Shown here: positions 1-33,119 of the stretch, one piece after another | How the letters are laid out: every line of letters starts with the position of its first letter | Position numbering within the stretch: position 1 is the first letter of the stretch | IMG/VR virus record: IMGVR_UViG_3300042564_002717 | Location: 1-33,119 of that record | DNA length: 33,119 nucleotides | Strand: one strand, 5' to 3' | Source of the DNA: a virus | The notes under the pieces: model-generated | Database searches by the model: none | Told to the model about the DNA's origin: nothing | What the model saw: the letters and a program-made list of their open reading frames with translations, nothing else | Position numbers and translations under genes: made by a program

Positions 1-127
1 GCAATCGTCCGCGGCCACGCTTACTCTAACGACGCGGAAGTTACTCTAACTATTGACGCCGCTAACTCGAGTCCTCGAATCGACTCTGTGGTTCTTCGAC
101 TCAATCCAACGACTAACTCGATTACTC
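1..127. repeat. Terminal direct repeat, left copy (127 bp)
   Basis: Bases 1-127 are identical to bases 32993-33119. An exact end-to-end overlap of this length is what a k-mer assembler leaves when it walks once round a circular or circularly permuted genome; 127 is a common maximum k-mer size. The reading frame of the tail gene passes through the join without interruption, which supports true circularity. A genuine short terminal repeat of the virion DNA is a less likely alternative. Confidence 0.95.
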
Positions 128-570
128 TGGCAATCGTGAAGGGAACCGCGGCTTCGTCTCCGTCTGCTCCTTCACTTACTCAGAGCGACATCGACACTTT
201 CGAGTTACTTCTGGCGCAAGTTGCGGTGGGAGCAAGCGTAACGACTATTTCGGCCGGTAACGTTACCGATTCTCGTTCTTTTATTGGAACGCAGTTCGGA
301 CGCTGGACCACTTCGACTCGACCTTCTTCTCCGGTAGTTGGAACGGCTGGCTTCAACACCACCGCGTCGTCTCCGGAATTCTGGAACGGCACTTCCTGGG
401 TATCCTTCAACGCTGGAATTCTTGCCGCAAACATAAGCGCAACTGAACAGGCAAGCCTTACCGCTGGCAAGATTCGCGCCGGTGGAACTTCTTCGGGAAC
501 GGCGACGACGATCTTCGTTCAGAGTGGAACGCCAACCGCTAACGCGACCGGCGATCTCTGGTTCTGGTAA
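1..570 (+). CDS. Minor tail protein, C-terminal part (gene begins at 32825 across the circle join)
   Basis: The frame is open from base 1 and continues in frame from the ATG at 32825 once the 127-bp overlap is collapsed, giving one protein of about 245 residues. The N-terminal part (about residues 1-110) resembles the conserved head domain found in many actinophage baseplate or minor tail proteins, with a GYAIVRGHAY-like stretch. The rest is rich in Ser, Thr, Ala and Gly, and near its end has a FWNGTSW segment similar to the WDGS repeats of the next protein. It is probably a tail-tip or fibre component that forms beta structure outside the virion core. The product name rests on composition and position downstream of the tape measure and distal tail genes, not on a recognised catalytic motif. 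Confidence 0.75.
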   Translation, partial: AIVRGHAYSNDAEVTLTIDAANSSPRIDSVVLRLNPTTNSITLAIVKGTAASSPSAPSLTQSDIDTFELLLAQVAVGASVTTISAGNVTDSRSFIGTQFGRWTTSTRPSSPVVGTAGFNTTASSPEFWNGTSWVSFNAGILAANISATEQASLTAGKIRAGGTSSGTATTIFVQSGTPTANATGDLWFW

Positions 571-581
571 GAGGCTAAGTT

Positions 582-1670
582 ATGGCTTCCGGCTCAATTC
601 AGATGAACGGAACGGCAGACTTCACGCTGACGTTGACCGTTACAGAGACCGCAACTAACGCGGCCGCTAATACTTCGGATGTTTCTTATTCGCTTGTTAT
701 CAACCCTCCTGGCACTTGGGAGGCTTATAACCTAACTTCTTCTAATCAGAGTTACTCAATTACGATCAACGGCTCCGTCGTTGCTTCGGGCGGTTTTACG
801 TATGACTTCAGAAGTCCGAACAATAACACCAATAAAACCGTAAAGTCCGGAACCGTTTCAGGTATCGCTCACACCGCGGACGGCTCTAAAACTATCGCCG
901 CTTTCGCAAGCGCAAACACCGCAAACTCTGGAATTGGCGACGGAACTATTGCTTCCTTCAATACAATTCTGACTGACTTCGTTCGCTTGCCTTCCGCTCC
1001 AGCCGCTCCTAGTCTTTCGCGAGCTAGCGACGGCGTAACTCTAACAATTACTTCGGCAGTAGCAGACTCACCGGTTACGGTAACGGACTATAACTTCCGC
1101 GTCTCAACGGATGGCTCTTCGTGGTCCGCGGACCTGGCTATGGGAAGCGACCGGACGGAAACGTTCGACGGAACTCCCACTTCCGGTTATTACGTAGCCA
1201 CTCGCGCTTATTCGTCCGAAGGTTGGGGACCTTATTCCGCTTCGGCGTTTATTGCTGGCCTTCCTTCGGCTCCGGCTTCGATTAGCGCCGTTCGTTCAGG
1301 GCGAGACGTCTTAGTAGTTACCGGTGGTTCCGCTTCAAATGGTGGCGCAACCATTACCGATTATCAGGTGCAATACTCAACGAACGCCGGTTCTAGTTGG
1401 TCGACCGCGGTTTCGCTTCTATCTGGCTCCTATAACTTTACGAGCCTAACTCCGGCGCTTACTTACCTTTTCCGCGTTTATGCCGTCAACTCAATCGGCA
1501 ACTCTGCCGCGACTACTTCGGGAGCGGTTTTCGTTCCGGCCGGCGGCAAGCGCTGGGACGGTTCGGCTTTTACCGCGACTTCGACCGTAAAACGTTGGGA
1601 CGGTTCAACCTGGGCGGACGTCCTAAACGCTAAACGCTGGAACGGTTCGGCTTGGGAGGACTTGTCGTAA
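582..1670 (+). CDS. Minor tail protein with fibronectin type III-like domains
   Basis: This is a 362-residue protein. Residues 1-135 form a Ser/Thr/Asn-rich beta domain. Two fibronectin type III-like domains follow: roughly 138-225 (starting PSAPAAPSLS) and 226-318 (starting PSAPASISAV, with DYQVQYSTNAGSSW and LTYLFRVYAVNSIG as typical strands). The C-terminus carries three RW(D/N)GS repeats. Fn3 domains are common on siphovirus tail tips and are thought to give weak adhesion to host surface sugars. The ATG at 582 lies 12 bases after the stop of the upstream tail gene. The gene ends in TAATG, coupling it to the lysis cassette. Confidence 0.8.
   Translation: MASGSIQMNGTADFTLTLTVTETATNAAANTSDVSYSLVINPPGTWEAYNLTSSNQSYSITINGSVVASGGFTYDFRSPNNNTNKTVKSGTVSGIAHTADGSKTIAAFASANTANSGIGDGTIASFNTILTDFVRLPSAPAAPSLSRASDGVTLTITSAVADSPVTVTDYNFRVSTDGSSWSADLAMGSDRTETFDGTPTSGYYVATRAYSSEGWGPYSASAFIAGLPSAPASISAVRSGRDVLVVTGGSASNGGATITDYQVQYSTNAGSSWSTAVSLLSGSYNFTSLTPALTYLFRVYAVNSIGNSAATTSGAVFVPAGGKRWDGSAFTATSTVKRWDGSTWADVLNAKRWNGSAWEDLS
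1548..1655 (+). repeat. Three 42-nt-period repeats encoding RW(D/N)GS
   Basis: Three 24-base cores at 1548-1571, 1590-1613 and 1632-1655 are spaced exactly 42 bases apart. Each encodes K-R-W-(D/N)-G-S followed by two variable residues. They form the C-terminal 40 residues of the Fn3 tail protein. RWDGS-type motifs recur at the ends of phage tail proteins; the constant period suggests internal duplication. Confidence 0.85.
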
Positions 1671-1918
1671 TGGAAGAGCAAATTCTCGAACTCACTCGAC
1701 AGGTAACGATTCTCAACGAACGGCTCCCGAATCACATAGTTTGGACCGAACGTAACGTAAAGGATCACGAAAGCCGCCTTCGCGACTTGGAAAGAACGGT
1801 CCCTAAAGACTTGCGCGAGCAACTTTCGACGCTAAACCAATTCCGCTGGGTAATCCTGGGAATCGCTCTCGCCTCCGGAGGCGTAGGAGCAGCACTAACG
1901 AAACTAATAGGAGGCTAG
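1670..1918 (+). CDS. Coiled-coil protein with C-terminal membrane segment, XhlA/holin-like
   Basis: Starting at the ATG that overlaps the upstream stop (TAATG), the product has 82 residues. Residues 1-52 are strongly charged with heptad-like spacing (a likely coiled coil), and residues about 59-80 form one hydrophobic segment (WVILGIALASGGVGAALTKL). This layout matches XhlA or DUF2746-type proteins, which sit in the inner membrane and help holin and endolysin release the host. It stands first in the lysis cassette, two genes ahead of the endolysin. A longer start at 1652 exists but would run deep into the tail gene. Confidence 0.7.
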   Translation: MEEQILELTRQVTILNERLPNHIVWTERNVKDHESRLRDLERTVPKDLREQLSTLNQFRWVILGIALASGGVGAALTKLIGG

Positions 1919-1921
1919 AAA

Positions 1922-2239
1922 ATGGCAGACAAGAAAAAGAATTCGCCGGCCGTCGAGCTAGTGGAACCGGTCGAGGTTCTCGAAGTCGAATGTTGCGGCA
2001 AGGACGAATGCGAGGCTTGTCCTTTTGACGCTCCAAAACTTGAAGAAGTCGAATCGCCGGAGCCGGTGGTAGAGGCTCCAAAAACCGAAGGTCGCGTCTT
2101 CGCTAAGGAAGGCGACTCTTACGCTTCTATCGCCGCTCTGGTGGCTCCTTCGGGCGTCTCTAAGCACGATTACGCGAAGGTGCTTTTTGAAAAGAACAAG
2201 GGTAAGACTCTCCGCGCCGGAGTCGAGGTAATTCTCTAA
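1922..2239 (+). CDS. Acidic protein with LysM-like C-terminal segment
   Basis: The protein has 105 residues. The N-terminal half is acidic and carries a compact cysteine cluster (CC-x4-C-x2-C) near residues 24-32. The C-terminal 45 residues (GDSYASIAAL ... NKGKTLRAGVEVIL) look like a LysM peptidoglycan-binding fold, although shorter than the classic domain. It lies between the coiled-coil membrane protein and the endolysin and ends in TAATG, so it is translated with the endolysin. It may aid lysis or bind the wall. The cysteine cluster has no role I recognise. Confidence 0.6.
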   Translation: MADKKKNSPAVELVEPVEVLEVECCGKDECEACPFDAPKLEEVESPEPVVEAPKTEGRVFAKEGDSYASIAALVAPSGVSKHDYAKVLFEKNKGKTLRAGVEVIL

Positions 2240-3027
2240 TGGCTAACTATCAGTGGCCGGTTGACGGAAAACCTGGCAAGGCGTGGAAAGTAACTTCTCC
2301 GTTCGGTTGGCGAGTTCACCCGATCAAGAAAACAAAGAAACACCATAACGGAGTCGACATTTGGCAAGGCAAGGAGCCGACTTACCTAGAGGCTTGCTTC
2401 GACGGAAAAGTTATCGCGGTTTCAGAGTCAACGGACCCGAACGGCGCAGGAAATAAAGTCGTCGTTCAGTCCGTCGTAATGGGTAAAAAAATCACGTGGA
2501 CTTACTTTCACATGGTCCATAAGTCAATCAAGGTGAAGAAGGGCCAAAAGATTACCGCCGGAACGGTTATCGGGAAAATGGGTTCGACCGGATTCGCAAC
2601 CGGTAAACACCTTCATTGGGAAATTTGGACCGGACACCGGACCGCGCAGCCGAACATCAATTCCGGAGGGAAAGGTTTTTATAACCCGATCTCTTTTACG
2701 AAGACGGCTATGGAGTGGCAGAAGGAAAACTTGGACGCTTCTAACTCAACTCCGGAGTCTGCTCCGGTTACGGTTATTCCGGCTCACTCACTCGAGGCCG
2801 TAACTCCTCCGGTTATTCCGGCGGCGGTTCCTGCTCCGAAACCAAAACCAACGCTAAAGCTAGGCAGTAAAGGCGGAAGCGTGAAGACTCTTCAGGCCAA
2901 ATTGGGCGTCGTAGCCGACGGCGTTTTTGGTCCGAAGACGAAAGCGGCAGTGGTCGCCTTCCAAAAAAAGAACGGCCTAAGCGCGGACGGTATCGTTACC
3001 GGTTCAACCTGGGCGAAACTCGGCTAA
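2239..3027 (+). CDS. Endolysin: M23 metallopeptidase with peptidoglycan-binding domain
   Basis: This 262-residue enzyme should cut peptide cross-links in host peptidoglycan at the end of infection. Residues 20-135 form the M23/LytM domain, with zinc ligands H36 and D40 (HNGVD), the conserved FH at 90-91 and the H124-L-H126 motif. A Pro/Ala-rich linker (about 170-203) leads to a PG_binding_1 domain (about 205-262) with GVVADGVFGPKT and AVVAFQ. No signal peptide is seen, so exit to the wall would depend on the holin. The ATG overlaps the previous stop in TAATG, and the holin gene follows 27 bases later. Confidence 0.92.
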   Translation: MANYQWPVDGKPGKAWKVTSPFGWRVHPIKKTKKHHNGVDIWQGKEPTYLEACFDGKVIAVSESTDPNGAGNKVVVQSVVMGKKITWTYFHMVHKSIKVKKGQKITAGTVIGKMGSTGFATGKHLHWEIWTGHRTAQPNINSGGKGFYNPISFTKTAMEWQKENLDASNSTPESAPVTVIPAHSLEAVTPPVIPAAVPAPKPKPTLKLGSKGGSVKTLQAKLGVVADGVFGPKTKAAVVAFQKKNGLSADGIVTGSTWAKLG

Positions 3028-3054
3028 CTAAATAAAGACCGCAGAGGAGACAAT

Positions 3055-3282
3055 ATGAAGATTCTGTGGGACGCAATAAAAAGGACCTTCGCTAAAGTTG
3101 GCGTCGAGATCGCGCTTATTATGGCGGCCGGTTCCGTAATGGAAGTGGAAGCCTGGAAGTCCGCGGTTATGGCTGGCCTTGCTGCCGCGATGACCGTTTG
3201 GGCCAAAATGGGCCGCTCCTATTACAAAGACGGCAAACTTACGAAAGAAGAAGTCGACGAGGCTTTTTCGGACGAAGCGTAA
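3055..3282 (+). CDS. Holin
   Basis: The product has 75 residues with two likely membrane helices (about 14-29 and 35-50) and a charged tail ending in a KDGKLTKEEVDEAF stretch, a typical end for r1t-type phage holins. It would form membrane lesions that release the M23 endolysin. A good ribosome site (GAGGAG) stands about 7 bases ahead of the ATG. It is the last gene of the lysis cassette; a strong terminator follows within 15 bases. Confidence 0.8.
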   Translation: MKILWDAIKRTFAKVGVEIALIMAAGSVMEVEAWKSAVMAGLAAAMTVWAKMGRSYYKDGKLTKEEVDEAFSDEA

Positions 3283-3296
3283 CCTTTTTAGAAAGA

Positions 3297-3323
3297 CCCT
3301 CTCCCTTCGGGGGGAGGGTTTTT
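3297..3323 (+). terminator. Rho-independent terminator after the lysis cassette
   Basis: Nine paired bases (CCCTCTCCC with GGGGGAGGG, one G-U pair) close a TTCG tetraloop, followed at once by five T. It ends the tail and lysis transcript and separates it from the promoter downstream. Confidence 0.92.
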
Positions 3324-3361
3324 CGTTACCTAAAAGAAATAAAAAAATTCTTCGTTTAGAG

Positions 3362-3390
3362 TTGCGTTTTGATTCTGGACCGAGTAATAA
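3362..3390 (+). promoter_or_regulatory. Promoter TTGCGT-17-TAATAA with 5'-terminal hairpin
   Basis: A -35 box TTGCGT (3362-3367) and a -10 box TAATAA (3385-3390) are 17 bases apart, just after the terminator and before the small-gene operon at 3434. The predicted start of transcription (about 3397) coincides with a small hairpin CGGC-AGAAA-GCCG (3399-3411). The same -35 box is used by the leftward whiB promoter. Confidence 0.6.
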
Positions 3391-3433
3391 TTAGGTATCG
3401 GCAGAAAGCCGAAGAAAGATGGGAATCTAAGAA

Positions 3434-3640
3434 ATGAAGAGTTACGCAGAAATCGCAGCCGAACTAACCGCCAAGTGGGAAGCCGTCTCTAACGACGCCT
3501 CACTTTCTAAGACGGAGAAGTTCATCAAACACGCAAACCTAAAGGTTACTTACGAAGAGCCTCTAGCCGTCGCAATGATCGCTGAACTAAAAGAGAACTA
3601 CATCTCTTTCGGTAAGGCACTAGAGGCGGTTTCAAAGTGA
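3434..3640 (+). CDS. Hypothetical protein
   Basis: The product has 68 residues, soluble, mostly helical by composition and without cysteines. I recognise no family. It is the first gene after the promoter at 3362-3390 and is coupled to the next gene by a GTGA overlap. First position in a small-gene operon suggests early expression and perhaps a host-takeover role, which is inference only. Confidence 0.7.
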   Translation: MKSYAEIAAELTAKWEAVSNDASLSKTEKFIKHANLKVTYEEPLAVAMIAELKENYISFGKALEAVSK

Positions 3641-3885
3641 TCACTTTCAACGAAAAGCGTTCGCAAGAAATCTGGTCGACCGTTGACGGTGAGACCGTCT
3701 GCGTTAGCGACAAGTGCATGGGTTCAAGACTTGCGAGCGAAATCACGAATAACCCTTCGCTTCGCGCAACCTTCGACGGAAGTTACCGTCTCACTCCTAA
3801 CGAACGACAAGACCTTCGTTTCTTTATTATTGAAGAACTAGGCCAGCAGAAAGTAACCTGCACGTGCGGAAGGGTGGCTCTCTAA
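3637..3885 (+). CDS. Hypothetical protein with C-terminal CTCG motif
   Basis: The protein has 82 residues and a GTG start that overlaps the upstream stop (GTGA). Cysteines occur at about 22, 27, 75 and 77; the last pair is in a CTCG motif that could bind metal with C22 and C27. No known family is evident. The stop overlaps the next ATG (TAATG). It lies in the three-gene operon between the promoter at 3362 and the terminator at 4138-4219. Confidence 0.65.
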   Translation: MITFNEKRSQEIWSTVDGETVCVSDKCMGSRLASEITNNPSLRATFDGSYRLTPNERQDLRFFIIEELGQQKVTCTCGRVAL

Positions 3886-4136
3886 TGCGTCTAACTCGAC
3901 AGGCTCACCAAATCGAAGCAAACCAGCGAATCGTAATCCGCATGGCCGGAGACTATCGCGGAGCCGTCTTCGACGTGGCAGACGTTCGGCCTTTAGAGGA
4001 AGCCGGCAAGCGCTGGATTCTCGCCGCTCCCTTTATGCTCGATCTTGAAGGCCAAAAACCCACCGTCGCTAATTGGCTAGAAGTGGACGACCGCAAACAC
4101 GAAATCGAACTTTTAGGTTCGTGGAAGCGCACATAG
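3885..4136 (+). CDS. Hypothetical protein
   Basis: From the ATG in the TAATG junction the product has 83 residues; an in-frame GTG at 3864 is possible but less likely. It starts with a basic stretch (MRLTRQAHQIEAN) and has a likely small beta-rich fold. No family is recognised. It closes the short operon and is followed two bases later by tandem hairpins. Confidence 0.65.
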   Translation: MRLTRQAHQIEANQRIVIRMAGDYRGAVFDVADVRPLEEAGKRWILAAPFMLDLEGQKPTVANWLEVDDRKHEIELLGSWKRT

Positions 4137-4137
4137 A

Positions 4138-4219
4138 CTTTCCCCTAATAAGCCCCCATCTTTCGGGGGAAAGACGAATCCCCCGAGTTGAGAATACTCC
4201 TCGGGGGATTCACCTTTTT
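4138..4219 (+). terminator. Tandem hairpin terminator
   Basis: The first hairpin pairs CTTTCCCC (4138-4145) with GGGGAAAG (4166-4173). The second is stronger: GAATCCCCCGAG (4176-4187) pairs perfectly over 12 bases with CTCGGGGGATTC (4200-4211) and is followed by a run of five T at 4215-4219. The pair should efficiently stop the short operon at 3434-4136. Confidence 0.88.
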
Positions 4220-4294
4220 AAGTTAGACACGCCGGAACCGGAGTCTCGAGGCTTTTCGCCGCTGCTCAAACTTGCTAACTAGGCTTAGAGCATT

Positions 4295-4546
4295 ATGAAG
4301 GACCAAAACGAAAAACTAAACGCTCTCCTAACCGGTGAGCCGGTTCCGGCTATTGGCTCCTCTTGTAAAGTTGCTCAAATACTCGAGGAACTTGAAGAGC
4401 CTTACCTTTCGGCTCTAACGGCTCTCCTCGCGTCTTCTGCCGCCGAATTGGTGGAGTCTCGCCTTCGGTCCGCCGGTTTTGCGATCAGCGCGACAACTAT
4501 CCGCAAGCACCGCCGCGGCGTCTGCTCTTGTCCGAAAGGAATCTAA
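4295..4546 (+). CDS. Small protein, possible DNA-binding helix-turn-helix
   Basis: The product has 83 residues. Its C-terminal part (SAGFAISATTIRKHRRGVC) looks like the second half of a helix-turn-helix followed by a basic patch, and it ends in C-S-C. Small actinophage proteins with a similar TTIRKHRRG-like ending occur, but I do not know their function. It begins a new gene run after the tandem terminator and lies two bases before the phosphoesterase gene. DNA binding is inferred only from the basic motif. Confidence 0.65.
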   Translation: MKDQNEKLNALLTGEPVPAIGSSCKVAQILEELEEPYLSALTALLASSAAELVESRLRSAGFAISATTIRKHRRGVCSCPKGI

Positions 4547-4548
4547 CT

Positions 4549-5823
4549 ATGCCTAACAAAAAGAAACTCGAGGCCCTGCTCACCGTTGGAACGGAAGGAA
4601 GCGCCGTCGAAGTCGTTCGGCCTCGCATAAAGCACCCAAAAGGCTGGCAACCTGGCCTCTTACTTGGCAAGGAAACCGGCGTCCTTATTACGGAACCGCT
4701 TTCAGAGCAGCCGACCGAGTGGAACGCTATTCTTGCGGAATTGTTACCGGAAGGCTTCAACGTTGACGATTACGAAGTAGAAGGTTCGACCGTTGAAGTG
4801 AGAGCATGGGACGGAAACGTTGGCGGCGGAGAACTAAAACGGTTTTATTATTTCAAAGCTAGAATCCGGCGACGCGGCGGAGCCTTACCCGAAGGCGTCG
4901 ACTTAGACGATCTCATTGCTCTCGCGAAGGCCGCTAAACCTAAAAAGGTGAAGGAGACCGCTAACGAAAGAGTTTACGGATTCCAACTAACGGACTTACA
5001 GGCTGGACAAGCGGACGGCGACGGCGTGGAGGGACTCGTTACTCGCGCTCTGGAAATCCCTAACCTGGCGAAGCGCGATCTTGAAGAATTGACTAAGGCC
5101 GGAACTCCGGCGACTTCGATCTTCATTCCGATTACCGGCGACCTAGTGGAAGGAATTCTAGGCTGGTATGAAATGCAGACTTTCTCCGTCGCTCTGGACC
5201 GCCGGCAGCAGGTAAAACTAGTGCGTCGACTTCTCTCCGAAATCCTTTCCGAAGTGGCTTGCTTAGGCCTTCCGGTTCACGTGGCCGTAGTTCCTGGCAA
5301 TCATGGCGAGAACCGCCATAACGGAAAAGCCTTCACTTCTTTAGGCGATAACGACGACGTGGCAGTAGTTGAACAAATAGCGGAGGCCTTCGCGCTCTCC
5401 GGCAAATTCGGCCACGTAACCTTTTCTTTTCCGGAATCCGAAAGACTTTCTCTAACCGTTGAAGTCTTAGGTTGGATAATTGGCCTAACTCATGGACACG
5501 TCGCGCGCGCCGGAGCTGGCGTCGAGGGAAAAATTCTCGCGTGGTTCAAAAGCATGGCAGCGACTAGAGATCCAATAGGAGACTCCGACGTTCTTTTCAC
5601 CGGACATTATCACCACCCGAGGTTTCAGTCGCTTATCGGTGAGACGTATTGGATTCAAGGCGGCGCTCTATGCGACCGCTCAGCCTGGTTCTCTCAATCG
5701 TTCGGACTTGTTTCGGACCCTTGCCTGATTCGATTCACCATGACGCGCGAGCAGCGGATCGAAAAACTTCTTCCGTATTTCTGGCCGCGCACTCAAGTAT
5801 CAACGAAAAAAATAGGAGCATAA
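4549..5823 (+). CDS. Metallophosphoesterase (calcineurin-like)
   Basis: From the ATG at 4549 (AAAGGA ribosome site 8 bases ahead) the protein has 424 residues. Residues 145-360 hold the metallophosphoesterase motifs in order: TDLQAG (148-153, with Q in place of the usual H), GDLVEG (197-202), GNHGEN (250-255), THGH (314-317) and GHYHH (352-356). Such enzymes use two metal ions to cleave phosphodiesters or phosphomonoesters; phage versions are thought to act on DNA or nucleotides. The first 130 residues are a separate domain I do not recognise. It precedes a sigma-like gene and a methyltransferase gene. The Asp-Leu-Gln variant of motif I may change metal use. Confidence 0.85.
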   Translation: MPNKKKLEALLTVGTEGSAVEVVRPRIKHPKGWQPGLLLGKETGVLITEPLSEQPTEWNAILAELLPEGFNVDDYEVEGSTVEVRAWDGNVGGGELKRFYYFKARIRRRGGALPEGVDLDDLIALAKAAKPKKVKETANERVYGFQLTDLQAGQADGDGVEGLVTRALEIPNLAKRDLEELTKAGTPATSIFIPITGDLVEGILGWYEMQTFSVALDRRQQVKLVRRLLSEILSEVACLGLPVHVAVVPGNHGENRHNGKAFTSLGDNDDVAVVEQIAEAFALSGKFGHVTFSFPESERLSLTVEVLGWIIGLTHGHVARAGAGVEGKILAWFKSMAATRDPIGDSDVLFTGHYHHPRFQSLIGETYWIQGGALCDRSAWFSQSFGLVSDPCLIRFTMTREQRIEKLLPYFWPRTQVSTKKIGA

Positions 5824-5827
5824 TACC

Positions 5828-6421
5828 TTGCTAGAACAGCCTTACTCTCGCGACCTAAAAATTGCCGAAAGAGTAGCCAATAGAATCGGGCCTAAGTGGT
5901 CGAAGGTTTCGACGGAAGACTTGACTTCGCACCTTTACCTCTGGGTCCTAAGTAACACGAAGACGATTACTCGCTGGCGAGAGGACGACGGCGCGGAAGG
6001 AAAACTTTACGTCGCGCTCCGCCGAGAGGCTGGCAAATTTTGCGCTGACGAACACGCAGCAATAGTAAACCGGCCGATTCGCGAAGGTAACTTTTACGAA
6101 GCCGCTTTAGTTGCTCGAGTCCTTCCTTTTATTTTTGAAGATACGCCGGAGAGCCTGGCGGTCGAGAATCCGGTTACAGGGCAGACTTCCGGCTGGGTCG
6201 GAGAGTATGGTCGAGCCGCGGTAATAGTTATGGACGTTCGCTCTGCCTTTTGGGGACTCAATAAAGAAATTCGTCAAGTTCTCGAGTGGCGCTTTCGCGA
6301 CGGACTCAAGTTCGAGGAAATCGGAGAACTAAGAGGAATCACTAAGCAAGGAGCAAAAAAACAAGTCGACCGCGGCGTTTCGAGGCTTGTCGATTCTCTA
6401 GCCGGTGAAGTTCCCTTTTAG
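5828..6421 (+). CDS. Sigma-70-like protein
   Basis: The product has 197 residues and uses a TTG start, with AGGAG about 10 bases upstream. The C-terminal part (about 140-190) matches sigma region 4: LEWRFRDGLKFEEIGELRG followed by ITKQGAKKQVDRGVSRL, a helix-turn-helix that would contact -35 DNA. The N-terminal half has a helical region that could be a degenerate region 2. It may redirect host RNA polymerase to phage promoters, or act as a DNA-binding regulator if region 2 is not functional. The phage also has a WhiB protein, a family known to bind region 4 of the host sigma factor. Confidence 0.78.
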   Translation: MLEQPYSRDLKIAERVANRIGPKWSKVSTEDLTSHLYLWVLSNTKTITRWREDDGAEGKLYVALRREAGKFCADEHAAIVNRPIREGNFYEAALVARVLPFIFEDTPESLAVENPVTGQTSGWVGEYGRAAVIVMDVRSAFWGLNKEIRQVLEWRFRDGLKFEEIGELRGITKQGAKKQVDRGVSRLVDSLAGEVPF

Positions 6422-6447
6422 AATTGCTTAGTTGAGAAGGAGAAACC

Positions 6448-7995
6448 ATGCTTTATAAGAAAACTGAAAACTACACGCTTTTTCAAGGTTCAAACCTTGA
6501 CGTCTTGCCAACTCTGCCGGATAACTCCGTAGACGCTATCGTTACCGATCCGCCTTACGAAATCGGGTTTATGGGTAAAGGTTGGGACTCTTCGGGAATT
6601 GCGTTCAACGTTGAACTCTGGAAAGAGTGTCTTCGAGTCCTAAAACCTGGGGGACACGTTCTCGCCTTCGGAGCGACTCGCACTTTTCACCGTTTAGCGG
6701 TGGCAGTAGAGGACGCCGGTTTTGAAATCCGCGACTCTATCGCGTGGCTTTATGGTTCGGGATTCCCTAAGTCAATGGACGTTTCTAAAGCTATCGACAA
6801 GGGATCCGGCGAAAATAGGGAAAGACAGTTAAGGTTTACTTCGTGGATGCGGTCGACCGGTATCACTTCGGGCCAAATTGACGCAGCAACCGGAACGAGC
6901 ATGGGCGGACACTATCTAACGGACGCGAGCCAGCCGGCAATCGCGACTGCGGACTTGTTCGACTTGCTCCGTCCTCTACTGCCGGAAGTCCCCGAAGAAA
7001 TCGAAAGGCTTGTCGCGGAGAGAACCGGTATCGAGTGGACGGCCTATAAGAACCGTCCGGTTATCGGAGCCAAAATGTCCGGAATTTCAAACAAGGACGA
7101 AGAGAAAAGACACACTATCGGAGCCGGTAAAGCCGTAGCGGTTGAAATTACCGCGGCAGCAACTCCGGAGGCCGAAGAGTGGAAAGGTTGGGGAACCGCT
7201 CTAAAGCCGGCGTTCGAGCCGGTAGTCGTTGGACGCAAGCCTCTAATCGGAACCGTCGCTAGAAATGTTCTTACTTATGGAACCGGAGCCTTGAACATTG
7301 ACGCGACAAGAATCAAAGTCGAAGGAGAAGTCTTCGAGGAGTTTGAGTCGAACGAAGTTCCTCTAATTGAAATCGAATCCGATTCGCAGCCGCTGGAGTT
7401 TACTAAGGAATCCGAAACCCTGGGTCGCTGGCCGTCTAACGTGATCTTCGACGAATTCACCGCCGAAATTCTGGACGAACAATCGGGAGTGACGGTAAGC
7501 AAGGCAGCGAGCCGCGGACTTATGAACTCCGGAAGTTTAGGCGGAATCGCAGACACCGGACCAACCCCGAAACCTGGCACTAACGGAGTTCGAGGGCATG
7601 ACGACTCCGGCGGAGCTAGCCGTTTCTTTTATGTTGCGAAGCCTTCAAGCGCGGACCGTAACGAAGGACTCGACCACTTACCGCTAAGGAAATCAGATAC
7701 TCGCAGCGAGACGGCGGCCGGCCTCTGGTCCAAAATGGAAGCGCCGAAAAGAAACTTTCATCCGACAGTAAAGCCGACCGACCTTTTGCGCTATCTGGTG
7801 AAACTTGTTACCCCTCCGAACGGCGTTGTCCTTGACGTCTTCAACGGTTCAGGATCAACCGGTAAGGCTGCTCTTCTTGAGGGTTTCAAATACATCGGCA
7901 TTGAACTAACGGAGGAATACCTTCCATTAACGGAAGCGCGCCTCGACTTTATAGAATCGAAGCGCGCTAACGAGGAAGCAAATAGTCTTTTTTAG
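6448..7995 (+). CDS. DNA methyltransferase, beta class (N6-adenine or N4-cytosine)
   Basis: This 515-residue enzyme transfers methyl groups from S-adenosylmethionine to DNA. The catalytic motif IV, TDPPYEIGF, is at 33-41. HPTVKP and motif I (DVFNGSGSTGKAA) lie in the C-terminal 80 residues. The order IV-target domain-I defines the beta class. The middle (about 110-390) is a long target-recognition and insert region, larger than usual. No restriction enzyme is adjacent, so it probably protects phage DNA or regulates. A strong GAAGGAG site precedes the ATG. The stop codon overlaps the stop of the convergent whiB gene. Confidence 0.92.
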   Translation: MLYKKTENYTLFQGSNLDVLPTLPDNSVDAIVTDPPYEIGFMGKGWDSSGIAFNVELWKECLRVLKPGGHVLAFGATRTFHRLAVAVEDAGFEIRDSIAWLYGSGFPKSMDVSKAIDKGSGENRERQLRFTSWMRSTGITSGQIDAATGTSMGGHYLTDASQPAIATADLFDLLRPLLPEVPEEIERLVAERTGIEWTAYKNRPVIGAKMSGISNKDEEKRHTIGAGKAVAVEITAAATPEAEEWKGWGTALKPAFEPVVVGRKPLIGTVARNVLTYGTGALNIDATRIKVEGEVFEEFESNEVPLIEIESDSQPLEFTKESETLGRWPSNVIFDEFTAEILDEQSGVTVSKAASRGLMNSGSLGGIADTGPTPKPGTNGVRGHDDSGGASRFFYVAKPSSADRNEGLDHLPLRKSDTRSETAAGLWSKMEAPKRNFHPTVKPTDLLRYLVKLVTPPNGVVLDVFNGSGSTGKAALLEGFKYIGIELTEEYLPLTEARLDFIESKRANEEANSLF

Positions 7996-8315
7996 TCTTT
8001 CTCCCGAAGGTCCGGAAGTTTTACGCCGGCAGCAATTAGGGCGCGGCGCTTCTTGCGGCGCTCCGAAGGAATAAGTCCACCCCATAGTCCGTAATAAGGT
8101 TCGTAACGAATTCCAAAATCGGCGCACATGTTTATTAGAGGGCAAGAGGCGCATAAACTTTTGGCAATTTCTCGCGCGTAGGCTCCGCCTGGCTTTAGGA
8201 ATTCTTCAAAATAGGCGTCCGGATAATTGGTGCAGGGAGTCTCTTCGCCTAACTTCTCGATCGCGTCCATAAAGGCGAGGTGGTCCCTTGCCTCTTCGTT
8301 AGTGTTATAAAGCAT
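7992..8315 (-). CDS. whiB: WhiB-family iron-sulfur transcriptional regulator
   Basis: This 107-residue protein has four cysteines (C28, C55, C58, C64) spaced to bind a [4Fe-4S] cluster, then the WhiB signature GLWGG (76-80) and a basic C-terminal tail (SERRKKRR). WhiB proteins are confined to actinobacteria and their phages, bind region 4 of the principal sigma factor and redirect transcription. This is the only leftward gene. It converges on the methyltransferase gene with overlapping stop codons and diverges from the recombination module, with its own promoter at 8364-8392. It probably controls host or phage transcription; some phage WhiB proteins block host WhiB function and superinfection. 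Confidence 0.93.
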   Translation of the reverse strand: MLYNTNEEARDHLAFMDAIEKLGEETPCTNYPDAYFEEFLKPGGAYAREIAKSLCASCPLINMCADFGIRYEPYYGLWGGLIPSERRKKRRALIAAGVKLPDLREKD

Positions 8316-8363
8316 TCGCGTTTCTTTCTCTTATTGTCGGTCCTAAGAATTAGGATTAGGTCA

Positions 8364-8392
8364 ACACTAAACCAAATAAGGCGGCAACGCAA
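8364..8392 (-). promoter_or_regulatory. whiB promoter TTGCGT-17-TAGTGT with 5'-terminal hairpin
   Basis: On the minus strand, TTGCGT (8392-8387) is followed after 17 bases by TAGTGT (8369-8364). The predicted transcript start (about 8357) falls next to a perfect hairpin TCCTAA-TTC-TTAGGA (8355-8341). The -35 box is identical to that of the rightward promoter at 3362. The rest of the 8316-8451 gap holds a hairpin CCGAAG/CTTCGG (8396-8417) in the leader of the rightward recombination operon, for which I see no convincing -10. Confidence 0.55.
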
Positions 8393-8451
8393 AAACCGAA
8401 GAACCTAAGTCCTTCGGCTTGCGGACACCGCGAGAAAGTGAGAAAGAAGCA

Positions 8452-9357
8452 ATGTCTAAAAATAATTCTAGCGAGCTAGCCGAACACCTGGGCATGGCTC
8501 GCCGCGAGGGAATCCTCGAAAACAATTCTTCAGAGTGGCACGAACTACGCAAAACCGGAATCGGTGGAAGCGACGTTTCGGCTATTGCTGGAGTCAATCC
8601 CTGGACTAGCGCGTTCACGCTCTGGGCTAAAAAGACCGGCCGAATTGACGACTCTTTCGTTCCTAGTGAGGCCGCAGAGTGGGGAACTCGTTTAGAGCCG
8701 ATCGTCCTCGATAAGTTTGAGGAAGAATTTCCGGACTTGAAGATTCACCGCGACGTTGGAACTTGGCGTAATAACGAGAGACGTTATCAAATCGCTAATC
8801 CGGACGCTATCTGGGAAAAGGACGGCGAGTTCGGAATTGTTGAGATCAAAACGGCGCGCTATGAGGACGACTGGGCGGACGGCGTTCCGGCGTATTACCG
8901 AACGCAAGTTCTCTGGTATGCGCAGACTTTCGGATTCAAAACTAAAATCTACGTCGTCGCTTTATTTTCTGGAAGTAAGTTTCGCGTTTTTGAAGTGGAC
9001 CCAGCGCAGTTAGAGTTCGAGACCGAATCTAACCTCGCCGCGGTAGAAAAGTTCCTTCCTTACTTAGAGCAGGATAAGCAGCCGGATTATGACGGAGCGG
9101 CCTCGACGCTGGCAACCGTTCGCGAACTACACCCTGAAATAAATCCGGACTTAGAAGTTGAACTAGGCGAACTTTACGAAAGTTATCAAGCCTCGCAACT
9201 TATCGCGGACGAGGCTAACTCTCGCGCTAACGAGTGGAAGTCTCGAGTCTTAGGCGCTTTAGGTAACGCGAAAAGAGGAACCTATCAAGGCCAGCCGGTC
9301 GTTAGCCGTCAGAGCCGAAACGGTGGAATCCCTTACCTAGTGAACAAGCGCGGATAA
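8452..9357 (+). CDS. YqaJ-family exonuclease / viral recombinase
   Basis: From the ATG at 8452 (GAAAGAAG upstream) the product has 301 residues. It shows the YqaJ pattern: GIGGSDVSAIAGVNPW (36-51), WGTRLEP (77-83), and the PD-(D/E)XK active site formed by D118 (NPDAIW) and E131-x-K133 (VEIKTA). Such enzymes, like lambda Exo, degrade one strand of double-stranded ends and hand the single strand to an annealing protein. The ERF protein encoded 500 bases downstream is the likely partner. A possible TTG start at 8419 lacks support. The stop overlaps the next gene (TAATG). Confidence 0.9.
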   Translation: MSKNNSSELAEHLGMARREGILENNSSEWHELRKTGIGGSDVSAIAGVNPWTSAFTLWAKKTGRIDDSFVPSEAAEWGTRLEPIVLDKFEEEFPDLKIHRDVGTWRNNERRYQIANPDAIWEKDGEFGIVEIKTARYEDDWADGVPAYYRTQVLWYAQTFGFKTKIYVVALFSGSKFRVFEVDPAQLEFETESNLAAVEKFLPYLEQDKQPDYDGAASTLATVRELHPEINPDLEVELGELYESYQASQLIADEANSRANEWKSRVLGALGNAKRGTYQGQPVVSRQSRNGGIPYLVNKRG

Positions 9358-9638
9358 TGGCTAACTTAGGAAACGAAGCCTCCGTCGCTGGAACGGACGT
9401 CTGGCTAACCCCACCTAAACTTTTGGCAAAATTAGGGGAGTTCGACCTGGACCCCTGCTCTCCGCTCAATAGGCCTTGGGATACTGCTCGAAAGCATTAC
9501 ACGATAGAGGACGACGGCCTCGCTCAAACCTGGGAGGGCCGCGTCTGGCTAAATCCCCCTTATGGGCCTCCTATGGTGAAGTGGCTAAAGAAAATGGCTT
9601 TCTATGAGGGGGGGGGGGATCGCTTTAGTGTTTGCTAG
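9357..9638 (+). CDS. Dam-type DNA N6-adenine methyltransferase, N-terminal part (interrupted at G tract)
   Basis: Residues 1-82 match the start of the phage DNA N-6-adenine-methyltransferase family: VWLTPPKLLAKLGEFDLDPC, DDGLAQTWEGRVWLNPPYG with the catalytic NPPY motif, then KWLKKMAFYE. At an uninterrupted run of 11 G (9608-9618) the frame leaves the conserved sequence and ends after nine more codons. The missing C-terminal part is encoded immediately downstream in the frame one base later. With ten G the two parts join into a normal-length protein of 166 residues. As written, this product lacks the IALVFARTET segment and should be inactive. Confidence 0.85.
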   Translation: MANLGNEASVAGTDVWLTPPKLLAKLGEFDLDPCSPLNRPWDTARKHYTIEDDGLAQTWEGRVWLNPPYGPPMVKWLKKMAFYEGGGDRFSVC

Positions 9639-9858
9639 AACGGAAACTCGAGCCTTTCAAGAGTGGGTGTGGCCTTACGCTTCCGCCATGCTCTTTATCA
9701 AGGGCCGGCTAAAGTTTTTTTCGGAAGAAGGCGTCGAAGCTGGTTCGGCCGGCTCGCCTTCGGTCCTAATTGCTTACGGAGAAAAAGAGAGAGAGTTTCT
9801 CCGGACTTGCGCGGTAGAAGGCGCATTCGTGGAACTAAACAAAGAAAAGGAAAAATAA
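9604..9858 (+). CDS. Dam-type DNA N6-adenine methyltransferase, C-terminal part (out of frame)
   Basis: The frame from the G tract onward encodes GGGIALVFARTETRAFQEWV, then a FIKGRLKFF motif and PSVLIAYG, the standard second half of the phage Dam family. The ATG at 9604 gives an open frame, but it is probably not a true start: homology begins within the G tract, and only a frame change (ten G, transcript slippage, or a +1 ribosomal shift) would attach it to the catalytic NPPY half. It ends two bases before the ERF gene and keeps good codon use and no internal stops, so decay is recent or the switch is reversible. Confidence 0.8.
   Translation: MRGGGIALVFARTETRAFQEWVWPYASAMLFIKGRLKFFSEEGVEAGSAGSPSVLIAYGEKEREFLRTCAVEGAFVELNKEKEK
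9608..9618 (+). repeat. G11 homopolymer tract inside the Dam methyltransferase gene
   Basis: Eleven consecutive G lie exactly where the reading frame of the methyltransferase breaks. Loss of one G restores a continuous 166-residue protein with E-GGG-IALVF across the join. Such tracts are typical phase-variable sites. A homopolymer error in sequencing or assembly is the main alternative. Confidence 0.9.
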
Positions 9859-9860
9859 AA

Positions 9861-10448
9861 ATGGCTCAAGCAAGAGAAGTAATCCTCGAAATTATGAAGG
9901 AAGTTCAGGCCGTATCTAAGAAGGAACGTAACGAGGCGCAGAAGTTCAACTTTCGCGGAATCGACGCCGTTCTAAACGTGGTCGGTCCAGCGCTTCGTAA
10001 GGCCGGAGGTTTTCTAGTCCCTAACGTTTTGGAGAAGGTTTACGACGTGGCTCCAACTAAGAGCGGCGGTTTTCAGACGGTCGTTCGCCTAAGCGTAGAG
10101 TTTTCAATCTATGGCAGCGAGGGCGAGCCGGTGAGCGGTATCGTCGCAGCGGAGGCGTTCGACACTTCGGACAAGGCGACGGCAAAAGCAATGTCGGTGG
10201 CTCTAAGAACCTGGCTTCTTCAAGTTTTGGCCTTGCCAACAGATGAACCGGACGCGGACTCTTTCTATCCGGAATTAGGCGGCGCTCCGGTCGCTGCTAG
10301 AAATTGGCAGGGAGAAATTGACGCCTTGAAGGATCGAGACGCGGCGCTTCAACTATTCAACGAGGCGCGAACTCGAAAAGCACCGAAGGAAGTCATGGAC
10401 GCGATTACTGCTAAAGGTAAGACGTTCCTAACTCCGGACAATGTTTAG
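9861..10448 (+). CDS. erf: ERF-family single-strand annealing protein
   Basis: From the ATG at 9861 (AAGGA 11 bases upstream) the product has 195 residues. It matches the ERF superfamily: ILEIMKEVQAVSKKERN, NFRGIDAVLNVVGPALRKAG, then FDTSDKATAKAMSVALRTWL, the helical conserved core. ERF proteins anneal complementary single strands during recombination and genome circularisation. It is paired with the YqaJ exonuclease two genes upstream, making a two-component recombination system. A longer frame start at 9663 would overlap the methyltransferase and is rejected. The gene overlaps the next by 8 bases. Confidence 0.9.
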   Translation: MAQAREVILEIMKEVQAVSKKERNEAQKFNFRGIDAVLNVVGPALRKAGGFLVPNVLEKVYDVAPTKSGGFQTVVRLSVEFSIYGSEGEPVSGIVAAEAFDTSDKATAKAMSVALRTWLLQVLALPTDEPDADSFYPELGGAPVAARNWQGEIDALKDRDAALQLFNEARTRKAPKEVMDAITAKGKTFLTPDNV

Positions 10449-10626
10449 CCTTTTTGATAAACGCGACATTTTGGCCGCAGCAACTAAAGAAGTTTTAGAG
10501 CATGCGGAAACGATTACGGCGGCGGACGACTTAGACCTTCGCTCTAGTTACGTAAAAGAGGCGTCGAGAATCGCTCTGCGGTTATTTGACGTTCAGAAAG
10601 AAATTGAGGAAAATGAGCAACTTTAG
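10441..10626 (+). CDS. Hypothetical small protein
   Basis: The product has 61 residues, acidic and helical, starting MFSLFDKRDIL. Its start lies within the end of the ERF gene (8-base overlap), and its end overlaps the start of the next gene by 14 bases. No family is recognised. The tight overlaps on both sides support it as a real gene of the recombination operon. Confidence 0.65.
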   Translation: MFSLFDKRDILAAATKEVLEHAETITAADDLDLRSSYVKEASRIALRLFDVQKEIEENEQL

Positions 10627-10975
10627 AAACATCGAGTATCCGGCAGACGTAGTAGCGGAACTCAACTCACTAAGAGCGCAATCCGAAAAAGGAATCGCTT
10701 ACCTGGCGGAGACCGAAGCGGAATTCGTTCGGTTGGACTTAGAGGCCGATCGCGTAGAAGCGCTCTCTTTTTTGGACGCTGGAGGAACCGTCGCGGACCG
10801 GCAAGCCGTCGCGAAGTTGAAAGCTATTCCGGCAAGAGAAGAAGCCGAACTAAAAAAGGTCGAAGTCAATCGCATCAAACTAAAACTCCGGCACTTATCG
10901 GAGGCTATGAACGCGACGCAGACCGCCGGAAAAATGATCGAACTCCAATGGAAGACCGCAGGAATCGAGAAATGA
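10613..10975 (+). CDS. Coiled-coil protein of the recombination operon
   Basis: From the ATG at 10613 (GAGGAA just upstream) the product has 120 residues. Two highly charged helical stretches (about 14-50 and 70-110) suggest an antiparallel coiled coil. No cysteines or catalytic motif are seen. Its place between ERF and the HNH gene suggests a structural or accessory role in DNA recombination, which is inference. It couples to the next gene by ATGA. Confidence 0.7.
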   Translation: MSNFRNIEYPADVVAELNSLRAQSEKGIAYLAETEAEFVRLDLEADRVEALSFLDAGGTVADRQAVAKLKAIPAREEAELKKVEVNRIKLKLRHLSEAMNATQTAGKMIELQWKTAGIEK

Positions 10976-11307
10976 AAAAGAAAGACTTCGAGAAGTTACT
11001 CGAGCGCGATAAATACTGTCTACATTGCGGAGAGACCGAAAGGCTGGCTCCTAATCACCGCGCTAACCGCGGAATGGGCGGCTCAAAAGAAAGAGACGTT
11101 CCTTCTAACATCGTTCTTCTATGTTCAGAGTTCAACGGCCTAATCGAGTCAGACGCTCACGCTGCCGATAGAGCGAGAATGTTCGGCTGGAAACTTTCAA
11201 CCTGGGAAGATCCTAAATCGGCTTTAGTCTTCGACTTTATGGCCGGCGAGTCTTTTCTTTTGGACGACGGCTGGGGACGTAGCCTAGTTCTTCCGAAGGA
11301 GAACTAA
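10972..11307 (+). CDS. HNH-like endonuclease domain protein
   Basis: The product has 111 residues from the ATGA overlap. It has RDKYCLHCGE with a C-x2-C metal site (about C15, C18), then NHRANRGMGGSK with the active-site histidine region and NIVLLCSEFNGLIESDAHA. This is the compact HNH type common in actinophage replication regions, often followed by a conserved GWK(L) strand, present here. In the second half, one of the two cysteines usually expected before N is F (CSEFN), so metal binding may be altered. A role in resolving or nicking DNA is likely. Confidence 0.8.
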   Translation: MKKKDFEKLLERDKYCLHCGETERLAPNHRANRGMGGSKERDVPSNIVLLCSEFNGLIESDAHAADRARMFGWKLSTWEDPKSALVFDFMAGESFLLDDGWGRSLVLPKEN

Positions 11308-12119
11308 TGCCAATCATTAGAGCCGAATTACCGTTCGACAATCACTTTACGCAAATTCCTAATTCCTGGGTTCGCGATCGCCGCCTCTCGCTCAAGGCTA
11401 TCGGCCTTCTTGCGCAACTTATGAGCCATGCCGTCGGCTGGAACGTCTCTATTCGTTCTCTGGCAGAAGCGAACGGTTGCGGACTCGATTCGATAAGAAC
11501 GGCCGTCGTCGAGCTAGAACAGGCCGGCTATTTGACGCGTTTACAGACTCGAGACGCTGGCAAGTTTGCCGAGGTAACTTGGCGCACTAACGACCCTTCG
11601 GAAATTCCGGTGTCGGATAATCCGGTGTCGGCAAATCCGACCCCTAAGAATAACAATCTTTCAGAAGAACAAGAAAAAGAACTTTATGGCTGGAATGAGG
11701 CTTTTGAAATCTTCTGGGCAACTTATCCGCGAAAGGCTGGCAAGGGAGCAGCGCTAAGAGCGTTCAGGAAGGCTTGTATGGCTCTAGGAGGGCCGGAGGC
11801 AATCCTCGAAGGCGCGAGCCGGTATCGGAACGACCCTAACCGCGTTGAGGCGTATACGGCTCACCCGACGACCTGGCTAAACGCTTGCCGCTGGGACGAC
11901 GATCCTCTTCCGGAAAGAATCCTCTCCGCGGCAGAGAGAAAAGCGGCGGAAGACGCAGCGTATCAAGAACGCAAGAAGCGAGACGAAGAGTTTCGCGAGA
12001 AGGAACGAATTCGAGAGGCTGCCGAACGTGAGGCCGCGGAACGTGAACGGTTAGAGAATCCGGTCGAACGTTGCGAACATAACCGCGTCGCCGTAATTTG
12101 TCCGAAGTGTAATAAATAA
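11307..12119 (+). CDS. Winged-helix replication protein with C-terminal zinc motif
   Basis: This 270-residue protein begins with a replication-initiator type winged helix (about 15-95): FTQIPNSWVRDRRLSLKAIG, then SIRSLAEANGCG and AVVELEQAGYLTRL. A second domain (about 125-195, FEIFWATYPRKAGKGAALRA) is typical of phage replication proteins of this class. A long charged helix (about 205-252) and a closing CEH-x6-CPKC zinc-ribbon-like end complete it. It probably marks the origin and recruits host replication proteins, as no phage helicase or polymerase is present. It starts in a TAATG junction. Confidence 0.8.
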   Translation: MPIIRAELPFDNHFTQIPNSWVRDRRLSLKAIGLLAQLMSHAVGWNVSIRSLAEANGCGLDSIRTAVVELEQAGYLTRLQTRDAGKFAEVTWRTNDPSEIPVSDNPVSANPTPKNNNLSEEQEKELYGWNEAFEIFWATYPRKAGKGAALRAFRKACMALGGPEAILEGASRYRNDPNRVEAYTAHPTTWLNACRWDDDPLPERILSAAERKAAEDAAYQERKKRDEEFREKERIREAAEREAAERERLENPVERCEHNRVAVICPKCNK

Positions 12120-12195
12120 AATTCTTTAGTCTCGACTTGAGGCCAAAGAACCGAAGAGCCGGCTTAGTTGCTGGACCCTAAAGAAAGAAATAAAG

Positions 12196-12627
12196 ATGAC
12201 AATTCAAAACGCAGAGTTTACAGCCTGGGTAAACGAGATCAAGCCGACCGAGTGGGGAGCGTTCGTAAAACTTTCACACGAAAGACGAATCTTCAACGAG
12301 GCGACTCAAGGCTGGGAAACCGTCGGCCGCGACTACATCGACGCTTCGGCAACTTCCGAATTCTTGCCAATTCTCGAGGCTAATAAATTGGTAAAGATTA
12401 TCTGTAACGTAGACGGAACTCCGAACGCTTACCTCTCGAAGACCGGCGAAGCTAGAGCAAGCCTAAAAATTTCTATCACTTCAGTTTCACCGGTTGAACG
12501 CCGCGGAGACGTAGAAGTTTCGCCGCAACTAAACACTTCTCTGGCTCCTCGAGCCTGGGTTCCTAACGACGCTAACCTTGCCGCAACTCTAGGTGCGACT
12601 CCGCTAGACGAAGAGGCTCCGTTCTAA
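12196..12627 (+). CDS. ssb: Single-stranded DNA-binding protein
   Basis: The product has 143 residues. The first 105 form an OB fold (FTAWVNEIKPTEWGAFVKLS, then GRDYIDASA and ASLKISITSV), and the tail ends in L-DEEAPF, the acidic tip by which SSB proteins recruit replication and repair partners. It would coat single strands made by the YqaJ exonuclease and at forks. A 76-base gap precedes it, with an AAAGAAAG ribosome site but no convincing promoter. The stop is joined to the next gene as TAATG. Confidence 0.85.
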   Translation: MTIQNAEFTAWVNEIKPTEWGAFVKLSHERRIFNEATQGWETVGRDYIDASATSEFLPILEANKLVKIICNVDGTPNAYLSKTGEARASLKISITSVSPVERRGDVEVSPQLNTSLAPRAWVPNDANLAATLGATPLDEEAPF

Positions 12628-12785
12628 TGGTTATGGTTTACTCCTTCGCCGCGGCTTGTCTAGTCGGCTGGCTAAGCCTTCAAGCGAACGATCCGGTTTC
12701 CGCGTTCTTAGGATTCGCGTTCTCTCTCTGGCTCTTCGTTTCTGGCCTAATCGCTTCGTATGTTGTCGGGAAACGTGAAGACTAG
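12627..12785 (+). CDS. Small two-helix membrane protein
   Basis: This short gene of 52 residues starts in the TAATG that ends ssb. It has two hydrophobic segments, about 3-19 (MVYSFAAACLVGWLSL) and 25-46 (SAFLGFAFSLWLFVSGLIA), and a charged end KRED. It overlaps the RusA gene at its 3' end. Function is unknown; small membrane proteins inside phage early operons often affect host entry exclusion or lysis timing. Confidence rests on the coupled junction and clean membrane pattern. Confidence 0.6.
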   Translation: MVMVYSFAAACLVGWLSLQANDPVSAFLGFAFSLWLFVSGLIASYVVGKRED

Positions 12786-13269
12786 AAAAGAACTTTTCTT
12801 CACCGCTTACGGAACCCCTCGACCGCAGGGTTCCAAAAGACACGTGGGAAATGGTCGTCTTATCGAGGCTTCAGACGTGAAACCCTGGAGGGCGACCATT
12901 ACCAACGCAATCTTCAAAGCGTGGATGGAGACCGGAGACGAAAGAGTTTTTCTAGAGCCGGTGGTTGTTAGGGCGACTTTCTTTCTCCCTCGACCTAAAA
13001 CGGTGAAAAGACCTCTTCCTTCGGTCGCTCCCGATCTCGACAAGTTATGTAGGGCGTTGGGAGATGCGCTTTCCGTAGATTCTCACGCCGTCCAAGACGA
13101 CGCGCTTATAGTCAAGTGGGAAGCCTCTAAGGTATACGCTCCGGACCCTAGAGACGCCGGAGTTCGGGTTTCGGTCCGGCTGGCAACTCCCGAAGACCTT
13201 TCCGAAGCTGGCGAAACCACTTTCGCTTTTCTTGAGGATTCGGAAATTTGCGAACATTGCGGAAAATAA
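12760..13269 (+). CDS. rusA: RusA-family Holliday junction resolvase
   Basis: The product has up to 169 residues. It has FTAYGTPRPQGSKRHVGNGR near the start, the acidic active-site motif PDLDKLCRALGDAL (D92, D94) and QDDALIVKWEASK (112-124), all diagnostic of RusA. The enzyme cuts four-way DNA junctions, needed after YqaJ/ERF recombination and before packaging. The C-terminal 35 residues add a CEHCGK ending that could bind metal. An alternative GTG start at 12775 (five residues shorter) fits homologues equally well; both overlap the membrane-protein gene. Confidence 0.88.
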   Translation: MLSGNVKTRKELFFTAYGTPRPQGSKRHVGNGRLIEASDVKPWRATITNAIFKAWMETGDERVFLEPVVVRATFFLPRPKTVKRPLPSVAPDLDKLCRALGDALSVDSHAVQDDALIVKWEASKVYAPDPRDAGVRVSVRLATPEDLSEAGETTFAFLEDSEICEHCGK

Positions 13270-13294
13270 AGTTTTGGTAACGACGCGCGAAGTC

Positions 13295-13324
13295 TTGCCA
13301 ATTCCCTAAGACCTGGGCTAACCT
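13295..13324 (+). promoter_or_regulatory. Promoter TTGCCA-18-TAACCT with 5'-terminal hairpin
   Basis: A -35 TTGCCA (13295-13300) and -10 TAACCT (13319-13324) stand in the 93-base gap after rusA. The expected start (about 13331) is two bases before a perfect hairpin CCGGAA-AAG-TTCCGG (13333-13347), which is followed by the AAGGGG ribosome site of the gene at 13363. The arrangement copies the promoters at 3362 and 8392. Confidence 0.5.
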
Positions 13325-13362
13325 AGTCATAACCGGAAAAGTTCCGGCGAAAGAAGGGGAAC

Positions 13363-13683
13363 ATGAGTAAAGATTCATTACGTCAATGTGGCAACTGCCT
13401 AACCTGGACGAAGGACGGCGGAAAAGACGCCTCCTCCGGCCGTAACTTTTGCGGCAAGTGTTTAGCCGTAACCGAAATCGAACGACCTAATGGTGAAGTA
13501 GAACTAAAGTTCGCGCTTGAAGGTTTAGACCTTGCTCGAATTGCTGGAGTTCGTCGAGGACTTCGCGCCGCAATTCAGGCACTAGAGGAGCAAGTAGAAA
13601 AGGCTTCGGACCTCGAAAGAGAGGCCGTTTATAACTGCCTTCTTGCCGTTTCCGAACTCACTATCGAGGAAGTGGAAGGCTAA
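13363..13683 (+). CDS. Zinc-finger-like hypothetical protein
   Basis: The product has 106 residues. Two C-x2-C pairs (C9/C12 and C30/C33) make a likely zinc ribbon in the first 35 residues. The remaining part is helical and acidic. No named family is recognised. It opens the operon that runs to 17812, has a strong AAGGGG site, and is joined to a membrane-protein gene by TAATG. It could be a small regulator or adaptor. Confidence 0.7.
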   Translation: MSKDSLRQCGNCLTWTKDGGKDASSGRNFCGKCLAVTEIERPNGEVELKFALEGLDLARIAGVRRGLRAAIQALEEQVEKASDLEREAVYNCLLAVSELTIEEVEG

Positions 13684-13889
13684 TGAAAAACGTTCTTCAC
13701 GTCGTCGCGGTTGCCGCGGTCGTTCTTCTTGCGTCGTCTATCGACTTTCTCACCGCGCTAATTTTCTCGAATCCGATTAGCGCTTTCTTCGGAGGAGTGA
13801 TTATGTTCCTCTTCCTTGCTTTTATGGCCGCCGTCTTTATGTGGACCGCGAAACGATTCCTAAACTCACTCGAAAGGAACGAAGACTAA
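13683..13889 (+). CDS. Small membrane protein
   Basis: The product has 68 residues with two long hydrophobic helices (about 4-29 and 35-56) and a charged C-terminal tail (KRFLNSLERNED). Both ends lie in TAATG junctions, so it is coupled with its neighbours. Unknown function; it would sit in the host inner membrane. Confidence 0.7.
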   Translation: MKNVLHVVAVAAVVLLASSIDFLTALIFSNPISAFFGGVIMFLFLAFMAAVFMWTAKRFLNSLERNED

Positions 13890-14173
13890 TGCCTAGAGCA
13901 AGAAAAACGGACCCCTCGACTTCTCACGAAGCGGCCGCCTCCGTCAAGGACCTAACCGAAACGAAGAAGGTTATTCTCCGGCTCTTGAAGAAGGGCAAGA
14001 AAACCGACGTCGATCTTGTCGAGGCTTTTTATCGAACTTCGACTCTCTACGCTTCGGAGTCCGGAATCCGTTCACGTCGCGCCGAATTGGTCGAGGCTGG
14101 ACTGGTTGAGGATTCGGGCCTTCGGGTCCGTCTCCGCTCCGGCCGAAACGCTATTCTCTGGAAGGTGGCATAG
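13889..14173 (+). CDS. Winged-helix DNA-binding protein
   Basis: From the ATG at 13889 the product has 94 residues. It begins RKTDPSTSHEAAASVKDLTE, a hallmark of a small winged-helix family frequent in actinophage early operons, then a helical pair (ILRLLKKG, LVEAFYR), a recognition helix region (SGIRSRRAELVEAGLV) and a wing (SGRNAILWKVA). It probably binds DNA as a transcription regulator of the phage. The next gene begins with GTG inside the TAG stop (TAGTG). Confidence 0.75.
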   Translation: MPRARKTDPSTSHEAAASVKDLTETKKVILRLLKKGKKTDVDLVEAFYRTSTLYASESGIRSRRAELVEAGLVEDSGLRVRLRSGRNAILWKVA

Positions 14174-14466
14174 TGGCAGACGTTCAAGTAAAACCGCGCT
14201 GCAAGTGTAAAGGTTGCTCTTTCTGGCTTGTCCTTGAGGCAGAGCGAGCGGACCTTTCCTATAAACGGCCTTCAAGTATCACGCCGCCGCCGAAGGAAGA
14301 AAAACCTAGAACCATAACTAAAGTCGTTTATCGGGATACGCCTCTAAGTGAGGAACGCGACCTAATGATGTTCAACGCTGGCAGACACGCGGCCGGAGCA
14401 AGAGACCAGCCGGCTATAAACGCTGCGGCTATGCTAAACGTCGAAATGGAGAAGGCACGTGGCTAA
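14173..14466 (+). CDS. Hypothetical protein with C-x-C-x2-C motif
   Basis: The product has 97 residues with a GTG start inside the upstream stop. The N-terminal CKCKGC motif (about 10-15) may bind metal. A Pro/Lys-rich linker separates it from a C-terminal helix with GRHAAGARDQPAINAAA. No family is recognised. It overlaps the start of the cytosine methyltransferase gene by 8 bases. Confidence 0.65.
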   Translation: MADVQVKPRCKCKGCSFWLVLEAERADLSYKRPSSITPPPKEEKPRTITKVVYRDTPLSEERDLMMFNAGRHAAGARDQPAINAAAMLNVEMEKARG

Positions 14467-15067
14467 GTTGAAGGTAGGAAGCCTTTTCTCTGGCTATGGC
14501 GGCCTCGACCTGGCTATTGGCGAAGTTTTGGAAGCCGAAGTCGCGTGGCATTGCGAGTGGGACGCCGCTCCCTCGAAGACTCTCGATCAGAATTTCCCTG
14601 ACGTTCCAAATTATCGAGACGTTTCAACCGTTGACTTTTCTCAAGTTGAGAAGGTCGACATTTTGACAGGCGGCTTTCCCTGCCAAGACCTAAGCATTGC
14701 CGGCAAGCGCGCCGGAATCAAAGAAGGAACTCGAAGCGGCTTATGGTCCGAATTCGCTCGAGCGATCGAAACTATTCGGCCAAGTTTGGTGGTAATTGAA
14801 AATGTTCGAGGAATCCTCTCCGCGTCTGCCTTTTGCGACGTGGAACAATGTTCGTGGTGTATGGGAGAAGGAACAAGCGGCCAGCCTCTTTTGCGCGCAC
14901 TTGGAGCCGTTCTCGGAGACTTGGCCGACCTCGGGTATGACGCAAGGTGGACGGGCGTTCGCGCTTCCGAAGCTGGCGCGCCGCACCATAGATTCCGCGT
15001 CTTCATCATCGCCTATCCTGCCAACTCCGGCGGTCGCTCACTTGAGGAATCACGACGAGAATCTTGA
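14459..15067 (+). CDS. DNA cytosine-5 methyltransferase, catalytic N-terminal part
   Basis: This 202-residue product (GTG start) carries the catalytic half of a C5 methyltransferase: motif I SLFSGYGGLDLA (8-19), motif IV GGFPCQDLS with catalytic C75, motif VI VIENVRG (112-118), and a motif VIII region RASEAGAPHHRFRVF. It then stops at 15067 without the target-recognition domain and motifs IX-X. Those are encoded in a second frame that overlaps this one for about 270 bases. Either two chains assemble, a frameshift joins them, or the gene is broken. There is no restriction enzyme gene nearby. Confidence 0.85.
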   Translation: MAKLKVGSLFSGYGGLDLAIGEVLEAEVAWHCEWDAAPSKTLDQNFPDVPNYRDVSTVDFSQVEKVDILTGGFPCQDLSIAGKRAGIKEGTRSGLWSEFARAIETIRPSLVVIENVRGILSASAFCDVEQCSWCMGEGTSGQPLLRALGAVLGDLADLGYDARWTGVRASEAGAPHHRFRVFIIAYPANSGGRSLEESRRES

Positions 15068-15581
15068 CGACTACATGAGCCGGCGGAACGATTATCACGA
15101 AGGACGCGCTAAGGGAATGCCTGGCGCTTCGTTAGGCGTCGCGGTTCGGCTAGTAGAAATCGGCATAGATAATTGGCAAGTAAAAGACTTCCTTCCAACG
15201 GTAACGACTCAAGACGGAAAGAATAACGCCGGTCCTAGTCAATTCGAGAGAAATACGTTACCGCTAAACGCTCAAGTTATGGACTTCGCAACCTGGGGAC
15301 GCTTCGAGCCGGCTATTGAACGCTGGGCCGCAGTAATCGGACGGCCGGCACCTTCACCGACTAACGCAGACGGCAAGGACGGAAGCCACCGTCTTTCGCC
15401 TAAGTTTTGCGAGTGGATCATGGGCTTACCCGAAGGCTGGATAACCGGACCGGACGTAACTAGAAACGAGTCCCTAAAAATGGCCGGAAACGGAGTCGTT
15501 CCGCAGCAAGCGGCCGCGGCGATTCGTTTTCTTTTAGATTCAATTCAAGATGAGAAAATAGAAGAAATGAAAGGCAACTAA
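14802..15581 (+). CDS. DNA cytosine-5 methyltransferase, target-recognition and C-terminal part (overlapping frame)
   Basis: From the ATG at 14802 (a TTG at 14796 is possible) the product has 259 residues. The end shows motifs IX-X: LSPKFCEWIMGLPEGWITG, then LKMAGNGVVPQQAAAAIRFL. The middle has ILPTPAVAHLRN and a WGRFEPAIERW segment typical of the C-terminal half of actinophage C5 methyltransferases. Strikingly, the part that overlaps the catalytic gene also reads like a target domain (ETWPTSGMTQGGRAFALP, then RRTIDSASSSS). So either it is a true overlapping gene making a separate subunit, or only residues after about 75 belong to the enzyme and the upstream resemblance is chance. Confidence 0.7.
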   Translation: MFEESSPRLPFATWNNVRGVWEKEQAASLFCAHLEPFSETWPTSGMTQGGRAFALPKLARRTIDSASSSSPILPTPAVAHLRNHDENLDDYMSRRNDYHEGRAKGMPGASLGVAVRLVEIGIDNWQVKDFLPTVTTQDGKNNAGPSQFERNTLPLNAQVMDFATWGRFEPAIERWAAVIGRPAPSPTNADGKDGSHRLSPKFCEWIMGLPEGWITGPDVTRNESLKMAGNGVVPQQAAAAIRFLLDSIQDEKIEEMKGN

Positions 15582-15988
15582 TGAGCAGAGAAAATCACCC
15601 AGCCGGAACTAGAAAACTAAGCGACCTTCTTCCGGAAGTCCCTTCTTTCGACTTCGGCCGCGAGTATTTGGAAGCCGAAGCACGAAAAGAAGAACGAGAG
15701 CTAGAATTCGGGGAATTCATAAAGACCGTCGACGACTACGTTCTCGAGAACGCGAGCCTCTTGATTAGCAAGCACCGAGACTATGGACCGAAGAACATAA
15801 GCGCATCTCCTGGCGGTCCGTTGAACGGCCTCCGCGTCCGCATTCACGACAAATTGGCAAGAATCAACCATCTAATCGACTCCGGAGCAGATCCGGAAAA
15901 CGAAAGTCTTCGCGATTCGTTTATTGACTTAGCAAATTACGCGACTATCGCGCTTCTGGTCCTCGACGGTGAGTGGCCTAGTGAGTAA
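15581..15988 (+). CDS. Nmad1 / DUF1599-like protein
   Basis: The product has 135 residues. Residues 55-130 carry LLISKHRDYGPKNISASPGG, GLRVRIHDKLARINHLI and ESLRDSFIDLANYATIALLV, the pattern of the nucleotide modification associated domain 1 (DUF1599). The family is repeatedly found beside DNA modification genes in phages, and its chemistry is not settled. Here it follows the cytosine methyltransferase directly in a TAATG junction, which fits a part in base modification or nucleotide handling. The first 45 residues are an acidic extension. Confidence 0.8.
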   Translation: MSRENHPAGTRKLSDLLPEVPSFDFGREYLEAEARKEERELEFGEFIKTVDDYVLENASLLISKHRDYGPKNISASPGGPLNGLRVRIHDKLARINHLIDSGADPENESLRDSFIDLANYATIALLVLDGEWPSE

Positions 15989-16160
15989 GAGAAAACTTCT
16001 AACCAACGATCCGATTCTCGTTACCTATTGGGAAAAGGGCAAGGACGACCGCGAAGCCGAAATAATAGAGGAAATCGAGTCGAACATTGGGCATGGAGAT
16101 CAAGAAGGCGACGTTTACCTAATGGACGTCATCGCAATTATCAAAGGAGAAGACAAGTGA
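15981..16160 (+). CDS. Hypothetical small protein
   Basis: The likely GTG start at 15981 (in place of 15969) gives 59 residues, acidic, with a KGKDDREAEIIEEIESNIG helix. No family is recognised. It overlaps the upstream gene by 8 bases and couples to the next by GTGA. Confidence 0.55.
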   Translation: MSKRKLLTNDPILVTYWEKGKDDREAEIIEEIESNIGHGDQEGDVYLMDVIAIIKGEDK

Positions 16161-16348
16161 GCAGAAACGAAGTAGAAGTAGACCTAGAAAAAGAAGGACT
16201 CTGGAAGCCTTATCGGGCGGTTATTGTCCTTCCTGCCGGCCTAACGGTCGTCGGTCGAGGTTGGACCGCAGACGGAGCGCTAAAGAACGCGGTCCGAAGC
16301 CTTCGTAAAATTGTAGGCGTATTTTTTGAGGAGAACAAAAATGACTAA
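16157..16348 (+). CDS. Hypothetical small protein
   Basis: The GTG start at 16157 overlaps the upstream stop and gives 63 residues. The pattern of a beta-hairpin (YRAVIVLPAGLTVVGRGW) followed by a helix (ADGALKNAVRSLRK) resembles small antitoxin-like or HicB-like folds, but no partner toxin is visible and I do not assign it. The next start lies within its 3' end. Confidence 0.55.
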   Translation: MSRNEVEVDLEKEGLWKPYRAVIVLPAGLTVVGRGWTADGALKNAVRSLRKIVGVFFEENKND

Positions 16349-16574
16349 GAACGAAAAAGACTTTTTCAAAGTTACGGTTCGCGAGTATTTTGAAGACTTG
16401 TTTACTAAGCCGAAAGGCGTTACCTGGCGGCATTATTTGGGAAAGTGTAAGTCTTGCGAAAACTGCCAAGACTTTTATTTCCGAATTTGGTCCGAACAAA
16501 TAGAACAGGCCGAACTTCGAGGCTATGACGCCGGACTTTTAGCCGCTCATAAAGCTAGCAAAAAGGCCAAATAA
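16341..16574 (+). CDS. Hypothetical protein with C-x2-C-x2-C motif
   Basis: The ATG at 16341 has a GAGGAG site 8 bases upstream and gives 77 residues. A CKSCENC motif near residue 38 could bind zinc or iron. The C-terminal helix (EQAELRGYDAGLLAAHKASK) matches the tails of many small actinophage proteins. It is joined to the glutaredoxin gene by TAATG. Confidence 0.65.
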   Translation: MTKNEKDFFKVTVREYFEDLFTKPKGVTWRHYLGKCKSCENCQDFYFRIWSEQIEQAELRGYDAGLLAAHKASKKAK

Positions 16575-16834
16575 TGAGCGTCGTCGTTTATCACATCGGG
16601 CCATCTTGCGTTCAATGCGAGCAGACTAAACGCCTAATGCGTTCGCTTTCGATTCCTTTTGAAGACGTGGACCTTCGAGAGAATCCCGAAAAAGCCGAAC
16701 TCTTCAAAGAGAAGGGTTATCTAACCGCGCCTATTGTTACCTTCAACGGTGAAACCTGGGCCGGATTCAAGTTCGAGCGAATAAAGGGAATCGCGCTGAA
16801 GATAAAAGAAAGAGAGAAGAAAAATGACGCTTAG
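16574..16834 (+). CDS. NrdH-like glutaredoxin
   Basis: The product has 86 residues with a thioredoxin fold. The redox site C12-V-Q-C15 follows the first strand (VVVYHIGPS), and the conserved TAPIV (cis-Pro) and GFKFERIK segments follow. NrdH-type redoxins reduce ribonucleotide reductase. The phage has no reductase gene, so it would serve the host enzyme and raise dNTP supply. The start lies in a TAATG junction and the end overlaps the next gene by 11 bases. Confidence 0.88.
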   Translation: MSVVVYHIGPSCVQCEQTKRLMRSLSIPFEDVDLRENPEKAELFKEKGYLTAPIVTFNGETWAGFKFERIKGIALKIKEREKKNDA

Positions 16835-17099
16835 AACAATTACCGCAAAAGGCGGCTTTCGCTGCCATAACATCGAGTGGTTTGACGGCGAGAACTGCTG
16901 GAAGTGTGAGGCGATCAAGGAAGAGACTCCTAGAATCGTCCTCGAGGAACGTCGCCGGCTAATTGCTTACCTAAAGGAAAAGAAGGTTCTTCGCGACTCA
17001 ATGTTTGCCGGTTTCCTTGTCGCTCGTATGGTTGAAAGTCCCGAAGACGGCACATGGCCAATTCTTGACTTACCGGAAGACCTGGGAGCGGCAAATTGA
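16824..17099 (+). CDS. Hypothetical cysteine-containing protein
   Basis: The product has 91 residues with cysteines at about 14, 25 and 28 (CHNIEWFDGENCWKC), a possible metal site in the first 30 residues, and a helical remainder ending in an acidic stretch. No family is recognised. The short overlap with the glutaredoxin gene and the TTGA coupling downstream place it in the same operon. Confidence 0.65.
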   Translation: MTLRTITAKGGFRCHNIEWFDGENCWKCEAIKEETPRIVLEERRRLIAYLKEKKVLRDSMFAGFLVARMVESPEDGTWPILDLPEDLGAAN

Positions 17100-17374
17100 G
17101 CGATTCAAAACTAACGACCGAACAAGTCCGGCTGCATTACGGTTATTCAGGAGACATGGAGCAAGCCGACGCCTTTTTAGCAGAGTTCGACCGCTGGCTT
17201 GAAAACCGCGACGCCGAACTTATCAAAGCTAGTATCGAGGAAGGCAGAAAAGCCGAAAACTTACGAATTACGCTTTTACTTGAAGACTTCCTAAACGCGT
17301 GGACTAAACCGGTCGCTCTCAACTTCCGAAAAGAGATCCTCGACCTTATCGAAGTAATCGGAAAGACAAAGTAA
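17096..17374 (+). CDS. Hypothetical protein
   Basis: The product has 92 residues. It uses a TTG start in a TTGA overlap with the gene before. It is mainly helical and charged (FDRWLENRDAELIKASIEEG). No cysteine or known motif is found. Its stop forms TAATG with a small membrane gene. Confidence 0.62.
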   Translation: MSDSKLTTEQVRLHYGYSGDMEQADAFLAEFDRWLENRDAELIKASIEEGRKAENLRITLLLEDFLNAWTKPVALNFRKEILDLIEVIGKTK

Positions 17375-17499
17375 TGAAAGAAGTTATTTTCTTCCTTCTG
17401 GCCTCTATCCTTGCCTCTATCCAACTAATCTTGGCCGTTTTTATAATTGCCGGATTTAAGATCGCGCTCGAAAGCCTGGTAAGGCGGTTCAAGAAGTGA
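17374..17499 (+). CDS. Single-pass small membrane protein
   Basis: This is a very short gene (41 residues) in a TAATG junction. It has one hydrophobic helix (about 4-31: VIFFLLASILASIQLILAVF and on) and a basic tail (VRRFKK), predicting a cytoplasmic C-terminus. Function is unknown. The next gene starts inside its stop (GTGA). Confidence 0.6.
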   Translation: MKEVIFFLLASILASIQLILAVFIIAGFKIALESLVRRFKK

Positions 17500-17648
17500 G
17501 CAGACATAAAGCACCGCGAGCAAAACTTCGACGCCAGCCTCTAATACGCCGGTTCTTAGACTTCCGTTACCGCCTAAACCGCTGGCTTATTGAAACTCGA
17601 GCCGAAATAAGCGACATCGCCGCCGAAATAAAGAAAAGAGAAAACTAA
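17496..17648 (+). CDS. Small basic hypothetical protein
   Basis: The product has 50 residues with a GTG start overlapping the upstream stop. The first 35 residues are strongly basic (SRHKAPRAKLRRQPLIRRFL), and the end is a charged helix. It could bind nucleic acid or a membrane surface; there is no family evidence. It is coupled to the next gene by TAATG. Confidence 0.5.
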   Translation: MSRHKAPRAKLRRQPLIRRFLDFRYRLNRWLIETRAEISDIAAEIKKREN

Positions 17649-17812
17649 TGTCCGAAACCGAAAAGGAAATAAGACGTCTTCAGGGAGTAGTTAGCCAAAT
17701 AAAAGACTCCCTCGAAGCAATAGGTCCCACTCACGTTCTCTATTACCCTTTCCGGTTAGAGCTAGCGGAGGCAGAAGGTCAACTCAAGGCTTTTGAGAAA
17801 CTTCTAAAATAG
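17648..17812 (+). CDS. Small helical hypothetical protein
   Basis: The product has 54 residues: two charged helices (about 3-24 and 36-54) separated by GPTHVLYYPF, suggesting a helical hairpin. It is the last gene of the long early operon; a 590-base region without genes follows. Confidence 0.55.
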   Translation: MSETEKEIRRLQGVVSQIKDSLEAIGPTHVLYYPFRLELAEAEGQLKAFEKLLK

Positions 17813-17822
17813 CGGTTTACTT

Positions 17823-17854
17823 TTGGCACTAAAAAACCCTTTACTCTCTATGTA
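17823..17854 (+). promoter_or_regulatory. Possible promoter for the RNA region
   Basis: TTGGCA (17823-17828) is a good -35 match, but the best -10 (TATGTA, 17849-17854) is 20 bases away, longer than usual. A small hairpin AGAC-TCCGC-GTCT follows at 17867-17879. The sequence lies just after the last early gene. From there to 17944 I see no other feature. Confidence 0.25.
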
Positions 17855-17944
17855 AGGGAATAAAGGAGACTCCGCGTCTGCCTAACGCTTGAAGCCTTTC
17901 GGGTGGCGCGTTGAGAGGGTCGGTGGAGGGTTCCTCTCTTATAA

Positions 17945-18025
17945 GGGCGTGATAAGGTTTCGCCTCGCGGTAAGGCCTTCCATTAGGAGTCCGCGAAGAC
18001 GCCGGTTCGATTCCGGCCACGTCCA
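17945..18025 (+). ncRNA. tRNA-like structure with 20-base anticodon loop
   Basis: The acceptor stem pairs GGGCGTG (17945-17951) with CACGTCC (18018-18024), then A as discriminator. The T arm is perfect (GCCGG-TTCGATT-CCGGC, 18001-18017). The variable loop has five bases, and a perfect 5-bp stem CGCGG/CCGCG (17966-17970 with 17991-17995) stands where the anticodon stem should be. However, its loop has 20 bases rather than 7, and the D arm is reduced to about AGG-TTTCG-CCT. No normal anticodon can be read. It may be a decayed tRNA, a tRNA mimic, or part of a larger structured RNA. Confidence 0.5.
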
Positions 18026-18056
18026 CGTTCGAGTCTTATCCGCTCTAACCGTTTAG

Positions 18057-18143
18057 TCCTCTACGTAGAAAGAGGATCGTTACCTAACCGCGTGGAGCGT
18101 TAGGCGGTGAAGTAGACCGTTACCTTCCGGAGATGCCTCTCCG
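18057..18143 (+). ncRNA. Row of three hairpins with repeated GTTACCT
   Basis: Three stable hairpins follow each other: TCCTCT/AGAGGA (18057-18076), CCTAAC/GTTAGG (18083-18104) and CGGAGA-TGCC-TCTCCG (18128-18143). CGTTACCT occurs at 18078-18085 and 18118-18125, exactly 40 bases apart, and GTTACCT again at 18283-18289. There is no open frame here. This is consistent with a structured noncoding RNA that surrounds the tRNA gene, but no known family can be named from inspection. Confidence 0.35.
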
Positions 18144-18191
18144 TAAACATAGGCCGGACCCGACAAGCGGATAACTTGAGACGGTCAACCT

Positions 18192-18262
18192 GGGCGTTTA
18201 GTTCTATGGAGAACGGCTCTCTCTTAGAGGGCAAGAAGAAGGTTCGATTCCTTCAACGTCTA
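18192..18262 (+). tRNA. tRNA-Lys (anticodon CTT)
   Basis: All four arms form: acceptor GGGCGTT/AACGTCT with two G-U pairs, D arm GTTC-TATGGA-GAAC, anticodon arm GCTCT-CTCTTAG-AGGGC with CTT at 18223-18225, a five-base variable loop, and T arm GAAGG-TTCGATT-CCTTC. The discriminator is A18262 and the CCA end is not encoded. It would read AAG. All ten lysines of the major capsid gene use AAG, so it may support late protein synthesis. Confidence 0.9.
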
Positions 18263-18278
18263 CTGAGTGAGCGCTAAG

Positions 18279-18331
18279 GACGGTTACCTGGTTAAGTCCG
18301 GTGTCTTGGGTTCGATTCCCTTGAGTCGTCT
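18279..18331 (+). ncRNA. Truncated tRNA-like element without anticodon arm
   Basis: A seven-base acceptor-like stem (GACGGTT with AGTCGTC, two G-U pairs) encloses a small stem CTGG-TTAAGT-CCGG and a T-arm-like hairpin with TTCGATT, whose stem has two U-U mismatches. The whole is 53 bases, too short for a tRNA. It may be a deleted tRNA or part of the surrounding structured RNA. From here to 18402 only an A-rich stretch with the next ribosome site is seen. Confidence 0.25.
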
Positions 18332-18402
18332 CACTCTTCAACTTGTTAGCCGAAGGAAAAGAAAAACCTTTCCCTTACCTAGAAAAGAATTAGGGGGGGA
18401 GA

Positions 18403-18753
18403 GTGTTAGCACCGACGCCTTGCCTTGAACCTAAGTGCTTAGAGAAAGCAACTAGGGAGGGGAGGTGTCAACTACATCAGAGGCCTCGCTGGGCTGGCAG
18501 TAGTAGAGGCTCAAGACTTCCGGCCGACTGGTCGACTAGGCGGCTCATAGTCCTAAAGCGCGACAGAGGAATTTGTTACGTATGCGAAGAACCTAACGCC
18601 GATTCAGTTGATCATCTCAAGGCCGGCGACGACCACAGCCTAAATAATTTAGCAGCAATACACCAAAACGTTTTTCCTTTTTGCCATCGAATCAAGTCCT
18701 CTCAAGAGGGCCATGACGCGAAGGCCGGAAACCGAATCAAGAGAAGGCACTAG
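18403..18753 (+). CDS. HNH endonuclease of the packaging module
   Basis: The product has 116 residues with a GTG start after AGGGGGGAGA. It has RDRGICYVCEEPNADSVDHL with the first C-x2-C and the catalytic DH pair, then SLNNLAAIHQNVFPFCHRIK completing the HNH fold. HNH proteins next to terminases of HK97-type phages work with the terminase to cut DNA at cohesive ends. Its place one gene before the small terminase subunit supports that, and suggests cos rather than headful packaging. Confidence 0.87.
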   Translation: MLAPTPCLEPKCLEKATREGRCQLHQRPRWAGSSRGSRLPADWSTRRLIVLKRDRGICYVCEEPNADSVDHLKAGDDHSLNNLAAIHQNVFPFCHRIKSSQEGHDAKAGNRIKRRH

Positions 18754-18756
18754 GGA

Positions 18757-18839
18757 GGACCCCCTCCCCCTCCCCTTCTCCCCCTTCGGCGCGATTAGCA
18801 GAAACACGCCTCCGCGAAAGTGGAAGGGGGATACCCCCT
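18757..18839 (+). other. C-rich tract and G/C palindrome between HNH and terminase genes
   Basis: A pyrimidine tract of C runs broken by T (about 18760-18787) is followed by a near-symmetric AGGGGG-ATA-CCCCCT hairpin (18825-18839). No gene fits. The position between the HNH nuclease and the small terminase gene is where cohesive-end sites lie in several actinophages, so this is a candidate cos region. The assignment is inference. Confidence 0.35.
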
Positions 18840-18885
18840 AAGTCTCAAGTCGGGACAAATGGCCGCATGGCCGAAAGGAAGCCGC

Positions 18886-19401
18886 ATGGCAAAAACAGGA
18901 AGGCCTATGGGCCGGCCGTCTAAACCGGTCGAACAAAAGCGAGCCGCCGGAAACCCTGGCAAACGCGCGCTTCCTGCTGCTCCGCTTCCAAATGAAGGAC
19001 TTACGGCCTCCGAAGGAATTCCGGTTCCTCCAGCGGACCTTACCGAAGACGGCCTCGCTTGCTGGAATCACACGTGGGAGTCTTGCCGAACTTGGCTTTC
19101 GCCGGAATCGGACCGGACAATAATCACCCTCTTTTGCCATGTCTACGGAGAACACGAAGAGATCCGAAAAAGACTTCTTTCGGGAGAGTATGAACGCGTT
19201 TACACTCACTCGAACGGCGCTGTCGTTACTTCACCCTGGGTAACTCAACTAAAAGAATTACGCGTCCAACTCTCGAGCTGGATCGCTGCTATTGGACTTT
19301 CTCCTTCGGACCGCTCTCGCTTAGGGCTTTCAGAAGTTCGAGTTCGCGACGAAATGGACGAACTCGAGAGGCGTCGACTTGGACGCGCTTCCGGAACCTA
19401 A
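18886..19401 (+). CDS. terS: Terminase small subunit (P27 family)
   Basis: From the ATG at 18886 (GAAAGGAAG 5-8 bases upstream) the product has 171 residues. It begins GRPMGRPSKPVEQKRAAGNP, the basic lead of the P27 family, followed by helical domains (LACWNHTWESCRTWLSPESD, VTQLKELRVQLSSWIAAIGL) and a SPSDRSRLGL end. The subunit binds the packaging site and recruits the large subunit. A longer frame start at 18820 lacks a ribosome site. The gene overlaps the large subunit gene by 23 bases. Confidence 0.88.
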   Translation: MAKTGRPMGRPSKPVEQKRAAGNPGKRALPAAPLPNEGLTASEGIPVPPADLTEDGLACWNHTWESCRTWLSPESDRTIITLFCHVYGEHEEIRKRLLSGEYERVYTHSNGAVVTSPWVTQLKELRVQLSSWIAAIGLSPSDRSRLGLSEVRVRDEMDELERRRLGRASGT

Positions 19402-20896
19402 CGAGGCGTGGAAGCCGGCTTATTCAGTTCCTTCTCTATCTTCAACGACTAGAGGACCGGACGTGGCGGACTTCTCCGAACTCTTGCTGAAGGCCTCTCG
19501 CGGTTTCCGTTCGGGCGACCCTCTAGTTTTTACGAATTGGCAGCGCTGGCTTTTGGACCGTCTTCTTGAGACGAATCCGGAGACCGGACTTCTTAGGTAT
19601 CGAAGGGCCGTAATCGGACTCCCTAGAAAACAAGGGAAATCGCTTATAGGCTCCGCGCTGGCTCTTCATCACGCGCTTTATGGACCTCCTGGCGCGCAGG
19701 TTTATTCTGCCGCCGCGGACCGCGCTCAGGCGCGAATTGTTTTCGGTGAGGCAAGACAGCAAGTTTTGAACTCGCAGACTCTTTCTAGGCACTTCAAGGT
19801 TTACCGCGACGCGCTAGAAGTTCCGTCTAAGGGTTCGGTTTATCGGGCGCTTTCGGCGGACGCTATGAGAGCGCATGGACTCGCACCGTCGCTTGTCGTC
19901 GCGGACGAACTTCACGCGTGGCCTTCTTCGGCTAGTAATCAGCGAGGAGACGAACTTTACGAGGCGCTTATAACCGGTTCGGGCGACCGTCCGGAATCAC
20001 TTCTCGTCGGCATTACGACCGCCGGCGGAAATACCGACACGCTCTTAGGCCGTCTTTATGAACATGGCCGCCGAGTATCCGCTGGAGAACTAGAAGATCC
20101 GTCTTTTGGTTTTTGGTGGTGGGAGGCTTCGCAAGACGCGGATCCAACAGACCCTGAGACGTGGCGTATCGCGAATCCTAACCTTGCGGAAGGGCTTCTC
20201 GACCTGGGAGACTTCGAGTCGGCTATTGCTTCGGCTGGTTCCGCCGGCTTCGCTGGTTTCCAACGTTACCGCCTAAACCAATGGGTCCGCCTTGCTGGAG
20301 AAGACTTCGTTTCGCCTCACTTTTGGAGTGAAGCTAAGCGAGAGGGACAAGTTCCGGACGGAGCAACCGTAACGGCTGGCTTCGACGGTTCGGTTAGCGG
20401 AGACGCGACCGGCCTCGTTTTGGTTGACGTCGAAACAGGGCTTTTCAAGGTTCACGCAGTATGGGAACCTGACCCTTCTAATCCGGAGTGGACAGTTGAT
20501 CGCGCGGAAGTAAACGCCGCCGTCGACCGCTTGTTTGCGACGTATAACGTCAAAATGCTCTGGTGCGACCCCTCGTTTTACGAGCCGGACGTTTTGGAGT
20601 GGTCCCGAAAGTGGAAGAATCGCGTCGAGCGAATTCCTCCAACGAATCACCGAGTCGCGCCTATGGCGCAGCAGTTCATCTCCGACCTAGTGTCTAAAGA
20701 AATTAGCCATGACGGAGACCCTCGACTAACTAGACACGTTCTAAACGCGGTAGCAACCGAAGCCGGTTCCTTCCGTAAAGAAAAAAGATCTTCACCACGT
20801 AAGGTCGACCTCCTGGCTTGCGCGGTCCTTGCGAACGGCGCACGAAACGCAAATAAAGACCGTAAAAAAACTAACCGAAGGGCCATAATCTTATGA
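19379..20896 (+). CDS. terL: Terminase large subunit
   Basis: This 505-residue packaging motor has Walker A GLPRKQGKS (80-88) and Walker B LVVADE (172-177), powering DNA translocation into the prohead. The nuclease domain begins near 330 with FDGSVSGDATGL, where D supplies an active-site metal ligand, and continues with WCDPSFYEP. The start is TTG, with GAGAGG 7 bases upstream, inside the end of the small subunit gene. It ends in an ATGA overlap with the portal gene. The length is normal for the family. Confidence 0.94.
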   Translation: MDALPEPNEAWKPAYSVPSLSSTTRGPDVADFSELLLKASRGFRSGDPLVFTNWQRWLLDRLLETNPETGLLRYRRAVIGLPRKQGKSLIGSALALHHALYGPPGAQVYSAAADRAQARIVFGEARQQVLNSQTLSRHFKVYRDALEVPSKGSVYRALSADAMRAHGLAPSLVVADELHAWPSSASNQRGDELYEALITGSGDRPESLLVGITTAGGNTDTLLGRLYEHGRRVSAGELEDPSFGFWWWEASQDADPTDPETWRIANPNLAEGLLDLGDFESAIASAGSAGFAGFQRYRLNQWVRLAGEDFVSPHFWSEAKREGQVPDGATVTAGFDGSVSGDATGLVLVDVETGLFKVHAVWEPDPSNPEWTVDRAEVNAAVDRLFATYNVKMLWCDPSFYEPDVLEWSRKWKNRVERIPPTNHRVAPMAQQFISDLVSKEISHDGDPRLTRHVLNAVATEAGSFRKEKRSSPRKVDLLACAVLANGARNANKDRKKTNRRAIIL

Positions 20897-22248
20897 GTCT
20901 AACGAGCGACGAACTCGGCCTAATTACTCACCTAGTCAAGAAACTAAAGCATCACGCCGGCGCTAACATCTTGAAGGAAAACTATTACGAAGGCAAGCAA
21001 CGCCTAAAGGACCTCGGAATTTCAATTCCGCCGGCCATGAAACTTGTCGACTCTGTGGTTGGCTGGGCTGGAACCGCGGTCGACGTTCTCGAAGAGCGTC
21101 TCGACTTCGAGGGATACCTCGGCGGCGACGACCTGGGACTAAACGAAATTTATCGAGCTAACAATTTGGACCTCGAATCTTCGTTAGGCCATAAGGACGC
21201 GTTTATTTATGGAACCGGATTCGTTTTCGTTGGCAAGGGCCGCGAAGGTGAACCGGACCCTCTCATTACGATCGAGTCTCCGAAGCGCGCCACCGCTCTT
21301 TATGACCTTCGCACTCGCCGTCTTTCTGCTGCTCTTCTTGCTTCTACTTCAGAAGAAGGAACCGTCGACTCTGGCTCTCTTTACTTGCCGGACGAAACTA
21401 TTTACTTCGAGACCTGGGGAGACACGTTCGTGGAATCCGGTCGCGACGTTCACCTTCTGGGCCGCGTTCCGGTTGCTCCGCTAATCAACAACCCCCGAAG
21501 CGGAGACCCACATGGCCGTTCGGAGATCACGCGCGCAGTTCGCTCTTATACCGACGCCGCTATGAGAACTCTTCTAGGCGCGGAAGTCGCTCGAGAGTTT
21601 TATTCGGCTCCGCAGCGTTACGTATTAGGAGCAACTGAAGACGCTTTTACAGACGCAGACGGAAACCCTCTAAACGCATGGTCCGTAATTCAGGGCCGCC
21701 TTCAGGGAGTCCCTTATAACGACGAAGACGGCGTAATGCCGCAGGTCGGGCAGTTTGCCGCAAACTCTCCGGCTCCTTACTTCGACCAAATTCGAGCCTA
21801 TGCGCAACTTACGGCAGCGGAGACGGCCGTTCCAACGAACTACTTCGGACTTCAGACGGACAACCCTTCAAGCGCGGACGCAATTCGCCAAATGGAAGCG
21901 CGCCTAGTCAAACGAGCCGAACGTCGCCAGCGGCAATTCGGCCGGACCTGGGCAGAAGTGGCGAAACTTTCCCTTCTTGTTCGCGACGGAGTTCTTCCTA
22001 TGGAGGCTAATAACATTCGTCCAATTTGGCGCGACGCTTCCACTCCAACTCGAGCAGCCGCGGCAGACGAAGCGGTAAAACTTATTTCGGCTGGAGTTCT
22101 TACTCCGGATTCGGAAATTGTTTATAACCGAATCGGACTAAGTGATTCAGACAAGCAAGTAATCCGAAGCGAAAAAGGCGCGGCTCAAGCCAACCAATTA
22201 GTTACGAATCTACTAAACGCAAACATGGGCGGCAATGCTAACCAATAA
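20893..22248 (+). CDS. Portal protein
   Basis: The product has 451 residues, normal for phage portals of the SPP1/Gp6 type. It has ENYYEGKQRLKDLGI near the start, VVGWAGTAVDVLEERLDFEG, FIYGTGFVFVGKG, and the helical stretch LTAAETAVPTNYFGLQTDNP with SADAIRQMEARLVKRAERRQ, typical of the portal clip and wing. Twelve copies form the ring for DNA entry at the head vertex. It is located directly after terminase and overlaps the next gene by 14 bases. Confidence 0.92.
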   Translation: MSLTSDELGLITHLVKKLKHHAGANILKENYYEGKQRLKDLGISIPPAMKLVDSVVGWAGTAVDVLEERLDFEGYLGGDDLGLNEIYRANNLDLESSLGHKDAFIYGTGFVFVGKGREGEPDPLITIESPKRATALYDLRTRRLSAALLASTSEEGTVDSGSLYLPDETIYFETWGDTFVESGRDVHLLGRVPVAPLINNPRSGDPHGRSEITRAVRSYTDAAMRTLLGAEVAREFYSAPQRYVLGATEDAFTDADGNPLNAWSVIQGRLQGVPYNDEDGVMPQVGQFAANSPAPYFDQIRAYAQLTAAETAVPTNYFGLQTDNPSSADAIRQMEARLVKRAERRQRQFGRTWAEVAKLSLLVRDGVLPMEANNIRPIWRDASTPTRAAAADEAVKLISAGVLTPDSEIVYNRIGLSDSDKQVIRSEKGAAQANQLVTNLLNANMGGNANQ

Positions 22249-23125
22249 AGCGGTCGAAGACTCTAAAACCGTTTCTAATAACCTGGCAGCGCTCGCGGAG
22301 TCAACTACTAAAAGAGTTCTTCCGGATCTTTCTACTCTTGATTCTCGCGAAGCTGGCGGAGTAATCCGGACTCTTGCGACTAACCTTTCGGAAACTATCG
22401 GAGAAGCCGCTTCAATCGCCGGAGTGGAAACTTATAAAAACCTAACAGACGACGCTCTAACCGTTCTTTATGAGTCGACCCCTTGGGGAGCCGCTCGCGA
22501 AGCAATCTTCAACGAACGCACCGCTCGCTTTTTGGAACGCGCTCGCTCTTATGACGGCCTTTCCTTTCAGGAATTGGACGCAATGGTAAAGGCGGCCGGA
22601 ACAGGCCAAATTGACGGCGCTATTCTTCAGGCTCGCATGTGGGCGAAGAACGGCTTCGAGGGATACGTTCCATCAGTTATCAACGTGAAAGAAAGAATCG
22701 CTAAGAACCTGGAAGGCATAGTAGGCCGCTCAATGTCTAAATACCTGGACGGCTCTTACCAAGACGCAGCAGACGCTTTATCCGGCGGAGTGGGCCGCAT
22801 GGTCGAGAACCTTTATCGCGATACGATCGCAACTAATAGCGAGGCGGACGGTTTCGTTACCGGTTATCAAAGAGTGGCGTCTCCGAACGCTTGCGCTTTC
22901 TGCCTAACGGTTGCTCTAAACGAATACACAACTTTTGAGCAATCGGGCGGTTATCACGATTATTGCGGCTGCGCAACCGTTCCTGTTTATCGAGGCGTGG
23001 GCGCTTATGAACCGGACTACTATTCAGGCTTCCGCGACGACTACACCGCCGCTTTTGACGCTGCCGAATCTTCGGACCCCGAAGTTATTCTTTCAGCCGT
23101 CCGCGCCGTAACAGGCCGCAAATAA
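22235..23125 (+). CDS. MuF-like minor capsid (head morphogenesis) protein
   Basis: The product has 296 residues. The C-terminal third has CAFCLTVALNEYTTFEQ followed by YHDYCGCATVPVY, the cysteine-histidine pattern of the MuF/VG15 minor head proteins, which bind the portal and enter the head. The N-terminal two thirds are mainly helical. No toxin domain is seen at the end. Position between portal and scaffold genes fits. Confidence 0.82.
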   Translation: MLTNKAVEDSKTVSNNLAALAESTTKRVLPDLSTLDSREAGGVIRTLATNLSETIGEAASIAGVETYKNLTDDALTVLYESTPWGAAREAIFNERTARFLERARSYDGLSFQELDAMVKAAGTGQIDGAILQARMWAKNGFEGYVPSVINVKERIAKNLEGIVGRSMSKYLDGSYQDAADALSGGVGRMVENLYRDTIATNSEADGFVTGYQRVASPNACAFCLTVALNEYTTFEQSGGYHDYCGCATVPVYRGVGAYEPDYYSGFRDDYTAAFDAAESSDPEVILSAVRAVTGRK

Positions 23126-23131
23126 AGACTT

Positions 23132-23145
23132 CCGGCAACCGCCGG
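23132..23145 (+). other. AACC-loop hairpin upstream of scaffold gene
   Basis: CCGGC-AACC-GCCGG forms a 5-bp stem with an AACC loop, 60-74 bases ahead of the scaffold start, followed by a CTAG and CCGC. A closely similar element (26251-26289) precedes the major tail gene. Role unknown; RNA processing or leader stability are possibilities. Confidence 0.5.
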
Positions 23146-23205
23146 CAAGACCTAGAACCGCATGGTTTCGGGTAATAAATTCCGCATGGAAGAAGAACCG
23201 CAAAA

Positions 23206-23766
23206 ATGAGCGAAGAAAACACCGCTAACGAAAACACCGCTAACGAAGCCGAAGTAATTTTAGAGACTTCAACGACCGAAGAGCCGCAGGGCAAAACGGC
23301 AGAAGTCGACTGGAAACGTGAGGCTCGAAAGTGGGAAGACCGCGCGAAGGCGTCTAAGGACGATTCCGAAGACGCTAAGAAGTGGCGCGAGTATGAGCAG
23401 AGTCTAAAGCCGGCGCAAGAGCGCATGGCGGAAGAATTGGCTCTAAAGTCTGCTGAGGCCGAAGAAGCCAAAGCAACCCTCCTCCGCTATGAGGTAGCAG
23501 CGGAAAAGGGAATCGCTGGAGACGCTCTGCGTCTTCTAAAGGGATCCTCTCGCGAGGAACTCGAAGCCGAGGCCGAGGTTTTGCTCGCTCTTATTGCTAA
23601 CTCAACTAAACCCAAAACCCCTCTTCCGGATGAAAATCAAGGAAAGGCTGTTCCTGGCGCTGCCGGACAAATCACCGACCGAAACGTCCTAAAAGACATG
23701 ACCGCCGCGGAGATTATGAAAGCAAAAGCCGAAGGAAAGCTAGACGAACTTCTCCAGAAGAGATAA
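23206..23766 (+). CDS. Capsid scaffolding protein
   Basis: The product has 186 residues, highly charged with a long coiled-coil centre (about 35-100, EARKWEDRAKASKDDSEDAK ...) and a disordered acidic start with the NTANE repeat. This is the typical design of phage scaffolds, encoded right before the coat gene. It would guide assembly of the prohead and then leave. A 15-base tandem repeat is present at about 23216-23245. Confidence 0.83.
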   Translation: MSEENTANENTANEAEVILETSTTEEPQGKTAEVDWKREARKWEDRAKASKDDSEDAKKWREYEQSLKPAQERMAEELALKSAEAEEAKATLLRYEVAAEKGIAGDALRLLKGSSREELEAEAEVLLALIANSTKPKTPLPDENQGKAVPGAAGQITDRNVLKDMTAAEIMKAKAEGKLDELLQKR

Positions 23767-23794
23767 CCAATAAAAAAAGAGAGGAAGTTTCTCA

Positions 23795-24616
23795 ATGGCT
23801 ATTGACAACTTCATTCCGGAAGTATGGTCCGCCGGCGTAACCACCGCGTTTCAGAAGGCTCAGATCGTAATTCCAACCCTAAACACCTCTTATTCGGGCG
23901 ACGCTCGCAAGGGGAACACCGTTCACATTGTAGGAGCAACCACTCCAACTATCGTGGACTACGCCGCCGGCGGTCGCACTATTGACCCAGAGGCACTAGC
24001 AGACACCTCGGTGGACTTGCTAATTGACGAAGAGAAGGCTTTCTCTTTCCTAGTTGACGACGTGGACGCAGTTCAGGCTGCCGGCACGTTTGATGCCTGG
24101 ACTCGTTCAGCAGGTGGCGCTCTAGCAGAAGACGCAGAGGCTCACGTAATCGCGCAGTTGCTCGCAGGAGCAGGAACCAACCTAAACACCGGTGGTTCGG
24201 CTGTCGTTATCGACACCGCAGACGAGGCTCTAGCCGCTCTTCGCGCTATCCGCACTCAACTAACCAAGAACAAGGTTCCGGCCGCTGGTCGCTTCGTAGC
24301 AGTAAACCCTGCTTTCGCGGACCTAATCGTTGCTAAGTTGAGCGACGTCGCAGTTGCTGGCGCAGACGGTGAACTCCGAAACGGAATCGTTGGCTCAATC
24401 TACGGCATGACCGTTCTAGAGACTCCGCTATTCGCAGAGGCAACCAAGCCACAGGCCGTAGGCTATCACGAAAGCGCTATCGCGTTCGTTTCGCAGATCG
24501 ACAAGACCGAAAGCCTTCGTGCGACTAACTCGTTCAGCGACATCGTTCGTGGCCTTCACGTCTTCGGCTCGAAGGTCGTTCGTTCGGCTGGCGTAGTCAA
24601 GTATCTAGGAGCCTAG
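23795..24616 (+). CDS. Major capsid protein
   Basis: The product has 273 residues and an HK97 fold of the P22-coat-like type: it starts MAIDNFIPEVWSAGVTTAFQ, has GNTVHIVGATTPTIVDYAAG (N-arm and E-loop region), VAVNPAFADLIVAKLSD and GIVGSIYGMTVLETPLF (A- and P-domain strands), and ends at about VVRSAGVVKYLGA. A strong GAGAGGAAG ribosome site precedes it. Codon use is the most biased in the window (lysine AAG only, no leucine CTG), as expected for the most abundant protein. A terminator follows. Confidence 0.93.
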   Translation: MAIDNFIPEVWSAGVTTAFQKAQIVIPTLNTSYSGDARKGNTVHIVGATTPTIVDYAAGGRTIDPEALADTSVDLLIDEEKAFSFLVDDVDAVQAAGTFDAWTRSAGGALAEDAEAHVIAQLLAGAGTNLNTGGSAVVIDTADEALAALRAIRTQLTKNKVPAAGRFVAVNPAFADLIVAKLSDVAVAGADGELRNGIVGSIYGMTVLETPLFAEATKPQAVGYHESAIAFVSQIDKTESLRATNSFSDIVRGLHVFGSKVVRSAGVVKYLGA

Positions 24617-24631
24617 TCTCTGACTAACCCC

Positions 24632-24688
24632 GAAAGGGGGAGCGAGTTCCGAAAGGTTATTCGCTCCTCCTTTCCCCCTAAACTTTTT
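24632..24688 (+). terminator. Terminator after the major capsid gene
   Basis: A 14-bp stem (24632-24645 with 24661-24674, one G-U pair) has a 15-base loop; five T occur at 24684-24688, ten bases past the stem. It probably reduces transcription into the connector genes or protects the capsid mRNA 3' end. Confidence 0.8.
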
Positions 24689-24714
24689 ACCCTCTCAACG
24701 AAAGGCCGGCATCT

Positions 24715-25170
24715 ATGAGTTGGGCAACTTTTGAAGACGTAACCGATAGGTGGATAGGTCCGAACGCTCCGGCCGACGACGACCTGGTTACTGCTCTTAT
24801 AGCGGACGCGGAGTCCGTAATCCTTAGCGAGTATCCTCGAATTCAGGAGCGTATCGACGCGGAGACTCTTCCGCTTTCGACGGTAATTCTTGTCGTCGTC
24901 CGTATGGTTTCGCGACAACTTCGCAATCCGGAGGGACTCACCTATTGGCAACAGACGACTGGTCCGTTCGGGCAAGCTAGAAACTTCGGTTCGGCTCCGC
25001 AGGATCTATGGCTAACCCCCGAAGAGAAAAATCTTCTTTCGCCTCGCAGAAAAGGGAAAGCCTTTTCGGTCGACCTGGCTCCGGACGCCGGCCTAACTTA
25101 CGTCGAGCGCGTTACAGAAGCGGACCAAATTTCAGGAGAAGTTTCCGGCCTAGTAGGAGACTTCGAGTAA
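24715..25170 (+). CDS. Head-tail connector (adaptor) protein, Gp19/Gp15-like
   Basis: The product has 151 residues. It has MSWATFEDVTDRWIGPNAPA, a start typical of phage head-to-tail adaptors, then the helical VTALIADAESVILSEYPRIQ and VVRMVSRQLRNPEG with QQTTGPFG. These proteins bind below the portal. The AAAGG site lies 10 bases upstream. It is directly joined to the next gene. Confidence 0.85.
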   Translation: MSWATFEDVTDRWIGPNAPADDDLVTALIADAESVILSEYPRIQERIDAETLPLSTVILVVVRMVSRQLRNPEGLTYWQQTTGPFGQARNFGSAPQDLWLTPEEKNLLSPRRKGKAFSVDLAPDAGLTYVERVTEADQISGEVSGLVGDFE

Positions 25171-25509
25171 ATGAGTTTTATCCGCGGCGGCGAAACGATC
25201 ACAATCAAGCGACGCACCGAAGCGTCTCGCGACGAGTGGAACAATAAAACTTTTAGCGAAACGACGATAATTATTCGGGACGCTCTAATTGCTATCGGTA
25301 ACACTTCGGAACCGGTGGACCCTGCTCGCGACGCGGTGGACGCGACGCTAACTCTTTACCTTCCTAACGGAACGGTTATCGAAGAAGGCGACCGCTTCCT
25401 TATCCGCGGTTCAACCTGGGTGAAGGACGGCTCTCCGCTTGAGTGGATTCCTCCTTTTCCTAGTCTCGAAGGCGGAGTAGTAGTTCCGGTCCGGCGTCGA
25501 CGTGGCTAG
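25171..25509 (+). CDS. Head-tail connector (stopper-like) protein
   Basis: The product has 112 residues, mainly beta-strand, with GGETITIKRRTEASRDEWNN and LTLYLPNGTVIEEGDRFLIR, and RGSTWVKDGSP. This is the small beta-barrel head-closure type that follows the adaptor gene in siphoviruses. It starts with the ATG right after the upstream stop and overlaps the next gene by 8 bases. Confidence 0.78.
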   Translation: MSFIRGGETITIKRRTEASRDEWNNKTFSETTIIIRDALIAIGNTSEPVDPARDAVDATLTLYLPNGTVIEEGDRFLIRGSTWVKDGSPLEWIPPFPSLEGGVVVPVRRRRG

Positions 25510-25846
25510 AGGCGTAAGAGTAGTCGTCGACGAAGCGGCTCTCTCTCTATTCGTTTCTTCAAACAAGCCGATTAGAGACCTTTTAGTTTCAACCGCGCAA
25601 GACGTGGCAAGAGAAGCGGAAGCGACCGCACAGAGCGCTCAAGAGGGACCTGGCGGCACTATTTACGGTTACGCCGAAGCCGGTTTCGCCGTTGAGTGGG
25701 AAAGCCGCGGAGGAAAGCGTCCTCGCGTAAACGTCGTCTCTAAGGCAGACATAAGCATGGCCTTAGCCGCTTACTTTCACACCATAAAACGCGACGGAGT
25801 GGATCACCTTCGAGCCGCACTTTATAAATACACCAAGAGAGGCTAG
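25502..25846 (+). CDS. Head-tail joining / neck protein (HK97 gp10-like)
   Basis: The product has 114 residues with a GTG start inside the end of the stopper gene. It has a helical start (IRDLLVSTAQDVAREAEATA) followed by strands and RPRVNVVSKADISMALAAYF near the end. Position between stopper and tail terminator, and size, fit the gp10-like neck family; sequence signals alone are weak. Confidence 0.7.
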   Translation: MARGVRVVVDEAALSLFVSSNKPIRDLLVSTAQDVAREAEATAQSAQEGPGGTIYGYAEAGFAVEWESRGGKRPRVNVVSKADISMALAAYFHTIKRDGVDHLRAALYKYTKRG

Positions 25847-25849
25847 TTC

Positions 25850-26245
25850 GTGGATTCAGTTATTTATTACGAAGACATCGAAAAAGAGTTAGTCGCTTTC
25901 TTTCTAACTAAGTTCGACTCTGGAAGCGTTTTAGTCGCGACCAAAACTCCGCAACCGGACGAAACGGACGTTCCGGCGAATTGGCTAATTGTGAACGTAA
26001 CACCTGGGCGAACTAAGACTCCGGTTACTCGCTATTACGCCGTCGTCTTAGAAATTTACGCGGAAGACTATTCGACCGCCTCCTCCTTGTCTCTTCAGGC
26101 GGACTTCTGGCTTCGGAACGCAACCGCGACGCGTTCAATAAAAAACGTGGACGTCCTAGTAGGGCCGGTCCGCTTAGGTGAAGAAGGCCTAAAAGAAAAA
26201 CGCAGTATTTCGGCTGAGCTAGTAGTAAAGGCTTGGACCGACTAA
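25850..26245 (+). CDS. Tail terminator protein
   Basis: The product has 131 residues with a GTG start. It has YEDIEKELVAFFLTKFDSG and ANWLIVNVTPGRTKTPVTRY with VVLEIYAEDYSTASSLSLQA, the alternating strand and helix pattern of tail terminators. These form the ring that stops tail growth and joins tail to head. It precedes the major tail gene, the usual order. Confidence 0.78.
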   Translation: MDSVIYYEDIEKELVAFFLTKFDSGSVLVATKTPQPDETDVPANWLIVNVTPGRTKTPVTRYYAVVLEIYAEDYSTASSLSLQADFWLRNATATRSIKNVDVLVGPVRLGEEGLKEKRSISAELVVKAWTD

Positions 26246-26250
26246 TAAAA

Positions 26251-26289
26251 TTCCGCAACCGCGGAAAACGCTAGGGCCGCCGGTCCTAG
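26251..26289 (+). other. Two hairpins upstream of the major tail gene
   Basis: TTCCGC-AACC-GCGGAA (26251-26266) and an 8-bp stem CTAGGGCC/GGTCCTAG with GCC loop (26271-26289) lie in the 65-base gap before the major tail protein gene. The first resembles the hairpin ahead of the scaffold gene. No T run follows, so they are not typical terminators. Confidence 0.6.
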
Positions 26290-26310
26290 TCCTTTCGAGA
26301 GGAAAACACT

Positions 26311-26835
26311 ATGGCACTAACCGCCGAAAACGTGGTCGTTGGTATTACCGGCAAAGTCTATGTCGGACCAACAACCGCAACCGCTCCAACCCTAAGCACA
26401 TCAACCTTGACCGGTTTCACCGAACTAGGTTACGTCTCCGCAGACGGCGTAGAGTTCGCAACCGAAAAGTCGACTAACCAAATTCGCGCGTGGCAGAATT
26501 CGGACCTTGTTCGCGAAGTCGTTACCGAAGGCACCGTAACTTACAAGTTCACCCTTCTAGAGACTACTCAGGAAGTTCTCGAGGCTTACTTCGGTTCAAC
26601 TATGACCGGCGGCAAGATCGAAGTGAACCCGACTGCAACCGGCGGCCGTAAGTCGTTCGTAATTGACGTCGTAGACGGCGCGAAGGCCATCCGTCATTAC
26701 GTGCCTTCAGGTGAGATCCTGGCAGTTGAGGCGCAAACAATCGTGAACGGCGAGGCTGTATCTTACGGCGTTACCGTTACCGCTTACGCTTCGGAAGGTC
26801 GCTCAGCCGACATTCTCTACTCCGAATTCGAGTAA
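26311..26835 (+). CDS. Major tail protein
   Basis: The product has 174 residues and is beta rich: VVVGITGKVYVGPTTATAPT, FTELGYVSADGVEFATEKST, then REVVTEGTVTYKFTLLETTQ, which is the tail-tube fold of siphoviruses. It forms the stacked hexamer tube. The site GAGAGGAAAA lies 7-16 bases upstream. It is framed by strong leader hairpins and a terminator, both pointing to high expression. Confidence 0.88.
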   Translation: MALTAENVVVGITGKVYVGPTTATAPTLSTSTLTGFTELGYVSADGVEFATEKSTNQIRAWQNSDLVREVVTEGTVTYKFTLLETTQEVLEAYFGSTMTGGKIEVNPTATGGRKSFVIDVVDGAKAIRHYVPSGEILAVEAQTIVNGEAVSYGVTVTAYASEGRSADILYSEFE

Positions 26836-26841
26836 AAGACC

Positions 26842-26882
26842 CCGAAGGGGAAGGTCGAGCGGTCGCCTTCCTCTTCGGTTTT
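26842..26882 (+). terminator. Terminator after the major tail gene
   Basis: CCGAAGGGGAAGG (26842-26854) pairs over 13 bases with CCTTCCTCTTCGG (26866-26878), one G-U pair, followed by four T. It should lower transcription of the downstream tail genes relative to the major tail protein. Confidence 0.85.
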
Positions 26883-26892
26883 ACACTAAAGA

Positions 26893-26932
26893 CCGCTAAA
26901 CCAAAACCGCTAAATTTTAGAAAGGCCGCTAA
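26893..26932 (+). repeat. Three CCGCTAA repeats before the tail chaperone gene
   Basis: CCGCTAA occurs at 26893-26899, 26907-26913 and 26926-26932, the last joined to the GTG start of the chaperone gene. The wider context is (A/G)CCGCTAAA in the first two. Between the terminator and the start codon there is no other feature. Could be a protein or RNA-binding array, or simply low complexity. Confidence 0.4.
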
Positions 26933-27190
26933 GTGAGTTACAAATTCACCATTAAAGAACAAGAATTCGAGATTCCGGAATTTGGGCAAATCCCAGCCGG
27001 CGCTCTCCGCAAGGGACGCAAGGGAACGGACGACATGGACCGCGCGTTTACGATCCTAGAAGAAGCCATAGGAATTGACTCTCCGGCGCTTGCCGCTCTG
27101 GACTCTTTATCTATAAACGACTTCGGAACCTGGCTGGAAGGCTGGACTAAGGGAGCGCCGCTGGGGGAATCCTCCGGCTCTTCGAGCTAA
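26933..27190 (+). CDS. Tail assembly chaperone, short form (gpG-like)
   Basis: The product has 85 residues with a GTG start (AAAGG upstream). It has KFTIKEQEFEIPEFGQIPAG at the start and LEEAIGIDSPALAALDSLSI, the pattern of gpG-type chaperones that coat the tape measure during tail assembly. Translation ends at TAA 27188-27190 unless ribosomes slip at GGGGGAA (27163-27169) into the -1 frame to make the longer form. Confidence 0.85.
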   Translation: MSYKFTIKEQEFEIPEFGQIPAGALRKGRKGTDDMDRAFTILEEAIGIDSPALAALDSLSINDFGTWLEGWTKGAPLGESSGSSS

Positions 27191-27549
27191 TCGAAGAGCA
27201 TCCTTCCGAAATCGCTTACGACTTTAGAAGCCGCTTCAACTTCTCAATTTTTGAAATAGGGAAAAGCGTCTCTTACCTAGAAGCAATTTATTTAGTCTCC
27301 GTCCTTATGCGAGACCCTTCTTCGTGGATTCACGTCGCTAAGTCCGGCTGGAAGTATCCGGTTTCTCGCGAGTGGATGGTTGCTCGAGACTCTTACGACT
27401 TGATCGCTAGAGTCAACTCCAAACAAAAACCTAAACCTTATCCTGCACCCTGGCCGGAGCAAGGAACGCAGAAAATCAAACCGTCGAAACCGCAATCGAG
27501 ACGCGACGTTCTTTCTGCTCTTGACCGTATGAACCCGAAGGAAGACTAA
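26933..27549 (+). CDS. Tail assembly chaperone, frameshifted long form (gpGT-like)
   Basis: A -1 slip on G-GGG-GAA (27163-27169) continues the frame without a stop to 27549, giving about 205 residues. The added part (LIEEHPSEIAYDFRSRFNFS, then MRDPSSWIHVAKSGWKYPV) has the usual character of the T domain that binds the major tail protein. There is no separate good start for the second frame. Position just before the tape measure gene is the fixed place of this pair in long-tailed phages. Confidence 0.85.
27163..27199 (+). promoter_or_regulatory. Programmed -1 frameshift element
   Basis: The heptamer GGGGGAA (27163-27169) is in the G-GGG-GAA register of the zero frame. Seven bases later a perfect 9-bp stem GCTCTTCGA/TCGAAGAGC (27177-27185 with 27191-27199) closes a five-base loop GCTAA. 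The zero-frame stop codon TAA is within that loop. Slip site, spacer and hairpin match the known requirements for efficient -1 shifting. Confidence 0.88.
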
Positions 27550-29409
27550 ATGGCTGCTTCAGCACTAGCGACCGCGTTCGTGAACATTGTTCCTGGCACT
27601 CAAGAGTTAGAGTCTTACCTAAAGACCGGCCTTCCGTCTCAAGGCCTAAAAGGTGGACAAGGACTCGGAGACGGCATGACTAAGGGCTTCGGCTCTAAGA
27701 TCAAGGGCCTAATGGGTCCGCTTGCCGCTGCCTTCAGCGTGGCGGCTATTGGCCGCTTCGTTGGGGACATGTATCAGGGAGCCGTAGAAGCGCAGAAGGT
27801 CGACGCCGTTCTTGAAAAAGTGGCGGACTCTATGGGAATTTTCGGCTCAAGCACAGACGCAGTTACTAGCCGCCTAAAAGACTTCGCAACCGCTCAAATG
27901 AACATCACCGGAACGGACGACGAAGTTATAAAAGGCGCTCAGGCCAAACTTCTAACCTTCAAGAACTTAGCGCTTACCGCTGGAGAGGCTGGAGGCGCTT
28001 TCGACCGCGCGACCGTTCTCTCTCAAGACATGGCCGCCGTTTTTGGTGGAGACGCTTCTTCTAAAGCCGTTCTTTTAGGTAAGGCTCTTAATGATCCGGT
28101 AAAGGGAATCGGAGCGCTTTCTCGCGTTGGCGTTCAGTTCACTTCGGACCAAAAAGAGATGATAAAGGGCATGGTCGAAGCTGGCGACGTAGCCGGCGCG
28201 CAGGAACTTATTCTCCAAGAACTAGAGGCGCAAGTTGGCGGAACTGCCGAAGCCTCCGCAACTGCCGGCGAAAAGATGAAAGTCAAGTGGGACGACCTGG
28301 TAGAGACTTTAGGCACTAAACTAATGCCTATTTTCACGACGGTTGCCGATTACATTTCTAACACCGTAATTCCTGCCGTTGAAAACTTCGGCCTGTGGAT
28401 TCAAGATAATCAGAAGTGGCTTGCTCCTCTTGCCGTTACCGTAGCGTCCTTCGTAGCCGCGTGGTATGCGTTCTCTTTTATTGCGTGGCTTGTTCCTCTT
28501 ATTCAAGGCCTCGCAGTAGCAATGGGAATTTTGAACATTGCGACGGTTTCAGCAACTGCCGCGAAGTGGGCAGAGAACATGGCATGGCTGGCCTCTCCGA
28601 TTACCTGGATAATTGTCGGAATTATGGCGGTTATCGCTGCTATCGTTCTAATCGCAACTCAGACGACTTTTTTCCAAGACATTTGGGCCGCTATGACCGC
28701 CGGCCTTGCCGCGGCTTGGGAATTCTTATGGGGAATTCTAAAACCGGTTTTCGACTTTATCGGCGCAGCGTTTCAGGTTCTCTGGGACTACTTCATTAAC
28801 CCGATTATTACTTTTATAATGATTGCCATCGCGCTTTTGGCTATGGTTTTCGAGTGGCTTTATAAAACCGTCATTAAGCCGGTTTTTGACCTAATCGGAA
28901 AAGTTTTCGGCTGGCTCTGGAAGAACGTTATTGAGCCTGTCATTAAATGGATTAGCGGAGCCTTCGAGTCTGTCGGAAAAGTAATCGGAGACGTCTTCGG
29001 CGGAATCGGTAAGTTTATAGGCGACGTCTTCAACGGAATCGTTAGCATTATTCGCGGACCGGTGAACGCGATTATTGACCTTATAAACGGCATGATCGGC
29101 GGACTAAACATGATCAAAATCAAAGTCCCCGATTGGGTCCCTCTTATCGGTGGACAAACTCTAGGATTCAACATTCCAAAAATTCCGAAGCTGGCTAAGG
29201 GTGGATTCGTTGATTCTCCAACCACCGCGCTTATTGGTGAGGCTGGTCCGGAAGTAGTTACCCCTCTAAAAGACTTCGAGCGCATGATGGGCTTAGACGG
29301 TGGAGGCGGAAAAGTTATCAACTATTACGCCGCGCCGAATAACTCCCTAGACGCAGAGCAGCAACTCTTAGAGGCTATGAAACGCGCAAAGGTGGTGGCC
29401 GGATGGTAA
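27550..29409 (+). CDS. Tape measure protein
   Basis: The product has 619 residues and sets tail length. The first 260 residues have the repeated helical phage tape-measure pattern (GKALNDPVKGIGALSRVGVQ, SDQKEMIKGMVEAGDVAGAQ). Hydrophobic segments lie about 290-320, 350-372 and 415-435, likely inserted into the host membrane during DNA entry. The end holds KLAKGGFVDSPTTALIGEAG, the conserved tail of the family. By the rule of about 0.15 nm per residue the tail would be near 90 nm. The stop overlaps the next gene by 7 bases. Confidence 0.93.
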   Translation: MAASALATAFVNIVPGTQELESYLKTGLPSQGLKGGQGLGDGMTKGFGSKIKGLMGPLAAAFSVAAIGRFVGDMYQGAVEAQKVDAVLEKVADSMGIFGSSTDAVTSRLKDFATAQMNITGTDDEVIKGAQAKLLTFKNLALTAGEAGGAFDRATVLSQDMAAVFGGDASSKAVLLGKALNDPVKGIGALSRVGVQFTSDQKEMIKGMVEAGDVAGAQELILQELEAQVGGTAEASATAGEKMKVKWDDLVETLGTKLMPIFTTVADYISNTVIPAVENFGLWIQDNQKWLAPLAVTVASFVAAWYAFSFIAWLVPLIQGLAVAMGILNIATVSATAAKWAENMAWLASPITWIIVGIMAVIAAIVLIATQTTFFQDIWAAMTAGLAAAWEFLWGILKPVFDFIGAAFQVLWDYFINPIITFIMIAIALLAMVFEWLYKTVIKPVFDLIGKVFGWLWKNVIEPVIKWISGAFESVGKVIGDVFGGIGKFIGDVFNGIVSIIRGPVNAIIDLINGMIGGLNMIKIKVPDWVPLIGGQTLGFNIPKIPKLAKGGFVDSPTTALIGEAGPEVVTPLKDFERMMGLDGGGGKVINYYAAPNNSLDAEQQLLEAMKRAKVVAGW

Positions 29410-30269
29410 AAATTACGATCTCGCTTATTGGTGAAAATGGCGACTCTATCGTTTTCGACGACGACGCTTTTATTTTGGAGACCGGCCTTCGCGGTTTCGG
29501 TATACCGGCTCCGCTGCTCCGTATAGACAAGAGCGCCGGCGACGGAGGCGTTTATCGTTTCTCAAAGCGCGACGTTCGTTCTCTGGACTTACCGATAACC
29601 GTTACCGGTTCCGATAACCTGGACGTCGAAACTAAACTTCGCCGCTTGTCTTCTATTCTCAAAGGCGCGGTTCGTTTAGTGGCAACTTATGAGACCGGAG
29701 AAGAGTTCGAGCTAGTAACCTATTTCTCCGGCGGAGCGGACACCGAATTTGGCGAAGACGCCGGTGCTAAGTTTTGCCGGTGGGTTATTTCTCTTCAAGC
29801 GCCGCAACCTTTCTGGACTTCAACTATTCCGAAGACTTTTTCGGTAGCCGCCTCCACCGAAGTTCGCGGCCTTCTTGCCGCTCCTTCTGGAGTAACTAAA
29901 ACTCTTTCGGCTCTTCGCGTGAAAACTTCGCAAGCGTTAGGTTCGGTTCCGGTCGATAATCCTGGGGACGTTCCTTCGCCTCCGACGTGGATTATTACCG
30001 GTCCGGCTGCCAGCGTGTCTATTACGTTAGGCGGTATCGGCTTTAGTTATGCTGTCTCTATTGGTTCCGGTGAAACGATTACGATCGACACCGAAACCGG
30101 TTTAGTTCGAGACGCTTCAGGCGTGAACAAATACGCAAGCCTCGGCGCTGCTCCGAAGTTCTTTCAAATTCCTTCCGGCTCTTCGGTAATTTCTATCACC
30201 GCCGCCGGCGCAGATTCAGACACTAAAATTTCCGGCTTCTTCAAGCCGCGGAAAGAGGTTATTCACTAA
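29403..30269 (+). CDS. Distal tail protein (Dit-like)
   Basis: The product has 288 residues. It has IVFDDDAFILETGLRGFGIP, RDVRSLDLPITVTGSDNLDV and the LVTYFSGGADTEFGED strand, followed by WVISLQAPQPFWTS, a typical phage distal tail pattern. A second beta domain (about 150-285) could be a galectin-like insert. It lies directly after the tape measure gene and is joined to the large minor tail gene by TAATG. It probably forms the hub at the tail tip. Confidence 0.82.
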   Translation: MVKITISLIGENGDSIVFDDDAFILETGLRGFGIPAPLLRIDKSAGDGGVYRFSKRDVRSLDLPITVTGSDNLDVETKLRRLSSILKGAVRLVATYETGEEFELVTYFSGGADTEFGEDAGAKFCRWVISLQAPQPFWTSTIPKTFSVAASTEVRGLLAAPSGVTKTLSALRVKTSQALGSVPVDNPGDVPSPPTWIITGPAASVSITLGGIGFSYAVSIGSGETITIDTETGLVRDASGVNKYASLGAAPKFFQIPSGSSVISITAAGADSDTKISGFFKPRKEVIH

Positions 30270-32656
30270 TGCAAGTTAGCGACCTAATAGTTGAGGTTAG
30301 AGACTCTTCTCTTGCTCGCGTAGGCCAACTTTTGCCGAAGGACTTAGTCGGGTTCACCGCGGTTCTTCGATTCAACGCGGTTGGAACCTGGTCCCTTACT
30401 TTACCAACGGACCACGTTCTCGTTGACTTATTGCGAAGTCCTGGCGCTGGCCTAATTGTGGAAGGTCCGAACTTCGGTTTCTCCGGTCCTCTAACTTCCG
30501 CTAAAAGAGTTCAAACTCAAGAAGACCCCGAAGGAACTTGGGAACTATCGGGCCTAACGGACGACCTTATTCTTGGCGAAAAACTCGCTTACCCGACGCC
30601 GGCAGTTGCGGACGTTACCGCGCAGACAGACGAACAAGACGTCCGGACCGGCCTCGCTTCCTCGATTATTTTGGGTTACGTCGAAGCTAACATTGGTTCC
30701 CTTGCTCCGGAAGAACGCCAAATCCCTAATCTTGTTTTAGGAGCGGACCCTGCGGCCGGATCAACTCTAACCGGTAAGGCTCGCTTCGATAACCTGGGCG
30801 AACTATTGACTCGCCTCGCTTCCGTAGACGGTTTAGGTTTCTCTCTTCGTCAGAGTGGTTCAGACTTAGAGTTTTTCGTTTACGTTCCCGAAGACCGCTC
30901 CGCTTACGTCCGAATGGACATTCAAAACAATTTTCTAACTAAGAGCGAATACACTTACACCGCGCCGGAAGCGACTCGAGTTATCGTGGGCGGCGCTGGA
31001 GACGGAGTAAGCCGCTCCTTCGCAGAAGTAACGACAACTGATTCGGAAGACGCAGAGACGGCATGGGGACGCCGAATCGAACTTTTCAAAGACTCACGTT
31101 CCGAAAATACTTCTTTAGCACTTCACCAAGCCGGAACCGAAGAACTAGCAGACAAAGGCAAAACCCTAGAGGCCGTCTCCGTTTCACCTAGCGACGACGT
31201 AACTATGGCTTTTGGGACCGACTGGAACCTGGGCGACAAAATCGCGGTCGTTGTTGGCGAAAATTCAATCGTTCAAATTGTAACGGAAGTCGCTTTTAGC
31301 GTAAGCGAAGACGGAATCCGAATCGGCGCGACGGTTGGGCTTCCGGCAGTAGCGGACGAAGAATCGACGGTCGCAGAAACTCAAGGCGATCAGGGAACTC
31401 GAATTTCTAACCTTGAACGAAATACGGCTTCTGGTGGAGGAGGCGCGACTAACGGACTTCCGGCTAACGGAACCGCCGGCCAAATCCTCACTAAAGTTTC
31501 TTCAACGGATTACGACGTAGCATGGGCGGAAAATTACGCCGAGTGGACGTCGATTCTAAAGCACGAAGTCAAGGCTGGGCAAGGCCTAACTAAAGGAGAG
31601 GCCGTTTACGTTTCAAGCGCGGACGGAACTAACATAATCGTTTCTAAAGCGTCTAACGCTTCGGAGTCGACTTCTTCAAAGACTATGGGCCTAATCGGTT
31701 CAGACCTGGCGCTAAACGGACATGGATTCGTCATAACCGAGGGCCTTCTCGACGGAGTAAACACTAGCACCGCAACCGCCGGCGATCCTATTTGGTTAGG
31801 CACTAACGGCGGACTAATTTTCGGATTAGCAAATAAGCCGGTCGCGCCAGCGCACCTAGTCTTCATTGGTATCGTTACTAAGGCCGCAAACAATGGCGAA
31901 GTTTTTATTCGCGTTCAAAACGGTTTCGAGCTAGACGAACTTCATAACGTCTTACTTTCAAGTCCGGCGGACAATAACCTTCTCGCTTACGATTCGGCTT
32001 CGAGTTTATGGAAGAATCAGACGGCGACGGAGGCCGGAGTTGCTCCTATTGCCTCGCCTAGTTTCACCGGAACCGTTTCGGCTGCCGGCGCGCTCGCGGC
32101 TCAATCGCTAAGGGCTTCTTTTGCTTCTGCCTCCGCACGTAATACGGCGATAACTTCTCCGGTAGAAGGCATGCTTTGCTATTTACAAGACGTCAACCAA
32201 ATCACTTGTTACTTAGGTTCAGCCTGGTATCCGGTGGCCGGACAGATGCCTTTATTTGACGTTCTCAAAACGGCAAACCAAAGCGGAATCGTTTCTAGCA
32301 GCATCACGACAATTACGTGGCCGACCGCTCTAATAAATAGAGGCGGTTTTACGGTTGCTTCTAATCAGGTTACGGTTCCGCTTGCTGGCCTTTACACCAT
32401 AAACGCCGCGATTACTTGGGACTCCGGAAACACCGCTGGTAACAATAGGCACGTTCTCGTTTACGTGAACGGAGCGGCAGTAACTCGAGACGGTGGCTTT
32501 CCTGGGCAGACGGTGGACGCAAGCGTTAGAAGTGTTATAAAAATAAACTTAGCGGCCGGCGACGTGATCGACGTTAGAGGCTATCAAACAAGCGGCTCGA
32601 ACATGAGCGTTATTTCTACTCGCTCGCGACTAACTATTTCTTATGAAGGGCCTTAA
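30269..32656 (+). CDS. Large minor tail protein with Gp37-like base and C1q-like tip
   Basis: The product has 795 residues. Residues 1-370 follow the Siphovirus ReqiPepy6 Gp37-like tail hub pattern (EVRDSSLARVGQLLPKDLVG; FNAVGTWSLTLPTDH; LTRLASVDGLGFSLRQSGSD). A collagen-poor Gly/Ser linker (about 385-400) leads to a trimeric fibre region (about 420-560, TKGEAVYVSSADGTNIIVSK; EVFIRVQNGFELDELHNVLL). The last 130 residues form a C1q/TNF-like jelly roll (GLYTINAAITWDSGNTAGNN; SVIKINLAAGDVIDVRGYQT). The tip is the best candidate for receptor binding. Confidence 0.85.
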   Translation: MQVSDLIVEVRDSSLARVGQLLPKDLVGFTAVLRFNAVGTWSLTLPTDHVLVDLLRSPGAGLIVEGPNFGFSGPLTSAKRVQTQEDPEGTWELSGLTDDLILGEKLAYPTPAVADVTAQTDEQDVRTGLASSIILGYVEANIGSLAPEERQIPNLVLGADPAAGSTLTGKARFDNLGELLTRLASVDGLGFSLRQSGSDLEFFVYVPEDRSAYVRMDIQNNFLTKSEYTYTAPEATRVIVGGAGDGVSRSFAEVTTTDSEDAETAWGRRIELFKDSRSENTSLALHQAGTEELADKGKTLEAVSVSPSDDVTMAFGTDWNLGDKIAVVVGENSIVQIVTEVAFSVSEDGIRIGATVGLPAVADEESTVAETQGDQGTRISNLERNTASGGGGATNGLPANGTAGQILTKVSSTDYDVAWAENYAEWTSILKHEVKAGQGLTKGEAVYVSSADGTNIIVSKASNASESTSSKTMGLIGSDLALNGHGFVITEGLLDGVNTSTATAGDPIWLGTNGGLIFGLANKPVAPAHLVFIGIVTKAANNGEVFIRVQNGFELDELHNVLLSSPADNNLLAYDSASSLWKNQTATEAGVAPIASPSFTGTVSAAGALAAQSLRASFASASARNTAITSPVEGMLCYLQDVNQITCYLGSAWYPVAGQMPLFDVLKTANQSGIVSSSITTITWPTALINRGGFTVASNQVTVPLAGLYTINAAITWDSGNTAGNNRHVLVYVNGAAVTRDGGFPGQTVDASVRSVIKINLAAGDVIDVRGYQTSGSNMSVISTRSRLTISYEGP

Positions 32657-32814
32657 TGTTTAAGATTATTTACAAGCCTTCGGGAACTTTAGTAAGTGAA
32701 CACGCGACCATAGAAGACGCCGAACTTGCTCTAGTAATTGCCGAAACCGTTCCCTCTTCGCACGAAATTATAGAAATTCCGGACGAAGAAATAACCCTAG
32801 AAGAAACAGAATAA
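32656..32814 (+). CDS. Small acidic protein after the tail fibre gene
   Basis: This short gene (52 residues) starts in a TAATG junction. It has MFKIIYKPSGTLVSEHATIE followed by an acidic end (IPDEEITLEETE). Small proteins in this position often help fold or attach a tail fibre, but no family is recognised here. The next start is 10 bases after its stop. Confidence 0.65.
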   Translation: MFKIIYKPSGTLVSEHATIEDAELALVIAETVPSSHEIIEIPDEEITLEETE

Positions 32815-32824
32815 GGAAGAAGAA

Positions 32825-33119
32825 ATGACTCAAACTAGTTGGCCTTTCGAGAACGCAGATACGACCGAAGCGCAATTTTCGCAATTATTCCGTCGCCTTC
32901 AGAGTTCCGGAGTTTCTGGCTCGCCGGCGACGACCGATCTCAAAGCTAGCGGAGACTCTTCCGGTATGAACGTAAAAGTCGCCGCCGGTTACGCAATCGT
33001 CCGCGGCCACGCTTACTCTAACGACGCGGAAGTTACTCTAACTATTGACGCCGCTAACTCGAGTCCTCGAATCGACTCTGTGGTTCTTCGACTCAATCCA
33101 ACGACTAACTCGATTACTC
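32825..33119 (+). CDS. Minor tail protein, N-terminal part (continues at base 1)
   Basis: The ATG at 32825 has the site AAGGAAGAA just upstream. The frame stays open to the end of the window and, when the 127-bp overlap is collapsed at 32992/1, continues in frame to the stop at 568-570. It begins MTQTSWPFENADTTEAQFSQ and GVSGSPATTDLKASGDSSG. The split is a product of where the circle was opened, not a truncation. Confidence 0.85.
   Translation, partial: MTQTSWPFENADTTEAQFSQLFRRLQSSGVSGSPATTDLKASGDSSGMNVKVAAGYAIVRGHAYSNDAEVTLTIDAANSSPRIDSVVLRLNPTTNSIT
32993..33119. repeat. Terminal direct repeat, right copy (127 bp)
   Basis: Identical to bases 1-127. Only one copy belongs to the 32,992-bp circle; the genes here are counted once. 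Confidence 0.95.

Follow-up and report, generated by a model that had tools for sequence, protein, structure and literature searches.

Natural cytosine-5 DNA methyltransferases made of two polypeptides are known. In M.AquI the large chain carries motifs I-VIII and the small chain carries motifs IX-X plus part of the variable region, while in M.EcoHK31I two chains are both required, with motif IX in the smaller (PMC3404938), whose gene probably lies in another frame of the large one. Multispecific C5-methyltransferases of Bacillus phages (SPR, phi3T type) appear to carry serial target-recognition domains between motifs VIII and IX of a single chain. The closest described arrangement is that of genes 7 and 6 of the cluster O mycobacteriophage Corndog and its relatives, where the N part of a cytosine methyltransferase is followed by an overlapping frame with the C-terminal helices (Cresawn et al. 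2015, PMC4351075). These authors noted coding potential in the second frame within the overlap and an RBS inside the upstream ORF, found no splicing by RT-PCR and no gp6 or gp7 products by mass spectrometry, and left two products, frameshift, hop or intron open; no paper resolving this question was found in the openly licensed literature searched. Dylan genes 7/6 read the same way.

The locus studied here lies in a 33,119-nt IMG/VR virus record (IMGVR_UViG_3300042564_002717, analysed over its whole length and referred to as the window), which also encodes terminase, portal, tail, RecE/Erf and RusA-like genes, as well as a second, unrelated DNA methyltransferase at 6448-7992 (PHROG 67, 3e-78). 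It comprises an N chain of 202 aa (frame f0, GTG 14459 to stop 15067) and a C chain of 259 aa in the +1 frame (f1, ATG 14802 to stop 15581), which share 266 nt. The features are:

14459..15067, + strand, N chain (f0), C5-methyltransferase motifs I-VIII
14681..14683, + strand, catalytic Cys75 codon, motif IV GGFPCQD
14788..14792, + strand, GGTGG, Shine-Dalgarno-like, 9 nt before the C-chain ATG
14802..14804, + strand, C-chain start ATG, lying out of frame inside the Glu114-Asn115-Val116 codons (GAA AAT GTT) of N motif VI
14802..15581, + strand, C chain (f1), overlap domain, two LPTP modules and motifs IX-X
14802..15067, + strand, dual-coding overlap, 266 nt
14829..14969, + strand, overlap-encoded N-terminal domain of the C chain (WN..VWE..ETWPTSGM..G)
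14978..15004, + strand, N-chain motif VIII APHHRFRVF, the f0 reading of the overlap
15018..15191, + strand, LPTP module 1 (LPTPAVAHLRNHDENL...), probable target-recognition module
15192..15293, + strand, LPTP module 2 (LPTVTTQDGKNNAGPSQFERNTLPLNAQV...)
15294..15539, + strand, motif IX-X region WGRFEPAIERW...RLSPKFCEWIMGLPEGW...LKMAGNGVVPQQ

The N chain matches PF00145 (4e-36, up to profile position 162/324), TIGR00675 (2e-35) and PHROG 363 (6e-66), and possesses PCQ (C75), ENV and GAPHHRFRVF; column C75 is invariant in the alignment of relatives, and columns A174, H176, R178, R180 and F182 are conserved. Its AlphaFold2 model (pTM 0.76) has M.HhaI as best PDB match (E 2e-13). The C chain matches PHROG 1008 (2e-57), and although its motifs IX-X are recognized only weakly by Pfam (0.026, positions 272-317/324), their position and conservation agree with this assignment. 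PHROG 363 and PHROG 1008 are annotated phage families, whose relation as overlapping partners is not stated there. NCBIfam has no model for the C chain, a PDB sequence search with the C-chain profile gave nothing, and a fold search gave only weak DNMT3-like matches, and the C chain as a whole has no confident fold match. AlphaFold2, with 36 sequences, predicts residues 10-53 of the C chain, which are encoded entirely within the overlap, to be a small beta domain (pLDDT about 73-89) in which W14, W21, W41, G45 and G50 are invariant, and residues 170-230 are modelled with a pLDDT of about 90, while the modules are of low confidence. The initial annotation had read WPTSGM as target-domain-like; this motif lies instead in the conserved N-terminal domain of the C chain, whereas the probable target-recognition part consists of the LPTP modules from 15018 on.

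By tblastn, the C chain was found in 571 of 50,697 phage records, mostly of Mycobacterium, Gordonia and Arthrobacter, and annotators often list two overlapping "DNA methylase" genes (Leona 41/42, Phanphagia 65/66, Blue7 92/91, Vash 32/33). Among 250 loci collected from phages, IMG/VR and actinobacterial genomes (numbered below with the prefix L), 165 have the IX-X region in the +1 frame, in one ORF with the overlap domain (split, like the window). In 68 loci N and IX-X share one ORF; in 63 of these the overlap domain is nevertheless found in f1, in four it is not found, and one is irregular, a Fodinicola locus (L128) where N motifs I-VI, part of the overlap domain and IX-X are in one frame and motif VIII in another, perhaps a broken gene. 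In the remaining loci IX-X lies in another frame or was not found. Since the loci were gathered through N-chain or IX-X similarity and many are related, these numbers are counts and not frequencies in nature. In A+T-rich viral loci (L008, L018, L032, L049, L075, L078, L081 and L083) the module array changes frame before IX-X (f0 or f2), possibly reflecting broken genes, assembly errors or further splits.

The dual-coding nature of the overlap was scrutinized in several ways. Over 10,948 overlap codons of 207 loci, f1 contains 0 stops, while the third frame (f2) contains 381. Synonymous codon identity in the N frame, relative to codon-usage expectation, is 1.12 upstream but 1.92-1.98 in codons 125-168 for 83 non-redundant split viral loci (p 2e-15), and 20 fused loci show 1.09 against about 1.5 (p 3e-5). 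When the N chain of the window was synonymously recoded, the C frame stayed open in 21 of 500 trials, and the score to an overlap-domain profile that excludes the window was 36 +/- 9 bits (maximum 69) compared with 103 bits for the real sequence (z = 7.2). The null is not zero: conserved motif VIII does cast a shadow in f1, and resemblance alone would have been weak evidence, but most of the resemblance is not shadow. The predicted beta domain encoded by the overlap agrees with these results.

Two start arrangements recur. In type A, to which the window belongs, f1 is open through motif VI and an ATG sits in GA(A/G)-AAT-GTN, often behind GGTGG; the same TTGGTGGT context recurs in many type A loci, and the ATG is present at this position in 69 of 115. 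However, 39 of 115 type A loci have no ATG, GTG or TTG between ENV and the domain, many of them belonging to a divergent group without the WN domain, and only 57 of 115 have a Shine-Dalgarno sequence by a simple pattern. In type B, f1 is closed by stops after motif VI, and the first start codon lies exactly six codons after the ENV position in 77 of 79 loci (74 GTG, 3 ATG), with a Shine-Dalgarno-like sequence in 77 of 79. In the nested high-G+C loci of type A that have the WN domain, each has either the Asn codon AAT that makes the ATG or the +6 GTG, while type B nested loci use AAC in 14 of 15.

The selected frame further downstream was determined by counting substitutions by f0 codon position in ungapped pairs. 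In split loci N is f0-coded (23527/12594/88264), while modules (11163/3296/1644) and IX-X (47827/11472/6316) are f1-coded. In nested high-G+C loci with one continuous f0 ORF, N is f0-coded (523/355/893), the module zone is f1-coded (1014/309/218), and IX-X is f0-coded again (492/421/1203); the same was seen in a set made up mostly of mycobacteriophages. The counts use all pairs, which are not independent, and are read for direction and size only. In the nested loci f0 has no stop in 4,280 module-zone codons, while f2 has 99, and f0 in split high-G+C loci has 47 in 1,511. As this class was defined by an open f0, the zero is partly built in; it is informative because the complementary class (IX-X in f0 but with a stop between) has only two members, both A+T-rich. 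In some nested loci (L100, L107, L113, L121, L133 and L089) the f1 stop overlaps an f0 NTG (GTGA, ATGA) right before LLPTP, like a stop-start coupling site that would begin a third chain. In the module zones of A+T-rich split loci the f0 stop density is 0.097 per codon, twice that of f2 (0.044), as if early ending of the N chain were favoured. Continuous-frame homologues exist, but their second frame is still constrained, and the case that the initial annotation had named as refuting dual coding, continuous-frame homologues without such constraint, fails.

The LPTP modules, of which there are 1-5 per locus by a motif rule, look like an exchangeable set. Module 2 of the window is 90% identical over 29 aa to a module of locus L181, whose N chain is 67% identical. 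In 18 module pairs that are at least 85% identical the N chains are under 75% identical, and 17 of these pairs sit at different array positions, as expected for exchanged specificity parts. Near-identical modules in loci with divergent N chains are seen in L003, L105, L178, L217, L181 and others. Single-linkage clustering merged unlike modules, and family counts derived from it are not used.

Together, these data support the first alternative proposed in the initial annotation, a dual-coding region from which one enzyme is made as two out-of-frame chains, and we consider this reading, although unproven at the protein level, to have a probability of roughly 0.87. Under this reading, some ribosomes make the N chain (SAM binding and catalysis) from GTG 14459, while others start at the internal ATG 14802, behind GGTGG, and make the C chain, comprising the overlap-encoded domain, the modules and motifs IX-X. 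That two products form and assemble into one active enzyme, that the overlap-encoded domain docks the C chain on the N chain, and that the modules recognize DNA are inferences, the latter two from position. The enzyme would methylate the phage's own DNA, most likely to escape host restriction, although no cognate restriction enzyme or target sequence was identified. The split point, between motif VIII and the recognition part, is where artificial halves of M.SssI reassemble best (PMC3404938), and the partition of motifs is the same as in M.AquI. Compared with M.EcoHK31I, motif X of the window (GNGVVPQQ) is on the C chain together with IX, and the C gene extends beyond the N gene, while relatives of the window include nested +1 genes of the M.EcoHK31I type. 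Compared with the multispecific Bacillus phage enzymes, the modules of the window are LPTP-type and located on a separate chain.

A programmed +1 frameshift or ribosome hop, by which the ribosome would leave the N frame after motif VIII and continue in the C frame, would give a canonical I-X order in one protein and was listed as an option in PMC4351075, but is considered unlikely. A late shift would not explain f1 constraint starting near the C start, f1 starts and f1-closing stops far upstream of the shift; the N stop falls at variable places (2-37 codons after motif VIII), and no shared slippery motif is visible at the module/IX-X junction of nested loci, although the N/C boundary was not scanned systematically for shift sites. 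It is very unlikely that the synonymous constraint reflects RNA structure or regulatory sites rather than a second protein: this constraint alone cannot tell the two apart, but stops are avoided in f1 and not in f2, substitutions downstream follow the f1 codon pattern, and f1 runs without a break into a long conserved protein. A single-frame methylase broken by a simple indel, with the second frame as a shadow of motif VIII, is contradicted, despite the real shadow resemblance of about 36 bits, by the same +1 geometry in 165 of 250 loci, the absence of f1 stops, synonymous constraint, positional selection and start-site conservation, and by the real sequence exceeding every recoded one.

Similar arrangements may extend beyond actinobacteriophages. 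The Paenibacillus phage Arcticfreeze (CDS 57 inside CDS 56), a P. polymyxa plasmid, Salmonella phage SEN5 and Lacticaseibacillus phage R9.1 carry f1 ORFs of 203-283 codons inside the methylase gene (L264:1673-2377, L266:1017-2507, L267:945-1934 and L268:1005-1856), with (L/W)xTP modules and a motif IX-like end, against 43-57 codons for f2; among these four, the nested ORF is annotated only in the Paenibacillus phage. The nested relative Arcticfreeze has the M.EcoHK31I layout, with motif X on the large chain and IX alone on the small chain. Selection in these loci was compared only pairwise and is not decisive. It is about as likely as not that cytosine methylases of phages and plasmids commonly carry their DNA-specificity chain in the +1 frame of the catalytic gene. 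In the nested form the catalytic frame (I-VIII ... IX-X or X) would stay open throughout, while an internal second-frame gene made of a docking domain plus exchangeable target modules would supply specificity, as a separable specificity subunit hidden inside the catalytic gene.

The present analysis provides a computational and largely sufficient answer, with exact start codons, to a question stated in print in 2015 about a methylase arrangement now seen in hundreds of actinobacteriophages; compared with the earlier description of Corndog, both frames are shown to be constrained, start sites are defined, and the family is surveyed. It represents a well-supported long same-strand dual-coding region in which catalytic and recognition parts of one enzyme share DNA. 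It also shows that many genes annotated as one fused "DNA methyltransferase" carry selected coding sequence in a second frame, so their annotations need re-reading.
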